Below the pieces are notes generated by a model. It worked only from the letters and a program-made list of their open reading frames with translations. It ran no database searches and was not told the origin of the DNA. Shown piece after piece: positions 1 through 64,000 of a DNA stretch of 64,000 bases. Source of the DNA: Bradyrhizobium elkanii USDA 76 (GTDB taxonomy: Bacteria; Pseudomonadota; Alphaproteobacteria; Rhizobiales; Xanthobacteraceae); the NCBI RefSeq assembly GCF_023278185.1, contig NZ_CP066356.1, forward strand, positions 6,502,001-6,566,000, read 5' to 3'. Numbering within the stretch: position 1 is the first letter of the stretch; each line of letters starts with the position of its first letter. Both the position numbers and the translations under genes were made by a program.

Positions 1-683
1 GGGATGTCAGTCGTGCCGAGGCAGGTCACGCTCTCGACTTCGCCGAACAGATTGTCGAGCACGTAGCGCCAGTGGCAGACCATGTCGAGGATGATGCCGC
101 CGCCGTCCTCGGCGCGGTAATTCCACGACGGCCGCTGCGCTTCCTGCCAGCCGCCCTCGAACACCCAGTAGCCGAACTCGCCGCGCACCGAGAGCATGCG
201 GCCGAAGAAACCGGAGTCGCGCAGGAAAGCGAGCTTCTTCAGGCCCGGCAGGAACAGCTTGTCCTGCACCGTGCCGTGCTTGAGGCCCTTGGCATTGGCG
301 AGCTTCACGACCGCAACAGCCTCTTCAAGATTGGTCGCGATCGGCTTCTCGCAATAGACATGCTTGCCGGCATTGATCGCCTTGGTCAGCAGCGAGGGCC
401 GCGCCTGCGTGGTGGCGGCGTCGAAGAACACCGTGTCGCCCTTGTCCGCGAGCGCGCGATCGAGATCGGTGGTGTGCCGTTCGATGTTGTAGCGTTTTGC
501 CAACGCGCCGACCTTCTCGGCATCGCGGCCGACCAGGATCGGATCGGGCATGACGCGGTCGCCGTTCGCGAGCTGCACGCCGCCCTGCTCGCGGATCGCG
601 ACGATCGAGCGGATCAGATGCTGGTTGAGCCCCATCCGGCCGGTGACGCCGTTCATGATCAGGCCGAGGCGCTTGGTCGTCAT
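1..683 (-). CDS. Gfo/Idh/MocA family oxidoreductase (partial, C-terminus outside window)
   Basis: Predicted NAD(P)-dependent dehydrogenase acting on a sugar or cyclitol. About 227 residues of the N-terminal part are inside the window; the 3' end runs off the left edge. A Rossmann nucleotide-binding segment with GVTGRMG lies near residues 12-18, and the family signature EKP sits at 112-114 in CEKPIATN. The start ATG (cat at 681-683) overlaps the stop of the upstream enolase-superfamily gene in an ATGA arrangement, so the two are translationally coupled. It is the last visible gene of an operon that begins with ABC transporter genes, so its substrate is probably related to whatever that transporter imports. 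Family assignment is firm; the substrate is not known. Confidence 0.9.
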   Translation of the reverse strand, partial: MTTKRLGLIMNGVTGRMGLNQHLIRSIVAIREQGGVQLANGDRVMPDPILVGRDAEKVGALAKRYNIERHTTDLDRALADKGDTVFFDAATTQARPSLLTKAINAGKHVYCEKPIATNLEEAVAVVKLANAKGLKHGTVQDKLFLPGLKKLAFLRDSGFFGRMLSVRGEFGYWVFEGGWQEAQRPSWNYRAEDGGGIILDMVCHWRYVLDNLFGEVESVTCLGTTDI

Positions 684-2086
684 ACTGTCTGCTCCTGCGA
701 AACGCGTGGTGTTGGCCGCCTGAGCGGCTGCATGGTGGACCAGTCCGGATGGACCGAACTGGCAAAGCCCGGCGCGGCGGCGATCGATCCGGTCAGCAGA
801 TCACCGTCATGGATCGCGAGGCGGACCTTGCCGCCCGCGCGCGTGTAGAGATCGGGATGCGCGGTGAGGAAGGCGTCGGCCTCGTCAGCCGGCGTATCGG
901 CAAAGCCATCGACATAATGGTGCCCGTTGCGCTCGGCATGGATGACGCCGATCAGCGCGCCGAGCGCAAGGTCCTGCTGCACGCCGAGCCCGGCCTGGCA
1001 GGTCAGGTCCTCGCCGCTGATGAAATAGCCGCCGCTCTCAGCGCTCCACGTCGCCGCGCGGGTGGCGTTGACGATCGACTTGTAGATGCCCTTGCACGAT
1101 TTGGAGGAGATGCCGCGATAGCCCAGCGCGCGCGCCTGCGGGAATGCATCATAGCAATCGTCGGCCTCGTCGATGATGAAGCCGTGCGCCGCCAGTTTCC
1201 CGAGCGGCGAGGCTCTTGTGATATCGCGCGGCATCGGCTGCTCGATATAGAGCAGGTTTGCCCTGATCGGCTGCAACGCCGCGTCATGGTCGAGCCGGTC
1301 GACCAGCGCGCTCAGCGCGGCAAGGTCGGCATATTGCTCGTTGGCGTCGAGCGTGATCCTGGTTGCGTAAGGCAGCTTCGCAAGCTCGCTGCCGATCCGC
1401 GCCAGCCGCGCCGCGTCATGCGCGGGATCGCCGTTCAGCTTGAGCTTGAAATAGCGCGCACCGGCGGTCTCGTTGCGGTCGGCGACGCCGCCCTCGCCTT
1501 CAATTTTGTCGTCCATTCCGACCGTGTGCCTGACGGCGACCCGCTCGAGCCGTTTGCGTGTAGAAAGGAACCGCGCAATCGCGGCATCGTCGACATCCGG
1601 CGTCAGCCGCGCGTCGATGCCGGCGATATTGCCGGCCATGCCGTCGAAGAAATTCGCGCCGGCCGCGCGCAGCAGCGCATCCAGGATCGCCTTGTCGATC
1701 TCGGCCGGGCCGAATCCGGCGGCAAGTGGAGGAATGTCTTCCACAGCGCAGGCCGCGACCTGCGGGCCGATACGTTCGGCATGGAGGCCGAACGCGGTCT
1801 CAAAACCCCTGTTCGCAAGATAGAGCTCGCGCGCAACCGCAAGCGAGCGGCGAAGTCCGTCGAGCGACTGCGCTTCGGTCAGATGCGGCCGCTTGTCGAA
1901 CCATTTCGGCGCCAGCATCTCGGCGCCGGCGCCGGTAGCGCGACCCTTTCCCTCCACCTCGATCTCGACCCGCGCGAACATCTGCGTCGACGCGGTGATC
2001 GTCACCGCGCCGAAGCGGAACGGCCGGGCGAACACCAGCGGCCGTTCGAAGAACGCGATGTCGTTGACTTTGAGGCGAAGCGGCAT
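680..2086 (-). CDS. Enolase-superfamily (mandelate racemase/muconate-lactonizing-like) protein
   Basis: A 468-residue protein with the enolase-superfamily barrel signature. I see K-x-K at 214-216 (FKLKLNG), the metal ligand stretch LDANEQY at 246-252, IEQP with Glu282, Asp306/Glu307 in IIDEADD, and a lysine-rich SSKSCKG at 327-333. The K-x-K, D, E, D/E, K order is that of the muconate-lactonizing subgroup. Such enzymes abstract a proton alpha to a carboxylate and then dehydrate, racemize or cycloisomerize an acid. The protein is longer than the usual 360-400 residues, with extra sequence before the barrel. The open frame continues upstream to about 2602, but that part is antisense-frame shadow of the ATPase gene; the ATG at 2086 is 14 bases after the ATPase stop. 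The stop overlaps the next gene (ATGA). The substrate is unknown, perhaps a sugar acid. Confidence 0.85.
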   Translation of the reverse strand: MPLRLKVNDIAFFERPLVFARPFRFGAVTITASTQMFARVEIEVEGKGRATGAGAEMLAPKWFDKRPHLTEAQSLDGLRRSLAVARELYLANRGFETAFGLHAERIGPQVAACAVEDIPPLAAGFGPAEIDKAILDALLRAAGANFFDGMAGNIAGIDARLTPDVDDAAIARFLSTRKRLERVAVRHTVGMDDKIEGEGGVADRNETAGARYFKLKLNGDPAHDAARLARIGSELAKLPYATRITLDANEQYADLAALSALVDRLDHDAALQPIRANLLYIEQPMPRDITRASPLGKLAAHGFIIDEADDCYDAFPQARALGYRGISSKSCKGIYKSIVNATRAATWSAESGGYFISGEDLTCQAGLGVQQDLALGALIGVIHAERNGHHYVDGFADTPADEADAFLTAHPDLYTRAGGKVRLAIHDGDLLTGSIAAAPGFASSVHPDWSTMQPLRRPTPRVSQEQTV

Positions 2087-2100
2087 TGAAGGCTCGGGTG

Positions 2101-2949
2101 TTAGTCCAGCGACCCCTGTGTGAAGAAATGCTTCCGGATCCGCTGCACCAGTTCGTTGAAGACAGGATCGGACATCGTCTCGAGCGAGCGCGGCCGCGGC
2201 ATCGGCACGTCGTAGATCGCGGCGATCGCGCCGGGCCGCTCGGTCATCACGAGCACGCGGTCGGCGAGGAACACGGCCTCGGGAATCGAGTGCGTGATCA
2301 GCAAGACCGTCTTGCCGGTCTCGCGCTGGATCCGCATCAATTCGACGTTCATCCGCTCGCGCGTCATGGCGTCGAGCGCGCCGAACGGCTCGTCCATCAG
2401 CATGATCTTCGGATCGTGCACCAGCGCGCGGCAGATCGAGGCGCGCTGCTGCATGCCGCCGGACAGCTGCCAGGGCAGCTTCTTCTCGAAACCTTCGAGG
2501 CCGACCAGCTTCAGCAGGTCCTTGGCGCGGGCGAGATATTTGTCCCGCGGCAGCTGCTTCATGTCGATCGGCAGCATCACGTTGGAGAGGATGTTGCGCC
2601 AAGGCAGCAGCAGCGCGTTCTGGAACACGATGCCGACATTGCCGTGCGGCCTGGTCACCGGCTCGCCGTCGACCAGCACCTCGCCCGTCGTCGGCGGCAG
2701 CAGGCCCGAGATCATCTTGAGCAGCGTGGACTTGCCGCAGCCGGAGGGCCCGACCACGACGAAGAACTCGCCGTCATTGATGGTGAAGTCGAGCGGCCGC
2801 AGCGACGGCACATCGCCGTCGCGCGACCGGTAGGTCTTCGACACGCCCGACAGCTTGATGCCCGGCGTGGCACCGGCCGCGCGGTCCGACACCAGACGCA
2901 GATGCGCGGCGGGCTGAACGTCGGCTATTGGCTTGGTCGCTGGGTTCAT
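2101..2949 (-). CDS. ABC transporter ATPase, NitT/TauT (nitrate/sulfonate/thiamine-precursor) type
   Basis: A 282-residue cytoplasmic ATPase. The Walker A is GPSGCGKST, the signature is LSGGMQQR, and the Walker B is ILMLMDEPFGALD. The sequence following (TVLLITHSIPEAVFLADRV) is typical of the SsuB/TauB/NrtD group, as is the short C-terminal tail. It powers import with the permease at 4131-4940 and the binding protein at 3074-4072. Unlike the usual order, it is separated from the binding-protein gene by a 124-bp gap holding a palindromic repeat. It lies 14 bases upstream of the enolase-superfamily gene, so transporter and enzymes are probably one operon. Confidence 0.93.
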   Translation of the reverse strand: MNPATKPIADVQPAAHLRLVSDRAAGATPGIKLSGVSKTYRSRDGDVPSLRPLDFTINDGEFFVVVGPSGCGKSTLLKMISGLLPPTTGEVLVDGEPVTRPHGNVGIVFQNALLLPWRNILSNVMLPIDMKQLPRDKYLARAKDLLKLVGLEGFEKKLPWQLSGGMQQRASICRALVHDPKIMLMDEPFGALDAMTRERMNVELMRIQRETGKTVLLITHSIPEAVFLADRVLVMTERPGAIAAIYDVPMPRPRSLETMSDPVFNELVQRIRKHFFTQGSLD

Positions 2950-2980
2950 TCTGCCCGGTCCGCAGGGACATAGATTGCTG

Positions 2981-3058
2981 TCATTCCGGAATGGTCCGAA
3001 GGACCAGACCCGGAATTTCGAGATTCCGGGTTCGATGCTTCACATCGCCCCGGAATGA
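2981..3058. repeat. Intergenic palindromic repeat, family B
   Basis: The element starts TCATTCCGG and ends CCGGAATGA, with a central inverted repeat CCCGGAAT/ATTCCGGG at about 3009-3030. A close copy lies at 56163-56241 and a related one at 6009-6155. It fills the gap between the binding-protein gene and the ATPase gene inside an operon, where its RNA would fold into a long hairpin. Confidence 0.85.
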
Positions 3059-3073
3059 TGGTGCCTGTTGCAG

Positions 3074-4072
3074 TCACGAATCGCCCTTCGGCAGATAGTC
3101 GTTGGTGTAGAACGCCTTCGGATTGGCCTTGGCCTTGGCGTCGAGGCCGCCATACTCGACCATCAAATTGACCGACTCGGTCATGTTCTGGTCGGTGACC
3201 TGGAACGGCCGCCTGGTCCTGGTCTCCGCCGTGCGATAAAGCGGGATCGTCAGCTCGAAGCCTTGCGTCAACGTGTCGATCTTGCCGCCCTTCGGGTTGG
3301 CGTCGAGGATCGTCTGCGCGGCGGCCTTGGGGTCCTTCTCCGCGGCTTCCACCGCCTTGGTGGTCGCCGACATGAAGCGGCGCACCAGGTCGGCATTGGC
3401 CTTCACATAGTCGGAGTTCGCGATGATGCCCGACGACACCATGTTGATGCCGTAGTCGGCGAACTTGATCGGATAGACGTCCTTGCCGGTGGCATCCTTG
3501 ATCTTCATCGACTGGTCCATGACGTAGCCGAGCAGCAGGTCGGCCTGGCCGTTGATCACGGCGTTGAGCTTGGTCTGGCCGTCGCCGGCGACGGTGTTGA
3601 AATCGCTTTCCCTGAGGCCGGTCTTCTTCAGGAACAGCGGCCAGATCTGCGTCATCGAATCCGCCGGCGTGATCGCGACCGTCTTGCCCTTGATGTCCTC
3701 CGGCTTCCTGATGTTCTTGTCGGCAAGGCTCATCGCCGACATCGGGCTAGTCTGCAGCAGCACGCCGGTGGCGATCACGGGCGCGCCCTTCACCGCGGCG
3801 CGCATCATCGTGGGCACGTCGACATAGCCGAAATCGGCGGTCTTGGCCGCCACCGCCTGCGTGGTCGCCGCCGAACCGCGGCCTTCCTGGATCTCGAGGT
3901 CGATGCCCTCAGTGGCGTAGATGCCCTTGGCCTTGCCGTAATAGAACGGCGCGTGCTCGCCATAGACGTACCAGTTCAGCATCAGCACGACCTTGTCGGC
4001 CGCGGACACCGGTGCCACCGCTAGTGCGGTCCAGGCGAGCGCGGCACCCGCGACCGCAATCAAACGCTTCAT
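3074..4072 (-). CDS. ABC transporter substrate-binding protein, NMT1/THI5-like
   Basis: A 332-residue periplasmic protein with a Sec signal peptide (MKRLIAVAG...PVSAADK, cleavage after about residue 24). The mature start VVLMLNWYVYGEHAPFYYGK is the typical opening of NMT1/THI5-like binding proteins, which bind pyrimidine precursors of thiamine, riboflavin, taurine, nitrate or similar small molecules. The middle has the expected GKTVAITPADS segment. It is the second gene of the transporter operon, after the permease. Nothing in the sequence fixes the ligand; the downstream enolase-superfamily and Gfo/Idh enzymes suggest an organic acid or polyol. Confidence 0.92.
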   Translation of the reverse strand: MKRLIAVAGAALAWTALAVAPVSAADKVVLMLNWYVYGEHAPFYYGKAKGIYATEGIDLEIQEGRGSAATTQAVAAKTADFGYVDVPTMMRAAVKGAPVIATGVLLQTSPMSAMSLADKNIRKPEDIKGKTVAITPADSMTQIWPLFLKKTGLRESDFNTVAGDGQTKLNAVINGQADLLLGYVMDQSMKIKDATGKDVYPIKFADYGINMVSSGIIANSDYVKANADLVRRFMSATTKAVEAAEKDPKAAAQTILDANPKGGKIDTLTQGFELTIPLYRTAETRTRRPFQVTDQNMTESVNLMVEYGGLDAKAKANPKAFYTNDYLPKGDS

Positions 4073-4130
4073 GGTTGTTCTCCCTTTATTGTCCGCGGTC
4101 CTTGCGTGGACCGCTTGTCCGGTTGCTGCG

Positions 4131-4940
4131 CTAGGAAGCGAAGATGATGTCGTCGCGCTGGCTGACGTGCCAGGGGATCACCAGCCGCTCGATGCGGTCG
4201 ACGATCCAGAACAGGATGACGCCGAGCAGCGCAAGGATCACCAGCGCGGCGAACATCGTCGGCAGGTCGAAGGTGCCGATCGAGCGCTGCATCACGTAGC
4301 CGATGCCGGAATTGGAGCCGACGAACTCTCCGACGACGGCGCCGACCACGGCGAGCGTCACCGAGACTTTCAGGCCGGAAAAGATCGCGGGCATCGCGTG
4401 CGGCAGGTTGACCGCGCGGAACACCTGGAAGCGACTGCCCTGCATCGCGCGCGCCAGATCGACCATATCAGGGTCGACCGACTTGAAGCCCTGCACCGCC
4501 GAGACCACCACGGGGAAGAAGCCGAGCAGGAATGCGGAGATCACCTTGGGGATGATGCCGAAGCCGAACCACACCACGAACAGCGGCGCGATCGCGATCT
4601 TCGGCACGGACTGGGAGAATACCAGCAGCGGATAGACGTAGCTCTCGACCGTCTTCGAACCCGCGATCAGCATCGCGACGGGAATGCCGAACAGCGCCGA
4701 GAGCAGGAAGCCGCAAATCGTTGCATAGGTGGTCGGCCAGGACTGCCGCAGCAGCTCCGGCCAGTCGCTCCAGAGCACCGCCACGACGTCGCCGGGCGAG
4801 GGAATTTGGTAGGCCGGAATATGGAACAAGCGGATCGCGAGGTCCCAGGCCGCCACGATGACGACCAAGAACAGGAACGGACGTACCCACGCCGCATTCA
4901 GCACCTTCGACAGGCCCGAAGGGCTCTTTGCCTCCGCCAC
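4131..4940 (-). CDS. ABC transporter permease, NitT/TauT type
   Basis: A 269-residue inner-membrane permease with about six hydrophobic segments and the EAA-type loop (LARAMQGSRFQVFRAVNLPHAMPAIFSGLK). I chose the GTG at 4938-4940 (protein begins VAEAKSPSG) because AAGGGAG sits 7 bases upstream; an open frame extends to 5030 but has no better start. It is the first gene of the operon with the binding protein at 3074-4072 and the ATPase at 2101-2949. Its substrate is unknown. Confidence 0.9.
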   Translation of the reverse strand: MAEAKSPSGLSKVLNAAWVRPFLFLVVIVAAWDLAIRLFHIPAYQIPSPGDVVAVLWSDWPELLRQSWPTTYATICGFLLSALFGIPVAMLIAGSKTVESYVYPLLVFSQSVPKIAIAPLFVVWFGFGIIPKVISAFLLGFFPVVVSAVQGFKSVDPDMVDLARAMQGSRFQVFRAVNLPHAMPAIFSGLKVSVTLAVVGAVVGEFVGSNSGIGYVMQRSIGTFDLPTMFAALVILALLGVILFWIVDRIERLVIPWHVSQRDDIIFAS

Positions 4941-5070
4941 GTCACGCTCCCTTTGCAGTCTCTCTGTTCGTTCAGAAATTAACCCGTTGGATAAATACTG
5001 TCCAGCCCCAAGCGCGCGGCAAAATCGCACCGAAATACGCTACTTTCGTCAGGCGAGAATTCTATGGTCC

Positions 5071-5159
5071 GTAGCCCGGATGCAGCGGAGCGTAATCCGG
5101 GGCCCGGAGTGTCTACGGATAAAGCTGCCCCGGATTGCGCTGCGCTTCATCCGGGCTAC
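5071..5159. repeat. Long inverted repeat, GTAGCCCGGATG family
   Basis: Two 32-bp arms (5071-5102 and 5128-5159) beginning GTAGCCCGGATG and ending CATCCGGGCTAC are near-perfect inverted copies around a 25-bp spacer. The element lies between the TetR stop and the permease start and would form a strong hairpin. It looks like the widespread proteobacterial REP-type palindrome with GTAGCCCGGATG ends. Confidence 0.88.
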
Positions 5160-5194
5160 AAGACACCATTGGCAATAAGCGCGAACGCGCCGCC

Positions 5195-5938
5195 TCACAC
5201 CACGCGGTGTTCCATCGACTTCAGCGCCGGCATCGCTCCGCCGAATCCTGCCGTCGACTTGCCGGTCAGCGCCGCCAGCACCAGCGCGGTCATGTGCTCG
5301 AGGCGCTCGTCGCGGGCGTCCTTCTTCAAGAGGTCGCGGCCGAAGATCACGCTCAGCGTGGCGCTGTTGGAGAGATAGAAGAACGCCAGCCCGGCGATCG
5401 AGATGTAGAGCTGCACCGGATCGACCGCGACTCGGAAATCGCCGCTCTCGACCCCGCGCGTCACCACGGTGCGGATCATCTCGACAAAGGGCGAGTGCAT
5501 CGACTTGACCTTGGTCGATCGCTTCAGGTGTTTTGCCTTGGCGAGGTTTTCCGTGTTCAGCAGTGCCAGGAACTCGGGATTGCGCAGAAAATAGTTCCAC
5601 GTGAAGTCGATCAGGCGTCCGATCGCCTCGGGCGGATCGAGATGCTCGAGATCGAGGGTGCGCTCCTCGGCGCGGATCTTCTCATAGGCGCCTTCCAGCA
5701 CCTCGAGATAAAGATCCTCCTTGTTGCCGACGTGGTAGTACAGCATGCGCTTGTTGGCGCCGGCGTTGGCCGCGATGCGGTCGACCCGCGCGCCGGCGAG
5801 GCCATGGGCGGCGAATTCCTGCTTTGCGGCCTCGAGAATCCGCAGCCGCATCCCCTGGGGGTCGCGCTGCCATCTCTGTATTCGCTTTGCCTTGGCCAAA
5901 TCGATCGCCCGGTGATGCTGGGTTGGTGAATGTAGCAT
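5195..5938 (-). CDS. TetR/AcrR family transcriptional regulator
   Basis: A 247-residue repressor-like protein. The N-terminal helix-turn-helix lies at about residues 18-65 (RILEAAKQEFAAHGL..., then RIAANAGANKRMLYYHVGNKEDLY). The C-terminal part is a helical ligand domain of the RutR-like sort. I chose the ATG at 5938; the frame runs on to 5998 without a better start. It sits just upstream of, and on the same strand as, the ABC transporter operon, separated by an inverted repeat. It may control that operon or its own expression. Confidence 0.88.
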   Translation of the reverse strand: MLHSPTQHHRAIDLAKAKRIQRWQRDPQGMRLRILEAAKQEFAAHGLAGARVDRIAANAGANKRMLYYHVGNKEDLYLEVLEGAYEKIRAEERTLDLEHLDPPEAIGRLIDFTWNYFLRNPEFLALLNTENLAKAKHLKRSTKVKSMHSPFVEMIRTVVTRGVESGDFRVAVDPVQLYISIAGLAFFYLSNSATLSVIFGRDLLKKDARDERLEHMTALVLAALTGKSTAGFGGAMPALKSMEHRVV

Positions 5939-6008
5939 GACGCGCGACGTTTGAGAACGAATGTTGTCGTGACGCTTGTGCGGGAATATTTCTCGCAACC
6001 ACCCTCCT

Positions 6009-6155
6009 CGTCATTCCCCGGTGCGCAATTGCGCACCTGAGGGCGTGCGCGGCATGAACCCGGAATCCATCGGGCAACATGTTCCGTGCGTGAATGGATT
6101 CCGGGTTCTCGCTTCGCGAGCCCCCAGGTGCGCAATTGCGCACCGGGGAATGACG
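6009..6155. repeat. Inverted repeat with GTGCGCAATTGCGCAC palindromes at both ends
   Basis: Arms at 6009-6037 and 6127-6155 are perfect 29-bp inverted copies. Each contains the 16-bp palindrome GTGCGCAATTGCGCAC (6021-6036 and 6128-6143). An inner pair of about 20 bp around 'ggaatccat' and 'atggattcc' adds to the stem. It lies between the VOC gene and the TetR gene. The same 16-bp palindrome recurs inside another repeat at 21737-21752. Confidence 0.88.
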
Positions 6156-6204
6156 AGAAACTCAAAACACGCACTGCCGGGACGACCCGCGGATGAGACG
6201 CAGC

Positions 6205-7053
6205 CTAGTCCGGCTTTCCCTGTGACGGCTGCACCAGAAGCGTCGGCACACCGCATGTGCCGTTGCGCACCGTCATCACGCGCGTGCCGGTCTTGCGGCC
6301 GGTGCGGACCTCGGAGACGTCGACGCCAGCGGCAATCAGCCGCGCACGTGTGGCATCGATGTCGGCGACGCGCCAGCAGATGCCGCGCAGCCGGTCCGGC
6401 GCGTCCGTCTCCGATTTGCCCGGCCGGTGCGTGACCTCGACCACGAGGTCGCCGCAGCGAAAGAACATCAGCCGGCCCCACTCCGGATGCGACCGGTCGA
6501 GCGCCATGTCGAGGCCGAGCCGCGCGCCATAGAGCGCGGCGGCGCGTTCCGGATCGGCGGTCGAAACCACCACGTGATCCATCGCGGTGATCGATGCGGT
6601 CGTGGTGCGGACCGACAGCGGCCGCTCCTGCGCGCGCTCCAGGAAGAACATGCGCACGCCGCGCGTCGCATCGGTCGCAGCGCGGGTCCGCTTCCAAGAC
6701 AGCACGACGCCACTGGTCTCGTCGCGGCTTTCGACTTCAGTGATGGGTTCGGGCTTCAGCGTCAGCCGATCGAGCCTGCGGTGTGTCTTCGCGATATCGC
6801 TGGTGCGGAAGCAGAGGCTCGCAAGCCCCTCGCCCTGGGTGGCTAGCGCGCTGCGGACACGCTGGGCTGCATCATCGTCGCCGCGCGGCGCCACCAATTC
6901 CAGCGTGGTGTTGTCGAGCGTGAACAGCGTGCGGTCCGCGCCGCCGTCGCTGTAGCGCCAGGAGGGCGTCCGCGCGAACAGCGTCTCGTAGGCCGCGCTG
7001 GCAGCCGCGATGTCGCCGGTCAGGACGACGACGTGATCGAGACCGGTAATCAT
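6205..7053 (-). CDS. Two-domain VOC (glyoxalase/bleomycin-resistance/dioxygenase fold) protein
   Basis: A 282-residue protein made of two similar halves. The first begins ITGLDHVVVLTGD and the second begins AMDHVVVSTADPERAAALYGARLGL near residue 155. Each half is a betaalphabetabetabeta module with the opening His that usually binds metal. A Glu is visible at the end of the first module in LELVAPR and in the second in VVEVTHRP. Such tandem proteins include lactoylglutathione lyases, extradiol dioxygenases and fosfomycin or bleomycin resistance proteins; which applies here cannot be told. ATG at 7053 has GGGGAGG 8 bases upstream. It faces away from the sugar kinase genes. Confidence 0.85.
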   Translation of the reverse strand: MITGLDHVVVLTGDIAAASAAYETLFARTPSWRYSDGGADRTLFTLDNTTLELVAPRGDDDAAQRVRSALATQGEGLASLCFRTSDIAKTHRRLDRLTLKPEPITEVESRDETSGVVLSWKRTRAATDATRGVRMFFLERAQERPLSVRTTTASITAMDHVVVSTADPERAAALYGARLGLDMALDRSHPEWGRLMFFRCGDLVVEVTHRPGKSETDAPDRLRGICWRVADIDATRARLIAAGVDVSEVRTGRKTGTRVMTVRNGTCGVPTLLVQPSQGKPD

Positions 7054-7279
7054 GGCTGCAACCTCCCCGAATCTGCCGTCATTGTGTTTCTCCCTTGACC
7101 CAACCCGGAACCACGGACTGCCGCCGGCCGTTATGCCGCATGCGAGAACGGCCCGGCGCAATCATCACCTCTACCTGTAAACCAGGCAGGGTTGCGAATA
7201 ATTTCAGCTATATCGGCCGATCAGCAATGCTAGTCTGGAACCGCCGGCCGGGACCACACCAAGCCACGACGGAAAGCGA

Positions 7280-8173
7280 ATGCAGGCTCTCTTCATCGGA
7301 CAGACCTATATCGACGTCACCTTCATCACGGATCACATGCCCGTCGGCGACGAAAAGCACGTCGCCGACGCCTATGCGGTGTCGTTCGGCGGCAACGCCG
7401 TGACCGCAGCATTCTGCTGCGCCAAGCTCGGCGTCCCGCCGGACCTGATCGCCACCATGGCCAATGACTGGCTGGGACGGATGTTCTGGGACATGGCCGA
7501 CAGGTACGGCATCTCGTTCCACCCCCGCAAGGTCAACTCCTCCTCGCTGTCCTTCATCATGCCGAACGACGGCAAGCGCGCCATCGTCCGCTGCCGCGAC
7601 GACCAGCACATCCACCCCTTTCCGCTGCTGAACATCAAGGGCTGCCGCGCGTTGCACATCGACGGCCACCAGCCGGACGCCGCGATCCATTATGCAAAGC
7701 TGTGCCGCGAGGACGGCATCCTGACCTCGCTCGACGGCGGCGGCCTGCGCACCAACACCCACGAGCTGCTCGCATTCATCGACATTGCGATCGTCGCCGA
7801 ACGGCTGTGCGAGCAGATGGACAAGACGCCGGAGCAGATGCTCGACTATCTCAAGAGCCGCGGCTGCAAGGTCGGCGGCGTCACCATGGGCGAGCGCGGC
7901 CTGCTCTGGTATGACGAGGCCGGCACGGTGCGCACGCTGCCGGCTTTCCCGATCCCGCGCGCGCGCGTGATCGACACCAACGGCGCCGGCGACGTCTTCC
8001 ACGGCGCCTACATCTACTCTTACCTTTCGAACCCGAGCAAAGGCTGGCATGAGCACTTCAAGTTCGCGCGTGCAGCCTCGACCTTCAAGATCCAGAAGCT
8101 CGGCAACGAGGCCGGCTTGCCGACACTCGCCGATATCGCAGCGGTCAAGCAGGAATTTCGCGCCGAGGCCTGA
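7280..8173 (+). CDS. PfkB family carbohydrate kinase
   Basis: A 297-residue sugar kinase. The C-terminal PfkB signature with catalytic Asp is visible as DTNGAGDVFHGAY at about residues 233-245. The N-terminal glycine-rich segment is SFGGNAVTAA near residue 38. These enzymes transfer phosphate from ATP to a sugar or nucleoside. It is followed after 21 bases by a second PfkB gene, so the pair is likely co-transcribed. Sequence and lid differ clearly from the ribokinase that follows, so it probably has another substrate, perhaps a keto-sugar or sugar acid. The gene starts a plus-strand unit opposite the VOC gene. Confidence 0.88.
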   Translation: MQALFIGQTYIDVTFITDHMPVGDEKHVADAYAVSFGGNAVTAAFCCAKLGVPPDLIATMANDWLGRMFWDMADRYGISFHPRKVNSSSLSFIMPNDGKRAIVRCRDDQHIHPFPLLNIKGCRALHIDGHQPDAAIHYAKLCREDGILTSLDGGGLRTNTHELLAFIDIAIVAERLCEQMDKTPEQMLDYLKSRGCKVGGVTMGERGLLWYDEAGTVRTLPAFPIPRARVIDTNGAGDVFHGAYIYSYLSNPSKGWHEHFKFARAASTFKIQKLGNEAGLPTLADIAAVKQEFRAEA

Positions 8174-8194
8174 TATCGGTGAACGGGGCTAGTC

Positions 8195-9130
8195 ATGAGG
8201 CACGTCTTCGTCGCCGGCAGCATCAATATGGACGTGGTGGCGACCGCCGAGCGCCATCCGCGGATCGGCGAAACCGTCGCCGGCGAGGCCGTGCTCTATT
8301 TTCCCGGAGGCAAGGGCGCCAACCAGGCGGTGGCTTCGGCCAAGCTCGGCGTCCCGACCACGCTTGTCGGCCGGCTCGGCACCGATGCGTTTGGCAAGGA
8401 ACTGCGAGCGTTCCTTGTCGCGCAAGGCGTCGATCTCTCCTGCGTCAAGACTACGAGCGGCACCCATTCAGGCACGGCGATCATCACGCTCGCCAATGCC
8501 GACAACACGATCGTCGTCGTGCCGGGCGCCAACGGGCTGGTCAGTGCCCGTGACGTCGCCTCACCTGATTTCGTAAGAGGCGACGTCGCGGTCAGCCAGT
8601 TCGAGATCCCGCTGCCGGCGATCGCTGCCTTCTTCCGGCGCGCCCGAGCCGTCGGCGCCACCACGATCCTTAATCCGGCACCGGCAAAACAGGCCGACAA
8701 GGCTCTGCTCGATCTCGTCGACATCCTCGTTATGAACGAGACCGAACTCGGCTACCTGACTGGCACGGAGCTGCGAGACAGCGACACGCCGGAGCGCTTC
8801 TCCGAGGCGGCCCGGACCTTGGGGCAAGGCAGGATCGTTTGCGTCACGCTCGGAAAGCGTGGCGTGCTGGCGCTGGTCGACAACCAGCCGCTGCTCGTGC
8901 CGGGACGCGAGGTCAAGGCCGTCGACACCACAGGCGCCGGCGATTGCTTCGTCGGCGCTCTCGCCTCACAGCTTGCCATCGGCAAGCCGCTCGGCGACGC
9001 CCTGGCCTACGCCAACGCTGCGGCCTCGATTTGCGTGCAACGGATGGGAGCCGCGCCGTCGATGCCGACGGCGCAGGAGGTCGAGGACGCTCTCTCCCCA
9101 CGTCGTCCCGGCGAAGGCCGGGACCCATAA
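8195..9130 (+). CDS. rbsK: Ribokinase (PfkB family)
   Basis: A 311-residue kinase with all ribokinase features: VAGSINMDVV at residues 5-14, FPGGKGANQA at about 37-46, NPAPA near 166 and DTTGAGDCFVGA near 247. Expected reaction: D-ribose plus ATP to ribose 5-phosphate, or a related sugar. It follows the PfkB gene at 7280-8173 by 21 bases. No ribose transporter is next to it. The last nine residues (RRPGEGRDP) and the stop codon are encoded by the first arm of an intergenic palindrome at 9102-9222, so the natural C-terminus has been replaced or extended by the repeat. Confidence 0.9.
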   Translation: MRHVFVAGSINMDVVATAERHPRIGETVAGEAVLYFPGGKGANQAVASAKLGVPTTLVGRLGTDAFGKELRAFLVAQGVDLSCVKTTSGTHSGTAIITLANADNTIVVVPGANGLVSARDVASPDFVRGDVAVSQFEIPLPAIAAFFRRARAVGATTILNPAPAKQADKALLDLVDILVMNETELGYLTGTELRDSDTPERFSEAARTLGQGRIVCVTLGKRGVLALVDNQPLLVPGREVKAVDTTGAGDCFVGALASQLAIGKPLGDALAYANAAASICVQRMGAAPSMPTAQEVEDALSPRRPGEGRDP

Positions 9131-9222
9131 CCACAAATGTCAATTGTTTGCGGCGCTGGAACGACTAGTCCCGTTCACTAGACCCGCCGCGGAGTATGGG
9201 TCCCGGCTTTCGCCGGGACGAC
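9102..9222. repeat. Intergenic palindromic repeat, family A (copy 1)
   Basis: Arms at 9102-9127 and 9197-9222 contain GTCCCGGCGAAGGCCGGGAC, itself a small hairpin, and are inverted to each other around about 70 bp. The first arm overlaps the 3' end of the ribokinase gene, giving its last codons. Other copies are at 13453, 19825, 24796, 39326 and a chimeric one at 21627. Confidence 0.92.
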
Positions 9223-9229
9223 GAGGTTG

Positions 9230-10447
9230 TTAGGAAAGCGCACTCTTCAGATCAAAGCTCGCATCCGCCGCCTGCTCCGGGGTGATCGAGCCGCCGGCGC
9301 CGAGCAGCCGGCGGCCGAACATGTGATCGCCGGCGCGGTTGACCGATTCGATGCCGAGCAGTTTGTCGCCGCGGTAGCAGAACGCCGAGAACGCGCCCTG
9401 CGCGCGGTCGCCGCGCACCACGACGCGGTCGTAGCCGGTGGTGAGACCCGCCATCTGCAGCTTGTCGGGGCCCTGATCGCTCCAGAACCACGGCAGGCCG
9501 TCATAGACCTCGGTCTTGCCGGTCAGCCGCGACGCCACGCAGCGCGCATGGTCGGTCGCGTTCTGCACCGACTCCAGCCGCAGCGATCCGCCGAAGCGTT
9601 TGCTGGTATAGAGCGCGCAATCGCCGATCGCGGAGACGTTCGGATCGGCGGTCAGAAGATGCTCGTCGACGATGATGCCGGATGCCACCGGCAGGCCGGC
9701 CTCCGCGGCAAGCTCGACATTCGGCAGCACGCCGACACCGACCACGACGAGATCGGCCGGGATATGCGTGCCGTTGCTCAGGCTGACGCCGGTAACCTTG
9801 CCGCCATCGGCCTCGATCGCCGTGACCTGCACCCCGAGGTGAATCCGGATGCCGGCCGCGCTGTGGCGGGATTGCGAGAACTCGGAAATCTCCGCGGTCA
9901 CCGCCCGCGCCATCACGCGGGAGGCGAGTTCGACCACATCGACCTCGAGGCCCTTGGCCCGGGCGGTGGCGGCGAATTCGAGCCCGATGAAGCCCGCGCC
10001 GATCACGACGACACGCATGCCGGGCGCGATCAAGTCGCGCAGCGCCTGGCTCTCATCCAGGATGCGCAGGTAGCGGACTGCATCGAGCCTGGCGTTGGGG
10101 ATATCCAGCAGCCGGTTCCGCGCGCCGGTGGCGAACACCAGATGGCCGTAGTCGAGCGATGCGCCGGAGGCGAGCGCCACTTTCCGCGCATTGCGGTCGA
10201 TCGCATGGGCGCGATCGGTGATCAGCTCGATCTCGTTGTCCTGGTAGAACTTGTCGGGCCGGAACATCAGGGTCTCGGGCCCGCCGGTCCCCTTCAGATA
10301 GGCCTTCGACAGCGGCGGCCGCTGATACGGCAAATGGCCTTCATCATTGATCAGGGCGATGCGTTCGGCGAAGCCGGCCTGGCGCAGCGACGCCGCGAGC
10401 TGGAAGCCGGCGTGTCCGGCGCCCACGATGATGACCGAGCCCGTCAT
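9230..10447 (-). CDS. FAD-dependent ferredoxin/rubredoxin reductase-like oxidoreductase
   Basis: A 405-residue flavoprotein of the putidaredoxin/rhodocoxin reductase class. The N-terminal FAD motif is IIVGAGHAGFQLA (residues 5-17); a second dinucleotide motif VVVIGAGFIGLEFA lies near 145; the FAD-contacting SAIGDCALY is near 275. It carries electrons from NAD(P)H to a small iron-sulfur protein that feeds a P450 or ring-hydroxylating oxygenase. I take ATG at 10447 (MTGSVIIVGAG); the frame runs on to 10564 but adds a non-homologous leader. No ferredoxin, P450 or oxygenase gene is beside it. Confidence 0.9.
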   Translation of the reverse strand: MTGSVIIVGAGHAGFQLAASLRQAGFAERIALINDEGHLPYQRPPLSKAYLKGTGGPETLMFRPDKFYQDNEIELITDRAHAIDRNARKVALASGASLDYGHLVFATGARNRLLDIPNARLDAVRYLRILDESQALRDLIAPGMRVVVIGAGFIGLEFAATARAKGLEVDVVELASRVMARAVTAEISEFSQSRHSAAGIRIHLGVQVTAIEADGGKVTGVSLSNGTHIPADLVVVGVGVLPNVELAAEAGLPVASGIIVDEHLLTADPNVSAIGDCALYTSKRFGGSLRLESVQNATDHARCVASRLTGKTEVYDGLPWFWSDQGPDKLQMAGLTTGYDRVVVRGDRAQGAFSAFCYRGDKLLGIESVNRAGDHMFGRRLLGAGGSITPEQAADASFDLKSALS

Positions 10448-10699
10448 CGGAACAACCCAAATACGCGCGAGCAGGAGCGACCCATGCCGTTTCCTCTTGT
10501 CGATGTTAGCTTGCTTGCCCCGTCCCCACAGCGCTCGTGTCTGCGTACCGAAGGCGCGTGCCATTTGGCCTCATGGCTCGAGCGGACGCAAGGGGGTCCC
10601 AGGCGATTCTGGGCGCCCCCCCCCGGCCGCCGGGCCGGATTGCCACGGCTCCCGCCAAGGCCTTAAATATGCGGAACCAACAAGCCCAAGGTCTTCAAT

Positions 10700-11494
10700 A
10701 TGCCAGCACCCGCCCCCTCCGCCAACGACCCCGCTTTGCTCCGCATCGACGGCGCCATCGCGACCATCACGCTGAACCGGCCGGCCGCGTTCAACGCGAT
10801 CGACATGACGATCGCCAAAAAGCTCGAGCAACTCAGCGCCGAGGTCGAAGCCAACAAGGACATTCGCGTGCTGGTCATCGAGGGCGAAGGCCGCGCCTTC
10901 TGCGCCGGCGGCGATCTGCAGACCATCGGCGCTGCGACCGAAGCCAACAATGTCGCCCCCGTGGTCGGCGAGATGCTTCACCACTACCATGCCTTCATCG
11001 AGACCGTCCGGCGGATGCCGAAGATCGTGTTATCCAGCGTGCATGGTTCGGCGGCGGGCGCCGGCATGGGCCTCGCGTTCGTGACCGACCTGTGTATCGC
11101 CGCAGACGATGCCCGCTTCACGCCCGCCTATGCCAAGATCGGCGTGTCGCCGGATGGCGGCAGCACGGTCGGCATCGTCGGCACGGTCGGTACCCGCCGC
11201 GCGCTGCAGATTTTCCTCGCCGAGGATGGATTCACCGCGCAGCAGGCCTATGAATGGGGTCTCGTCGTCAAGACCGTCCCCGCGGCCGAGTTGAAGGCGG
11301 CCACCCGGCAACTCGCCGAGCGCCTGGCGCAAAATCCGCCCGCCGCAATAGCTGGGACCAAGTCACTGGTCTATCAGGCCGCCACCACGCCGACCAAGCA
11401 GCAGCTCGACGCCGAGGAACACAAGATCATCACGGCGATGCATACCGACGATTTCCGCGTCGCCGTGAAGAAGTTCACCAGCAAGTCGAAGTAG
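10700..11494 (+). CDS. Enoyl-CoA hydratase/isomerase family protein
   Basis: A 264-residue crotonase-fold enzyme. The CoA-binding oxyanion segment GRAFCAGGDLQ is at about residues 68-78, and the second oxyanion region GSAAGAGMGLAFVTD is at about 115-129. The expected acid/base position falls in AKIGVSPDGGST. It probably hydrates or isomerizes an enoyl-CoA in fatty-acid or aromatic-acid breakdown (PaaG-like). The gene stands alone between the flavoprotein and the TRAP operon, which converges on it with 16 bases between stops. Confidence 0.88.
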   Translation: MPAPAPSANDPALLRIDGAIATITLNRPAAFNAIDMTIAKKLEQLSAEVEANKDIRVLVIEGEGRAFCAGGDLQTIGAATEANNVAPVVGEMLHHYHAFIETVRRMPKIVLSSVHGSAAGAGMGLAFVTDLCIAADDARFTPAYAKIGVSPDGGSTVGIVGTVGTRRALQIFLAEDGFTAQQAYEWGLVVKTVPAAELKAATRQLAERLAQNPPAAIAGTKSLVYQAATTPTKQQLDAEEHKIITAMHTDDFRVAVKKFTSKSK

Positions 11495-11510
11495 GCCCGC
11501 GACGGATCGG

Positions 11511-12851
11511 CTAGTTCGGACAGATATAGCCGGTGCCGCCGGGTGCCTTGAAGCAGCCGACCGATTCCGGGATCACCTGCTTGGGGAGCCACAGCACGAC
11601 CTTCGGAAAATAGATCGTGAAGCAGATCGTGACCAGGAACACGACATAGATCGGCAGCGCCGCCCGCAACGCTTTTGCAAAACTGATGCCGACGAATTTC
11701 GAGGCCATCAGCAGCACGAGCCCGTAGGGCGGCGTGATCAGGCCGAACGCCAGCGTTGCGATCAGCACCACGCCCATATGCACGCCGTTGATGTCGCCGG
11801 CCTGGGTCAGCGCGTTGACCAGCGGCATGAAGATGATGATGGTCGGCACCGGCTCGATGAAGTCGCCGACCACGGTGAACAGCAGCACCATCAGGAGCAT
11901 GATGAGGTGTGGGTCGTTGCCGGCGATCGAGGTGATCCAGTCGGCGATGTAGATCGCGCCGCGCAGATAGGCCAGCATCCAGCCGAACGCGTTCGCCGCG
12001 CCGATCGTGATCAGCGGCAGCGAGAAGATCAGGCCGGCCAGACAGAAGTCGTACGGGATCTTCTTCAGGTGCCCGCGGTTCAGCGCCGGGATCACCACGA
12101 TGACGATGTAGGCGACCGCAACGACCCCGGCCTCGGTCGGCGTGAACCAGCCGGTCAGGATGCCGCCGAGCAGGATCACCGGGATCATCATCGGGAGCGC
12201 CGCGTCACCGGCGGCGAACACAACCTGGCGCGGCGGCGCGCGCGGCTTGCGCAGGCCCGAGGGCCCGAAGAAGTAGCAATAGATCATCAGCCCGAAGCCG
12301 ATCATCAGCCCGGGCACCACGCCGGCCATGAACAGCCCGGCGATCGAGACATTGCCGACCGCACCATAGACCACCGCCGTGATGCTCGGCGGCACCAGCG
12401 CTGCGATCGTCGAGGCCGAGGCGATGATCGCGGCGATGAAGGCCGGCTCATACCCTTCCCGCCGCATCGGCCCGCCGAGCGCCCGGCTCATGACCGCGAC
12501 GTCGGCGGTGGTCGAGCCCGACATCTCCGAGAAGAACATGCTGAAGACGACAACGACCTGCGACAGCCCGCCCCTGATGTGACCGACCAGCGAGACCGAC
12601 AGATTGGCGATGCGGACCACGACATTTGCCGAGCTCATGAGCTCGCCGACCAGGAGGAAGAACGGGATCGCAAGCAGCGCCTCGGAATCGACGCCGTCGA
12701 AGATCTTCTGGATGATCGCCGCCAGCGAGACGTCTGATAGCACTGCGCCGACGAACACGCCGGCCATCAGCGAGAACGGCACGGGCACGCCGAGATAGCC
12801 GAAGAACAGGAAGCAGAACGACATCAGCGCAAGCACGACCGGGGCGCTCAC
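11511..12851 (-). CDS. dctM: TRAP transporter large permease (DctM family)
   Basis: A 446-residue integral membrane protein with about 12 hydrophobic segments, including the family features FFSEMSGSTTADVAVM near residue 107 and VVGDFIEPVPTIIIFMPL near 330. It is the proton- or sodium-coupled channel subunit of a tripartite periplasmic transporter. The start overlaps the stop of the small permease gene by 4 bases (ATGA). Substrate is set by the DctP gene upstream; the neighbourhood suggests a sugar acid. The C-terminal tail (PESVGCFKAPGGTGYICPN) is longer than usual and has two cysteines. Confidence 0.95.
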   Translation of the reverse strand: MSAPVVLALMSFCFLFFGYLGVPVPFSLMAGVFVGAVLSDVSLAAIIQKIFDGVDSEALLAIPFFLLVGELMSSANVVVRIANLSVSLVGHIRGGLSQVVVVFSMFFSEMSGSTTADVAVMSRALGGPMRREGYEPAFIAAIIASASTIAALVPPSITAVVYGAVGNVSIAGLFMAGVVPGLMIGFGLMIYCYFFGPSGLRKPRAPPRQVVFAAGDAALPMMIPVILLGGILTGWFTPTEAGVVAVAYIVIVVIPALNRGHLKKIPYDFCLAGLIFSLPLITIGAANAFGWMLAYLRGAIYIADWITSIAGNDPHLIMLLMVLLFTVVGDFIEPVPTIIIFMPLVNALTQAGDINGVHMGVVLIATLAFGLITPPYGLVLLMASKFVGISFAKALRAALPIYVVFLVTICFTIYFPKVVLWLPKQVIPESVGCFKAPGGTGYICPN

Positions 12852-13432
12852 GGCTGAACTCCCGTCGTCGCGCGGGTGTCGATCGCAGGAATCGGAAGGT
12901 CGTCATCCGGCGGCTCCGGATGGTCAAAGCCGTTGCGGATGCCGTTGACGAGCTGCTCGATCGTGAACAGACCGATCAGGATTCCGGAGAGCGGGATCAC
13001 CGCATAGAGCGAGGCGATCGGCGTACCCGACGGCAGGCGGAAGCTGCCGAAGCCGCGGAGGTAATTTTGATAGCCGTACCACACCAGGCAAAGGGCGACG
13101 CCCAGCACCACCAGACGGATGACGATCTCCACGAGCAGCCGCGACCTGCCATGCAGCGCTTCGGAGATCGCGGTGAGATAGAGATGGTCGTTGCGCCGTG
13201 TCGCGACCGCGGCCCCGATGAAGATCGCGTAGATGAACAGCGTCGAGGTCACCTCCTGCAGCCACAGCCAGGGATGACCGATGGTGCGGGTGACGATATC
13301 TGCGGTCACCGACAGCGAGAAGCCGAAGCACAGCAAGCCGCACAGCATCATCAGGATCAGCTCGAGCCGGTCGAGCGCCCGCCATTTCAGATGCCGCTGC
13401 CGTTGCAGCACCAGCGTGTCGGCGATGGCCAT
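12848..13432 (-). CDS. dctQ: TRAP transporter small permease (DctQ family)
   Basis: A 194-residue membrane protein with four predicted transmembrane segments, beginning near residues 24-46 (LELILMMLCGLLCFGFSL) and 60-80. It forms the membrane domain with DctM, to which it is translationally coupled. A palindromic repeat fills the whole 147-bp gap between it and the dctP gene. The last part (about 165-194) is hydrophilic. Confidence 0.92.
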   Translation of the reverse strand: MAIADTLVLQRQRHLKWRALDRLELILMMLCGLLCFGFSLSVTADIVTRTIGHPWLWLQEVTSTLFIYAIFIGAAVATRRNDHLYLTAISEALHGRSRLLVEIVIRLVVLGVALCLVWYGYQNYLRGFGSFRLPSGTPIASLYAVIPLSGILIGLFTIEQLVNGIRNGFDHPEPPDDDLPIPAIDTRATTGVQP

Positions 13433-13452
13433 CGAATGCTCCGTCCTCGTAT

Positions 13453-13573
13453 GTCGTCCCGGCGAAGGCCGGGACCCATAACCACCGGCGCCTGATGCTT
13501 TGAGAAAGAACGGCGGCCCGGTGCTTCAATGGACGAGCCGCAGCGTATGGGTCCCGGCCTTCGCCGGGACGAC
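13453..13573. repeat. Intergenic palindromic repeat, family A (copy 2)
   Basis: Arms 13453-13478 and 13548-13573 match copy 1. It exactly occupies the space between dctP and dctQ in the TRAP operon, so it is transcribed as a hairpin between the binding-protein and membrane-protein cistrons. Confidence 0.92.
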
Positions 13574-13579
13574 GCTTGT

Positions 13580-14581
13580 CTAGTTGACCGCGCGGATCAA
13601 ATTCTTGATCTTCTCCGCATGTGGCCCGAGATCCTTGGCGAGCTTGTCGAGATAGGGATCGGCGATCGCGGTAAAGCTCTTCTTGTCGACGTCCTCGACC
13701 ACCTTGACGCCGAACGACTTCAGTTTTGCAGCCGCGTTCTTCTCCAATTCGAACGCCTTCGCCGGCTCCTTGGCGCTGACCTCGGCGGCCGCCGTCGTCA
13801 CCCAGGTCTTCTGCTCGGCTGAAAGGCTCTGCCACAGCTTGTCGCTGACGAACAGCAGCGCATTGTTGGCCTCGTGCTCGGTCATCGAGAGCACCGGCGC
13901 GACTTCGTAGTGCTTGTTGACGAGGTAAACGTTCACGCTGTTTTCCGCCGCATCGACGACGCCGGTCTGCAATGACGTGTACACGCTGCCGAACGGCATA
14001 TGGACGGTTTGCGCCGCGTAAGCCGGGAAGATCGTGTCTTCCGTAGCCGTCGCCTGAACACGAATCTTTACACCCTTGAGGTCGCTGACATTGTGGATTT
14101 CCTTCCTCGCATAGATGCTTCTCACACCTTGGCTGCCCGTCGCGATGACATGAAGGCCTTGCGACGTGTCGTCGATCATCGCCTTGATCGCATCGATCAC
14201 CTTCTGATCGGCAAGCGCCTTGACCACGTGGTTGGCGTCGCGGAACAGGAAGTGCAGCGACATCACACCGGCCTGCGGCGAGATGGTTGCAGTGTTCGCC
14301 GACGAGATGATGGCGAATTCAATGTCTCCGGATTTCACAAGCTGCAGCAGCTGCGGCTCCTGTCCGAGCTGCGCTCCCGGATACTGGTCGACGATCATGG
14401 TCCCCTTGCTCAATTCCTTGAGCTTGGCGGAGAACATGTCGTAGGCGACGCTATATCCGGTATTGAGCTGCTGATCGTGCGCGAAGCGGTAATGCTTGAC
14501 CTCCTGCGCGCCAGCACGCGGCGGCAGCAGCAACGCTGCCGCAGCCACGGCAATCCCGACGATCCCAGCTGAATAGCCCAT
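13580..14581 (-). CDS. dctP: TRAP transporter substrate-binding protein (DctP family)
   Basis: A 333-residue periplasmic protein. A signal peptide is visible (YSAGIVGIAVAAAALLLPPRAGAQE, cleavage near residue 24). The family's carboxylate-binding Arg region is GVKIRVQATATEDTIFPA and the conserved FGSVYTSLQTGVVDAAEN follows. ATG at 14581 is preferred because GGGGGA lies 8 bases upstream; an ATG at 14617 is possible but has a poor ribosome site. It captures an organic acid for DctQM. Upstream at 14635 is a copy of the palindrome also found between the GntR gene and the IlvD-like gene, so control by that GntR protein is likely. Confidence 0.93.
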   Translation of the reverse strand: MGYSAGIVGIAVAAAALLLPPRAGAQEVKHYRFAHDQQLNTGYSVAYDMFSAKLKELSKGTMIVDQYPGAQLGQEPQLLQLVKSGDIEFAIISSANTATISPQAGVMSLHFLFRDANHVVKALADQKVIDAIKAMIDDTSQGLHVIATGSQGVRSIYARKEIHNVSDLKGVKIRVQATATEDTIFPAYAAQTVHMPFGSVYTSLQTGVVDAAENSVNVYLVNKHYEVAPVLSMTEHEANNALLFVSDKLWQSLSAEQKTWVTTAAAEVSAKEPAKAFELEKNAAAKLKSFGVKVVEDVDKKSFTAIADPYLDKLAKDLGPHAEKIKNLIRAVN

Positions 14582-14634
14582 CGCGACGTTCCCCCTGTTT
14601 TTAATTGAGGAGATCATCCCACCAGTCGCGCTGG

Positions 14635-14643
14635 ATTGTCAAT
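14635..14643. promoter_or_regulatory. Putative GntR operator upstream of dctP
   Basis: ATTGTCAAT followed by A, i.e. the palindrome ATTGNCAAT, is the same core as the two sites at 16504 and 16567. It lies 54 bases upstream of the dctP start codon. Confidence 0.65.
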
Positions 14644-14748
14644 AAAACAGGCGAAACGAGCTGCCCTCGGGTATTATTGAGTGCCGCATCGCAGAAATTA
14701 TCGACAATTCGACCGCCGGGCCGAACGACGCCGGCTACTTGCGACTTG

Positions 14749-16452
14749 CTACTTCCCCTTGGCGCGCATGAAGTCGAAATCGCAGCCCTCGTCGGCCTGC
14801 AGGATGGTTTCGTTGAAAAGGTGCGCGTAGCCGCGCTTGGCCCAATCGGGCGTACCGGCCGGCGCGAGCGCGGCGCGGCGCTTCTGCAATTCGGCCTCGT
14901 CGACCAAAAGATCGATGCTGCGCTTGGCGACATCGAGCCGGATCATGTCGCCGTTCCGCACCAGCCCGAGCGGACCGCCGACGGCGGATTCCGGCGTGAT
15001 GTGCAGCACGATGGTGCCGAACGCGGTGCCGCTCATCCGCGCATCGGAGATGCGGACCATGTCCTTCACGCCGGCGCGCGCGAGTTTCTTCGGGATCGGC
15101 AGGTAACCCGCCTCCGGCATGCCCGGCGCGCCCTTCGGGCCGGCATTGCGCAGCACCAGCACGTCGTCGGCGGTCACATCCAGCGCGGGATCGTCGACCC
15201 GCAGCGTCATGTCCTCGACCGACTCGAACACCACGGCGCGGCCGGTGTGCTGCAATAGTTTCGGGCTCGCCGCCGAATGCTTGATGACGGCACCGCGCGG
15301 CGCGAGATTGCCGTGCAGGATCGCCATCGCGCCTTCGGACTTGATCGGGTTCGCCTTGGAGCGGATCGCGTCCTGCCCGGGCACATCCTCCGCGTTGGCG
15401 ACGACCTCACGCAAGGTCTGGCCGGTGATGGTCTTGGCATCGAGATCGATGAGGTCGCCGAGTTGCGCCATCAGCTTCGGCACGCCGCCGGCGTGATGAA
15501 AATGCTCCATGTAGTGTTCGCCCGACGGCTTGAGGTCGACCAGCACCGGAACCTCGCGGCCCAGCTTGTCGAATGCCTCGAGGTCGATCTTGTGCGGCGA
15601 GCGATTGGCGATCGCCGTGAGGTGGATCAGCCCGTTGGTCGAGCCGCCGATCGCCTGCATGACGACCTGGGCGTTGCGGAACGACGACGGCGTCAGGATC
15701 TCGCTCGGCTTCGGTCCCTTGGTCTTCGCCATCTCGGCCGCGACGAGGCCGCTGGCCTCCGCAGAGCGGAAGCGTTCGGCATGCGGCGCCGGGATCGTCG
15801 CGCTCATCGGCAGCGACAGGCCGAGCGCCTCGGTGATGCAGGCCATGGTGGAGGCGGTGCCCATCACCATGCAGGTGCCCACGGAAGGCGCAAGGCGGCC
15901 GTTCACCGCCTCGATCTCATTGTCGTCGATCTCGCCGGCGCGATACTTGCCCCACAGTCTGCGGCAGTCCGTGCAGGCGCCGAGCACCTCGCCCTTGTGA
16001 TGGCCAACGACCATGGGCCCGACCGGAATCACCACCGTCGGCAGATCGGCGCTGATCGCGGCCATGATCTGCGCCGGCAAGGTCTTGTCGCAGCCGCCGA
16101 TCACGACCACCGCATCCATCGGCTGGGCGCGGATCATCTCCTCGGTATCCATCGCCATCAGGTTGCGCAGATACATCGAGGTCGGATGCGCAAAGCTCTC
16201 CGCGATCGAGATCGTCGGGAACACGAACGGCATCGCGCCCGACAGCATCACGCCGCGCTTCACGGCCTCGATAATCTGCGGCACGTTGCCGTGGCAGGGA
16301 TTGTAATCGCTATAGGTGTTGGTGATGCCGACGATCGGGCGATTGAGCGCATCGTCCGAATAGCCCATCGCCTTGATGAACGCCTTGCGCAGGAACAGCG
16401 AGAAGCCGGCGTCACCATAGCTTGTCAGTCCCTTGCGAAGTCCGTCGGCCAT
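14749..16452 (-). CDS. IlvD/Edd family sugar-acid dehydratase
   Basis: A 567-residue iron-sulfur dehydratase. Cysteines expected to hold the cluster are in NPCHGN (near residue 53), GGCDKT (near 121) and SVGTCMVMGTA (near 194). The C-terminal half carries the AMAILHGNLAPRGAVIK and DARMSGTAFGT segments. It resembles the L-arabonate/D-xylonate/D-galactonate dehydratase branch more than the biosynthetic IlvD (GYSDDALNRPIVGITNTYSD start, ACTDCRRLW). Expected reaction: aldonate to 2-keto-3-deoxy-aldonate. A GntR regulator is divergent from it with two operators between, and the dctPQM operon follows on the same strand. Confidence 0.88.
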   Translation of the reverse strand: MADGLRKGLTSYGDAGFSLFLRKAFIKAMGYSDDALNRPIVGITNTYSDYNPCHGNVPQIIEAVKRGVMLSGAMPFVFPTISIAESFAHPTSMYLRNLMAMDTEEMIRAQPMDAVVVIGGCDKTLPAQIMAAISADLPTVVIPVGPMVVGHHKGEVLGACTDCRRLWGKYRAGEIDDNEIEAVNGRLAPSVGTCMVMGTASTMACITEALGLSLPMSATIPAPHAERFRSAEASGLVAAEMAKTKGPKPSEILTPSSFRNAQVVMQAIGGSTNGLIHLTAIANRSPHKIDLEAFDKLGREVPVLVDLKPSGEHYMEHFHHAGGVPKLMAQLGDLIDLDAKTITGQTLREVVANAEDVPGQDAIRSKANPIKSEGAMAILHGNLAPRGAVIKHSAASPKLLQHTGRAVVFESVEDMTLRVDDPALDVTADDVLVLRNAGPKGAPGMPEAGYLPIPKKLARAGVKDMVRISDARMSGTAFGTIVLHITPESAVGGPLGLVRNGDMIRLDVAKRSIDLLVDEAELQKRRAALAPAGTPDWAKRGYAHLFNETILQADEGCDFDFMRAKGK

Positions 16453-16503
16453 TTTCTTGTCGTCCCGTGGTTGTTCGGCCGCACTTAAGGAGCGGCAGGA
16501 ATT

Positions 16504-16512
16504 ATTGTCAAT
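16504..16512. promoter_or_regulatory. Putative GntR operator, site 1
   Basis: ATTGTCAAT in the context TTATTGTCAATAT, 52 bases upstream of the IlvD-like gene. The core is a palindrome with one central base. Confidence 0.72.
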
Positions 16513-16566
16513 ATGAGATAATCCGGTCGCGACGGGTGGCTGGTCTGCGGCAAAATCGCCCCCATT

Positions 16567-16575
16567 ATTGACAAT
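16567..16575. promoter_or_regulatory. Putative GntR operator, site 2
   Basis: ATTGACAAT in the perfect palindrome TTATTGACAATAA (16565-16577), 63 bases (centre to centre, six helical turns) from site 1 and about 50 bases upstream of the GntR start. Two phased sites suit looping or control of both divergent genes. Confidence 0.75.
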
Positions 16576-16624
16576 AACCGTGGCGCCATGCTGACCTCAG
16601 GCACCGATCGGGAGCCGAGAGCGC

Positions 16625-17317
16625 ATGACAGCCGAGCCCACATTGCCCGAACTCCAGGCCCCCTCGCGCGAGGAGGAACAGGCGGAAGTGATCCGCCGGT
16701 TGGAGGAGGACATCATCTTCGGCCGCTTCGCGCCCGGTTTGCGGCTGGTCGAGGATACCTTGATGCAGCGCTATGGCGCGAGCCGGCATTTCGTCCGCCA
16801 GGCGCTGTTCCAGCTCGAGCGCCAGGGCATCGTGCTGCGCGAGAAGAATGTCGGCGCCACGGTGCGGTTCTATTCGGCCGAGGAAGTACGGCAGATCTAT
16901 GAGGTACGCGAGATGCTGACGCGCCAGGCCGCGCTGATGATCGCCCTGCCCGCGCCGCAAAGCCTGATCGACCAATTGAGCGAACTGCAACGGCATTACA
17001 GCACCAAGGCCGAGGCGCAGGACATGCGCGGCATTCACGAGACCAACGATGCGTTCCACCTCGCGCTGTTCTCCGCCTGCGGCAATCCCTACCTCGTCCG
17101 CTCGCTGCAGGACTACATGAACCTGACGCTGCCGATGCGCGCCAAAAATCTCGCCGACAGCGAGGGCCTCGCATTGTCGCGCCGCCAGCACGAATTGATG
17201 ATCGAGCTCTTGAAGGGCCGCGACGGCTGGGCGCTGGCGCAGCTCTGCGTCGATCACATGCAGTACAGCAAGGCGGATTATCTCGTCCGCATCTCCAACG
17301 ACAAAAAGCCGCAATAG
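16625..17317 (+). CDS. GntR family regulator, FCD (FadR-like C-terminal) subfamily
   Basis: A 230-residue DNA-binding regulator. The winged helix-turn-helix is at about residues 20-85 (FAPGLRLVEDTLMQRYGASRHFVRQAL...LEREG-like). The C-terminal FCD domain is all-helical, with metal or ligand residues in HETNDAFHLALFSACGN and HELMIELLKG. FCD regulators typically sense organic acids such as galacturonate, gluconate or lactate. It is divergent from the IlvD-like dehydratase. Three ATTGNCAAT palindromes nearby are its probable targets. The start codon has GAGAGCGC before it, with GGGAG further upstream. Confidence 0.92.
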   Translation: MTAEPTLPELQAPSREEEQAEVIRRLEEDIIFGRFAPGLRLVEDTLMQRYGASRHFVRQALFQLERQGIVLREKNVGATVRFYSAEEVRQIYEVREMLTRQAALMIALPAPQSLIDQLSELQRHYSTKAEAQDMRGIHETNDAFHLALFSACGNPYLVRSLQDYMNLTLPMRAKNLADSEGLALSRRQHELMIELLKGRDGWALAQLCVDHMQYSKADYLVRISNDKKPQ

Positions 17318-17351
17318 CGCGATACGCGGCCTCCTCGTGAAGGAGACGGCG

Positions 17352-17918
17352 ATGCGCTACGTGGCTATATTCCTTGGATCGTTGGCCGTGCAGCTCGCGC
17401 TCGGCGGCGTCGGCGAAGCGGGCGATCCGCGCGCGACGCAGCTCACCTACGAGCCCTGGACCAAGACGTGCCTGACAGAGGCTAGCTGCTTCGTCGGCGC
17501 CGCCGCGCGCGGTCAGTGCTCGCCGTCGGGCGGCACACTCAGCGTCTCGCCGCAGAACAGCAAGCGCGCCATCGTGAGCGCCAACGTCGGAACGCGGACC
17601 ATGCTGGAAGGCACGATCAGCCTCCGCATCGATCAGGACGAGCCGATCCAGATCGCCAAGCCGCATTGCTATACGCTCGGCTGCGGCGGCACGCTCGAGG
17701 CCGACGGCGAAATGATCGAGCGGCTGAAGCACGCGCAGACCATCGCCGTCGAAGCCAAGAACCTTACCGGGCAGACCATCAGCCTCGCCTTTCCTCTCAC
17801 GCACTTCGCCGAGACCTTTGACGGGCCCGGCAACCCGCCCAAGACATCCGGGCAAGGTTCGAAGGACGCGCAGCAGCACACCGAATCCGTGAAGCAACTG
17901 CCGCAATGCGAGGATTGA
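17352..17918 (+). CDS. IalB (invasion-associated locus B)-like secreted protein
   Basis: A 188-residue exported protein with signal peptide MRYVAIFLGSLAVQLALGGVGEA. The mature part has the IalB-family pattern: EPWTKTCLTEASCFVGAAARG, followed by a paired-Cys region HCYTLGCGG. The four cysteines likely form disulfides. IalB proteins were described in Bartonella as invasion-associated; in rhizobia the role is unclear. ATG at 17352 is chosen for AAGGAG eight bases upstream. The frame also has an earlier GTG at 17337. The stop abuts the stop of the convergent uronate dehydrogenase gene. Confidence 0.82.
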   Translation: MRYVAIFLGSLAVQLALGGVGEAGDPRATQLTYEPWTKTCLTEASCFVGAAARGQCSPSGGTLSVSPQNSKRAIVSANVGTRTMLEGTISLRIDQDEPIQIAKPHCYTLGCGGTLEADGEMIERLKHAQTIAVEAKNLTGQTISLAFPLTHFAETFDGPGNPPKTSGQGSKDAQQHTESVKQLPQCED

Positions 17919-18740
17919 TCACTTCTTCCAGTCGATCACTCTCTCCTTGTCGCCATCGAACTCCATGCTGCAGAACGCGCCGCCCTGATAATAGTCGCCG
18001 ACCGGATCCGGCGGCAGCTTGGCCTGCTCGGCCATCGCGTGCTCGCGGAAATCCTCAGCCCGTCCGGTCGGGCGATAGCCGAGATCGTAGGCGCGGTGAT
18101 TGTCCCACCACGAGCGCTCATTGTAGGACGCGCCGTACAACACCTCGAAATGAATGTCGGGATGCTCGAGCCCGATGCGGCAGAGCTGAACCAGATCTTC
18201 GGGCTTGAGCCAGATCGAGAGCCGGCGGTGGTCGAGCGGCGCCTCGCCGAAATTGCCGATCCGCAGGCAGGTGACCTTGATGCCGTGCTTGTCGGCATAG
18301 AGCGCGCCGACGCCTTCGCCGAACACCTTGCTCACACCGTAACGACTGTCCGGCCGCGCGGTGACGTCGGTGCCGATGCGGTGATGGCGCGGATAGAATC
18401 CGACCGCGTGATTGGATGAGGCGAAGATCACGCGCTTGACGCCCTTTTTGCGCGCCGCCTCGAACAGATTGTAGCAGCCGATGATGTTGGACTGCAGGAT
18501 CGCGTCCCAGGGTCCTTCGACCGAATAGCCGCCGAAATGCAGGATGCCGTCGACGCCCTCGCAGATCGCCTCGACCTCTGCGAGGTCGGCGAGATCGGCC
18601 GCCTTGAACTTTTCGTAGCCGCCGAGATCGGAGGGCTGCTTGATGTCGCTCAGCAGGAGATCCGGATAGATCGGCGGCAGCAGCTTGCGCAGGCTCGTTC
18701 CGATTCCCCCCGATGCGCCGGTCATCAAAATGCGTGGCAT
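17919..18740 (-). CDS. Uronate dehydrogenase-like NAD-dependent SDR
   Basis: A 273-residue extended short-chain dehydrogenase. The nucleotide-binding motif TGASGGIG is at residues 7-14; Ser is in FASSNHAVGFYP; the catalytic pair YGVSK is near residue 137. The stretch HAVGFYPRHHRIGTDVTARPDSRYGVSKVFGE matches the pattern of uronate dehydrogenase from Agrobacterium, which oxidizes galacturonate or glucuronate to the aldaro-lactone. It is divergent from an SMP-30 lactonase gene, which could open such a lactone. Substrate is inferred from family likeness only. Confidence 0.8.
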   Translation of the reverse strand: MPRILMTGASGGIGTSLRKLLPPIYPDLLLSDIKQPSDLGGYEKFKAADLADLAEVEAICEGVDGILHFGGYSVEGPWDAILQSNIIGCYNLFEAARKKGVKRVIFASSNHAVGFYPRHHRIGTDVTARPDSRYGVSKVFGEGVGALYADKHGIKVTCLRIGNFGEAPLDHRRLSIWLKPEDLVQLCRIGLEHPDIHFEVLYGASYNERSWWDNHRAYDLGYRPTGRAEDFREHAMAEQAKLPPDPVGDYYQGGAFCSMEFDGDKERVIDWKK

Positions 18741-18853
18741 GCCGTCCCTCTTCTTTCCTGATTGCTGCGACCGAATTGCGGTCGCAGGCCGACAATGATA
18801 GCAAACCAGGCGCTCAAGGAAACACCATCGAAAAACAACAACGAGAACAGCAA

Positions 18854-19816
18854 ATGTCCGATGTTCATTCCGCCGGCTGGCGTCCCGCGACCTGCTATCC
18901 CGATCCCGCGATCCACGCGCTTGATCCGCGCTTCGAGAAATACTGGCTTAAACTCTCCGCGGTTGAACGCATCGCGACCGGCCTGCGCTGGGCCGAAGGT
19001 CCGGTGTGGTTCGGCGACGGCCGCTATCTGTTGTGCAGCGACATCCCGAACCAGCGCATCCTCAAATGGGAGGAAGAGACCGGCGCGGTCAGCATCTTCC
19101 GCAAGCCGTCGAACTTCGCCAACGGCAACACCCGCGATCGCCAGGGCCGGCTGATCACCTGCGAGCACGGCGGCCGCCGCGTGGTGCGCACCGAATATGA
19201 CGGATCGATTACGGTGCTGATCGATTCCTTCGGCGGCAAGCGGCTGAACTCGCCAAACGACGTCGTGGTGAAATCCGACGGCTCGATCTGGTTCACCGAT
19301 CCGATCTTCGGCCTGCTCGGCAACTACGAAGGCTACAAGGCCGATCCCGAGATCGAGCCCAACGTCTACCGGCTCGATCCCGCAACCCGCGAGGCCGCCG
19401 TCGTCGCCGAGGGCGTGCTGGGACCGAACGGGCTGTGCTTCTCGCCGGACGAGAAGATCCTCTACGTCGTGGAATCCCGCGGCGAGCCGAACCGCAAGAT
19501 CCTCGCCTATGACGTCGCAGCCGACGGCAAGACGATCTCCAACAAACGCGTCTTCATCGACGCCGGCCCGGGCACGCCCGACGGCATGCGCTGCGACATC
19601 GACGGCAATCTGTGGTGCGGCTGGGGCATGGGCGATCCCGAGCTCGACGGCGTGGTCGTGTTCGCGCCCGACGGCGTCATGATCGGCCGCATCGCGCTGC
19701 CGGAGCGCTGCGCCAACCTCTGCTTCGGCGGCATCAAGCGCAACCGCCTGTTCATGGCGGCGAGCCAGTCGATCTATGCGCTCTACGTCAACACCCAGGG
19801 CGCGCTCGGCGGTTAA
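18854..19816 (+). CDS. SMP-30/gluconolactonase family lactonase (copy 1)
   Basis: A 320-residue six-bladed beta-propeller hydrolase. Metal-ligand segments are visible: GLRWAEGPVWF (Glu near residue 47), NSPNDVVVKSDGSIWFTDP near 145, GPNGLCFSPDEKILYV near 193 and GTPDGMRCDIDGNLWCGW near 240. It likely opens sugar-acid lactones. ATG at 18854 gives MSDVHSAG; the frame extends back to 18713 without a good ribosome site. It is divergent from the uronate dehydrogenase, which would supply a lactone substrate. A palindromic repeat follows. Confidence 0.9.
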   Translation: MSDVHSAGWRPATCYPDPAIHALDPRFEKYWLKLSAVERIATGLRWAEGPVWFGDGRYLLCSDIPNQRILKWEEETGAVSIFRKPSNFANGNTRDRQGRLITCEHGGRRVVRTEYDGSITVLIDSFGGKRLNSPNDVVVKSDGSIWFTDPIFGLLGNYEGYKADPEIEPNVYRLDPATREAAVVAEGVLGPNGLCFSPDEKILYVVESRGEPNRKILAYDVAADGKTISNKRVFIDAGPGTPDGMRCDIDGNLWCGWGMGDPELDGVVVFAPDGVMIGRIALPERCANLCFGGIKRNRLFMAASQSIYALYVNTQGALGG

Positions 19817-19824
19817 GTCTCTTC

Positions 19825-19943
19825 GTCGTCCCGGCGAAGGCCGGGACCCATTACCACAGACCTTCGTTATTCGAACAATGCGGCCCGAGCTTACTCAACC
19901 AGATGCATCGGTGGTTATGGGTCCCGGCCTTCGCCGGGACGAC
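19825..19943. repeat. Intergenic palindromic repeat, family A (copy 3)
   Basis: Arms 19825-19850 and 19918-19943 match copy 1. It begins 8 bases after the stop of the lactonase gene and faces the stop of the convergent aldehyde dehydrogenase, where it may act as a terminator. Confidence 0.9.
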
Positions 19944-20029
19944 GACAAAAACTTGTACCTTCCCAAAACGTCTGACGCCGGAGCAGTTGCCTGCCTCGGC
20001 GCCAAAAGTCACGTCTCTCGTGGCTCGGC

Positions 20030-21463
20030 TTACGCGGCGTTGTAGCCGGCGACCGCCTTGGCCTCGAGATATTCTTCCAGACCGTAGCGGCCCCACTCGC
20101 GGCCGTTGCCGGACTGCTTGTAGCCACCGAACGGCGCGGTGCGCTCGTTCGGCATGCCCTGCAGGTTGACGTTGCCGGCGCGGATCTGGCGGCCGACGCG
20201 GCGCGCGGTTTCCACGGTGTCGGCCGAGACGTAACCGGCGAGACCATACGGCGTGTCGTTGGCGATCTTCACCGCATCGGCTTCGTCCTTGGCGCCGAGG
20301 ATGGTCAGCACCGGTCCGAAGATCTCCTCGCGGGCGATCGTCATGTCGTTGGTGACGTCGGCGAAGATGGTCGGACGGACATAGAAGCCCTTGTTGACGC
20401 CCTCGGGCAGGCCCGGGCCGCCGGCGACCAGCGTTGCGCCCTCGTCGATGCCCTTCTGGATCAGCGCCTGGATCTTGTCCCACTGGCCGCGGTTGACCAC
20501 CGGACCGATCGTGGTGCCGTCGGCACGCGGATCGCCGGCCTTGGTCTTGTCGGCGACGCCCTTCGCGATCGCGGCCACTTCCTTCATCTTGGAGAGCGGC
20601 ACGATCATGCGCGACGGCGCGTTGCAGGACTGGCCCGAGTTGTTGAACATGTGCATCACGCCGCCGGTCACCGCCTTGGTCAGGTCGGCACCATCGAGGA
20701 TCACGTTCGGCGACTTGCCGCCGAGCTCCTGGCTGACGCGCTTCACGGTCGGCGCCGCACGCTTGGCGACGTCGACGCCGGCGCGGGTCGAACCGGTGAA
20801 CGAGATCATGTCGATGTCGGGGTGCTCGCTCATCGCCGCACCCACCTCGGGGCCGAGGCCGTTGAGCAGGTTGAATACGCCCTTCGGCACGCCGGCTTCA
20901 TGAAGGATTTCCGCGAAGATCAGCGCCGAGGTCGGGGTGAACTCCGACGGCTTCAGGATCATGGTGCAACCGGCGGCGAGCGCGGGCGCGACCTTGCAGG
21001 CGATCTGGTTGAGCGGCCAGTTCCAGGGGGTGATCATGCCGACGACGCCGACCGGCTCGCGCACGATCACGGCGGTGCCCATGGTCTCCTCGAACTCGTA
21101 CTTCTTCAGCACTTCGAGGGTGTTCATGAGGTGGCCAAGGCCGGCGCCGGCCTGCAGCTTCTCGGCCATCGGCAGCGGCGCGCCCATCTCGTCGGAGACG
21201 GCAGCACCGATCTCCTTCATGCGGCCCTTGTAGACCTCGACGATCTTGGTGAGCAGCGCGACGCGCTCCTCGCGGCTGGTCTGGGAATAGGTCTCGAAGG
21301 CGCGCTTGGCGGCGGCGACTGCCTTGTCGACATCGGCCTTGGAGCCGAGCGCAATCTCATACATCGCTTCTTCGGTCGCCGGATTGACGACCGGGGTGGA
21401 CTTGCCTTTGACGACGGGATCGACCCAGGCGCCGTCGATGTAGAATTGCATGCGATTGACCAT
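20030..21463 (-). CDS. NAD(P)-dependent aldehyde dehydrogenase (copy 1)
   Basis: A 477-residue enzyme with all catalytic features: ITPWNWPLNQ (oxyanion Asn near residue 150), SQELGGKSPN (general base Glu near 250), and NNSGQSCNAPSRM (nucleophile Cys near 284). The C-terminal signature EEIFGPVLTILG is present. Of many substrates possible, 2-ketoglutarate semialdehyde or another sugar-acid-derived aldehyde fits its location between lactonase and dehydratase genes, but this is inference. It has its own upstream gap of 323 bp. Confidence 0.92.
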   Translation of the reverse strand: MVNRMQFYIDGAWVDPVVKGKSTPVVNPATEEAMYEIALGSKADVDKAVAAAKRAFETYSQTSREERVALLTKIVEVYKGRMKEIGAAVSDEMGAPLPMAEKLQAGAGLGHLMNTLEVLKKYEFEETMGTAVIVREPVGVVGMITPWNWPLNQIACKVAPALAAGCTMILKPSEFTPTSALIFAEILHEAGVPKGVFNLLNGLGPEVGAAMSEHPDIDMISFTGSTRAGVDVAKRAAPTVKRVSQELGGKSPNVILDGADLTKAVTGGVMHMFNNSGQSCNAPSRMIVPLSKMKEVAAIAKGVADKTKAGDPRADGTTIGPVVNRGQWDKIQALIQKGIDEGATLVAGGPGLPEGVNKGFYVRPTIFADVTNDMTIAREEIFGPVLTILGAKDEADAVKIANDTPYGLAGYVSADTVETARRVGRQIRAGNVNLQGMPNERTAPFGGYKQSGNGREWGRYGLEEYLEAKAVAGYNAA

Positions 21464-21786
21464 CGGAAACCTCTTGTACGGGGCGTATGGAATGGGGAAC
21501 GAAAGCGTTCGGCAGGCATCCTTGCACGAAAGCCCGGCGAATTGAACCCGCCATATGCGGGACGCGGCTCGTGCGCGCGAACAGCATATAATGTCGCTAT
21601 CGCGCAGGTGGCAAGGTTGGTCTCGTCGCCCCGGCGAAGGCCAGGGCCCATAACCACCGCCGGCAATTGCTAAACGGTGCTGTTAGAACGAGTCGCGTTT
21701 ACTTGCTGCCAGTTGTGGTAATGGGTCCCGGCCCCCGTGCGCAATTGCGCACTAGGCCGGGACGACGATGTGGAGCCTGCAATGGC
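21464..21786. other. 323-bp gap with chimeric palindrome
   Basis: No credible gene is seen. The gap separates the aldehyde dehydrogenase start from the AceE-like gene's stop and must hold the former's promoter. Its right half is occupied by the chimeric family A repeat at 21627-21767; the left half shows no clear motif. Confidence 0.6.
21627..21767. repeat. Family A palindromic repeat interrupted by GTGCGCAATTGCGCAC palindrome
   Basis: The left arm (from about 21627) is a decayed family A arm. The right arm reads as family A up to TGGGTCCCGGC; in place of the usual short loop it has 'cccgtgcgcaattgcgcact', after which the arm resumes with GCCGGGACGAC. The inserted 16-bp palindrome at 21737-21752 is the same as in the 6009-6155 element. 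Confidence 0.85.
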
Positions 21787-24153
21787 TCACACCGCCATCT
21801 TGCGATGCCGCACCGGGGCGCCGACCGAGACGCTTTCCGCCGCGTCGATGATGGCGTTGGCGTCGATGCCATAGTGGCGGTAGAGGTCGCCGATCGTGCC
21901 GGTCTGGCCGAAATGCTCGACACCGAGCGCCTCGACGCGGTGGCCACGCACGCTGCCGAGCCAGCCGAGCGTTGCCGGATGGCCGTCGATCACGGTCACA
22001 ATGCCGCAGTCGCGGCCGAGCGGCGCCAGCATGCGCTCGATATGACTCAAATGCTGCGCGCCGCGGCGGTCGCGGCGCAAATTCCGTGCGGCGGACCAAC
22101 CCGCATAGAGCCGGTCGGCGGAAGTTACCGCCAGCAGACCGACGTCGCGGTGGCTCTCGCCGATCAGGCCGACCGCCTCGATCGCCTCCGGCGCGACGGT
22201 GCCGGTATACGCAATGACGATGTCGCAGTTCGGGCCCGGCTTGCGCATCCAGTAGGCGCCGTCGGTGATGTCGCGCTGCAGGTCCGGGGTCATGATCCGT
22301 TGCGGCTGCTCCAGCGTCCGCGTCGAGAGTCGCAAGTAAACCGAACCGCCCTCGGCGCCCTCGCGCTGCATGTGGCCAAAGCCCCAGCCCATGATCACGG
22401 CAAGTTCATCGACAAAGGCCGGATCGAACGAGGCGAGCCCGTCCTGCCCGATCCCGATCAAGGGCGTCTTGATCGACTGATGCGCGCCGCCTTCCGGCGC
22501 CAGCGAGATGCCCGACGGCGTCGCCGCCACCATGAAGCGGGCATCCTGGTAGCAGGCGTAGTTCAGCGCATCGAGACCGCGTTCGATGAAGGGATCGTAC
22601 AGCGTGCCGACCGGCAAGAGCCGCGCACCATTGATCTGGTGCGACAGGCCGAGCGCCGACAGCATGATGAACAGATTCATCTCGGCGATGCCGAGCTCGA
22701 GGTGCTGTCCTTTCGGCGAATATTCCCAGGTGTAGGCGGACGGGATCTTCTCCTGCCGGAACAGGTCGTGGTTCTCCGCCTTCGCGAACAGGCCGCGGCG
22801 GTTGACCCAGGCGCCGAGATTGGTCGACACGGTGACATCGGGCGATGCGGTGACGATGCGCGAGGCGAGTTCGCTATCGCCGCGCGCCAGCTCGTGCAGC
22901 ACGAGGCCAAAACCCTGTTGCGTCGACATCTGCGCCGAGGCCTTGAAGGCCAACCGTTCCGGCACATCGATTTCAGGCGCCGACAGGCGGCGGCGCCCCT
23001 CGCGGTTGAACGGCGCCTCGGCGAGGAACGCCTCGAGCTTCGCAGGCTCCTGCGACAGGCCCTCGAACTTGTCCCACTCGTGGCCGGGGCGGATGTTCTG
23101 CGCGGCGCGCCACTTCTCCATCTGCGCCACCGTCATCAGGCCGGCGTGGTTGTCCTTGTGGCCCTGCATCGGCAGGCCGACACCCTTGATGGTGTAGGCG
23201 ATGAAGCAGACCGGCCGATCATGGTCGATCGCCTCGAAGGCCTCGATCATGCTCGCCATGTCGTGGCCGCCGAGGTTGGACATCAGCGCCAGCAACTCGT
23301 CGTCGCTGCGGCGCTCGATCAACGCCGACACCTCGCCCTGGTCGCCGATGTCGTCGCGCAGATGCTTGCGGAACGCGGCGCCGCCCTGGAAGCACAGCGC
23401 GGCGTACATCTGGTTCGGGCAATTGTCGATCCAGCGCCGCAGCGCCTCGCCGCCGGGCTCGGCGAACGCCTCGAGCATCAGCTTGCCGTACTTCACGATC
23501 ACCACGTCCCAGCCGAAGTTGCGGAACATGGTCTCGAACTTGGCCCACAGTCCCTCGCGCACCACGGCGTCGAGCGACTGCCTGTTGTAGTCGACCACCC
23601 ACCAGGTGTTGCGCAGGCCGTGCTTCCAGCCCTCGAGCAGCGCCTCGAAGATGTTGCCCTCGTCCATCTCGGCGTCGCCGACCAGCGCGATCATGCGGCC
23701 CTCCGGCCGGTCGTTCAGCCAGCCATGCGCCTTGACGTAGTCCTGCACCAGCGAGGCAAACAGCGTCTGCGCGACGCCGAGGCCGACCGAGCCGGTGGAG
23801 AAGTCGACGTCGTCGCTGTCCTTGGTGCGCGACGGGTAGGACTGCGCGCCCTTGTAGCCGCGAAAATTCTCCAGCTTGTCGCGGGTCTGGTGGCCGAACA
23901 GATACTGGATGGCGTGAAACACCGGGCTCGCATGCGGCTTCACCGCGACGCGGTCCTGCGGGCGCAGCACCGAGAAATAAAGCGCCGACATGATGTTGGC
24001 GAGCGAGGCCGACGACGCCTGGTGGCCGCCGACCTTCAACCCGTCGGTCGAGAGCCGCACATGGTTGGCGTGATGGATGGTCCACGACGACAGCCACAGC
24101 ACCTTGCGGGCCAGGGCGGACAGCATGTCGAGGCGTTCAGGCGCGATTCCCAT
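21787..24153 (-). CDS. ThDP-dependent E1-type dehydrogenase/transketolase, homodimeric AceE/MdeB-like
   Basis: A 788-residue thiamine-diphosphate enzyme. The cofactor motif is GDAEMDEGNIFEALLEGWKH...VVDYNRQSLD at about residues 155-190, with EMDE as in the homodimeric pyruvate dehydrogenase E1 (AceE). The N-terminal GGHQASSASLANIMSALYF and the 'LSSYP'-like QSYPSR segment also match that family. It is shorter than AceE (about 885) and longer than true transketolase (about 660). Proteins of this kind include Pseudomonas MdeB, a 2-oxobutyrate dehydrogenase E1, whose gene is paired with an Lrp-type regulator; here too an Lrp gene is divergent. No E2 or E3 gene is adjacent. Start ATG 24153 has GGAG 8 bases upstream. 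Confidence 0.85.
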   Translation of the reverse strand: MGIAPERLDMLSALARKVLWLSSWTIHHANHVRLSTDGLKVGGHQASSASLANIMSALYFSVLRPQDRVAVKPHASPVFHAIQYLFGHQTRDKLENFRGYKGAQSYPSRTKDSDDVDFSTGSVGLGVAQTLFASLVQDYVKAHGWLNDRPEGRMIALVGDAEMDEGNIFEALLEGWKHGLRNTWWVVDYNRQSLDAVVREGLWAKFETMFRNFGWDVVIVKYGKLMLEAFAEPGGEALRRWIDNCPNQMYAALCFQGGAAFRKHLRDDIGDQGEVSALIERRSDDELLALMSNLGGHDMASMIEAFEAIDHDRPVCFIAYTIKGVGLPMQGHKDNHAGLMTVAQMEKWRAAQNIRPGHEWDKFEGLSQEPAKLEAFLAEAPFNREGRRRLSAPEIDVPERLAFKASAQMSTQQGFGLVLHELARGDSELASRIVTASPDVTVSTNLGAWVNRRGLFAKAENHDLFRQEKIPSAYTWEYSPKGQHLELGIAEMNLFIMLSALGLSHQINGARLLPVGTLYDPFIERGLDALNYACYQDARFMVAATPSGISLAPEGGAHQSIKTPLIGIGQDGLASFDPAFVDELAVIMGWGFGHMQREGAEGGSVYLRLSTRTLEQPQRIMTPDLQRDITDGAYWMRKPGPNCDIVIAYTGTVAPEAIEAVGLIGESHRDVGLLAVTSADRLYAGWSAARNLRRDRRGAQHLSHIERMLAPLGRDCGIVTVIDGHPATLGWLGSVRGHRVEALGVEHFGQTGTIGDLYRHYGIDANAIIDAAESVSVGAPVRHRKMAV

Positions 24154-24238
24154 GGCGATGCTCCGGGCGATATGCCGGAATGTTACTGCCGCAAGCGGCG
24201 GCGAAAATCTCAATTCCACGCGACAGCACAGGAAAAAT

Positions 24239-24253
24239 TGGGATAAATTCCCA
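24239..24253. promoter_or_regulatory. Putative Lrp-family operator
   Basis: Perfect inverted repeat TGGGA-TAAAT-TCCCA, AT-rich in the middle, lying 32 bases upstream of the Lrp start and 86 bases upstream of the divergent AceE-like gene. This form suits Lrp/AsnC binding. Confidence 0.6.
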
Positions 24254-24284
24254 CGATCCGGCTTCAACTGACGAGTTCATCCCA

Positions 24285-24746
24285 ATGCCCGCCCTCGATG
24301 CCATCGACCGCAAGATCCTGAGTCTGCTCCAGACCGACAGCCGCATGACCATGCAGGAACTCGCCGACAAGGTCGGGCTGTCGGTGTCGCCTTGCCACCG
24401 CCGGGTCAAGCTGCTCGAGGAGCGCGGCGTGATCTCTCGCTACATCGCAACCGTCGACCAGAAGTCGATCGGGCTGCACGTCTCGGTCTTCATCTCGATC
24501 AAGCTGGCGCGGCAGAAGGAAGAAGACCTCAACCGCTTCGCGCGCGCGATCTCGAAATGGGACGAGGTGCTCGAATGCTACCTGATGACGGGCAATCGCG
24601 ACTATCTGCTGCGCGTCGTCGCCGCCGACCTCTCCTCCTATGAAGCATTCCTGAAAAACAAGCTGACCCGGCTCGACGGCATCGCCTCGATCGAGTCGAG
24701 CTTTGCGCTGAGCCAGGTGAAGTATTCGACGGCGTTGCCGGTGTGA
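24285..24746 (+). CDS. Lrp/AsnC family transcriptional regulator
   Basis: A 153-residue regulator. The N-terminal helix-turn-helix is at about residues 4-60 (LDAIDRKILSLLQTDSRMTMQELADKVGLSVSPCHRRVKLLEERGVI), followed by a RAM ligand-binding domain (VLECYLMTGNRDYLLRVVAADLSSYEAFL). It is divergent from the AceE/transketolase-like gene with a TGGGA/TCCCA palindrome between, so it most likely controls that gene in response to an amino acid. I chose ATG at 24285 as the family-typical start. Confidence 0.93.
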   Translation: MPALDAIDRKILSLLQTDSRMTMQELADKVGLSVSPCHRRVKLLEERGVISRYIATVDQKSIGLHVSVFISIKLARQKEEDLNRFARAISKWDEVLECYLMTGNRDYLLRVVAADLSSYEAFLKNKLTRLDGIASIESSFALSQVKYSTALPV

Positions 24747-24795
24747 GTGTTGCTCGCGTCTGAATGGTGCCGTCGGTCGCGCCAAGATGTACGCC

Positions 24796-24915
24796 GTCGT
24801 CCCGGCGAAGGCCGGGACCCAACTACAGGGTCGAGTAGTTGAAGAAGGCTGTGGCCCCAGCGTCGCGCGATCATTGGCATTTGGGGTAATGGGTCCCGGC
24901 CTTCGCCGGGACGAC
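24796..24915. repeat. Intergenic palindromic repeat, family A (copy 4)
   Basis: Arms 24796-24821 and 24890-24915. It follows the Lrp gene by 50 bases and is the main content of the 24747-25081 gap. Confidence 0.9.
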
Positions 24916-25081
24916 GCCGAGTGTGTTGCATGATCTGTGCGTCACATCCACATTCTCGCAACATGAATCGTCCGAGCTTTGCATCTTGTTCCGTTTTGCA
25001 AGAGAGGCTTGCGCCGTCGGGCAACTCAGTGATTGGCGCTGGCACCCTGCCCGGCTGGACGGCCTCGCCGCGACAACCAGG

Positions 25082-25189
25082 CTACGGCGCGATCCATATC
25101 CCAATCACGATGATGGCCAGTGAGACGGCAATGACCAGCATATCGGTGGTGAGCCAATCGGGCATTCCGTTTGATGGCTGCTCGCTCAT
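25082..25189 (-). CDS. Small single-pass membrane protein, 35 residues
   Basis: Short reading frame starting MSEQPSNGMPDWLTT, followed by a hydrophobic stretch of about 18 residues (MLVIAVSLAIIVIGIWIA) that ends at the C-terminus. The ATG has a strong ribosome site, AGAAGGAG, 9 bases upstream. The frame remains open upstream to 25402, but no other start has comparable signals. The strong ribosome site and the clean amphipathic-then-membrane layout make a real microprotein likely. Function is unknown. It is flanked by a repeat and an apparently empty stretch. Confidence 0.6.
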   Translation of the reverse strand: MSEQPSNGMPDWLTTDMLVIAVSLAIIVIGIWIAP

Positions 25190-25532
25190 GTCCGCGACTC
25201 CTTCTGTTCGCGTCGAGCCAATATGCTGGAGCGAACCCGCGCGAACGAGGATGAACTGGTTCACATAAAGCCAGGAAAAAGCGGCAAATTCCTCGTGTTT
25301 TAGCGCGCTCAAGTTGCGCCACGCGGTCGCTCTGCCGCGCAGGTTTCTGAACATGTTCGACAATGCCGCCGCTTTCGCACAGTCACCATCATCGTCGTTC
25401 AACGCTCTGCAAGAGGCGGCTGAACGTCACCGGATTGCGGGCGCAACTCAGCGCCGACCTGCCGCCGCGCGACAGGCCGCACATGGCCGACGAAGCGGCC
25501 GAGGTAGTGGACTCGCCGTCCCGTCCCGATCC
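25190..25532. other. 343-bp gap, no gene recognised
   Basis: Lies between the small membrane protein and the 3' end of the XylX-like gene, both on minus. Open frames here are short and without ribosome sites. It must contain the promoter for the small gene, but no motif is clear. Confidence 0.4.
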
Positions 25533-26705
25533 TCAGAGCACCTTGCGCTGTGCGAGGTTCTTCATCAGTGCACCGACGCCGAAGGTCCAGGGCTCGCACT
25601 CGTCGCTGCCCCGCATCCGGTTGACCAGCTTGCCGAGCTGCGGCGCGGCGATGGTGACGATATCGTCGCGCTTGTGGGTAAAACCCTCGCCCTTGGCGTC
25701 GCGGTCCTTGACCGGCGCGAACATCGTGCCGAGGAACAGCGCAAATCCATCAGGGTATTGATGCACGGGGCCGATGGTCTGGGCGACCAGATCGGTCGGG
25801 TCGCGGCTGATCTTGCTGATCGAGGAATGGCCCTCGAGCACGAAGCCGTCTGCGCCCGTCACGGTCAGGCCGACATCCATCTTCCTGACATCGTCGAGCG
25901 AGAAGGTCTGGTCGAACAGCCGGAGCAGCGGGCCGATCGCGCAGGACGCGTTGTTGTCCTTGGCTTTCGACAGCAAGAGCGCCGAGCGCCCCTCGAAGTC
26001 GCGCAGATTCACGTCGTTGCCGAGCGCGGCGCCGACGATCTTGCCGGCGGCGGAGACGATCAGCACGACCTCCGGCTCCGGATTATTCCAGGTCGACTTC
26101 GGATGCAGCCCGGCATCCATGCCTGATCCGACCGAGGACAGCGTCGGCGCCTTTGTGAACACTTCGGCGTCGGGACCGATGCCGACCTCGAGATACTGGC
26201 TCCAGGCATTCTGATCGATCAGCACCTGCTTCAGTTTCATCGCCTGCTCGGAGCCGGGCTTCAGCTTGGAGAGATCGTCGCCGACCAGGCGCACCACCTC
26301 CTTGCGGATCGCGTCCGCCGAGGACGGATTGCCGCGCGCCCGCTCCTCGATCACGCGCTCCAGCATCGAGATCGCGAAGGTGACGCCGGCGGCCTTCAGC
26401 ACCTGGAGATCGACCGGCGCCAGCAGATGCGGCCTGGCCTTGTCGCGGCCGTCGGGCGGGGTGTTGGCGAGGATCGCCTCGAAATCACCGATCCGCTCGC
26501 CGCGCGTGGCGCGCAGCGCGGCCGCGGGATCGCTTTCCTCACAGAGCGCGCTCACCGTCGGGAACCGCGCCGTAACGTCGAACACGCCGTCTGCCCGTAC
26601 CGCGACGACGGCCGGTCCGCCGGCCTGCGGCAGCCAGACCCGTCCGACCAGCGTGCCGGCGGTGCCGTCCTCCGGCAGGACGTCTTTTGGCGTGAGCGAA
26701 ATCAT
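25533..26705 (-). CDS. xylX: Fumarylacetoacetate hydrolase-fold sugar-acid dehydratase, XylX-like
   Basis: A 390-residue protein of the FAH superfamily. Stretches such as LLAPVDLQVLKAAGVTFA, ERVIEERARG, WNNPEPEVVL, GNDVNLRDFEGRSALLL and QYPDGFALFLGTMFAP recall Caulobacter XylX, the 2-keto-3-deoxy-D-xylonate (3-deoxy-pentonate) dehydratase of the Weimberg pathway. The metal-binding acidic residues are in the EPEV and ALGNDVN segments. Expected product: 2-ketoglutarate semialdehyde. ATG at 26705 follows AGGGAG by 8 bases; a GTG six bases earlier is possible. No other gene shares its operon here. It complements the IlvD-like dehydratase, lactonase and aldehyde dehydrogenase of the 14-21 kb region. 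Confidence 0.82.
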   Translation of the reverse strand: MISLTPKDVLPEDGTAGTLVGRVWLPQAGGPAVVAVRADGVFDVTARFPTVSALCEESDPAAALRATRGERIGDFEAILANTPPDGRDKARPHLLAPVDLQVLKAAGVTFAISMLERVIEERARGNPSSADAIRKEVVRLVGDDLSKLKPGSEQAMKLKQVLIDQNAWSQYLEVGIGPDAEVFTKAPTLSSVGSGMDAGLHPKSTWNNPEPEVVLIVSAAGKIVGAALGNDVNLRDFEGRSALLLSKAKDNNASCAIGPLLRLFDQTFSLDDVRKMDVGLTVTGADGFVLEGHSSISKISRDPTDLVAQTIGPVHQYPDGFALFLGTMFAPVKDRDAKGEGFTHKRDDIVTIAAPQLGKLVNRMRGSDECEPWTFGVGALMKNLAQRKVL

Positions 26706-26853
26706 CGGCACATCTCCCTTTTTGGTTTTGTCGACTTGTTAGCACAGTCCGCCCGGCGGCGTGAAACAGCGGTCATGGCATTGTCATAGAGGGGTAACAT
26801 CGCCCGTCAATGCTGCCGTCCGATCCATCTAACATACTGAAAGACGGACCTTC

Positions 26854-27831
26854 ATGACGACCTCCGCCCTCACCGACGAAGCCTCCCGGGATGAAGCCTT
26901 GCGCGATGAAGCCTTGCACGACGAAGCCTTGCACGACGAAGCCTTGCGCGCCCGCATCCATCAGGAGATGGCCGACAGCCTCGACGAGGAACTCGAGCTC
27001 GAGCTCGACGACATGAGGCTCGACGAGCTCGACCATGACGGCGCCCCCGGCAAGCCGTCGATCGACCGCAAGTTCTACTTCCGCGAATTGCTGCGGCTGC
27101 AGGGCGAGCTGGTCAAGCTGCAGGACTGGGTGCAGCACGAGAAGAAGAAGGTCGTCGTGCTGTTCGAGGGCCGCGATTCCGCCGGCAAGGGCGGCGTGAT
27201 CAAACGCATCACCCAGCGGCTCAATCCGCGGGTGTGCCGGATCGCGGCCCTGCCGGCGCCGAACGAGCGCGAGCGCACGCAATGGTACTTCCAGCGCTAT
27301 GTCTCGCATCTGCCGGCCGGCGGCGAGATCGTGCTGTTCGACCGCAGCTGGTACAACCGCGCCGGCGTCGAGAAGGTGATGGGGTTCTGCAGCGACGAGC
27401 AGTACGAGGAATTCTTCAACTCGGTGCCGGAATTCGAGCGCATGCTGATCCGCTCCGGCACCATCCTCCTGAAATACTGGTTCTCGATCACCGACGAGGA
27501 ACAGGCGTTCCGCTTCTCGATGCGGATCCAGGATCCGCTGAAGCAGTGGAAGCTGAGCCCCATGGACGTCGAGGCGCGGACCCGCTGGGAGCTCTACACC
27601 AAGGCCAAGGAAACGATGCTGGAACGCACGCACCTGCAGGACTCGCCGTGGTGGATCGTCGATGCCGTCGACAAGAAGCGCGCCCGGCTCAACTGCATCT
27701 CGCATCTCTTGAGCCAGATCCCCTATCAGGCGGTCACCCATCAGCCGGTAGTGCTGCCGCCGCGGGTGCGCAACCCCGACTATCACCGCGGCCCGATCCC
27801 GCAGGAAATGTACGTGCCGGGACGGTATTGA
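26854..27831 (+). CDS. ppk2: Polyphosphate kinase 2 (PPK2)
   Basis: A 325-residue kinase that transfers phosphate between polyphosphate and nucleoside diphosphates. Walker A is GRDSAGKGG at residues 106-114, Walker B-like is DRSWYNR at 163-169, and the lid region and FSITDEEQAFRF stretch follow. The C-terminal part ends RGPIPQEMYVPGRY. The first 70 residues are unusual: five DEA-x-x units (residues 8-32, from 75 bases of 15-bp tandem repeat at 26875-26949) and then a very acidic stretch with ELELELDD. This leader is not part of the catalytic fold. The gene stands alone. Confidence 0.93.
   Translation: MTTSALTDEASRDEALRDEALHDEALHDEALRARIHQEMADSLDEELELELDDMRLDELDHDGAPGKPSIDRKFYFRELLRLQGELVKLQDWVQHEKKKVVVLFEGRDSAGKGGVIKRITQRLNPRVCRIAALPAPNERERTQWYFQRYVSHLPAGGEIVLFDRSWYNRAGVEKVMGFCSDEQYEEFFNSVPEFERMLIRSGTILLKYWFSITDEEQAFRFSMRIQDPLKQWKLSPMDVEARTRWELYTKAKETMLERTHLQDSPWWIVDAVDKKRARLNCISHLLSQIPYQAVTHQPVVLPPRVRNPDYHRGPIPQEMYVPGRY
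26875..26949 (+). repeat. In-gene 15-bp tandem repeat, five units
   Basis: Five consecutive 15-bp units (consensus GATGAAGCCTTGCGC) encode DEASR-DEALR-DEALH-DEALH-DEALR near the PPK2 N-terminus. Units 2-5 differ only at a few positions. Unit number could vary by slippage without changing frame. Confidence 0.9.
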
Positions 27832-27887
27832 GAGCCGCGATCACTGGCCTCTCCCGCTCGCGGAACCGCTGAACGTCCCCACAAACT

Positions 27888-27918
27888 CGTCATGCCCGGG
27901 CTTGTCCCGGCCATGACG
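27888..27918. repeat. Palindromic repeat, family C (short copy)
   Basis: CGTCATGCCCGGGCTTG followed by CCGGCCATGACG. It lies 57 bases after the PPK2 stop, and is a short version of the element at 28959. Confidence 0.75.
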
Positions 27919-28052
27919 GCGCGCTGAGAGCTCAGTCCAAGGGGAGGTGAAGAAATAGCCACCCCATCGCCTACTATTGGCGCAGGCCGGCGGTATTGCT
28001 GGTACCGGATACCGACGCTAGGCTTCCGGCGATCTGGTGCAGGGAGGCCCGC

Positions 28053-28931
28053 TTGACTCAATCCGACGACATCACAATTTCCGAAGATCGCCGCGACGCG
28101 CTGCGCTATGCGCTCGGGATCGGCAGCGGCGCGGCGCTCGCGGCCGCGATGGCAACGCCGGCCTCGGCGCAGACGCCAGCCGACAACACGCTGGATCGCA
28201 TCCGGGCCAGCAAGGTGCTGCGGATCGCGGTGCTGCCGGGCGAACTGCCCTATTTCAACAAGGACCTCGCCTCGGGCACCTGGTCCGGCTTCTCGATCGA
28301 GATGGCCAACGATCTGGCCAAACTGCTCGACGTCAAGCTGGAATATGTCGAGTCGACCTACGGCAATTCAATTCTCGATCTGCAGGCCAACAAGATCGAC
28401 CTCGGCTTCGCGCTCAACCCGACGCCGCAGCGCGCGCTGGTGGTCGATTTCACAAATCTGGTGTTCCCGCATCCGTTCGGCGCGATGCTGAAGAAGGGGC
28501 TGGAAGCCAAGACCTGGGCCGACATCAACAAGCCCGAGGTGAAGATCGCAGTCGACGTCGGCTCGGCCAACGAAGCCGTGGCGCGGCGCTTTGCGCCGAA
28601 CGCCACCATCAAGTCGCTGAAGTCGCGCGACGAGGTGATGCTGGAAATGTCGTCGGGCCGCGTCGATTGCGTGGTCAACGCGCTGGTGCTCGGGCTGACC
28701 GCGATCGCCAAGAACCCGAACCTCGGCACCTACAAGATCCTGGCCTCGCCGTCGGTGACGATCGCGAGCGGCACGGCGGTACGGCGCGAAGCCGACAAGC
28801 GCTGGCGCGATTTCCTCTCGGTGTGGATCGACTACAACCGCGGCATCGGCCAGATGCGCGAATGGTTCGTCAAGGGCCTCGGCCTCGCCGGCGTCAAGCC
28901 CGAGGACGTGCCGGTGGAGTTGAGTATTTGA
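28053..28931 (+). CDS. Amino-acid ABC transporter substrate-binding protein (family 3)
   Basis: A 292-residue periplasmic binding protein. I chose the TTG at 28053 because GGGAGG lies 5 bases upstream; the frame opens at 27996 but that part has no ribosome site. The N-terminus has DRRDALRYALGIGSGAALAAAMATPASA, which resembles a twin-arginine (Tat) export signal in a loose form. The mature protein has the family-3 layout: LRIAVLPGELPYFNKD, SGFSIEMANDLAKLL, and QANKIDLGFALNPTPQRALVVDFT. It likely binds a polar amino acid. It converges on a permease gene across a hairpin repeat. Confidence 0.88.
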   Translation: MTQSDDITISEDRRDALRYALGIGSGAALAAAMATPASAQTPADNTLDRIRASKVLRIAVLPGELPYFNKDLASGTWSGFSIEMANDLAKLLDVKLEYVESTYGNSILDLQANKIDLGFALNPTPQRALVVDFTNLVFPHPFGAMLKKGLEAKTWADINKPEVKIAVDVGSANEAVARRFAPNATIKSLKSRDEVMLEMSSGRVDCVVNALVLGLTAIAKNPNLGTYKILASPSVTIASGTAVRREADKRWRDFLSVWIDYNRGIGQMREWFVKGLGLAGVKPEDVPVELSI

Positions 28932-28958
28932 GGGGGTGAAGCTCCGCCTCCGTCAACT

Positions 28959-29045
28959 CGTCATGCCCGGGCTTGACCCGGGCATCCACGTCTTCGTTTC
29001 TACAAGAAAAAAACGTGGATGGCCGGGACAAGCCCGGCCATGACG
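28959..29045. repeat. Palindromic repeat, family C
   Basis: Arms CGTCATGCCCGGGCTTG... and ...CAAGCCCGGCCATGACG enclose a 21-bp spacer with an A-run. Arms are about 33 bp each with a few mismatches (for example CCCGGGCATCCACGT against ACGTGGATGGCCGGG). It separates convergent genes and could terminate both. Confidence 0.85.
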
Positions 29046-29058
29046 GTGGTGCGAGACC

Positions 29059-29727
29059 TCACACCTTGTCGTAGGTCAGCCCGCGCTCCAGCCGCCTGGC
29101 CACCAGCGTCGAGGGGAACAGGATCGCAAAATAGATCAGCGCGACGATGGTGTAGACCTCGAGGGGCCGGTAGGTGTCGGCGTTGATCAAGGTCGCGTTG
29201 TAGACGAGATCGGGCACCGCGATGATCGAGACCAGCGAGGTGTTCTTGAGCTGCGTGACCGACTGGTTGACATAGGGCGCCATCATCGGCTTCAGCGCCT
29301 GCGGCAGAATCACGAGCCGCATCAGGCGCCAGCCGCGGAAGCCGAGCGCCTTCGCGGCGTCCCATTGCCCGACCGGCACGCTCTCGATCGAGCCGCGCAC
29401 GATCTCGGCATAGAATGCGCCGCCATAGAGCGACAGCACGCTGACGGCTGCGACATGCGCCGGGATGTTGACGCCGATCACCACCGGAAACGCGTAGTAG
29501 AACCAGATGATCTGCACCAGCAGCGGCGTGCAGCGGAACAATTCGATATAGGCGATCAGGAGCCAGTCGATCACCGGGATCCGCCGCAGCCGCAGCATGC
29601 CGACGATCAGGCCGATCAGGGTCCCGAGGATGATGGTGCCGATGGTGTAGGCGATGGTCCAGCCGAGCCCGAGCCAGAACAGATGGCTGTATTTGGCAAG
29701 GATGCCGAAATCCCAGACGTAGTTCAT
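29059..29727 (-). CDS. Amino-acid ABC transporter permease (HisM/GlnP family)
   Basis: A 222-residue permease with about five membrane segments. The N-terminal GLGWTIAYTIGTIILGTLIG, the TPLLVQIIWFYYAFP motif near residue 66 and the EAA loop EAA-like DAAKALGFRGWRLMRLVILPQA near 122-143 are diagnostic for polar amino-acid importers. It follows the DadA-like oxidase gene on the same strand and converges on the binding-protein gene. No ATPase and no second permease are nearby, so it must share an ATPase encoded elsewhere. Confidence 0.92.
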   Translation of the reverse strand: MNYVWDFGILAKYSHLFWLGLGWTIAYTIGTIILGTLIGLIVGMLRLRRIPVIDWLLIAYIELFRCTPLLVQIIWFYYAFPVVIGVNIPAHVAAVSVLSLYGGAFYAEIVRGSIESVPVGQWDAAKALGFRGWRLMRLVILPQALKPMMAPYVNQSVTQLKNTSLVSIIAVPDLVYNATLINADTYRPLEVYTIVALIYFAILFPSTLVARRLERGLTYDKV

Positions 29728-29785
29728 CCTGCCCCTCGGTTACCGCGCGCTTGATCGCCAAACATCGCAGGCGGCCTCGCGCGTG

Positions 29786-31045
29786 TCACGCGATATACCG
29801 GTTCGGCGAAAATGCCTGCGCCTCGAACGGCGGTGCATCGCCCGCGATCATCGCCGCGATTGCGGCGCCCGTTCCGGGGCCGGTGGTGAAGCCGATATGC
29901 TGGTTGCCGAAGGCGAGCCAGAGCCCGCGATGCCGCGGCGCCGCACCGATCATCGGCAGGCTGTCGGGCAGCGTCGGCCGCGCGCCGCGCCAGCGCTCGC
30001 CGACTGCATCGCCAAATTCGACCACGCTGCGCGCCATCGGCACCACCGCCTCGAGCTGCGAAAAATTCGACGGCGCGTCGCGCGCGGTGAGCTCGACGCC
30101 GCTGGTGACGCGAACGCCCTGCTCCATCGGGGTCATCAGAAAGCCGCCGTCCGCATCATGGATCGGCCGCAGCAATTTGCGTGCCGGGTTCGGCACGAAG
30201 TGCTGGTGATAGCCGCGCTCGAACGCCAGCGGCACGCGATAGCCGAGCGGCCGCAGCAGCTCGGCCGACCACGGCCCGAGCGCGACCACGACATGGCGCG
30301 CGGCGATCTCGCCGTCGGCGAGCTGCACGCGCCAGCCGTCGCCGTGCGGTTCGATCCGCCGGATCCCGGATTGCCTGATCGTGCCGCCGCCAGCGGCGAG
30401 CATCTGCGCGTAGGCCTTGACCACCGCGCCGGGTGAATCGACCGATGCCGTCTGCGCGTGCAGGAGACCCGTGCTGTAGGCAGGGATGATGTTGGGCTCG
30501 AGCGCGGAGATCGCCTGGCGATCAAGCACCTCGCTCCTGATGCCGAATTCGGCGAGCGCGGCCTGCTCGGCCTGCGCGGCGGCAAGCCCGTCGCTGCGCC
30601 ACGCCTTGAGCCAGCCGGTTTCGCGGATGCGATGGCCGGCGCCGGCCTGCACGATCCAGTCGCGATGCAGCTTCAGCGAGGTTCCGATCAGGCCGTACAG
30701 CGCGGCCGCGCGCGGCCTGGTCTGTGATGGCGTCGCCGCAGCGAGGAAGCGCATCACCCAGCCGGCATTGGCAAGCGCCCACGCAATGTTCCAGCGCAGC
30801 GCCGGATGCGCGTTGGTCAGATATTTCGGCAGGTTCTTCAGCAGCGACGGCGTATTGAGCGGCAGGATCGAGCCTGACGAGATGATACCGGCATTGCCGT
30901 AGGAGGTTTCGCTGCCGGGCTCGCGGCGATCGACGATGACGACGGAGAGCCCGCGCTGCCGCGCGGCGAGGCCCGCCGAGACGCCGACCATGCCGGCGCC
31001 GAGCACGGCGACATCGACCTGTTGTGCTGGCGTGCCCTCGCTCAT
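29786..31045 (-). CDS. D-amino-acid dehydrogenase-like FAD oxidoreductase (DadA family)
   Basis: A 419-residue flavoprotein of the DAO superfamily. The FAD motif VAVLGAGMVGVSAGLAARQRG is at about residues 11-31; GNAGIISSGSILPL, typical of DadA, is near 50; the second FAD contact GLWLAFGNQHIGFTTGPGTG is near 385. It oxidatively deaminates a D-amino acid or an N-substituted amino acid. The stop is 58 bases before the permease and the start is 4 bases after the SDR stop, so SDR, oxidase and permease form one operon that links uptake with breakdown. Confidence 0.88.
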   Translation of the reverse strand: MSEGTPAQQVDVAVLGAGMVGVSAGLAARQRGLSVVIVDRREPGSETSYGNAGIISSGSILPLNTPSLLKNLPKYLTNAHPALRWNIAWALANAGWVMRFLAAATPSQTRPRAAALYGLIGTSLKLHRDWIVQAGAGHRIRETGWLKAWRSDGLAAAQAEQAALAEFGIRSEVLDRQAISALEPNIIPAYSTGLLHAQTASVDSPGAVVKAYAQMLAAGGGTIRQSGIRRIEPHGDGWRVQLADGEIAARHVVVALGPWSAELLRPLGYRVPLAFERGYHQHFVPNPARKLLRPIHDADGGFLMTPMEQGVRVTSGVELTARDAPSNFSQLEAVVPMARSVVEFGDAVGERWRGARPTLPDSLPMIGAAPRHRGLWLAFGNQHIGFTTGPGTGAAIAAMIAGDAPPFEAQAFSPNRYIA

Positions 31046-31049
31046 GCCG

Positions 31050-31808
31050 TCACATCAAGGTCAGGCCGCCATCGACCGGCAGCGTCGCGCCGGTGACGTG
31101 GCCTGCTTCCGGCGACAGCAGGAAGGCAACGACGGCGGCGACCTCGTCGGGCTCGGCCAGCCGCTGCATCGGATTGGCCTTTGCGACGCGCTCCCAGGTC
31201 GCGGTATCCAGCGCGCCGAACAAGCCGGGATCCTTGCGGGTGTAGCCGGGCATCACGGCATTGGCGGTGGCGCCCGACGCGGCGAGCTCGATCGCAAGCG
31301 ACTTCACCAGCACCTCGAGCGCGGCTTTCGCAGCCGCCGATCCCGGATAGGTGGCGCCGGGCACGAAGCGATGCGGCCCGAAGCTCGACACCGCGACGGC
31401 GCGGCCCTGCGCGCTGCGCGTGAGGTCGGACAGCGCGGCCGCCGCGATTTCATGGAAGGCCGCCGCCATCACCGCGAAGGCACGCTCCAGCGCCTCGCGT
31501 GGCAGGCTTGAGAATTCGCGCCGGTCGGCAAAGCCCGCGGCGTGCACGATGCTGTCGATCGGCCCGAACGCGGCCCGCGTTGCCGCGACCAGCGCGGTGC
31601 CGGCGCCGGACTTGGCGAGATCGCCGGTGCTCACCTCGACCTTCGCGCCCTTGCTGCGGCATTCCTCCGCAACCGAATTCAGCCGCGCGAGCCCGGTGGC
31701 CTCGGCGCCCTGTCCGTGCAGCATCAGGGATTGACCGGGGCCGGCGAGCCGGCGCGCGACTGCGGCGCCAATGCCGGAGCCGCCTCCCGTGATGATTGAA
31801 ACGCGCAT
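31050..31808 (-). CDS. Short-chain dehydrogenase/reductase with displaced catalytic Tyr
   Basis: A 252-residue SDR. The cofactor motif TGGGSGIG is at residues 7-14, the Ser is in VAVSSFGPH and the end PDEVAAVVAFLLSPEAGHVTGATLPVDGG is classical. The active-site stretch is odd: TYPGSAAAKAALEVL places Tyr seven residues before the Lys instead of four, and the canonical position holds Ser. Either the local loop is rearranged or the protein is not a normal oxidoreductase. It lies between the MDR gene and the DadA-like gene in an apparent operon. Confidence 0.88.
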   Translation of the reverse strand: MRVSIITGGGSGIGAAVARRLAGPGQSLMLHGQGAEATGLARLNSVAEECRSKGAKVEVSTGDLAKSGAGTALVAATRAAFGPIDSIVHAAGFADRREFSSLPREALERAFAVMAAAFHEIAAAALSDLTRSAQGRAVAVSSFGPHRFVPGATYPGSAAAKAALEVLVKSLAIELAASGATANAVMPGYTRKDPGLFGALDTATWERVAKANPMQRLAEPDEVAAVVAFLLSPEAGHVTGATLPVDGGLTLM

Positions 31809-31903
31809 GAGGTTCGTGCAGTCAGTGCGATAACAGACAGCGAACTATAGGTTCGGCATCACGAAATGCAAACCGCGCCCATCGCCATCAGTTTAGCGCC
31901 AGA

Positions 31904-32986
31904 TTATCGCCACGGCTCGACCAGGATCTTGGTGTGCTCCTCGGGATTGGCGAGATCGGCAAAGGCCTGCGCGACGCCGTCGATGCCGACGCGGCCGGTG
32001 ACCAGCGAGGCGGCATCCACCTGGCCTTCCGCGATCAGGCGCAGCGAATAGGCAAATTCCTCCGGCGTATAGCCGAGCACGTACTGGACGTTGAGCTCCT
32101 TGATGATGCCGAGCATCGGCTCGGACTTGTCGGTCTCCATGCAGACGCCGACCACGACGACACGGGCGCTGCGCGGGGCGCCCTCGAACACCTGCTGCAG
32201 CACGCCGGGCACGCCGACGCATTCGAAAATCAGCGCGGGCTTCAGCGGCGGCAGCAGCGCCTGCATCGGCGGACGCGCCGCCTTCTCCGCGTCGGTCATC
32301 TGGGCGTGCTCGGCCCAGCTCGCATAGGGCTGCGTCTTGGCGGGATCGACCACCACATCGGCGCCCATCTTCTCGGCGAGCAGGCGCCGCGCCGGCGAAT
32401 AATCGGCAGCAACGATCGGGCCGAGCCCCCTGATCTTCAGCGCCGCGATCACCGCCAGCCCGACCGGTCCGCAGCCGATCACCAGCGGCACCTCGCCGCC
32501 GTGGATATTGGCCATCGCCACCGCATGGACGCCGACCGCAAGCGGCTCGGTGAGCGCGGCGTGCTCGGCCGCAAGCCCGTTCGGCACTTCGAGCAGCAGC
32601 GGCTCGCTGAGCAGCATCTGCTCGGCATAGCCGCCGAGATAGTCGTTGGAGTAGCCGATGCCCTTTGGGCCCTCCGGCGTCAGCAACGCCGGCAGCGAGC
32701 ATACGCGCGTGCCCGGCTTCAGCTTGCGCGTGGTGCCCGGCCCGTAGTCGAGAACCTCGCAGCAGAATTCATGGCCGAACACGACGTCGCGCGACAGATC
32801 CATCGGCGTGCGGCCGGGCAGGAACTTGCTCAGCTCGACCATGCGGTGGGCGTGCTTGCGCGCGTGCAGATCGGATCCGCAGATGCCGCAGGCGAGCGAT
32901 TTGACCAGCACCTGGCCGGCGCCGGGCTTCGGCTCGGGCATCCGGTCGACGACAATCTCGCCGTTCCTGAAGATCGCTGCGCGCAT
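31904..32986 (-). CDS. Zinc-type alcohol dehydrogenase family (MDR) protein lacking structural zinc site
   Basis: A 360-residue medium-chain dehydrogenase. Catalytic zinc ligands are visible in CGICGSDLHARKH (Cys near residue 36) and FGHEFCCEV (His-Glu near 71). The nucleotide-binding motif is IGCGPVGLAVIAALK near residue 170. The four-Cys structural zinc lobe usually found near residue 95 is missing: the region reads RVCSLPALLTPEGPKGIGYS. Such members occur among bacterial sorbitol- or threonine-dehydrogenase-like enzymes. It is the first gene of the run leading to SDR, oxidase and permease. Confidence 0.9.
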   Translation of the reverse strand: MRAAIFRNGEIVVDRMPEPKPGAGQVLVKSLACGICGSDLHARKHAHRMVELSKFLPGRTPMDLSRDVVFGHEFCCEVLDYGPGTTRKLKPGTRVCSLPALLTPEGPKGIGYSNDYLGGYAEQMLLSEPLLLEVPNGLAAEHAALTEPLAVGVHAVAMANIHGGEVPLVIGCGPVGLAVIAALKIRGLGPIVAADYSPARRLLAEKMGADVVVDPAKTQPYASWAEHAQMTDAEKAARPPMQALLPPLKPALIFECVGVPGVLQQVFEGAPRSARVVVVGVCMETDKSEPMLGIIKELNVQYVLGYTPEEFAYSLRLIAEGQVDAASLVTGRVGIDGVAQAFADLANPEEHTKILVEPWR

Positions 32987-33103
32987 ATTCCCTCCCGCGT
33001 GGGTTTTGTCCCACTCATTTTGATGCGTATTTCGTCCCGCGAAATGCCGTCGCGGATCACGTCCGGGACAGGCTTTCGCCGCAGGAGGCTATAGCACGGA
33101 GGG

Positions 33104-36100
33104 TCACCACGTATAGCGCATAACGCCCTTGCCGGCGTAAGACTGCGTCACGTTGGAGAATTCGCCCTCGAAGGTCGCGGCGGCCGACCAGCCGTTGCGC
33201 CACCGCAGCTCGGCGGAGGCCGTGGTCAGCACCGAGTCGCTGGCCTGCGCCGCGCCGTTGACCACGAAGGCCGCGCCGGGCAGTGTCTGGAACACCGCAC
33301 CGACGGCGCGGTCCGGATTGAAATCATGCGCCCAGGCGACGCGGCCGCGCAGCGTCACGATGCCGCCGTCAACCGCGAACGACTTGTCGGAGCGCAGGCC
33401 GAGTTCGCTCCTGACGTCGGTGACGCTCTTCGCTGCATAATTCAGCGCGAAGGCGCCGTCGCCGGAGACCACGCTCTCCGCATAGGCCGGCAGCTCGAAG
33501 CTCGTGAACTGGGCCGCCGCGTAAGGCGTCAGCCCGATCCACGGCGTGGCGTAGCGATAGCCGCCCTCGAGCCGGCCCGACCACGCATTGGCATTGAAGT
33601 TGGCGCGCAGGTGATCGGCGCCGGCCGCGGTGACGATGCGGTCGGTGGTGACATCCTGCCAGCCATAGGCGAGCGCAGCACTTAAGTACGCCGCGCCGAC
33701 GCTGTGGCGAACGAACGCGCCGGCCTGGAACAGATCGGAGCGGCCCCAGCCGAGACCGTTGACGCTGAAGCTGGTGGCGCCGCCGGCGAGCGCAAAGCCG
33801 GCAATGGTGTTCGGCGACAAGCGGTAGTCGGCGCCGACCGCGGTGCCATAGAGGCTGCTGCTGGTGTTGTTCGAACCCAGCACCGCATTGCCGCTGGTGG
33901 TCTGCGAGCCGCCATAGCCCGCCGCCCAAACGCTCCAGCGCTGCTCGAAGCTCGGCTGCAGTGGCGGCGCCTTGGTGTAAATCGCGGCCAGCGCATCGCG
34001 CGGCTCGGTCTTGCGCGCCGGATAGGCAAGCGGGGTGCTCTCCTCGGTGAACGGCGTCGCCCCCGCGCCGCCGCCGAGGCCACCATCACGCCCGGCGACG
34101 AACGGATCGGTCAGCAGACCGAGGAACAGGCCCATCGCGTTGAACGTCGCCTGCTGCGAGCCGGCCGCGCCCTCACCCGAAGCCTGCGTCAGGCCGTTCG
34201 GCGACAGTCCGGCGAACACCGCGTTGATACCGCCATTGGCGTTGAAGAAGTTCTGCAGCGTGGTGGCGACGTTCTGCTGATTGACGTTCAGCTTCGACTT
34301 CGCGCCGTAATCGAGCGTGAAGTTCAGATAGGCGTTGCTCGCGTCATAGCCGAGCGTCGCGACGAGGTTCGACGGCAGCCCGGTTGAATCGACACCCGCA
34401 AACGTGCCGCTGCGGCCGCCGGCCGCCGACAGGATGGTGTATTGCTTGGCGATCGTACTGCCGGCGGCGACGCTGACGCCGACCGATCCGGCCAGCGTCG
34501 CGCTGCCGCCCACCTTGGCCAGGGTGGACGCCGTCGAATTGAGCCCGACGAGGTACAGTGCACCGGACTGGAAGGCGAGGTTGCCCGCCACGTTCAGGAA
34601 TGTGCCTGATGTCGCATTGCCGGGCATCAGGATGCCGCCGCTTGCAATCGTCGTGTTGCCGACGGTGCCGATGCCGGCGAGCGCACCGCCGGCATTCACC
34701 GTGGTGAGGCTCGACGAAGCGATCGAGCCGTCGACCTGAAGAATGCCGCCGTTGACCGTCGTGGTGCCGGTATAGCTGTTGACGCCGGACAGCGTCAGGG
34801 TACCGCTGCCGGTCTTCTCGAAATTGGCGGGACCGGTGCGGCCACCGCCGAAGCAGCCACAGATATGGAATGGGTTCAACGGATCGAAGTCGGCAAGCAC
34901 GCCGCTGAGCGCCGTCGAGAGATTATTGCTGCCAACGACGAGGGTGTTGCCTGAGCCGATATAATAGAAGCCGGAGCCTGCGATCGAACCCGCGGTGATG
35001 CGCCCGTCGCCGTTCAGCCCCGTGCTGAGCGAGAAATCGACCAGTCCGGTGCCGTTGGTGATGAACTGTGCGTTGCCGCCGGTCGCGTTGTTGAAGAACT
35101 TGATGGTGCTGCCGGCTTCGGTGATGATGGTGGCATCGCCCGCCGTAGCGAACGCCGTGAAGATGTGTTGGCTGCCGGCCTGGTTGTCGATGGTCGCATT
35201 GCCCGCGGTGGCATAGGCATCGAACTGGAGAACGCTGCCGTCCCGATTGATGATCGTCGCGTTGGCCGCGGTCGGCGCCTCCACCGGGTTGAAACCGCCA
35301 GATCCGAAATAGAGCACGCCGCTGTTGTCGAAGCTGGCGTTTGCCGCCGTGCTGTTCTGGAAAAAGGCGACCTGACCGCCCGCGAGCGTGACGATCGTTG
35401 CGGAAGCCGCGGATGAGGACTCGAAAAACTGCGTCGAACCGCCATTGGTGCCGTTGGTGATGGTGGCCTGCCCCGCATTGGTGTGGCCCAGAAACACCGC
35501 GGCACCGCCGTCGGAGTTGTCGATCACGGCCTTGGCGGCCGTGCTGGTGTCGGAGCCGCCGGGAGGACCAAACGCGTCGCCGAACACCACAGTGCCGCCG
35601 TTGGTGTTGGTGAATCTGGCGTTGCCGGCAGAACTGGTGTCGCGGAAGATCGTGAGCGCACCATTGGTGTTGCTCACGGTGGCATTGCCCGCGGTGCTGC
35701 TGTCGCGAAACTCCGTGATGCCGAAATTCTGGTTGACGATCGTCGCCGTCGACGCCGTGGTGGAATTGTAGAACGTCGTGGTGGCGATCCCGTTGAAGCC
35801 GTCGTTGACGATCTTGGTGATGCCGGCCGTGTTGGCGTTGACGATGTCGAACTTGCCGTCGACCGCGACCTCGCCGACGATCGAGGCGGTGTGGCTGGCG
35901 TTGCCGAGTTGCAACGTCGCGCAATCGCAGATCGTGGTGCCGCCCGTGTAGGTGTTGGTGTCTGTTAGCACTACGCGGCCGAGACCGCCCGAATTGTCCA
36001 GCACCGTCAGCTTGCCGGGGCCGTTGCCGTCGGCGATGTTGCCGGCGATCGTGAGCGTGACGCCATTGGCGTCGATCGCGCTGCCGATGGCCGACGTATT

Positions 36101-37057
36101 GATCTTGAAGTTGTTGCTGAAAGTCAGGTTGCCGAGGCCGTCGGCCTGAAACGAGGCATTGTCGAGCGTGACGCTGCCTGACCCGACCGAGCTGTTGTTG
36201 CCGACGACGACGGTCGTATCGACCACCAGCGTGCCGCCGGAATAGGTGTTGGCGCCGGAGAGCTGTACGTTGGAGAACGCGGACGCCGACGAATCGATCA
36301 GGCGCAGAACCCCGGCGCCGGCGCCGTCGGCGATCACGCCCTGGAGATTGACCTGGGCGCCGTTCGCATCGACCGTGCCGCCGGCCGCATTGACCACGAT
36401 GTTGTTGGCGAAGGCGACGCTCGAGACCGTCGGCGACTGCATCTGGAACGTGCCGCCATTGAGCGTGATGGTGCCGGTGCCGACCGAATCCGCATTCGTC
36501 ACCTGCACGGTGCCGGCCGAGATCAGCGTGCCGCCGGAGTAGCCATTGGTCCCTGCGAGCACCAGCGTGCTGTTGCCGAGCTGGTGCACCATCGCGCCGG
36601 GCGCAAATCCGTCGTTGATGTTGGCGCTGATGGTGATGGTCTGGCCGCTGTTGGCCCGGTTGATCAGGCCGCCGCTCGGCCCCGTCAGGGCGAAGTTAAC
36701 CGGGTTGCCGCTGATCGTGTACGACTGCGAATTGGCGGTGAAGGTCCACGAGTCCAGCAGCATCGGGCCAGCGCCGATCGTGACCGTCGCCGATCCCGTC
36801 GAATCGAAAATGGCGGATTGGGTCGGGAGGATCGGCGGCGCGCCGGGCGACGTCGTCGACCAGTTGGTCGGGAGCTGGTAGTCGGCACTGCTCGTTGTGC
36901 TACCGCTGCCGCCCCAGGTGAAGCTCTGGGCCTGTGCCGAACTGGACGGCAACAGGCTTGCAGCCGCCGAGACGCAGACTGCCGAAGCCAACACACCGCG
37001 AAACTGCCGAGCAAACGAAAAAAAGACCGAACCAAAATGCACGTGAATTGCCCCCAA
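33104..37057 (-). CDS. Autotransporter (type Va secretion) with beta-helix passenger
   Basis: A 1317-residue outer-membrane protein. An extended signal peptide (residues about 1-44, ending SSSAQAQ) precedes a glycine/threonine-rich passenger. Passenger-associated transport repeats are recognisable (for example SGTLTLSGVNSYTGTTTVNGG near 755 and three others in the first 370 residues). Residues about 430-675 form an array of roughly 20-residue units of the form TAxNATIxNxxGxxxxF. The last 280 residues are the beta-barrel (from about SFEQRWSVWAAGYGG), ending in the aromatic RYTW needed for membrane insertion. The start is uncertain: TTG at 37057 or GTG at 37042, the latter with GGGGG 7 bases upstream. 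Confidence 0.92.
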   Translation of the reverse strand: MGAIHVHFGSVFFSFARQFRGVLASAVCVSAAASLLPSSSAQAQSFTWGGSGSTTSSADYQLPTNWSTTSPGAPPILPTQSAIFDSTGSATVTIGAGPMLLDSWTFTANSQSYTISGNPVNFALTGPSGGLINRANSGQTITISANINDGFAPGAMVHQLGNSTLVLAGTNGYSGGTLISAGTVQVTNADSVGTGTITLNGGTFQMQSPTVSSVAFANNIVVNAAGGTVDANGAQVNLQGVIADGAGAGVLRLIDSSASAFSNVQLSGANTYSGGTLVVDTTVVVGNNSSVGSGSVTLDNASFQADGLGNLTFSNNFKINTSAIGSAIDANGVTLTIAGNIADGNGPGKLTVLDNSGGLGRVVLTDTNTYTGGTTICDCATLQLGNASHTASIVGEVAVDGKFDIVNANTAGITKIVNDGFNGIATTTFYNSTTASTATIVNQNFGITEFRDSSTAGNATVSNTNGALTIFRDTSSAGNARFTNTNGGTVVFGDAFGPPGGSDTSTAAKAVIDNSDGGAAVFLGHTNAGQATITNGTNGGSTQFFESSSAASATIVTLAGGQVAFFQNSTAANASFDNSGVLYFGSGGFNPVEAPTAANATIINRDGSVLQFDAYATAGNATIDNQAGSQHIFTAFATAGDATIITEAGSTIKFFNNATGGNAQFITNGTGLVDFSLSTGLNGDGRITAGSIAGSGFYYIGSGNTLVVGSNNLSTALSGVLADFDPLNPFHICGCFGGGRTGPANFEKTGSGTLTLSGVNSYTGTTTVNGGILQVDGSIASSSLTTVNAGGALAGIGTVGNTTIASGGILMPGNATSGTFLNVAGNLAFQSGALYLVGLNSTASTLAKVGGSATLAGSVGVSVAAGSTIAKQYTILSAAGGRSGTFAGVDSTGLPSNLVATLGYDASNAYLNFTLDYGAKSKLNVNQQNVATTLQNFFNANGGINAVFAGLSPNGLTQASGEGAAGSQQATFNAMGLFLGLLTDPFVAGRDGGLGGGAGATPFTEESTPLAYPARKTEPRDALAAIYTKAPPLQPSFEQRWSVWAAGYGGSQTTSGNAVLGSNNTSSSLYGTAVGADYRLSPNTIAGFALAGGATSFSVNGLGWGRSDLFQAGAFVRHSVGAAYLSAALAYGWQDVTTDRIVTAAGADHLRANFNANAWSGRLEGGYRYATPWIGLTPYAAAQFTSFELPAYAESVVSGDGAFALNYAAKSVTDVRSELGLRSDKSFAVDGGIVTLRGRVAWAHDFNPDRAVGAVFQTLPGAAFVVNGAAQASDSVLTTASAELRWRNGWSAAATFEGEFSNVTQSYAGKGVMRYTW
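35035..35770 (-). repeat. Degenerate repeat array in autotransporter passenger
   Basis: About ten units of 20-24 codons with the protein pattern S/T-A-x-N-A-T-I-x-N-x-x-G-x-x-x-x-F. Examples are STAGNATVSNTNGALTIFRD, TSSAGNARFTNTNGGTVVF and ATAGNATIDNQAGSQHIF. This periodicity suits one beta-helix coil per unit. Confidence 0.8.
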
Positions 37058-37233
37058 ACGCTCTACGGCGCTCTTGGGACGAGATTAGCATGCTGCCAAA
37101 CGCGCGATTGTTGATTGTGTCCGAAATCCTTCGATTCAGCTTCCGGAGGTCGAAGTTTCGGCCCCACTGTTGTACACCCGCAACGCTAGCGGAGGCTGGC
37201 CTCGCAACCAGCGCACGATTCTTGGTACTGTGG

Positions 37234-38232
37234 TCAGGCGTTCGGCGACGGCTCGCTGGCCACGGTCAGCAGCTGCGACCGTCGGACGCGCTCGCGATGC
37301 GCGGTGTAGAGGCCCGAGGCGACGATGAAGCCGGCGCCGAGGATGGTCCAGCTGTCGGGCACTTCGCCGAAGATCAGGAAGCCGAGGATGCTGACCCACA
37401 GCAGCTGCGTGTAGGAGAACGGCGCCAGCACCGAGGCATCGCCATAGCGGAATGCCAGCACCACGATCCACTGTCCGACGGTGGACGCAACGCCGATCAG
37501 GATGCCGAACATGATGTCGTGCCAGCTCGGCGTGACCCAGACGAACGGCACCAGCGCGCTGACGATGGCGACGCCGACGATGGACGAATAGGTCATCACG
37601 GTGATCGGGCGCTCGCTGCCGCTCATCATGCGCGTCAGGATCAGCGTGCCGGCCCAGGCCAGCGCCGAGACGAGCGGGAAGATCGCGGCGGGATGGAACG
37701 CGCTGGTGCCCGGCCGCAGGATGATGAACACGCCGGCGAGGCCGACCGCGGTCGCGATCCAGCGTCGCATGCCGACCCTCTCACCGAGGAAAGCGATCGA
37801 CAGCGCGGTGACGAACAGCGGCGAGACGAAGCTGGTGGCCGAGGCTTCGGCGATCGGCAGGAAGCCGAGCCCCGTGATGAAGATCAGCGAGGAACCGAGC
37901 AATGCGGCGCCGCGCAGCACGTGCAGCCCGGGACGGCTGCTGCGCAGCGCGAACAGCGGCGAGCCCGGCAGCATCGCCGGCGTCATGATCATCGCGAACA
38001 CCAGGAAGCGGATCCAGGCGATCTCGATCGAGGGCAGCGTGGAGGAGAGATATTTTGCCGTGACGTCGGAGGTGCCCAGGAACACGGTCGACAGCAGGAT
38101 CAGCGCGATGCCCTTGAACGGCCGGTCGGTGCGGGCGGGCGCCTTGCTTGTCGCTGCGGGCGCGGTCTTTGCGGGCAATGAAAGGGGAACGCTGTCCAGC
38201 CTGGCGGCCACGGCTGCGGGGGGCGGTGTCAC
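37234..38232 (-). CDS. EamA/DMT-superfamily permease
   Basis: A 332-residue inner-membrane protein with ten predicted helices in two EamA repeats (first from IALILLSTVFLGTSDVTAKYL near residue 42, second from ALAWAGTLILTRMMSG near 190). Members export or import small metabolites such as amino acids. I prefer the GTG at 38232, which gives VTPPPAAVAARLD; a TTG at 38301 would add 23 residues. The N-terminal 40 residues are Ala/Pro-rich and cytoplasmic. No partner gene is evident. Confidence 0.87.
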   Translation of the reverse strand: MTPPPAAVAARLDSVPLSLPAKTAPAATSKAPARTDRPFKGIALILLSTVFLGTSDVTAKYLSSTLPSIEIAWIRFLVFAMIMTPAMLPGSPLFALRSSRPGLHVLRGAALLGSSLIFITGLGFLPIAEASATSFVSPLFVTALSIAFLGERVGMRRWIATAVGLAGVFIILRPGTSAFHPAAIFPLVSALAWAGTLILTRMMSGSERPITVMTYSSIVGVAIVSALVPFVWVTPSWHDIMFGILIGVASTVGQWIVVLAFRYGDASVLAPFSYTQLLWVSILGFLIFGEVPDSWTILGAGFIVASGLYTAHRERVRRSQLLTVASEPSPNA

Positions 38233-38411
38233 GGCAATCTCGAAGGCAAAATAAAGGGAATCTGCTGCGCGTACAAAACGCCAATTCCGCCGCAAGAACA
38301 ATGCCCGAAAACGGGACTCCGATATGCACCAGCGCGCGCGACCGCCCGCCGCAGGCTGTGTGCCGCCGCAACTGCAACAGTTTGTTAAGAACTGTGTGAA
38401 GCGGAACGCGC

Positions 38412-39251
38412 TCAGAGCATCGGCAGCGAGCGCGGCTTCGGCCCGCGCGGGAACGCGGCATCGAGCGCGGCAAGTTCCTCGGCGCTGAGCTTGAGCTTGC
38501 CGGCGGCAGCATTCTCCGCCGCGTGGTCCGCGTTCGACGCCTTCGGAATCGCGAGCACTGACGGCAGCCGCGTGAGGAAGCTCAGCGCGACCTGGCGCGG
38601 CGTTGCCTTGTGCGCCTGCGCGATCGATTGCAGCACCGTGCCGGCCTTGCTCGACGGCGCGGGAAAATCATTGTGACCGAACGGCGAGTAGGCGACGACG
38701 GCGACACCGTGCTGCTCGCACCACGGGATCACGGCATGCTCGATGGCGCGCTCCTGCAGATGGTAGAGTACCTGGTTGCAGGCGATCGTGCCCTCACCCG
38801 CGACATCGAGCAGTTCGTCGAGATCCTCGGTGTCGAAATTGCTGACGCCCCAGGCGCGGATCTTGCCGGCCGCGATCAATTCGTCGAACGCCGCGACCGT
38901 CTCTGCAAGCGGAGTGGTTCCGCGCCAGTGCAGCAGATAGCAATCGAGGCGATCGGTCTTCAGCCGCTTCAGCGAGCGCTCGCAAGCGGTGATGGTGCCG
39001 CGTCGCGAGGCGTTGCTCGGCAGGACTTTCGAGACCAGGAACAGCTCGTCGCGGCGGCCTGACATCGCATCTGCGATCACAAGCTCGGCGTCGCCATACA
39101 TCTCGGCGGTGTCGATATGCGTCATGCCGGCATCGATGCCGCGCTTCAGCGCAGCGACGGCCGCCTTGCGGTCACCGCGATCGAGATACCAGGTGCCCTG
39201 CCCGATCACCGAGACCTGCGGGCCGCTGTCGCCGAATTTTTTCGTCTGCAC
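38412..39251 (-). CDS. Aldo/keto reductase
   Basis: A 279-residue NADPH-dependent reductase. The tetrad is visible: Asp and Tyr in HIDTAEMYG (near residues 46-54), Lys in LVSKVLP (near 77) and His in YLLHWRG (near 109). Cofactor-binding GVSNFDTEDL and AIPKASNADH are present. The GTG at 39251 is chosen (protein begins VQTKKFGDSG), with a weak CGAGG site 5 bases upstream; the open frame to 39404 includes repeat DNA. Its substrate is unknown. It resembles YeaE/2,5-diketogluconate reductase-like members. Confidence 0.9.
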   Translation of the reverse strand: MQTKKFGDSGPQVSVIGQGTWYLDRGDRKAAVAALKRGIDAGMTHIDTAEMYGDAELVIADAMSGRRDELFLVSKVLPSNASRRGTITACERSLKRLKTDRLDCYLLHWRGTTPLAETVAAFDELIAAGKIRAWGVSNFDTEDLDELLDVAGEGTIACNQVLYHLQERAIEHAVIPWCEQHGVAVVAYSPFGHNDFPAPSSKAGTVLQSIAQAHKATPRQVALSFLTRLPSVLAIPKASNADHAAENAAAGKLKLSAEELAALDAAFPRGPKPRSLPML

Positions 39252-39325
39252 GATCGCCTCGTTCTGCGTGTTCGCTCTTGTCCCCGCGCAAAGATAGAGG
39301 AAAGAGACGATCGTGTCTCCACAGT

Positions 39326-39446
39326 GTCGTCCCTGCGAACGCAGGGACCCATAACCACAAGAGTCAATTGTAGAGGCCGCTGCGGCCCCAGCGTGTTCCA
39401 ACAACGCGGATTTGGGGTTATGGGTCCCGGCCTTCGCCGGGACGAC
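39326..39446. repeat. Intergenic palindromic repeat, family A (copy 5)
   Basis: Arms 39326-39351 (variant with CCCTGCGAACGCAGGG) and 39421-39446. The paired changes in the left arm keep its own small hairpin intact, which is a compensatory pattern. It lies between the aldo/keto reductase start and the aldehyde dehydrogenase stop. Confidence 0.88.
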
Positions 39447-39527
39447 AGCTGTTATGCGACGCGTTCTCGCGCAATCCCATCAGTGCGGGCCCGCCTACCC
39501 GCCCCCGTTTGACGGCGTTGCGCATCG

Positions 39528-41012
39528 TCAAACGTTGAGGTTCATCCACACCGCCTTCGGCTCGGTAAAGTTATCGAGCGCGGCGGTGCCGTGCTCGCGG
39601 CCGAGGCCGGAATCGCGCTCGCCGCCCCACGGCAACCGCACATCGGTGTAGCCATAGGTGTTGATCCACACCGTGCCGGCGCGGGCCTTTTTGGCGAAGC
39701 GCTGCACGCGGCCCATATCGGCGCTCCAGACGCCGGCGGCGAGGCTGTAGGCGGTGCCGTTGGCGATGCGCAGCGCATCGGCCTCGTCCTTGAACTTGAT
39801 CACGCTGACGACGGGACCAAAAATCTCCTCCTGCGATATGCGCATCTCGTGCGCGACGTTGGCGAACACCGCGGGACTGATGAAATAGCCGCGGTCACCG
39901 ACCCGCGCGCCGCCGGTGGCCAGCAGCGCGCCCTCATGTTTGCCGATCTCGACGTAATCGAGGATCGAGCGCATCTGCTTCTCGGAGATGACCGGCCCGA
40001 GCGCGGTGGCGCGATCTGCGGGATCGCCGACCCGCAACGCCTCGGCGCGGGCGACCAGACGCTCGACCACCTCGTCATAGGCGTTCTCCTGCACCAGCAC
40101 GCGCGAGCCGGCCGAGCAGACCTGCCCGGCGTTGAAGAAGATGCCGGCAGCCGCGGCTTTGGCGGCGGCTTCGAGATTGGCATCGTCGAAGATCACATTG
40201 GCGGACTTGCCGCCGAGCTCGAGCGAGACCCGTTTGAAGTTGCCGGCGGCGCCCTTCATGATGCCGCGGCCGACGCCGGGCGAGCCGGTGAACGTCACCT
40301 TGTCGACATCGGGATGATTGACCAGCGCATCGCCGACGACACGGCCGGGGCCGGTCACGATGTTGAGCACGCCCTTCGGCAACCCGGCCTCGAGCGCGAG
40401 CTCGCCGATCCTGAGCGCCGACAGCGAGGTCAGCTCGGCCGGCTTCATCACCACCGTGCAGCCACAGGCGAGAGCCGGCGCGAGCTTCCACATGCCGATC
40501 ATCAGCGGGAAATTCCACGGCACGATGGCGGCGACCACGCCGACCGGCTCGCGCACCGTATAGGTCAGCGCGTCGTCGCGCGCCGAGACCACATCGCCGC
40601 TGATCTTGTCGGCCCAGCCGGCGTAATAGGTCAGCGTGTCGATGGCCGCCGGAAAATCCTGGCGCAGCACCGCCGATATCGGCTTGCCGGCATCGAGGCT
40701 CTCCAGCGCTGCGATTTCATCGGCGTGCTGTTTCAGCAGCTCGGCCCATCGGAGCAGAATGTGGCCACGCTCGGCCGCGCGCATGGTGCGCCACGGTCCC
40801 TCGAAGGCGCGGCGGGCAGCCGCCACGGCACGGTCGACATCCGCCTCGTTGCCTTCGGCGACGGTCGCGATCACCTGCTCGGTGGCGGGATTGAGCGACG
40901 TGAAGGTGTTTCCGGACAGCGAACGGACGCGAGCGCCGTCGATCAGCAGCAATTCGTCCCTGATGGTCGTCGCGCGGCGGGCGTCACGCTCATAGTCATA
41001 TGCAACAGACAT
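39528..41012 (-). CDS. NAD(P)-dependent aldehyde dehydrogenase (copy 2)
   Basis: A 494-residue enzyme with IVPWNFPLMI (Asn near residue 165), SLELGGKSAN (Glu near 265) and FNAGQVCSAGSRV (Cys near 298). The tail has EEIFGPVVSVIKF and LPWGGERDSGLGREHG, typical of betaine-aldehyde and gamma-aminobutyraldehyde dehydrogenase relatives. The start region has two adjacent ATGs behind AGGAGG; 41012 gives 7-base spacing. A ModE-HTH regulator is divergent. The two aldehyde dehydrogenases of the window are clearly different subfamilies. Confidence 0.92.
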   Translation of the reverse strand: MSVAYDYERDARRATTIRDELLLIDGARVRSLSGNTFTSLNPATEQVIATVAEGNEADVDRAVAAARRAFEGPWRTMRAAERGHILLRWAELLKQHADEIAALESLDAGKPISAVLRQDFPAAIDTLTYYAGWADKISGDVVSARDDALTYTVREPVGVVAAIVPWNFPLMIGMWKLAPALACGCTVVMKPAELTSLSALRIGELALEAGLPKGVLNIVTGPGRVVGDALVNHPDVDKVTFTGSPGVGRGIMKGAAGNFKRVSLELGGKSANVIFDDANLEAAAKAAAAGIFFNAGQVCSAGSRVLVQENAYDEVVERLVARAEALRVGDPADRATALGPVISEKQMRSILDYVEIGKHEGALLATGGARVGDRGYFISPAVFANVAHEMRISQEEIFGPVVSVIKFKDEADALRIANGTAYSLAAGVWSADMGRVQRFAKKARAGTVWINTYGYTDVRLPWGGERDSGLGREHGTAALDNFTEPKAVWMNLNV

Positions 41013-41098
41013 CATATTTCCTCCTCGTGTTGTCACTCAACCTAGGAGGCTTTGATCAGCAGTAAATATGATATCTTGTGCCTATTGGCATGCCAGGA

Positions 41099-41116
41099 TA
41101 TGAAGTCAAATTCATA
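41099..41116. promoter_or_regulatory. Inverted repeat in the divergent promoter gap
   Basis: TATGAA-GTCAAA-TTCATA, a perfect 6-bp inverted repeat 14 bases upstream of the regulator start and about 90 bases from the aldehyde dehydrogenase start. It may be an operator for autoregulation. Confidence 0.45.
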
Positions 41117-41129
41117 ATTGGTGGCCACC

Positions 41130-42215
41130 ATGCTGCAGATCGAGATCGAGACCGTCTGGCGATTCCGGAAGGAGGACAGCCCGCAGACCGCGGTCGTGAT
41201 GCTCGGCATCCTCAACGAGATCAGGAAGACCGGGAAGATCACCAGCGCCGCCAACGACGCGCAGCTGTCCTACCGCCATGTCTGGAACCTGATCGAGCAA
41301 TGGACCGGCTTCTTCGGCGTGCCGCTGGTGGAGACGCAGCGCGGCAAGGGCTCGAAGCTGACGCCCTTCGGCGAGAAGCTGGTGTGGGCCGGCGAGCGCA
41401 TGCAGGCGCGGCTCGGGCTGCAGCTCGAGAACCTCGCGCAGGAACTGGTCACCGAGATCAAGCCGTTTCTCGAGCAGCGGCCGTCGGTGATCCGGGTCCA
41501 TGCCAGCCACGGCTTTGCGGTGTCCAAGCTGCGCGAGTTCCTCGACCGCGCAGGCGGCGTGGGCGTCGATCTGCGCTATGTCAGCAACCAGAACTCGCTG
41601 GTCTCGCTGGCGCAGGGCGCCTGCGATCTCTCCGGCGTGCACCTGCCGCGCGGCGAACTACGCGCGCAAGGCATCAAGGCCTGCCGCGAATGGCTCGATC
41701 CGCGCGAGGACCGCGTCATCAATTTCGTGACGCGCGAGATGGGCCTGATGGTCAAGCGCGGCAACCCGCTGAAGATCACGTCGCTGAAGGACCTGGTCGA
41801 GCGCAAGGCCCGCTTCGTCAACCGCGACCATGATTCCGGCACGCGGCTGCTGTTCGATCAATTGCTGGCGCTGCACAAGATCCCGGAAGGGCGGATCAAC
41901 GGCGCCCAGCACATGGAATTCACCCATGCGGCGGTCGCCGCCTATGTCGCGAGCGGCATGGCGGATGCGAGCTTCGGCGTCGAGGCCGCGGCGCGCCAGT
42001 TCGGGCTCGATTTCATCCGCCTGCTCACGGAAGATTATTTCTTCGTCTGCAGGCGCGCCTTCCTCGAGACCGAGCCGATGCAGCGCGTGCTCGACATCAT
42101 GAAGAGCAGCGAGTTCCACAAGGCGGTGGGCGCCCTTCCCGGCTATGTCGCCTCCAACACCGGCGCCGTCAGCGCCGTGAAGGAGTTTCTCGAGAAGCTG
42201 CATTCGGACCGCTGA
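41130..42215 (+). CDS. One-component regulator: ModE-type HTH fused to periplasmic-binding-protein-like domain
   Basis: A 361-residue protein. Residues about 1-95 have the ModE/LysR-type winged helix pattern (ILNEIRKTGKITSAANDAQLSYRHVWNLIEQWTGFFGVPLVETQRGKGSKLTPFGEKLV). After a helical linker, residues about 115-350 resemble a molybdate/tungstate-type binding protein domain (VIRVHASHGFAVSKLREFL, VNRDHDSGTRLLFDQLL, HAAVAAYVASGMADASFGVEAAA). The protein would sense a small ligand, possibly an oxyanion, and control transcription. It is divergent from the aldehyde dehydrogenase gene. ATG at 41130 is chosen; GTG at 41121 is possible. Confidence 0.82.
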   Translation: MLQIEIETVWRFRKEDSPQTAVVMLGILNEIRKTGKITSAANDAQLSYRHVWNLIEQWTGFFGVPLVETQRGKGSKLTPFGEKLVWAGERMQARLGLQLENLAQELVTEIKPFLEQRPSVIRVHASHGFAVSKLREFLDRAGGVGVDLRYVSNQNSLVSLAQGACDLSGVHLPRGELRAQGIKACREWLDPREDRVINFVTREMGLMVKRGNPLKITSLKDLVERKARFVNRDHDSGTRLLFDQLLALHKIPEGRINGAQHMEFTHAAVAAYVASGMADASFGVEAAARQFGLDFIRLLTEDYFFVCRRAFLETEPMQRVLDIMKSSEFHKAVGALPGYVASNTGAVSAVKEFLEKLHSDR

Positions 42216-42216
42216 T

Positions 42217-42250
42217 CGGCCACACCCGGCGGCGGCCGACCTGGTGGCCG
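42217..42250. terminator. Weak inverted repeat between convergent genes
   Basis: CGGCCAC and GTGGCCG arms separated by 20 bases, directly after the regulator stop. It has no T-run, so its role as terminator is uncertain. Confidence 0.3.
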
Positions 42251-42308
42251 TCGATCCTTCGGGACTCGCGCCAGGTGCGATGACGAGGATCGACAGACAC
42301 GAAGATAT

Positions 42309-43208
42309 CTAGCCGAGGCCGCCGATGTCGGCGACCAGCACCGAGCCCGTCACCGATTCCGTGATGTAAAGACGGTCGCGGTTGGCGCCGCCGATCGCGA
42401 CGTTGGTGCAGCTCGGCCCGGCGCAGGACTTGATCCGCGCGATGCACTCGCCGTTCGGCGCGAACACGAAGACGTGGCCGAGCGAGGCGTGCGCGACGAA
42501 CAGCCGACCGGCGGCGTCCATCGTCATGCCGTCGGGCCCGCTCGGGCCGAACAGCGAGCAGAAGCGGCCGACCTTGGAGACGCTGCCGTCCTTCATGAAT
42601 GGCGCGCGCCAGACCGCATTGTCGCGCGTCATGGCGACGAACAGCACCGCTTCGTGCGGATCGAGCACCAGGCCGTTCGGGCTGATGCCGGTGTCGATCA
42701 GGCAGTCGAGCGCGCCGCTCACCCGCAGCCGATAGACGCGGCCGGTCGGATCGTGCAGTCCGGTCTGGCCCTGATCGGTGAAATAGATGTCGCCGTTCGA
42801 GGCGATGTGCAGGTCGTTGCAGCCGCGGAACGATTCCGAATTGCGCGAGCGCAGCAGCGGCGTGACCTCGCCCGATTTGGCATCGAGCTCCATCAGCCCG
42901 TGCCGATAGTCGGCGATCAGGATGCGGCCCATCGGATCGATCTTCAGCCCGTTCGGCCAGCCGTCATATTCGGCGACCTGCGTCCATGACTTGTCCGGCG
43001 CGATCCTGAAGATGCGGCCGAACGGAATGTCGACGATGTAGAGATTGCCTGACGCGTCGAAAGACGGTCCCTCGATGAAGCAGTCCGTCACCGCACCCGG
43101 CCGGTTGGCGTCGGCCCATTCGCTCGTCACCTTGCGGCGGAATTCGGCGGGAACCGCGGAGAAGATTTCGGTCGGGATCAGTTTCGGCGGCGTTTCCAGG
43201 AACATCAT
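42309..43208 (-). CDS. SMP-30/gluconolactonase family protein (copy 2)
   Basis: A 299-residue beta-propeller protein. Metal-ligand stretches are CFIEGPSFDASGNLYIVDIP (Glu near residue 46), DGWPNGLKIDPMGRILIADY near 85, and GCNDLHIASNGDIYFTDQG near 130. It probably hydrolyses lactones. It is only distantly like the copy at 18854. Two adjacent ATGs (43208 and 43205) could serve as start; the ribosome site is weak. It faces the globin gene across a repeat and is on the same strand as the nrt operon. Confidence 0.85.
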   Translation of the reverse strand: MMFLETPPKLIPTEIFSAVPAEFRRKVTSEWADANRPGAVTDCFIEGPSFDASGNLYIVDIPFGRIFRIAPDKSWTQVAEYDGWPNGLKIDPMGRILIADYRHGLMELDAKSGEVTPLLRSRNSESFRGCNDLHIASNGDIYFTDQGQTGLHDPTGRVYRLRVSGALDCLIDTGISPNGLVLDPHEAVLFVAMTRDNAVWRAPFMKDGSVSKVGRFCSLFGPSGPDGMTMDAAGRLFVAHASLGHVFVFAPNGECIARIKSCAGPSCTNVAIGGANRDRLYITESVTGSVLVADIGGLG

Positions 43209-43258
43209 TTTTCGGTTCACCCGTTGGCGGAACGGGGTGGACCATAGATCGATCCTTT

Positions 43259-43373
43259 CGTCATTGCGAGGAGCTCGCGATAAAACTGCAAAGCAGTTCT
43301 GCGCTGAAGCGACGAAGCAATCCATCTATCGGCAAGCGGAGGTATGGATTGCTTCGCTTCGCTCGCAACGACG
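43259..43373. repeat. Inverted repeat, CATTGCGAGGAG family
   Basis: Starts CGTCATTGCGAGGAGC and ends GCTCGCAACGACG, with inner arms GAAGCAATCCAT and ATGGATTGCTTC. It lies between the globin stop and the second SMP-30 gene start. Similar elements are common in rhizobial intergenic DNA. Confidence 0.8.
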
Positions 43374-43418
43374 TGGATAGAGTTTCCGCTCGCAGCGGAA
43401 GCGCCGACGACGACCGCC

Positions 43419-43844
43419 CTACTCCGCCGCCCGTGGACCGCCGTAGGCTTCGGAAATCATATAGCCCGACAGCGTGCCGTAGGCCGCGGTCCATGCGGCG
43501 GCGACGTCAGGCGTCCAGGCGGGGCCAAGGCCCTTCTCCAAGGTCCAGAGCAATGCGCCGCCGACCACCGGATAATGCTCGGGCCTCGCGCCATAGTTGA
43601 CATGACGCTTGGCGAGTGCACTCGCGGCCGGCAGGATCGTGTCGAGGTTGCTCAGCCCGTTGACGACGACGGCGAGCGTCGTCATCAACTTCCTGCGCTG
43701 CTCCTTCATGTCGGCGGGAAACATTGCCTTTACGGCTGGCGCGACTTCGAACAGACGGTCGTAGAAGATGACCGCAGCTTGCTCCGAGATCGGCGCGACC
43801 TTGCCAAAGCTTTCCTGAACCAGCTTGATTTGGGCCGGATTCAT
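43419..43844 (-). CDS. Single-domain bacterial hemoglobin (Vgb/Bjgb-like)
   Basis: A 141-residue globin without a reductase domain. The proximal haem His is His81 in AKRHVNYG, aligned with Vitreoscilla hemoglobin, and the B10 Tyr is Tyr28 in IFYDRLF. The segment HYPVVGGALLWTLEKGLG and WTAAYGTLSGYMI follow as in Vgb. Such globins bind O2 and NO and serve in NO detoxification. It lies 117 bases downstream of nrtD on the same strand, with its own GGAGA ribosome site, so it may be expressed with nitrate uptake, as Bjgb is linked with nitrate assimilation in B. diazoefficiens. Confidence 0.9.
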   Translation of the reverse strand: MNPAQIKLVQESFGKVAPISEQAAVIFYDRLFEVAPAVKAMFPADMKEQRRKLMTTLAVVVNGLSNLDTILPAASALAKRHVNYGARPEHYPVVGGALLWTLEKGLGPAWTPDVAAAWTAAYGTLSGYMISEAYGGPRAAE

Positions 43845-43961
43845 CTCGACTCTCCTCGGTTCTGAAATGAATTCTGAAACGATTTTTCAAAATGCGGGCA
43901 TTGGTAACCCCGTCCGGCGTTTCGGTTCAAAGCGGAAACGCGCTTGCCGTCGACGTGATCA

Positions 43962-44756
43962 TCACGCCGCCTCGACGAAGCTGTGGCGCTCATAGAGGAA
44001 TTCGAGCACGCGCTGCCGGCACTTCAGGTAGCCTTGGCTGGTCGCGAGCTCGAGCCGCTTGCGCGGGCGCGCCAACGGCACCTCGAGCACCTCGCCGATC
44101 CGCGCACTCGGACCGTTGGTCATCATGACGATGCGGTCCGACAGCAGCACCGCCTCGTCGACGTCGTGGGTGATCATCAGGATGGTGTTGCCGAGCTTCT
44201 GGTGCAGCGCCATCACCGAATCCTGCAGATGCGCGCGGGTCAGCGCGTCGAGTGCGCCGAACGGCTCGTCGAGCAGCAGCACCTTCGGCTCCATCGCGAG
44301 CGCACGCGCGATGCCGACGCGCTGCTTCATGCCGCCCGAGATCTCGCTCGGCCGCTTGTCCTTGGCATGCGCCATCTGCACGAGACTGAGATTGTGCATC
44401 ACCCAGGCGTCGCGCTCGGCCTTGCTCTTGATCCTTGCAAACACCTTGTCGACGCCGAGCTTGACGTTCTCGTAGACGGTGAGCCAAGGCAGCAGGCTGT
44501 GGTTCTGGAACACCACGGCCCGATCTGGTCCCGGCGAATTGACCTCGCGGTTCTCCAGCAGCACGCCGCCATTGGTGGCGCCGGTAAGGCCGGCGACGAT
44601 ATTGAGCAGGGTCGACTTGCCGCAACCGGAGTGACCGATGATCGAGACGTATTCGCCCTTCTCGATCGTCAGGTTGATGTCCTTCAGCACCTCAGTGGTG
44701 GCACTGCCGCGGGTAAAAATCTTGTCGATGTGGTCGAGCTTCAGATAGGCCTGCAT
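43962..44756 (-). CDS. nrtD: Nitrate ABC transporter ATPase
   Basis: A 264-residue ATPase. Walker A is GHSGCGKST near residue 42, the signature ISGGMKQRVGIARAL near 138 and Walker B VLLLDEPFGALDALTRAHLQ near 158. The segment PGPDRAVVFQNHSLLPWLTVYENV is specific for the NrtC/NrtD group. It lacks the C-terminal NrtA-like domain of NrtC, so NrtD is the right name. The start is 11 bases from the permease stop. Confidence 0.93.
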   Translation of the reverse strand: MQAYLKLDHIDKIFTRGSATTEVLKDINLTIEKGEYVSIIGHSGCGKSTLLNIVAGLTGATNGGVLLENREVNSPGPDRAVVFQNHSLLPWLTVYENVKLGVDKVFARIKSKAERDAWVMHNLSLVQMAHAKDKRPSEISGGMKQRVGIARALAMEPKVLLLDEPFGALDALTRAHLQDSVMALHQKLGNTILMITHDVDEAVLLSDRIVMMTNGPSARIGEVLEVPLARPRKRLELATSQGYLKCRQRVLEFLYERHSFVEAA

Positions 44757-44766
44757 GACTTCCTCC

Positions 44767-45669
44767 TCAGTTCGCCGCCGTGCCGCGGGTCACGATCTTG
44801 CCCAGCCCCGCGATCAGGCGGTCGAGCACGAAGCCGATGATGCCGACATAGAACAGCGCCAGGATGATCTCGCTGATATGCGAGGAATTCCACGCGTCCC
44901 AGATGAAGAAGCCGATGCCGACGCCGCCGATCAGCATTTCCGCGGCGACGATCGCGAGCCAGGACAGGCCGATGCCGATGCGCAGGCCGGTGAACATGTA
45001 GGGCGCGGCCGCCGGGATCATGATCTTGGTGAAGAACTCCAGCGGATTGAGCTGCACGACCGCCGCGACGTTGCGGTAGTCCTGCGGGATGTTGCGGATG
45101 CCGACCGCGGTGTTGATGATGATCGGCCACACCGAGGTGATGAAGATGACGAAAATCGCCGAGGGCTGGCCGTCGCGGAACGCGGCGAGCGACAGCGGCA
45201 GCCAGGCGAGCGGCGGGATCGTGCGCAGCACCTGGAACAGCGGATCGAGCCCGCGCATCGCCCAGACCGATTGTCCGACCAGCGTGCCGAGCGCGATGCC
45301 CGCGATCGCCGCGAGCGAATAGCCGTAGGCGACGCGCTGCAGGCTGGCGGAGAGATGCCAGAACAGGCCCTTGTCGATGCCGCCATTGTCGAAGAACGGA
45401 TCGAGGATCAGCTCCTTGGTGTCCTTGAACACTTTCGACGGCGGCGGCAGGCTGGAGCCGGCGCGCCGGCAGATCAGCTCCCACACCACCAGCAGCAGCG
45501 CAACCACGATCAGCGGCGGCACCACGCGCGCCGCGGTCTCCTTGGCCATCCTGGCGTAGGCCTCGGCGCGCGGCGCGCGCTTCGGCGTCATGGTCACGAC
45601 CGGCGCCGCGGCAGTGGCCGGCGGGATCGCCACCGCCGACACTTCAGTCTTCATGGCAGGCATCGACAT
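44767..45669 (-). CDS. nrtB: Nitrate ABC transporter permease
   Basis: A 300-residue inner-membrane permease with six to seven hydrophobic segments and the EAA loop NPLEFFTKIMIPAAAPYMFTGLRIG. The N-terminal 45 residues are Ala/Pro-rich and hydrophilic. It forms the channel with NrtD and takes substrate from the binding protein encoded upstream. A strong hairpin with T-run sits between the binding-protein stop and this start. Two starts are possible, ATG 45669 or 45663. Confidence 0.92.
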   Translation of the reverse strand: MSMPAMKTEVSAVAIPPATAAAPVVTMTPKRAPRAEAYARMAKETAARVVPPLIVVALLLVVWELICRRAGSSLPPPSKVFKDTKELILDPFFDNGGIDKGLFWHLSASLQRVAYGYSLAAIAGIALGTLVGQSVWAMRGLDPLFQVLRTIPPLAWLPLSLAAFRDGQPSAIFVIFITSVWPIIINTAVGIRNIPQDYRNVAAVVQLNPLEFFTKIMIPAAAPYMFTGLRIGIGLSWLAIVAAEMLIGGVGIGFFIWDAWNSSHISEIILALFYVGIIGFVLDRLIAGLGKIVTRGTAAN

Positions 45670-45690
45670 TGAACGAAAATCTCCGTGGTC

Positions 45691-45722
45691 AAAAAAGGAG
45701 AGCCGCGCTGCTCGCGCGGCTC
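45691..45722 (-). terminator. Terminator-like hairpin inside nrt operon
   Basis: On the minus strand: GAGCCGCGC-GAGCA-GCGCGGCTC followed by TCCTTTTTT. The 9-bp perfect stem plus T-run is an intrinsic-terminator form, located between nrtA and nrtB. It likely reduces transcription into nrtBD or protects the nrtA message. Confidence 0.8.
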
Positions 45723-45729
45723 GCTCAAA

Positions 45730-47040
45730 TCAGACGTCAACACGCTTGATGGACAACGACTTCAGATAGGCGGCGGGATCGGCGGGATCGAACACCTTGC
45801 CGTCGAAGAAGGTTTCCTTGCCGCGCGAGGTCGAGGCTGGAATGTCGGACACGCCAAGCTCCTTGGCGGCCTCCTTCCAGAGATCCTCACGGTTCACCTT
45901 GGCGATCAGCGCCTTGGTGTCGAAGCCTGCCTCGTACTTGCCCCAGCGGATGTCCTCGGTGAGGAACCAGAGGTCGTGGCTTTGATAGGGATAAGAGGCG
46001 TTGTCGCTCCAGAACCGCATCTGCTGCGGCGAATTCTCGACCACGCGGCCGGTGCCGTAGTCGAACTTGCCCTTCATGCGGTCGGTGATGTCCTCGACCG
46101 GGCAGTTGATCCACTGCCGCTTGGCGCAGATCGCCGCGGCCTCCTCGCGGTTCTCCGCCTTCTCGCACCACTGCTGGGCTTCCATCACCGCCATCAGCAG
46201 CGCCTTCGCGGCCTTCGGATTCTTGTCGACCCAGGCGGCGCGCAGACCGAACGATTTCTCCGGATGCTTGTCCCAGAGCTCGCCGGTCGTGATCGCGGTA
46301 TAGCCGATGTCCTGATGGATCAGCTGCAGATTCCACGGTTCGCAGACGCAGAAGCAGTCCATCGTGCCGACCTTCATGTTGGCCACCATCTGCGGCGGCG
46401 GCACCACGATGGTCTCGATATCCTTGTCGGGATCGATGCCGCCGGCGGCGAGCCAGTAGCGGATCCAGAGATCGTGCGTGCCGCCGGGGAAGGTCATCGC
46501 GGCCTTCACAGCCTTGCCGGAAGCTTTCTTCTTCTCCAGCGCCGCCTTGAACGGCGCGGTGTCGATGCCGACCTTGAGATCGGCATATTCCTTGGCGACC
46601 GAGATGCACTGGCCGTTCAGGTTGAGCCGCGCCATGATGTACATCGGCGTCGGCTGATTGTTCTGCGTCACCTTGCCGGCCGAGATCAGATACGGCATCG
46701 GGGTCAGGATATGCGCGCCGTCGATGCCGTTGCCCTCGGAGCCGAGCACGAGATTGTCGCGCGTGGTGCCCCACGAGGCCTGCTTCTGCACCTCGACGTC
46801 GGGCATGCCGTATTTGGCGAAGATGCCCTTCTCCTTGGCGACGAACAGCGGTGAGGCATCGGTCAGCGCAATGAAGCCGAGCTTGGCGCCCTTCACCTCG
46901 GGACCGGCGCCCTGCGCGAACGCACCAGCGGGAAAGTTGAGCTTGGCCGCGGCGAGCAGCGCGGCGGCGCCGCTGGTTGCCTTCAGGAACTGGCGACGGT
47001 TGATCGCGTGGCCTGAGGGCTTGTTGGTGGGCTTGGTCAT
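45730..47040 (-). CDS. nrtA: Nitrate ABC transporter substrate-binding protein, NrtA/CmpA family
   Basis: A 436-residue periplasmic protein with a twin-arginine signal: NRRQFLKATSGAAALLAAAKLNFPAGAFA (residues about 14-42). The mature part has GFIALTDASPLFVAKEKGIFAKYGMPDV, PMPYLISAG, and FCVCEPWNLQLI. Bicarbonate (CmpA) and nitrate (NrtA) members look alike; the adjacent NrtD-type ATPase and globin favour nitrate. The upstream region holds a sigma-54-like promoter and palindromes. Confidence 0.92.
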   Translation of the reverse strand: MTKPTNKPSGHAINRRQFLKATSGAAALLAAAKLNFPAGAFAQGAGPEVKGAKLGFIALTDASPLFVAKEKGIFAKYGMPDVEVQKQASWGTTRDNLVLGSEGNGIDGAHILTPMPYLISAGKVTQNNQPTPMYIMARLNLNGQCISVAKEYADLKVGIDTAPFKAALEKKKASGKAVKAAMTFPGGTHDLWIRYWLAAGGIDPDKDIETIVVPPPQMVANMKVGTMDCFCVCEPWNLQLIHQDIGYTAITTGELWDKHPEKSFGLRAAWVDKNPKAAKALLMAVMEAQQWCEKAENREEAAAICAKRQWINCPVEDITDRMKGKFDYGTGRVVENSPQQMRFWSDNASYPYQSHDLWFLTEDIRWGKYEAGFDTKALIAKVNREDLWKEAAKELGVSDIPASTSRGKETFFDGKVFDPADPAAYLKSLSIKRVDV

Positions 47041-47123
47041 CGGTCGTCCTTTGCGTCGTTGCGTTGCGGTGATGCGGCTTTGCGTCGAGCGCCCTCCTTC
47101 GGGTGGCGACGCGCGCAGGGCGC

Positions 47124-47148
47124 AAAAGGGCGTGCACCGGGAAGCCCC
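47124..47148 (-). promoter_or_regulatory. Possible attenuator in nrtA leader
   Basis: On the minus strand GGGC-(12 bases)-GCCC followed by TTTT, about 85 bases upstream of the nrtA ATG. Nitrate assimilation leaders in related bacteria are controlled by terminator/antiterminator RNA (NasT-type). The stem is short, so this is tentative. Confidence 0.35.
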
Positions 47149-47218
47149 AGTCTGGCGGCGTCAGAAATCCGATAGGGTAGCCTCGAGGGACGGCTTCAAT
47201 GGCGTCGGCTAATGATTA

Positions 47219-47235
47219 TTCAAGCCTTGTGCCAA
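47219..47235 (-). promoter_or_regulatory. Sigma-54-like promoter upstream of nrtA
   Basis: On the minus strand TTGGCAC-AAGGC-TTGAA. The GG of the -24 element is perfect and spacing to the -12 is right (10 bases), but the -12 reads TTGAA instead of TTGCA. Predicted start lies about 170 bases upstream of the nrtA ATG. Confidence 0.55.
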
Positions 47236-47245
47236 CCTACCGCAG

Positions 47246-47267
47246 TGCAAAAATCGATTTTGGTGCA
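47246..47267. promoter_or_regulatory. NtrC-like palindrome upstream of nrtA
   Basis: On the minus strand TGCACC-AAAATCGATTTT-TGCA, a near palindrome with half-sites TGCAC(C) like those of NtrC. It ends 11 bases before the -24 element, closer than usual for an enhancer. Confidence 0.45.
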
Positions 47268-47331
47268 AAGCCTTGCGCAACATGTCGCAGCGAGCGCGAA
47301 TTTTCCGCGCGCTCCCAAAATTTGCGATTCG

Positions 47332-47362
47332 CTCAATTCTTGTGCGACGCACAAGAATTGAG
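47332..47362. repeat. 31-bp perfect palindrome between dioxygenase and nrt genes
   Basis: Arms CTCAATTCTTGTGCG and CGCACAAGAATTGAG around one central base. It begins 20 bases downstream of the dioxygenase stop and about 290 bases upstream of nrtA. It could terminate the dioxygenase transcript (no T-run) or bind a dimeric regulator. Confidence 0.8.
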
Positions 47363-47382
47363 CAGGCGCGTTCAGCGAGCGA

Positions 47383-48297
47383 TCAGGCGTCTTCGGTGAC
47401 CTTGGTGCCGAGCGGCGTGGGCGCCATTCCACCACCGGGCTTCACGTGGAATTCGTAGGTCATCAGGCTCCACGGCCCATCCGATTGCTGGCCATCGGGC
47501 ATCACAGGATCGGTACGCCGCTCGACCTTGGCGATCAATTCATCCTTCACGCCGAACACGACGTCGGAATCGATGTATTTGTCGCCCTCGACGAAGACAT
47601 GCGTGATCAGCGGCTCGTGGCCCTTGGCGTTGACCAGGAAGTGCACATGCGCCGGCCGCATCGGGTGACGGTTGGTCTGCGTGATCATCTGCCCGACCGG
47701 GCCGTCGGTCGGGATCGGATAGCTGCACGGCACGATGGTGCGGAAGAAGAAGCGGCCGTCGGCATCGGTGATGAAGCGCGCCCGCGACGACGGACCTTCA
47801 GTGGCATAGCTCGGCTTCTGCGAGTCATAGAATCCGTCATCGTCCGCGTGCCAGACATCGACCGGCACATTGGCCAGCGGCTTGCCGTCGAGGTCGGTGA
47901 CGCGGCTCTGCACGAACATGCGCTCGCCGGGCAGGCTTGCCGAGATGTCGGTGCCGTGCGGCGTCACCTTGTGCTCGCCGACATAGAACGGGCCGAGCAC
48001 GGTGGTCTCGGTCGCGCCGTCGCGATCGCGATGGTTGACCGCGTCGACCAGCATCGACACGCCGAGCACGTCGGACAGCAGGATGAACTCCTGGCGGATG
48101 TCGGTGCACTTCTGCCCGGTGCGGGTCAGGAAGCCGATCGCGTGGTCCCATTCCTCGAAGGTGAGATCGGTCCTGCGCACATAATCGTGCAGCGACTTCA
48201 CCAATTCTTGCAGCAGGAACTTGGCCCGCGGATCGGGTGTCTGGTCGAAGCTGCGGATGACGGCGGCGGTGAGCTCGGTTTCGTTGAACTGGGTCAT
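47383..48297 (-). CDS. Intradiol ring-cleavage dioxygenase (hydroxyquinol/catechol 1,2-dioxygenase type)
   Basis: A 304-residue Fe(III) dioxygenase. Iron ligands are visible: Tyr in DDGFYDSQ (near 170), Tyr in CSYPIPTDGP (near 207), and two His in RHPMRPAHVHF (near 229-233). The N-terminal helical dimerization domain (EWDHAIGFLTRTGQKCTDIRQEFILLSDVLGVSMLVDA) and VLGPFYV are typical of hydroxyquinol 1,2-dioxygenases. The enzyme opens a diphenol or triphenol ring. ATG at 48297 follows AGGGA by 9 bases. No other aromatic pathway gene is adjacent. Confidence 0.9.
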   Translation of the reverse strand: MTQFNETELTAAVIRSFDQTPDPRAKFLLQELVKSLHDYVRRTDLTFEEWDHAIGFLTRTGQKCTDIRQEFILLSDVLGVSMLVDAVNHRDRDGATETTVLGPFYVGEHKVTPHGTDISASLPGERMFVQSRVTDLDGKPLANVPVDVWHADDDGFYDSQKPSYATEGPSSRARFITDADGRFFFRTIVPCSYPIPTDGPVGQMITQTNRHPMRPAHVHFLVNAKGHEPLITHVFVEGDKYIDSDVVFGVKDELIAKVERRTDPVMPDGQQSDGPWSLMTYEFHVKPGGGMAPTPLGTKVTEDA

Positions 48298-48468
48298 CTC
48301 GGCGTTTCCCTTGACGGATACCTTGGCAGATACCTTGGGCCCCTTGGGGGGGGCGCGATTGCAGGGGCGACCGTACACCACCAGCTCAACGCCGGTAAGC
48401 GGCAGCGGATTGGTGCGGCAGACACTTTTCGGCTATCAAGGCTGCCTTGCAAGCCGGAGAAACGCCTG

Positions 48469-49743
48469 ATGCTAGCCCCCACGCCTGCCTCGCCCGAATC
48501 CGCGGGAATGTCGACCACTGCCCTCAACCGCCTCGAAGCGCATCTGAAGAGCCGCTACATCGACGCCGGCCGTTTTCCCGGCACGCAGGTCCTGATCTAT
48601 CGCCGCGGCAAAATCGTGCATTCCACGGTCCAGGGCTTTGCCGATCTCGAGCGCAAGGTGCCGGTCAAGGACGACACCATCTTCCGCATCTATTCGATGA
48701 CCAAGCCGATCACGTCGGTCGCCTTCATGATGCTGGTCGAGGAAGGCAAGGTCGCGCTCGACGAGCCGGTCGCGAAATACATTCCGGAATGGAAGAACCT
48801 CGGCGTGTTCGTCGCCGGCACCGCGCCCGCCTTCCTGACCCGCCCACCGACGCGGCCGATGCAGATCGTCGACCTCTTGCGCCACACCTCGGGCCTCACT
48901 TACGGCTTCCAGCAGCGCTCCAATGTCGACGCGGCCTATCGCGAGAAGAAGATCGGCGAAGTCATCAAGGCCGGCACGCTCGACGGCATGATCGAGGACC
49001 TGGCGAAGATCCCCCTGGAGTTCTCGCCGGGCGAAGCCTGGAACTACTCGGTCTCGACCGACGTGCTCGGCTATCTCGTCGGCAAGATCTCAGGTGTGCG
49101 GTTCGAGCAATTCCTGAAGGAGCGCATCTTCAAGCCGCTCGGCATGAACGACACGGATTTCTTCGTGCCGGCCGACAAGGCGCATCGGTTTGCCGCCTGC
49201 TATTCCGCCGATCCGCAGGGCGGCTTCAACCCGCTCGCCGCCGAGCGCAAGGGCACACTGACGCTGCAGGACGATCCGACCACCAGCTCGTTCCTGGCGC
49301 CGCCTTCGCTGATCTCGGGCGGCGGCGGACTGTGCTCGACCGCGGCCGACTACCTGACCTTCTGCCGGGCGCTGCTCAATGGCGGCGAGCTCGGCGGCGT
49401 CAGGCTGCTCGGCCCGAAGACGCTGAAGCTGATGACCTCGAACCATCTGCCCGGCGGGGTCGACCTGCCGGCGATGTCGCGCTCGATGTTCGCCGAAGCC
49501 GCCTATAACGGCATCGGCTTCGGCCTCGGCTTCGCCGTCACCATGCACCCGGCGCAGACGCTGATCGCCGGCAGCCCGGGCGAATTCAACTGGGGCGGCG
49601 CCGCGACGACATCGTTCTTCATCGACCCGGCCGAGGAGCTGATCACGATCTTCATGACCCAGGTGCTGCCGTCGAGCGCCTATCCGCTGCGCCGCGAGCT
49701 GCGCACCATGGTCTACGCCGCGATCACCGAGAGCAATCTCTGA
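48469..49743 (+). CDS. Serine hydrolase, class C beta-lactamase/family VIII esterase type
   Basis: A 424-residue hydrolase. The catalytic S-x-x-K is SMTK at 76-79. The Tyr motif is NYSVSTDVLG with Tyr193, where the penicillin-binding YxN is changed to YSV, as in EstB-like esterases. HTSGLTYG and the C-terminal FNWGGAATTSFFIDP (in place of the KTG box) support the family VIII carboxylesterase view rather than a true lactamase. No signal peptide is evident. ATG at 48469 follows GGAGA by 9 bases. It is divergent from the dioxygenase gene. Confidence 0.88.
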   Translation: MLAPTPASPESAGMSTTALNRLEAHLKSRYIDAGRFPGTQVLIYRRGKIVHSTVQGFADLERKVPVKDDTIFRIYSMTKPITSVAFMMLVEEGKVALDEPVAKYIPEWKNLGVFVAGTAPAFLTRPPTRPMQIVDLLRHTSGLTYGFQQRSNVDAAYREKKIGEVIKAGTLDGMIEDLAKIPLEFSPGEAWNYSVSTDVLGYLVGKISGVRFEQFLKERIFKPLGMNDTDFFVPADKAHRFAACYSADPQGGFNPLAAERKGTLTLQDDPTTSSFLAPPSLISGGGGLCSTAADYLTFCRALLNGGELGGVRLLGPKTLKLMTSNHLPGGVDLPAMSRSMFAEAAYNGIGFGLGFAVTMHPAQTLIAGSPGEFNWGGAATTSFFIDPAEELITIFMTQVLPSSAYPLRRELRTMVYAAITESNL

Positions 49744-49778
49744 CATGACGTCATTCCGCGGCGCATACTCCTCGTTCG

Positions 49779-49825
49779 AGCATGATCCTTTCGGAAAACC
49801 GCTTCACACTTTTCCGGATCGTGCT
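49779..49825. repeat. Palindromic repeat, GAGCATGATC family
   Basis: AGCATGATCC ... GGATCGTGCT arms with inner GGAAAA/TTTTCC pair. Part of the same sequence (GAGCATGATC followed by TTTCGGAAAACCGG) recurs at 62883-62907. It lies between the hydrolase stop and the kinase start. Confidence 0.75.
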
Positions 49826-49926
49826 TTGGGCGCCGCGGAACTTTTCCGATAACCAACTGTTTCCTTTGGCGGACTTTTCCCGCTTCCCCTAAGCTCACAG
49901 CGAATGGGCACCGACCTGGGGACATC

Positions 49927-51435
49927 GTGCCGAAACTGACATTGCCAGTCCGTCTCGCGCTTCTGGTCGCGGGAACGATGTTGCCGCTGATCATTTTCGC
50001 GGTCGGGATTGTCTTCCACAATTATCAGCGGGATCGCCAGGCGGCCACGCAGCGCGTGCTGGAGACGGCGCGCAGCATCCGTCTGCTGCTCGATGCGGAA
50101 ATGCAGCGCATGACCGGCGGGCTGCAGGTGCTGGCGCTGACCAACTCGCTGCGCAACAGCGACTTCGACAACTTCCGCCGCGTCGCGGTCGGCTTCATCG
50201 ATCAGTACGGCAAGGACGGCGTGGTGCTGGTGGCGGACCGCGCCGGACGCCAGGTGTTCTCCTCGCTGACGCCGGACACCGCGAGCCTGCCGCCGCGCAA
50301 CAATCTCGAGATCCTCGAGAAGGTGTTCACGACGCGGCAGCCGCAATACTCCAACCTGTTCTTCGGCGCGGTGAAGCAGCGGCTGATCATCACGGTCGAG
50401 GTGCCGGTGATGCGCGACGGCGAGGTGCTTTACGACATCTCCTTCAGCCCGCCGATCGAGGTGTTCCAGGCCATCATCGAGAAGCAGCGCCTCAACCAGG
50501 ACTGGACCATCTCGATCTTCGACAGCGACGGCGTCAACCTGGCGCGGGTGCCAAACCCGCAGGCGACCATCGGCCAGCGCGCCTCGCCATCGCTGTTTGC
50601 CGAGATGTTCCGCCAGAGCGAGGCGACGCTGCCGACCGTCTCGCTGGAAGGCGTGGCGCTGATCACCGGCTTCACCCGATCGCGCGTCACCGGCTGGACC
50701 GTCGCCGCCGGCATCGCGGAGAACTCGCTGGTGGCGCCGCTGTGGCGCTCGCTGGCGATCACCAGCGTGATCGGCGGCGTCCTGCTGCTGGTCGGGCTCG
50801 GCTTTGCGGTGCGGATGGCGACCACGATCGCGCGCGGCGAGATGCTGCACGACCTGCTGATCGAGGAGCTCAACCACCGCGTCAAGAATACGCTGGCGAT
50901 CCTGCAATCGATCGCCACGCAGACCTTCCGCAGCGCAAGCCGCACCGAGCGCGACAAGTTCGAGGGGCGGCTCGGCGCGCTCGCCGAGGCGCACAATCTG
51001 CTCTCGACCGACAAATGGCAGGGCTCCGACTTCCAGGACGTGGTCAGCCGCGTGCTACGGCCATATCTCTTGAACACGTCCGAGCGGGTCAAGATGTTCG
51101 GACCCCGCGTACCGCTGTCGCCCCGGCTTGCTTTGGTGCTGTCGATGATCCTGCATGAGATGGCGACCAACGCCGCCAAATATGGCGCGCTGTCCAACGA
51201 CACCGGCACGGTGACGCTGGACTGGGAGATCGTCAACGAGAGCCCCGGACCGAAGCTGCGGATGATCTGGACCGAGACCGGCGGCCCGCCGGTCACCGCG
51301 CCGGTCCAGCGCGGCTTCGGCTCCCGCCTGATCGAGCGCAGCGCCCGCGACCAGCTCGGCGGCGAGGCCACCGTGGATTTCCTGCCCCACGGCGTCGTCT
51401 ACAGCGTGACCAGCGCCCTCGAAATCGACGGCTGA
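49927..51435 (+). CDS. HWE-family sensor histidine kinase with extracytoplasmic sensor
   Basis: A 502-residue membrane kinase. One transmembrane helix is at about residues 8-30, a double-Cache-like periplasmic sensor at about 31-275, and a second helix at about 277-298. The kinase begins LIEELNHRVKNTLAILQSIATQT (phospho-His near residue 316), the HWE/HisKA_2 form, and the ATP-binding part has LILHEMATNAAKYGALS and GFGSRLI. Start is GTG at 49927 with GGGGAC before it. No response regulator is adjacent. The gene is 85 bases upstream of dctA. Confidence 0.9.
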   Translation: MPKLTLPVRLALLVAGTMLPLIIFAVGIVFHNYQRDRQAATQRVLETARSIRLLLDAEMQRMTGGLQVLALTNSLRNSDFDNFRRVAVGFIDQYGKDGVVLVADRAGRQVFSSLTPDTASLPPRNNLEILEKVFTTRQPQYSNLFFGAVKQRLIITVEVPVMRDGEVLYDISFSPPIEVFQAIIEKQRLNQDWTISIFDSDGVNLARVPNPQATIGQRASPSLFAEMFRQSEATLPTVSLEGVALITGFTRSRVTGWTVAAGIAENSLVAPLWRSLAITSVIGGVLLLVGLGFAVRMATTIARGEMLHDLLIEELNHRVKNTLAILQSIATQTFRSASRTERDKFEGRLGALAEAHNLLSTDKWQGSDFQDVVSRVLRPYLLNTSERVKMFGPRVPLSPRLALVLSMILHEMATNAAKYGALSNDTGTVTLDWEIVNESPGPKLRMIWTETGGPPVTAPVQRGFGSRLIERSARDQLGGEATVDFLPHGVVYSVTSALEIDG

Positions 51436-51465
51436 CCGGGCAGGCGTGGCCGATCCTGCGACATC

Positions 51466-51482
51466 TTGGCACGCAAGTTGCT
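51466..51482 (+). promoter_or_regulatory. Sigma-54 promoter of dctA
   Basis: TTGGCACGCAAGTTGCT matches the consensus TTGGCACG-N4-TTGCW at every fixed position, with 10 bases between GG and GC. It lies 38 bases upstream of the dctA ATG. This predicts RpoN-dependent expression needing an activator such as DctD. Confidence 0.9.
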
Positions 51483-51520
51483 ACGTAGGGCGGGTTCGGC
51501 GCTGGAACCAGGGGGAAGTC

Positions 51521-52840
51521 ATGTCGACCATCGCAGCGGAAGCGACAATTGCACGCAAGCCGCTCTACACATCACTGTTCGTGCAGGTGCTTGTCGCGCT
51601 GCTGCTCGGCATCGTCATCGGCATGGCCGCGCCCGATTTCGCGATCGGGTTGAAGATCTTCAGCGATGCCTTCCTGAAGCTGATCTCGATGATCGTGGCG
51701 CCGATCGTGTTCTGCGTCGTCGTGCACGGCATTGCGGGTGCCGGCGACCTCAAGAAGGTCGGCCGGGTCGGCGTCAAGGCGCTGGTCTATTTCGAAGCGA
51801 TGACGACGGTCGCGCTCGTGGTCGGCCTGCTGCTCGCCTATCTGTTCGGCCCCGGCCACGGCATGAACATCGACACCTCGACGCTGGATGCCAAGGCGCT
51901 CGGCAACTATGCCAGCAACGCACAGAAGCTGAAGGGCGAGGGCATCGGCAGCTTCCTGCTCAACATCATCCCGACCACCTCGTTCGACGCGCTGTCGCGC
52001 AACGACGTGCTGCAGGTGTTGTTCTTCGCGATCATCTTCGGCGTCAGCCTGGCGCTGGTCGGCGGCGAGAAGGGCGAGAAGATCTCCTCCTTCATCGACG
52101 CGGTCTCGACCGTGCTGTTTCGCGCCATGGGCCTGATCGTGCGCTTCGCTCCGATCGGCGTGCTCGGCGCCGTCGCCTATACGGTCGGCAAATACGGCGT
52201 CGGTTCGCTGAAGCAGCTGCTGTCGCTGGTCGCGCTGTTCTACGTGTCGGTCGCGATCTTCGTGCTCGGCGTGCTCGGCGCCGTGATGGCGCTCGCCGGC
52301 ATCAACATCCTCAAGTTCCTCGGCTACCTGCGCGAGGAGCTGATGATCGTGGTCGCCACGGCATCGTCCGACGCGGTGCTTCCGCAGGTGATGCGCAAGC
52401 TGGAGCGTTTCGGCGTCAAGGATTCGGTGGTCGGCCTCGTGATTCCGACCGGCTATTCCTTCAACCTCGACGCCTTCTCGATCTACCTGACGCTTGCGGT
52501 CGTCTTCATCGCGCAGGCGACCAACACGCCGCTGTCGTTCGGCGATCTGATGCTGGTGCTCGGCGTGTCGTTGATCACCTCGAAGGGTGCGCACGGCGTG
52601 CCCGGCTCGGCGATCGTCATCCTGGCAGCGACACTCAACGCCGTGCCGAGCATCCCGGCGATCGGCCTCGTGCTGGTGCTCTCGGTCGACTGGTTCATCG
52701 GCATGGCGCGCGCAGTCGGCAATTTGATCGGCAACTGCGTCGCCACCGTCGTGGTCGCGGCATGGGAAGGTGACCTCGACCGCGACAAGGCCCGTCGCGT
52801 GCTCGAAGGCGCCGAGGCGGTTGACGTGACTGCGGGCTGA
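51521..52840 (+). CDS. dctA: C4-dicarboxylate:cation symporter
   Basis: A 439-residue inner-membrane protein with eight helices and two re-entrant loops. It is recognised by VAPIVFCVVVHGIAGAGDLKKVGRVG, IPTTSFDALSRNDVLQVLFFAIIFG, ATASSDAVLPQVMRKLE (substrate-binding SS motif) and IPTGYSFNLDA. It takes up succinate, fumarate and malate. ATG at 51521 is preceded by GGGGGA and by a near-perfect sigma-54 promoter. Rhizobial dctA normally depends on the DctB/DctD two-component system; here the neighbour is an HWE kinase instead, so control is partly elsewhere. Confidence 0.96.
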   Translation: MSTIAAEATIARKPLYTSLFVQVLVALLLGIVIGMAAPDFAIGLKIFSDAFLKLISMIVAPIVFCVVVHGIAGAGDLKKVGRVGVKALVYFEAMTTVALVVGLLLAYLFGPGHGMNIDTSTLDAKALGNYASNAQKLKGEGIGSFLLNIIPTTSFDALSRNDVLQVLFFAIIFGVSLALVGGEKGEKISSFIDAVSTVLFRAMGLIVRFAPIGVLGAVAYTVGKYGVGSLKQLLSLVALFYVSVAIFVLGVLGAVMALAGINILKFLGYLREELMIVVATASSDAVLPQVMRKLERFGVKDSVVGLVIPTGYSFNLDAFSIYLTLAVVFIAQATNTPLSFGDLMLVLGVSLITSKGAHGVPGSAIVILAATLNAVPSIPAIGLVLVLSVDWFIGMARAVGNLIGNCVATVVVAAWEGDLDRDKARRVLEGAEAVDVTAG

Positions 52841-52862
52841 CCCGCGCGCCCCAAAGCGAGCA

Positions 52863-52887
52863 GCGTCCCGCGCGTGACGCGGGGCGC
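52863..52887. terminator. GC-rich hairpin between convergent dctA and small gene
   Basis: Arms GCGTCCCGCG and CGCGGGGCGC around CGTGA. It lies between two convergent stops and has no T-run on either side, so it is at most a weak or Rho-type terminator. Confidence 0.45.
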
Positions 52888-52890
52888 GAC

Positions 52891-53205
52891 CTACTTGATC
52901 AGCCTCAAATACGGCGGCAGTTGCCGGGTCGTCGATTGTTCCTGGACGGGCTCGTCCGACGCGATCATGTCACAGAGGGCCTTCAACTCGGAATCGGTCA
53001 CCTTGTGGAGCTCCATCCGAAGCTCGAGGATGGCAAGGGACAACAGCCGCGCCGTCTCCGTGTTCGCCCGGTCGGTCAGGAACGCCTGACATTCCTCCAG
53101 CGTTGCGAGCAGCGCCAGCAACCGTTCTTCCGTGTTTGCGACCGGCATATCTTCAACTCCCGAAGCCGCGAGGTAGAGTCGAGGCCTTCCCCTCTTTCGC
53201 TTCAT
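52891..53205 (-). CDS. Small protein with AT-hook-like N-terminus, unknown function
   Basis: A 104-residue protein beginning MKRKRGRPRLYL. The RGRP core with flanking basic residues is an AT-hook-like minor-groove DNA-binding motif. The middle is helical (RLLALLATLEECQAFLTDRANTETARLLSLAILELRMELHKVTDSELKALC) and the tail is polar. The ATG at 53205 follows GGGAGGGG. I do not recognise the family with certainty. It is divergent from the XRE regulator gene across a 565-bp palindrome-rich gap, which suggests a role in regulation. Confidence 0.7.
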   Translation of the reverse strand: MKRKRGRPRLYLAASGVEDMPVANTEERLLALLATLEECQAFLTDRANTETARLLSLAILELRMELHKVTDSELKALCDMIASDEPVQEQSTTRQLPPYLRLIK

Positions 53206-53431
53206 TGGCCCCTCCCGCCAGAGTTCGCCGGCTTGTCGTAGGCACATATTTGTTCCAGATGATCGAGAACTTTTGGGCAATTGTCCAGCAACATTCCGAA
53301 AGCCTGACTTGGACTTACGTCAAACTCTTGCAAATCGGATGATTCAGTCAAGCACTCGCCGGCCACTTCTCGACCTCAGGCTGCACTAGCTGGGGTTGCA
53401 TCCACGCAACGACGCCCGTACAATATAGTGA

Positions 53432-53447
53432 CCCGTAGAACTACGGG
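53432..53447. promoter_or_regulatory. Perfect 16-bp inverted repeat CCCGTAG-AA-CTACGGG
   Basis: Seven-base arms with a two-base centre, placed 324 bases upstream of the XRE start. The size and symmetry suit a dimeric regulator, and it loosely resembles lux-box-like sites. Confidence 0.5.
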
Positions 53448-53548
53448 CACTGTGCATTGACGCCTATTATGCATGTACGCAAAATCTGTGTCGATCAAAC
53501 TCGCGCTAGTTGTGGTTTGGTCAATATTTTGCCAAATGTAGAGGGCGG

Positions 53549-53593
53549 GGTGTCGACAGACACCTTGGCGCGGTCGACTTCAGGTAGTCGACC
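53549..53593. promoter_or_regulatory. Pair of adjacent inverted repeats containing GTCGAC
   Basis: GGTGTC-GACA-GACACC at 53549-53564 and GGTCGACT-TCAGGT-AGTCGACC at 53572-53593. They follow each other within 45 bases, about 180 bases upstream of the XRE start codon. Confidence 0.55.
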
Positions 53594-53770
53594 GAGTCGG
53601 TACTAGGGTGCTTCCGATGCGCTTTTGCGGTTGGATACCATCCCGCGATCTTCCTGGATTTCGTAGTTCAGACGAACTGGCGATCCACTCGAGCTTAACG
53701 CGGTACATCATGAACGTGTCTCTGACCCAGCCGGGCCAGGGATTCTCGATTTGAAGGACGGGTCACAAGA

Positions 53771-54166
53771 ATGAACAGATCAGCAGCAAAGAAGATGAAG
53801 CAGCGCAGTGCCGGCAAGCCGGACATTGAGTTGGGCAAGCGGATTCGCCTGCGCCGTGTCGAGCAAAAGATCTCGCAGGCCGAACTCGGCGACAAGCTTG
53901 GCGTCAGCTTCCAGCAGGTTCAAAAGTACGAGAAAGGCGTCAACCGTGTCGGCGCTGCCCGCCTTCAGCAGATCGCGACGGCGCTGGATGTGCCGGTCAC
54001 CTTCTTCTACGACGGCGACAACAAGGCCCGCGAAGTCGAGAGCCTGCTGTTCCTCGACAGCGCGTTCAGCCTCCGGTTGCTGCGCGCCTACAGCAAGATC
54101 AAGGATCAGACGGTGCAGCGTCAGCTGGTGTCGCTGATGGAATCGATCGCCGCCAACGAAGACTGA
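53771..54166 (+). CDS. XRE family transcriptional regulator
   Basis: A 131-residue DNA-binding protein. The helix-turn-helix lies at about residues 20-75 (IELGKRIRLRRVEQKISQAELGDKLGVSFQQVQKYEKGVNRVGAARLQQIATALDV). The C-terminal part (LLFLDSAFSLRLLRAYSKIKDQTVQRQLVSLMESIA) is helical. This is a widespread alphaproteobacterial type whose members act in growth, stress or symbiosis control; the precise role is not known. A strong terminator follows at 54271. Confidence 0.92.
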   Translation: MNRSAAKKMKQRSAGKPDIELGKRIRLRRVEQKISQAELGDKLGVSFQQVQKYEKGVNRVGAARLQQIATALDVPVTFFYDGDNKAREVESLLFLDSAFSLRLLRAYSKIKDQTVQRQLVSLMESIAANED

Positions 54167-54270
54167 GCGCGGATCGGGTCGCGGCGCCGCGAACGCGATC
54201 CACCACACCGCAACGGCCGGTCCGCCGGCCGCCGCGGCCGCACATGCCGGTCGGGCCGAGGAGATGTCGA

Positions 54271-54301
54271 AGCGCTGCCATTGCCGATGGCAGCGCTTTT
54301 T
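54271..54301 (+). terminator. Intrinsic terminator after XRE gene
   Basis: AGCGCTGCCAT-TGCCG-ATGGCAGCGCT followed by TTTTC. An 11-bp perfect stem and T-run. It lies 105 bases after the XRE stop. Confidence 0.93.
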
Positions 54302-54687
54302 CTTGAGACGCGTCTGTCTTTCAAGATTTTGTGATCCAGGCGGATAGCTTCAGTCCCCCGCGCCGGATGCGCGGTCATGAAGCGGCGACGAGCATCGCGT
54401 CATGATCTCATCGCTCCACGTGAGCATGCGCGCAGATCGCCGCGCATGCGCGCCGCGCTTTTCCAGTTCGCGCTCCGACTGCCCATCTCGCGCAGCGCAG
54501 GCGCGCGCAATGCGTCGCTATTCTGTCGCGCGGCCAATTGTCGCCCGCACATCGGGCGACCTCACAACTCCCGCATTTCCTCAGTTGAACCGGCGCCGCC
54601 AGAACCAAATGCACAAGCCAGTCTTTTTTGTCGCAGCAACGAAGTGGCCCGCATGAACGTTTTCAGGCTTCAACCAAGGAGATCTCG
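54302..54687. other. 386-bp gap, no gene recognised
   Basis: Between the terminator and the His-rich gene. Short frames here have no ribosome sites. The right end carries the AAGGAG ribosome site of the next gene; a promoter must exist but is not evident. Confidence 0.45.
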
Positions 54688-55020
54688 ATGAATATCAAGC
54701 TTGCCGTTATTGGACTCGCCGCGCTTGGAAGCGCAGCGTTGATGTCCGGCGCGGCATCCGCGATGCCCAACGGGCTTCCGCAAGCCAGTCACATCGCGGG
54801 CGAAACGTCCAATGTCGACAAGGTGCGCCAGGTCTGCGATCGCTGGGGCCGCTGCTATTGGCGACCGGGCGCATACGGCTACTACGGACCGCGCCATCAC
54901 GGATGGCATCATCGTCCGCACTTCCACCATCGCCCGCATCATTACGGGCACCGCCCTCATCACGGCGGACATCATGGTGGCCATCACGGCGGTGGACATC
55001 ACGGCGGACACCATCGCTAA
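54688..55020 (+). CDS. Histidine-rich secreted small protein
   Basis: A 110-residue protein with a signal peptide (MNIKLAVIGLAALGSAALMSGAASA). The mature part has two Cys in RQVCDRWGRCYWRPGAYGYYG, followed by a tail of about 47 residues with 20 His, mostly as HH in Gly/Arg/Pro context (HHGGHHGGHHGGGHH). Such a tail can bind Ni, Zn, Cu or Co. The Cys-x6-Cys...GYYG part resembles rhizobial small secreted proteins of unknown function. ATG at 54688 follows AAGGAG by 7 bases. A hairpin with TTCG loop follows. Confidence 0.78.
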   Translation: MNIKLAVIGLAALGSAALMSGAASAMPNGLPQASHIAGETSNVDKVRQVCDRWGRCYWRPGAYGYYGPRHHGWHHRPHFHHRPHHYGHRPHHGGHHGGHHGGGHHGGHHR

Positions 55021-55028
55021 TCATCAGC

Positions 55029-55048
55029 GAGGGGGCTTCGGTCCCCTC
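55029..55048. terminator. Hairpin with TTCG tetraloop between convergent genes
   Basis: GAGGGGGC-TTCG-GTCCCCTC, an 8-bp stem with one G-T pair and a stable cUUCGg loop, placed between the His-rich gene stop and the convergent dehydrogenase stop. Confidence 0.75.
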
Positions 55049-55057
55049 ACCCTTCCG

Positions 55058-56140
55058 CTAGAGCGCTGCCAGCACCGCCCTCGCGACATCGGTCGTGCCG
55101 TTGCTGCCGCCGAACTCAAACGGCTTGATGCCGTCGGCGTAAACCTTGTCGACCGCGCGCTCGATCCGTTCTCCGGCCTCGGCGGCGCTTTCGAGTCCAT
55201 GCTTGTCGGCGAGCCAGTCCAGCATCATCGCGGCCGACAGGATCATCGCCGTCGGATTGGCCTTGCCCTGCCCCATGATGTCGGGCGCCGTGCCGTGACA
55301 CGGCTGAAACACCGCGTAGCGGTCGCCGATGTCGGCTGACGGCGCCATGCCCATGCCGCCGATCAGACCGGCGGTGAGATCGGACAGGATGTCGCCGAAC
55401 ATGTTCTCGGTCACCATGACGTCGAAGTCCCACGGACGCTTCACCAGCGCAGCCGCGGTCGCATCGATGTAGAGGTGGTCAGCCCTGACGTCGGGATGAC
55501 GCTTCGCGGTCTCGTCGAAGATGTTCCGGAAGAATGCGAACGCCTTGAACACGTTCGCCTTGTCGACGCAGGTCAGCCCGCCATTGACCTTGCCGCGCGC
55601 CTTGCGGCGCTCGGCGAGCCGGAACGAAAACTCGAACAGCCGCTCGGAGGTGTGGCGCGTGATCACCATCGTCTCGCGCGCCTCGCCGTCGGTGACGACG
55701 CCCTTGCCCATCGAGGCGAACAGGCCCTCGGTCGATTCCCTGATCACGACGAGGTCGATGCCCTTCCGGTCGGCGCCGACGATCGTGCTCGATACGCCGG
55801 GGATCAATCGCGCGGGCCGCACGCCGGCATAGAGATCGAAGATCATGCGCAACTCGATCTGCGGCGCGATCTCGGTGTTGTCGGGGTAGCGCACCGACGG
55901 CAGGCCGCAGGCTCCGAGCAGGATCGCATCGGCCTCCTCGCACAGCCGGATCGTGCTCTCCGGCATCGACTTGCCGGTTTCCCTGTAATGGCCCGCGCCG
56001 GCCGGCGCCTCGGTGAAGCGGAATTTGAGACCGGCCGACGCCTCGATCCTGCGCAGCACGTCGAGCGCCGGCGCCATCACCTCGGGGCCGATGCCGTCGC
56101 CACCGAGGACGGCGATGTGAAGTGCGTCGTTGGCGGACAT
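55058..56140 (-). CDS. Isocitrate/isopropylmalate dehydrogenase family protein
   Basis: A 360-residue beta-decarboxylating dehydrogenase. IAVLGGDGIGPEVM is at residues 9-22, RESTEGLFASMG near 139, DKANVFKA near 195 with the catalytic Lys, and the metal-binding DILSDLTAGLIGGMGMAPSADIG near 250. The HGTAPDIMGQGKANPTAM adenine-binding stretch is near 283. It could be a tartrate, homoisocitrate or isopropylmalate dehydrogenase; the RESTEGLF motif is unlike standard LeuB (REL/T-GG). It is downstream of a zinc alcohol dehydrogenase with a repeat in between. ATG 56140 follows GGAGA. Confidence 0.88.
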   Translation of the reverse strand: MSANDALHIAVLGGDGIGPEVMAPALDVLRRIEASAGLKFRFTEAPAGAGHYRETGKSMPESTIRLCEEADAILLGACGLPSVRYPDNTEIAPQIELRMIFDLYAGVRPARLIPGVSSTIVGADRKGIDLVVIRESTEGLFASMGKGVVTDGEARETMVITRHTSERLFEFSFRLAERRKARGKVNGGLTCVDKANVFKAFAFFRNIFDETAKRHPDVRADHLYIDATAAALVKRPWDFDVMVTENMFGDILSDLTAGLIGGMGMAPSADIGDRYAVFQPCHGTAPDIMGQGKANPTAMILSAAMMLDWLADKHGLESAAEAGERIERAVDKVYADGIKPFEFGGSNGTTDVARAVLAAL

Positions 56141-56162
56141 GGGATTCTCCGGAACACAACAG

Positions 56163-56241
56163 TCATTCCGGGGCGATGCGGTGCACCAGACCCGGAATCT
56201 CGAGATTCCGGGTCTGGTGCTGACGCACCATCCCGGAATGA
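56163..56241. repeat. Intergenic palindromic repeat, family B (copy 2)
   Basis: Begins TCATTCCGG and ends CCGGAATGA with central CCCGGAATCTCGAGATTCCG. It fills the gap between alcohol dehydrogenase stop and the next start on the same strand. Confidence 0.88.
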
Positions 56242-56253
56242 CGGCGACTCGAT

Positions 56254-57324
56254 CTACGGCGTCAGCACCGCGCGGCCGACCAGCTGGCCCTTCTGCAGAT
56301 TGGTCAGCGCCTCGTTCGCCTTTGCCAGCGGCATCGGCGTGACCGGGATCGCCGGAATCTTCTTGGTCCGCACGAGGTCGAGCAGCTCCTGGGTCTCGCG
56401 CAGATTGCCGACATAGCTGCCCTGGATGGTGACCGCCTTGATCGGGATCAGCGGCAACGCCCAGGTTGCGCCACCACCGAACAGGCCGACGATCACGAGC
56501 TTGCCGCCCTTGGTCAGGCAGTCGAAGCCGAGCTGCGAGGTCTGTGCGTTGCCGACCAGATCGATCGCGGCACGGATCGGCTGGCCGGCCTTCTTGACGA
56601 GCTGTTCCAGCGCGTCGGGCGCCTTGCCGTCGACGGTCGCGAGCGCGCCGGCGGCTTCGGCCGCCTCGCGTTTCCTGGCGTCGATATCGACCACGATCGC
56701 ACCCTTGCCGCCCATCGCCTTCAACAGCGAGAGCGCCATCAGGCCGAGGCCGCCGGCGCCGAAGATCACGATCGGCGTATCGAGGTCCTTCTCGACTTTC
56801 TTCAGCGCGCTGTAGGTCGTAACACCGGAGCAGGCGTAAGGCGCGGCCGTGACCGGATCGAGCCCCTTGAGGTTGAGCAGATACTTCGGATGCGGCACCG
56901 TCATGTGATCGGCGTAGCCGCCGTCGCAATAGACGCCGAGCGCATTCGGCTTGATCGCGCACATGTTCTCGTCGCCGCCGAGACAGGTCGGGCACTTGCC
57001 ACAGCCGAGCCAGGGATAGGCCAGCGCGACATCGCCGACCTTGAGGCCGCCCTTGTCGGCGTCCTTGACGTCGGGCCCGAAGGCCACGATCTCGCCGACC
57101 GTCTCATGGCCCATCGTGCGCGGCAGCGAGACGCCGCGATCCTTCAGCGACAGCGGCTTGCGGCCGTGGCCGAGATCATAGCCGCCCTCCCAGATATGCA
57201 GATCGCTGTGGCAGACGCCGGCGGCCTTGACCTTGATCAGCACCTGCGTGCCCGACGGCTGCGGCGTCGGCTGATCGACCTCCTTCAAGGGGGCGTTGAA
57301 ATCGACGACCTGGAAACTCTTCAT
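56254..57324 (-). CDS. Zinc-dependent alcohol dehydrogenase (MDR family)
   Basis: A 356-residue enzyme. Catalytic zinc ligands are in GVCHSDLHIWEGGY (Cys near residue 36) and MGHETVGEIV (His near 71). The structural zinc lobe is complete: four Cys in CGKCPTCLGGDENMC near 108-122. Cofactor motif FGAGGLGLMALSLLK is near residue 190. It likely oxidizes a primary alcohol with NAD. ATG at 57324 follows GGGAGA; the frame continues upstream to 57366 without need. Confidence 0.92.
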   Translation of the reverse strand: MKSFQVVDFNAPLKEVDQPTPQPSGTQVLIKVKAAGVCHSDLHIWEGGYDLGHGRKPLSLKDRGVSLPRTMGHETVGEIVAFGPDVKDADKGGLKVGDVALAYPWLGCGKCPTCLGGDENMCAIKPNALGVYCDGGYADHMTVPHPKYLLNLKGLDPVTAAPYACSGVTTYSALKKVEKDLDTPIVIFGAGGLGLMALSLLKAMGGKGAIVVDIDARKREAAEAAGALATVDGKAPDALEQLVKKAGQPIRAAIDLVGNAQTSQLGFDCLTKGGKLVIVGLFGGGATWALPLIPIKAVTIQGSYVGNLRETQELLDLVRTKKIPAIPVTPMPLAKANEALTNLQKGQLVGRAVLTP

Positions 57325-57408
57325 CGCTGTTCTCCCGTAGCTTGTTCTTGCGGCGGACCTTGCCACGCCTGCCCGTCCGGGACAAACGCGGTGTCGGCCT
57401 CCGGATAT

Positions 57409-58373
57409 TTAGATCAGGGGATGATGGCAAGCCGCGAACTGGCCGGACGCAACCACGCGCAGTTCCGGCACCTCGCTGGCGCAGCGCGCGTCGGCCCGCG
57501 GGCAGCGGGTGCGGAAGCGGCAGCCGGAGGGCGGCGCGATCGGCGACGGCGGCTCGCCGACGGGCACGCTTTGGGTCGGGCGGACATCCGGATCCGGCAC
57601 CGGGATCGCCTCGATCAGCAGCGCGGTATAGGGATGCGCCGGCCGTGCAAACAGCTGCTCCGACAGGCCGACCTCGCAGAGCCGGCCGAGATACATCACC
57701 GCGACACGATCTGAGACCGCCTTCACCACGGCGAGATCGTGGGCGATGAACAGCAGGGTCAGGCCGTAGCGCGCCTTCATCTCCTCCAGCAGGTTGAGGA
57801 TCTGCGCGCGGATCGAGACATCGAGCGCGGACACCGGCTCGTCGCAGATCACGAATTCCGGATTGAGCACCAGCGAGCGGGCGATGCAGATGCGCTGGCA
57901 TTGTCCGCCGGAGAATTCATGCGGCAGGCGTCCGCTCACCAGCGCCGGATCGAGGCCGACCGCCGACAGCACGTCGCTGACGCGCCGCCGCCGTTCCTCG
58001 GGATCCTTGACGCCCGCGATCACCAGCGGCTCGGCGACGATGTCGCCGATCCGCCGCCGCGGATTGAGCGAGGCAATCGGGTCCTGAAAGATCAGCTGCA
58101 CGCGCCGGCGCATCTTGCGCAGCGCCTCGCCCTTCAAGGCGGTGAGATCGTGCCCGTCGAACAGCACCTTGCCGGAGACGGCCTGGCGCAGTTGCAGCAC
58201 GGCGCGGCCGAGCGTGGACTTGCCGCAGCCGGATTCGCCAACCAGCCCCAGCGTCTCGCCGCGCGCGATCTCGAGGCTGACATCGGAGACGGCATGGATG
58301 GTCTTGCCTCCGACCGAATATTCGACGACGAGGTTTTCCACCTTCATCAGCGGATCGGGTGCGGCCTGCAGCA

Positions 58374-58377
<4 letters not shown>
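57409..58377 (-). CDS. Peptide/nickel ABC transporter ATPase, DppF/OppF type
   Basis: A 322-residue ATPase with Walker A GESGCGKST near residue 52, the signature FSGGQCQRICIARSL near 155 and Walker B FVICDEPVSALD. The C-terminal oligopeptide-transporter extension has PLSGCRFRTRCPRADARC-like Cys (SGCRFRTRCPRADARC). Last gene of a five-gene operon; its start overlaps the previous stop (ATGA). Confidence 0.94.
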
Positions 58378-59356
<979 letters not shown>

Positions 59357-59360
<4 letters not shown>

Positions 59361-60229
59361 AGCGCCCCCTGCCTGGGATCGGTCAGCGCGCGCATCGTAT
59401 CGCCGATCAGGTTGAACGAAAGCACGGTCAGGAACATCGCGATCGCCGGAATGAAGGCGAGCCGCGGCGCCACCTCGAGGCTTTCACGGCCCTCCCCGAT
59501 CATGCTGCCCCAGCTCGAGATCGGCGGCGGCACGCCGAGGCCGAGGAACGACAGCGACCCCTCGACCACGATGGTGACGGCGACGCCGAGCAGGAAGAAG
59601 GCGAGCAGCGGCAGCATCACATTGGGCAGCAGCTCGCGCAGCAGGATGCGCGCATGCGTGGCGCCGAGCGCCTGCGCCGCGATGACGAACTCGCGCCGCG
59701 CCAGCGACAAGGTCGCCGCCCGCGCCACTCGCATGAAGGCGGGAATGCCGAGCACGCCGAGGATGCAGGTCAGATTGAAGATCGACTGGCCGAGATAGGC
59801 GGTGACCGCAAGCGCCAGGATCAGCGGCGGGAACGCCAGCAGCACGTCCATGCTGCCGACCACGAAGGATTCGAACCGGCCGCGGAAATAGCCCGCGAGC
59901 ATGCCGAGCGCGCCGCCGATGGTGACACCGATCATCGGTGCGCAGAGGCCGACGATCAGCGAGATGCGCGCGCCATAGATCAACCGCGACAGCTCGTCAC
60001 GGCCGAGACCGTCGGTGCCGAGCCAATGCTCGGCCGAAATCGGCGCCCGCCGCTCCAGCATGTCCATGTCGGTCGGGCTCGGCAGCGGCAGCAGGTCGGC
60101 AAAGATCGCGACCGCGAACACCAGCGCCATCCAGCCGACCGCGATCCAGAACAGCATGCCGAGCCCGCGGCGGCGCCGGACCGGCGTCGCACCGGCCTCT
60201 TCCTCGAGGCTGAGCTCAAGCGTGGCCAT
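59357..60229 (-). CDS. Peptide/nickel ABC transporter permease, DppC/OppC type
   Basis: A 290-residue membrane protein with about six helices. The N-terminal part LLPLPSPTDMDMLERRAPISAEHWLGTDGLGRDELSRLIYGARISL and the EAA loop EFVIAAQALGATHARILLRELLPN are diagnostic. It overlaps the upstream DppB-type gene by 14 bases. Confidence 0.95.
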
Positions 60230-61166
60230 GGCGGATCCTCGGATCGAGAAGGGCGTAGAGCATGTCGACGACGAAGTTCATGATCACGAAGCCCGCGGCA
60301 ACCAGCAGCACCACGCCCTGCAGGATGATCAGATCGCGGGTATAGATCGCGCCGACCAGGAGGCGGCCGATCCCCGGCAAGGCGAAAATCGACTCGACGA
60401 TGACGGCGCCGCCGATCAGGCGGCCGATATTGATGCCGGTGATGGTGACGAGCGTCAGCGACGACGGCTTCAGCGCGTGCACGAACAGGATGCGCGACGG
60501 CTTGAGGCCCTTCGCCTTGGCGAGCGCGATATAGTCCTCCTGCAGCGCCGCGATCATGTCTGAGCGCAGCACGCGCATGATGCCCGGCCATTCCGCAAGT
60601 CCGAGGGTCAGCGCCGGCAGCACCATGAAGCGCAGATTGGCGACCGGGTCCTCGGTGAACGGCACATAGCCGGTCGCCGGCAGCAGGCGCAGCTCGACCG
60701 CAAACAGGTAGATCAGCAGGATCGCGGACAGGAAGGTCGGCACCGACAGCATGCCGAATGCCGAGCCGGTCATGAAGCGGTCGAACGCGCTGCCGGCCTT
60801 GGCCGCGCAGGCGATCGCGAGCGGCACGCCGATCGCAAGCCCGATCAGCTCGGCCAGGATCATCAGCTCGAACGAGATCGGGACGCGTTCGCTGACCGCC
60901 TGCAACACGGTCTGCCCGGTGCGAAAGGACCGTCCGAAATCACCCTGCAAGATGTGCCACAGCCAGCCGAGATAGCGCAGCCAAATCGGCTGATCGAGCC
61001 CCATGTCGTGACGCAGGGCCGCAACGTTCTCGGGCGTCGCCTGGTCGCCGAGGATCACGTAGGCCAGATCGCCGGGCAACAGCGAGGCGATCACGAAGGT
61101 CAGCACCGAGACCGCGATCAGCACTGGTACAAGGTACAGCAGCCTGCGCGCGACGAAGAACAGCAT
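60216..61166 (-). CDS. Peptide/nickel ABC transporter permease, DppB/OppB type
   Basis: A 316-residue membrane protein. The N-terminal LLYLVPVLIAVSVLTFVIASLLPGD, the LGLDQPIWLRYLGWL and FGRSF stretches, and the end FALPGIGRLLVGAIYTRDLIILQGVVLLVAAGFVIMNFVVDMLYALLDPRIR are all family-typical. It starts 6 bases after the binding-protein stop. Confidence 0.95.
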   Translation of the reverse strand: MLFFVARRLLYLVPVLIAVSVLTFVIASLLPGDLAYVILGDQATPENVAALRHDMGLDQPIWLRYLGWLWHILQGDFGRSFRTGQTVLQAVSERVPISFELMILAELIGLAIGVPLAIACAAKAGSAFDRFMTGSAFGMLSVPTFLSAILLIYLFAVELRLLPATGYVPFTEDPVANLRFMVLPALTLGLAEWPGIMRVLRSDMIAALQEDYIALAKAKGLKPSRILFVHALKPSSLTLVTITGINIGRLIGGAVIVESIFALPGIGRLLVGAIYTRDLIILQGVVLLVAAGFVIMNFVVDMLYALLDPRIRHGHA

Positions 61167-61172
61167 GAAAGG

Positions 61173-62714
61173 CTATTCCTTCCAGGCGTAGGAGACGTCG
61201 AGCACCCCGTTGAACATCTTCGGCACGCCCTTCACCTTCGCGCTCGAGATCGCGTAGTAGGTGTTCTGGAAGGTCCAGAACCAGATCGCCTCCTTGTTGA
61301 TCAGTCGGCTGATCGCGCAGTAATCCTCGGTACGCTGGGCAACGTCGGCGGTGGTCCGCGCATGCTCCAGCAGCCGGTCCAGCTCCGGATTGGAGTAGTT
61401 CGCCAGCGCCACCGGGCTGCCGGTGTGGAAATTGGCGTACATCTGCGGATCGGGATCGGCGAGATCGACGATGCGCCAGGGCGTCAGCTGGAACTGGCGC
61501 ATGAAGGCGCGCGGCGGAATGGTCGCCTGATCGACCTGCTCGATCTCCATATTGGCGCCGATGCGCTTCCAGAATTGCTGCAACACCTGACCACCGGTGC
61601 GGCCGCGTGGCGTCGCCGTGACCAGCATCTTGAACTCGACCGGCTTGCCGTAATCCTTGATCAACGCCTTGGCCTTTTCGACATCGTAAGGCAACGCGCC
61701 GTCATCCTTGCACTTGACCCAGGAGCCGTCGCCATAGGGATTGCTGGCCGGTCGCGCCAGGCCATTGGTGATCGCTTGCGACATCTTCGTGCGATCGAGC
61801 GCCATCACCAGTGCCTGGCGCACGCGCACGTCGTCGAACGGCGGGACCTTGGTGTTGAAGGCGGCAACTGCAGCCCCCGAGCCCTGATAGGTATGCACGG
61901 TTAGACTGGTGTCCTTGCGCGCCTTGATAATGTTGTCGGCGTCGGCCTCATCGTCCCAGATGATGTCGGCCTCGCCCGATTGCAGCGAGGCAAAGCGCGA
62001 CTGCGCATCCGGCAGCGGCTTTAAGATGATGCGATCGAGATAGGGCTTGCCCTTGTCCCAGTAATCCGGATTCTTCTCCAGCAACATGCGGTCGCCGGCG
62101 GTCCAGGATTTCAGGATGTAGGGTCCGGTGCCGACCGGGTTGCGGTTGTAGTCGTCGCCTTTGGTCTTCCATGCGGTCGGCGACTGCATGACGTTGTTGG
62201 AGCTCTGGATCGACTGGGTCGCCGGGAAGTTCACCGACGGGTCGCTGAAATTATAGCGCACCGTGAGGTCATCGATGACGTCCACGCTCTTGATGCTGGT
62301 GATGTAGAACGCGCATCGGCACTTGTTGGCCGGATCCTTCTGACGGTCGAAATTCTCCTTCACCGCCTGCGCATTGAACGGCGTGCCGTCGTGGAATTTG
62401 ACGCCCGGCCGCAGCTTGATGGTCCAGGTCTTGAAGTCCTCGGCATGCTCCCAGGACAGCGCGAGCTTCGGTGCCGGCTCGCCCTTGTCGTCGAGCGTCA
62501 TCAGCGTGTCGAAGATCGCGGCCGCGGCGGTGTTGGCCGACGTGTCGTAGACGCCGACCTTGAGCGGGTCGAAGCCCGGAATGTCCAGTTCCTGGCCGAC
62601 GGTGAGCGTGCCGCCCTGCTTCTGCGCATGGGCCGGTGCAGCTGACATCGTCGCACCGAATCCCGCCACAAGAAATATGCACGCAACTGCGCGCGCGCGC
62701 CCGACCAGCTTCAT
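61173..62714 (-). CDS. Peptide/nickel ABC transporter substrate-binding protein (family 5)
   Basis: A 513-residue periplasmic protein with signal peptide (KLVGRARAVACIFLVAGFGATMSAAPAHA). The mature protein shows GGTLTVGQELDIPGFDPLK, LALSWEHAEDFKTWTIKLRPGVKFHDGTPFNA and NPVGTGPYILKSW, the hallmarks of family 5. It is first in the operon and determines the ligand, which could be a peptide, nickel chelate or opine-like compound. Unlike three other transport operons in the window, no hairpin separates it from the permease gene. Confidence 0.95.
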   Translation of the reverse strand: MKLVGRARAVACIFLVAGFGATMSAAPAHAQKQGGTLTVGQELDIPGFDPLKVGVYDTSANTAAAAIFDTLMTLDDKGEPAPKLALSWEHAEDFKTWTIKLRPGVKFHDGTPFNAQAVKENFDRQKDPANKCRCAFYITSIKSVDVIDDLTVRYNFSDPSVNFPATQSIQSSNNVMQSPTAWKTKGDDYNRNPVGTGPYILKSWTAGDRMLLEKNPDYWDKGKPYLDRIILKPLPDAQSRFASLQSGEADIIWDDEADADNIIKARKDTSLTVHTYQGSGAAVAAFNTKVPPFDDVRVRQALVMALDRTKMSQAITNGLARPASNPYGDGSWVKCKDDGALPYDVEKAKALIKDYGKPVEFKMLVTATPRGRTGGQVLQQFWKRIGANMEIEQVDQATIPPRAFMRQFQLTPWRIVDLADPDPQMYANFHTGSPVALANYSNPELDRLLEHARTTADVAQRTEDYCAISRLINKEAIWFWTFQNTYYAISSAKVKGVPKMFNGVLDVSYAWKE

Positions 62715-62832
62715 CGATGCTCCCTCCCAGGTGGGCGACGTCCGGTGTTCCGGATCGTCGTCTGTTGGGCGGCAGATTGTCCGGAATCGCCGCGCGCGAC
62801 AAGACCGTAATACGGATGAAAAGCCGCAGGGC

Positions 62833-62868
62833 GATCACGATGCGATCTCGTGAGCTCGCATCGTGATC
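62833..62868. repeat. 13-bp-arm inverted repeat upstream of the peptide transporter operon
   Basis: GATCACGATGCGA and TCGCATCGTGATC around TCTCGTGAGC. The arms are perfect. It lies 119 bases upstream of the binding-protein start and 77 bases downstream of the CoA-transferase stop, with a GAGCATGATC-family fragment next to it. Confidence 0.8.
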
Positions 62869-62882
62869 TGATCTACGTGTTT

Positions 62883-62907
62883 GAGCATGATCTTTCGGAA
62901 AACCGGC
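62883..62907. repeat. Partial GAGCATGATC-family repeat
   Basis: GAGCATGATC, then TTTCGGAAAACCGG, matches the left part of the element at 49779. The expected right half is missing. Confidence 0.6.
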
Positions 62908-62944
62908 ACCCACTTTGCGCGAACGCGGCCCTCCGGGTCCGGCT

Positions 62945-64000
62945 CTAACTACGCGCCGTCTTCGCCGGTTGCGCTGCGAAGCCTGCAATCTGATCCTCGG
63001 AGAGGCCGATCTCCTTCAGATAGAACAGCGTGTGCTCGCCGAGCGTCGACATCCGCTTACGTGCGCCGACCGCAGCGCCGGACATGCGGAACGGCAGATT
63101 GAGCACCTTGAAGCTGCCGCCGCCGTCCGCAACCTCGGCCAGCGCGCCGCGATGGGCGACTTGCGGATCGGCAAGCGCCTCGCGCACGGTGCGATAGGCC
63201 GACGACGGCACGCCATATTCATTGAGCGCGGCAAGGCAGGCCTGCGTGCTGACCGAGCGCGACCACGCCTCCACGCCCTCCATCAGGCCCGCCCAGTTGT
63301 CCCGTCGATCGGAATATTTGGCGAAGCGCGGATCGGACACCCAATCGGGACGGCCGATCACCTGCATCAGGTTCTGGAACGTCTTCTCGCTGGCGATCGC
63401 CACCATCACGTAGCCGTCGGTGGTTTCGATCGGGCCGAACATCGGACGCTGGGTTTGCTTCACCTCGAATTGCGACCATTGCAACTCGTTCAGGGTCAGG
63501 CTCAGCATCGATTCCAGCATCGAGACGTCGATGTGCTGGCCCTTGCCGCTGGCGGCGCGCTGGTAGAGCGCAGCCGAGATCGCACCGAAGGCGTAGACGC
63601 CGGTCAGCACGTCGGCGTGGTAGATGCCGCAATAGTCCGGCCGGCTGCGGCCCGGCTGATAGGCGAGATGCGCCATCTCGTAGCCTGAGGCGGCATGGAT
63701 CACCGGCGCATAGGCCGGCAATTCCGCCGACGGGCCGGTCTGGCCGTAGCCGGAGATCGAGCAAAAGATCAGCTTCGGATTGATGTCGCGGACCGAGGCG
63801 TAATCGAGCTTCAGCCGCCGCATCACGCCGGGACGGAAATTCTCCACCAGCACGTCGGCGGTGGCGATCAGCCGGCGCACGGCTTCGACGCCGGCCGGCG
63901 ACTTCAGGTCGAGCACCAGGCTGTTCTTGCCGATATTGAGCTGGCCGAAAGCCGTCGAGCAATTGTTGCGCACCGGCGGCCGCGTCCGCATCGTCTCGCC
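62945..64000 (-). CDS. Family III CoA-transferase (CaiB/BaiF), partial
   Basis: At least 351 residues; the N-terminus lies beyond the right edge and the frame continues open to it. The first ATG in the window (63991) is internal, because NNCSTAFGQLNIGKNSLVLDLKSPAG is normally near residue 60-70. Family features are DVLVENFRPGVMRRLKLDYASV, LIFCSISGYGQTGP, GIYHADVLTGVYAFGAISAALYQRAASGKGQHIDVSMLESM and FGPIETTDGYVMVAI. The catalytic Asp is expected just before the visible part or in DVLTG. It transfers CoA between carboxylic acids. It lies upstream of the peptide transporter operon on the same strand. Confidence 0.92.
   Translation of the reverse strand, partial: GETMRTRPPVRNNCSTAFGQLNIGKNSLVLDLKSPAGVEAVRRLIATADVLVENFRPGVMRRLKLDYASVRDINPKLIFCSISGYGQTGPSAELPAYAPVIHAASGYEMAHLAYQPGRSRPDYCGIYHADVLTGVYAFGAISAALYQRAASGKGQHIDVSMLESMLSLTLNELQWSQFEVKQTQRPMFGPIETTDGYVMVAIASEKTFQNLMQVIGRPDWVSDPRFAKYSDRRDNWAGLMEGVEAWSRSVSTQACLAALNEYGVPSSAYRTVREALADPQVAHRGALAEVADGGGSFKVLNLPFRMSGAAVGARKRMSTLGEHTLFYLKEIGLSEDQIAGFAAQPAKTARS

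Follow-up and report, generated by a model that had tools for sequence, protein, structure and literature searches.

Paired palindromic sites that most likely tie an FCD-type GntR regulator to a dehydratase gene and a TRAP transporter operon in Bradyrhizobium elkanii

In the 64,000-nucleotide stretch of the Bradyrhizobium elkanii USDA 76 genome analysed here (the window, meaning the whole stretch), a gntR-type regulatory gene lies divergently beside an ilvD-type dehydratase gene, and a TRAP transporter operon follows. The first-pass annotation had proposed that three copies of the palindrome ATTGNCAAT link these genes, and so the locus raises the question of whether such short A/T-rich sites are the operators of the regulator, and in what form and arrangement. 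Sequence comparison makes it most likely that these sites are those of the FCD-GntR regulator and tie gntR, ilvD and the TRAP operon together. The genes of the cluster and its neighbours are as follows.

11511..12851, minus strand: dctM, TRAP large permease (Pfam DctM).
12848..13432, minus strand: dctQ, TRAP small permease (Pfam DctQ).
13580..14581, minus strand: dctP, TRAP solute-binding protein (Pfam DctP, 2e-64).
14749..16452, minus strand: ilvD-type dehydratase gene, 567 aa (Pfam ILVD_EDD_N and ILV_EDD_C).
16625..17317, plus strand: gntR, FCD-domain GntR regulator, 230 aa (Pfam GntR, PF00392, 4.3e-14, 52.4 bits against a cut-off of 27; Pfam FCD, PF07729, 3e-23, 83 bits against a cut-off of 24.3).
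17919..18740, minus strand: uronate-dehydrogenase-like gene, a neighbour (PDB matches of 3.1e-71 to 9.9e-65).
18854..19816, plus strand: SMP-30/gluconolactonase-family gene, a neighbour (Pfam SGL, 1.3e-60).

We found that the regulator combines an N-terminal GntR winged helix with a C-terminal FCD domain, which places it by Pfam among the FCD-type GntR proteins. The metal site of FCD domains consists of three His and one Asn or Asp, and residues N141, H145, H189 and H211, invariant in nine aligned homologues, fit the predicted site. PhnR (TIGR03338) was rejected as its identity, with 103.3 bits against a curated cut-off of 271.5. The dehydratase carries both domains of the IlvD/Edd family (PF00920 and PF24877) and matched NCBIfam NF004784 with 870 bits (cut-off 539); L-arabinonate dehydratase (NF009559) was discarded at 696 bits, below its curated cut-off of 882. 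The DctP, DctQ and DctM genes stand in a row on one strand (11511-14581) and make up a DctPQM TRAP transporter, the dctP start at 14581 having been picked by eye from the ribosome-binding site (the open reading frame may begin at 14617). Past gntR there are genes for an IalB-like protein, the uronate-dehydrogenase-like protein, the SMP-30 lactonase and an aldehyde dehydrogenase, and the order ilvD, gntR, uronate dehydrogenase, lactonase was seen again in most of the relatives fetched. A G+C-rich repeat, CGTCCCGGCGAAGGCCGGGACCCAT, resembling REP/BIME elements, was noticed by eye in inverted copies at about 13450-13575 and 19825-19945.

The positions of the proposed sites were exact, ATTGTCAAT starting at 14635 and 16504 and ATTGACAAT at 16567, and the claimed separation of 63 bases between the two central sites was confirmed. 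The three sites thus kept their places, whereas the full 13-bp palindrome TTATTGNCAATAA occurs only at 16565-16577; the counterparts at 16502 and 14633 differ from it by one and two mismatches, respectively. The first-pass annotation had also reported no other copy in the 64 kb, which did not hold: CCATTGGCAATAA at 5166-5178, containing ATTGGCAAT, has two mismatches as well, and a fourth site before dctP, at 14697-14708, had been missed. Read in an even 12-bp register, the candidate operators and the -35 boxes within them are as follows.

14635..14646, minus strand: candidate operator, dctP proximal; TTTATTGACAAT towards dctP, one mismatch to ATTRTNNAYAAT.
14637-14642, minus strand: -35 box TTGACA in the dctP proximal site.
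14697..14708, no strand assigned: candidate operator, dctP distal; ATTATCGACAAT, perfect match.
16501..16512, minus strand: candidate operator, ilvD side; ATTATTGTCAAT on the plus strand, ATTGACAATAAT towards ilvD, one mismatch.
16506-16511, minus strand: -35 box TTGACA in the ilvD-side site.
16564..16575, plus strand: candidate operator, gntR side; ATTATTGACAAT, perfect match.
16568-16573, plus strand: -35 box TTGACA in the gntR-side site.

The number of matches says little for the 13-mer. Six matches with up to three mismatches were found in the window against 2.86 expected, a number reached by 5 of 100 shuffles, and 55 places with up to two mismatches were found genome-wide against 41 for the reversed control; being barely above the control, this count was not used as evidence. 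The even 12-mer ATTRTNNAYAAT has four matches with at most one mismatch in the window, namely the four sites of the cluster, compared with a mean of 0.8 in 60 simulated sequences, at least one of which also reached four. Two of these matches are perfect (mean 0.045 and maximum 1 in 200 simulated sequences), and the 9.5 Mb genome holds seven perfect 12-mers compared with two for the reversed control. Of the remaining five, two lie inside open reading frames (loci L223 and L225), two between them (L224 and L226), and one precedes a branched-chain-amino-acid-type ABC gene (L217). Numerous copies at unrelated places, named beforehand as a sign against the operator model, were therefore found to some extent for the loose 13-mer and not for the even 12-mer. 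Across 36 fetched loci (484 kb), the even motif matched seven times away from the 9-mers, four times perfectly, a rate that is not pure background because the set includes paralogue loci. The core ATTGWCAAT occurs 29 times in 9.5 Mb, three times within 1.9 kb at the cluster. It is place and conservation, rather than count, that raise the motif above chance.

One perfect ATTGTCAATAAT outside the window (L046:5422-5433, or G000:C1:6578421-6578432) lies about 12.4 kb past its end and about 220 bp before a gene named by eye as a branched-chain-amino-acid-type ABC binding-protein gene. This site is kept in genomes G003 and G004 (L219 and L218) and has one mismatch in G024 (L221), and the same gene in G014 and G031 has ATTGTAAACAAT beside a regulator about 37% identical. 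Going by these matches, the ABC binding-protein gene is a possible extra target of GntR. A long inverted repeat, TGTCAATAAGATTATCGATAATATTATTGACA, stands upstream of a GntR paralogue in L072 (6827-7480, 35% identical).

Considering that the sites can be read around either an odd or an even axis, their register was determined from an alignment of 61 distinct pairs of sites, which covered the genus and included four loci from other genera. On the gntR side, all 12 bases of ATTATTGACAAT are 100% conserved in the 61 pairs, while both flanks vary. The pairs had been collected with the 9-mer as search key, so that the symmetry of the core proves nothing; yet the first three bases of ATTATTGACAAT lie outside this key and are invariant all the same, and the bases after the 9-mer are free. 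On the ilvD side, NTTATTGACAAT is found in 38 pairs and ATTGACAATAAT, in the opposite orientation, in the other 23, which are those of the window's clade; each matches ATTRT-NN-AYAAT with no more than about one mismatch. In four loci of other genera (L156, L158, L160 and L161) both sites are perfect (ATTGTCAATAAT/ATTATTGACAAT). It is extremely unlikely that the odd 13-bp palindrome TTATTGNCAATAA is the true operator. The window's gntR-side site is indeed a perfect odd palindrome and its 9-bp core is symmetric around that axis, but only about a quarter of the gntR-side sites still pair past the 9-mer (fractions of 0.26 and 0.25 at the first two positions outside it), locus L167 carries two perfect even sites that lack ATTGWCAAT and lie 63 bp from each other, and the dctP distal site, too, is even. 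The odd 13-mer was rejected on this alignment: the sites stood as putative FCD-GntR operators, their odd axis did not, and an even 12-bp ATTRT-NN-AYAAT takes its place.

As far as the aligned sites tell, the conserved unit is this even 12-bp palindrome, close to the known FadR-subfamily operator. The even axis is imperfect, the central pair and the R/Y pair being mismatched: set against the FadR-subfamily consensus, with its TKGT and ACMA boxes and 2-3 nt separating GT from AC, one half reads TTGT/ACAA with a 2-nt centre and the other TTAT instead of TKGT. More distant homologues (L169, L173, L175 and L167) have TTGT in both halves. Among them, L167 (regulator 51% identical) carries ATTGTTGACAAT twice, 63 bp apart, and an additional one-mismatch match, while L169, L173 and L175 (regulators 39-41% identical) carry ATTGTCAACAAT as one perfect site each, with no pair. 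L168 (49% identical) has ATTGTTAACAAA, with one mismatch, and ATTATTGACAAT 63 bp apart, and ATTGTTTACAAT was found at L070 and L071 (36-37% identical). By title, no GntR operator was among the matches listed in the literature for ATTGTCAATAAT, ATTATTGACAAT and TTGTCAATAA, and TTATTGNCAATAA was not found among those listed.

The distribution of the pair was then compared with that of the regulator. Across 265 genomes of the genus, a search for two 9-mers with 41-70 bases between them found the pair in 182, one time per genome, with 9-mer spacings of 62-67 among the matches listed, and the reversed pattern found none. A GntR orthologue (E <=1e-60) was present in 184 of these genomes and ilvD (E <=1e-250) in 256. 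Both pair and GntR occurred in 182 genomes, GntR only in two, the pair only in none and neither in 81. Of the two exceptions, G163 does have a pair, at a distance of 63 bp, whose gntR-side site carries one substitution, and the contig of G183 ends short of ilvD. The proposed link between the GntR regulator, the IlvD-type dehydratase and the TRAP operon was thereby supported, the pair tracking gntR (182 of 184 genomes with GntR, 0 of 81 without). All 30 loci with the best GntR matches, including the window's own, have two 13-mer sites with up to two mismatches and similar spacing, both on the ilvD side of gntR. Mapped on a tree of ilvD from 92 loci, pair and gntR each change 14 times; of nine independent contrasts on supported branches, every random pairing had eight or nine in agreement and none opposed (median p 0.004 by sign test). 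Here L157 was coded as GntR-positive without the pair, its gntR being arranged differently and preceded by one perfect site, and L158 was left out, its contig ending inside ABC genes. To some extent joint loss is trivial, since a single deletion can take out pair and gntR together; linkage can explain part of the coupling, and co-loss as proof of binding is weakened accordingly. Since the ilvD-gntR sites adjoin gntR, a test at dctP, away from gntR, was made instead.

Among 26 dctP promoters from loci with GntR, seven have TTTATTGACAAT together with a perfect distal site at 62-63 bp. These seven (L083, L048, L049, L050, L055, L057 and L171) are all the loci fetched from the window's clade that have both GntR and a TRAP operon, the window's own among them, and their dctP lies about 2 kb from gntR; in L057 and L171 dctP is doubled and only the second copy has the operator pair. 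The 19 promoters without the pair comprise these two first copies and 17 dctP genes directly behind ilvD, which presumably belong to its operon. Among 13 dctP promoters from loci without GntR, eight keep ATTGACAAT and none has TTTATTGACAAT, a perfect even site or the pair; a single one-mismatch even site, at another distance, was found in L201. The dctP state changes only three times on the tree (14 loci), twice on supported branches, and therefore represents few independent events.

These promoters bear on a simpler explanation, that the sites are mere -35 boxes of sigma-70 promoters, their symmetry being incidental and GntR binding elsewhere. TTGACA does read towards gntR, ilvD and dctP in the three proximal sites, conserved blocks follow downstream at the expected -10 place, and ATTGACAAT persists without GntR not only in 8 of 13 dctP promoters but also before ilvD. 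Of 75 GntR-negative genomes with ilvD, 39 were inspected. Seven loci (L137, L139, L196, L197, L208, L209 and L211) keep a single full ATTGACAAT before ilvD, for which promoter constraint or recent loss is the only explanation we offer. Seven others (L177-L181, L185 and L186) keep TTGACA there, within ATTGACAAC or GTTGACAAC, where the 9-mer is short of one or both of its end bases. In the remaining 25, the 130 bases preceding ilvD lack TTGACA; for 23 of these, the next recognised upstream gene is uronate-dehydrogenase-like and on the same strand. The core TTGACA being a -35 box, the 9-mer alone persists in some genomes that lack GntR. Nevertheless, that the sites are nothing else is very unlikely: the dctP distal site has neither TTGACA nor a gene of its own and is still perfect in 7 of 7 GntR-positive TRAP loci of the clade, TTTATTGACAAT is found in 0 of 13 GntR-negative dctP promoters, three bases beyond the 9-mer are fully conserved in 61 gntR-side sites, and the distance between sites is held at 62-64. 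A -35 box within an operator can mislead a motif search: loci that have lost the regulator often retain the promoter part, but not the operator part at dctP.

We propose that the sites are probably operators of the FCD-GntR at 16625-17317, at which paired dimers repress gntR, ilvD and dctPQM. A GntR dimer would bind each site, the two sites of a pair being occupied co-operatively, and the two dimers would touch on one face of the DNA, directly or via a short loop; since a 63-bp loop is tight, a one-face contact is as likely. The complex would hide the -35 boxes and so repress the three transcripts, gntR probably being autoregulated, until a sugar-acid ligand in the FCD pocket releases the protein. 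Ligand and sign of regulation are inferred from the habit of the family.

The spacing of the sites is central to this proposal. The window has two pairs, with centres 62 bp (dctP) and 63 bp (ilvD/gntR) apart. With one parse per group, the even-axis centres of the ilvD-gntR pairs are 62-64 bp apart in 61 of 61 pairs, constant whatever the intergenic length, as expected of co-operative double-site operators; the 9-mer spacing differs by group (62-64 or 65-67), while the even-axis spacing is 62-64 in both. The automatic parse of 38 pairs gave 62 (13 pairs), 63 (22), 64 (2) and 65 (1), the lone 65 being most likely a parse ambiguity in L156, where the rule took the other parse. The ilvD-side site of the window's clade has two parses 3 bp apart, which tie in five loci; a looser automatic parse gave 59-60 in four pairs because of these ties, and the fifth, L027 (61 in the looser parse), was left out of the tally, its orientation being unrecognised. 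The dctP pairs are 62-63 bp apart in 7 of 7 loci. L167 and L168 keep 63 bp although their regulators are only about 50% identical and the gene order is gntR, pair, dctPQM, ilvD; given this tandem order, divergent promoters do not account for the spacing. As the alignments present it, the two-site geometry is unusually rigid.

If GntR bound the sites independently, each for its own promoter, the 63-bp distance would be without function. Such an arrangement has precedent, given that 71 of 100 FadR-type double-site divergons with a regulator gene were of the separate-site type in the available part of one survey (PMC4494728), but it is unlikely here: the distance stays at 62-64 across genera and at 63 in the tandem order, the dctP distal site serves no second promoter, and the ilvD site varies more in its distance to the ilvD ATG (sd 5.1) than in its distance to its partner (sd 0.67; 38 pairs).

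The proposal of paired dimers acting as repressor can be taken further. We tentatively suggest, with the case close to balanced but falling slightly short, that GntR obligately binds two sites, clamping 63 bp (six turns) as a dimer of dimers, and that the two-site module is the evolved unit: it would stay with dehydratase and regulator while the transporter varies (ABC in other genera, TRAP here), and a separate second pair would control the TRAP promoter of the window's clade. In genomes G380, G306 and G379 (regulators 71-74% identical), ilvD is divergent from ABC-transporter genes, a Gfo/Idh/MocA-like oxidoreductase gene and gntR, although the ORF picker did not resolve the oxidoreductase in G379; G289 looks like the start of the same arrangement up to its contig end. 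The gene names in these four genomes come from reading translations. In the window's clade, an oxidoreductase-like start and about 1 kb of extra DNA lie between the pair and gntR in L050, L053, L055, L056, L066 and L067, and L051 has such a start with a shorter stretch. Since the transporter genes differ between loci with the pair, the operator pair is what they have in common.

As regards the pathway, the best solved relatives of DctP are 4mhf and 4mij (7.5e-39). The former is Bpro_3107, a TRAP protein that, in the accessible part of the report, binds D-glucuronate and D-galacturonate (PMC7660916). With one of the two best solved relatives of DctP hexuronate-binding, a sugar acid is the probable substrate of the cluster. 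For the uronate-dehydrogenase-like gene, three of the four best PDB matches are named uronate dehydrogenase. The first-pass annotation had described the regulon as transport plus the first catabolic step. This description was not borne out: the uronate-dehydrogenase-like and lactonase genes adjoin the cluster without an operator (the even motif is absent from 17900-20100 at up to two mismatches), and in many GntR-less loci as well as in other genera the dehydratase gene lies directly behind a uronate-dehydrogenase-like gene, a placement that hints at a later step. Such a gene stands directly upstream of ilvD, in the same direction, in L138, L140, L142-L145, L150 and most GntR-negative loci of L177-L212, and this gene pair hints at the pathway of the dehydratase. 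The genome also has a separate aldarate-type cluster (L227, G000:C1:2124500-2134500) with KdgD above its cut-off and, by eye, glucarate-dehydratase-like (enolase-type), GarD/UxaA-like and aldehyde dehydrogenase genes beside it. Given this KdgD locus, the IlvD protein need not act on aldarates, and a uronate/aldarate route as the certain pathway was set aside.

Taken as a system, this is a bacterial switch of a fairly ordinary kind, though a well-conserved one. For a regulator present in 184 of the genus's 265 genomes, it supplies a precisely defined candidate operator, its four sites and their fixed spacing, and with these a direct test case for the action of FCD-GntR proteins across 63 bp in phase. 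The window's GntR matched PDB 6z74, which we take to be Atu1419, at 2.9e-9. In the portion of the study at hand, Atu1419 of Agrobacterium fabrum is an FCD regulator that loops DNA as a tetramer between palindromes (ATGTATACAT) 190 bp apart, or 109 bp apart in another promoter (PMC7797058). Like this member of the VanR group, the window combines an FCD regulator with short even palindromes at promoter boxes and two sites in a divergent region; whereas Atu1419 bridges 190 bp as a tetramer, the distance here is 62-64 bp. DgoR of E. coli, going by the available excerpt, belongs to the FadR family and represses a sugar-acid pathway, two inverted repeats lying across the promoter (PMC7674646), a similar layout with a different gene set. 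The double-site divergons of the FadR subfamily, in which, as far as the accessible text goes, two sites at constant distance are described as co-operative (Suvorova, Korostelev, Gelfand 2015, PMC4494728), share with the window the FCD-type regulator, the A/T-rich palindrome, the regulator gene divergent from its target and the two intergenic sites. Unlike the consensus TKGT..ACMA given there, one half of the present sites is TTRT, and unlike those divergons, the window has a second, unidirectional pair with nearly the same spacing before dctP.
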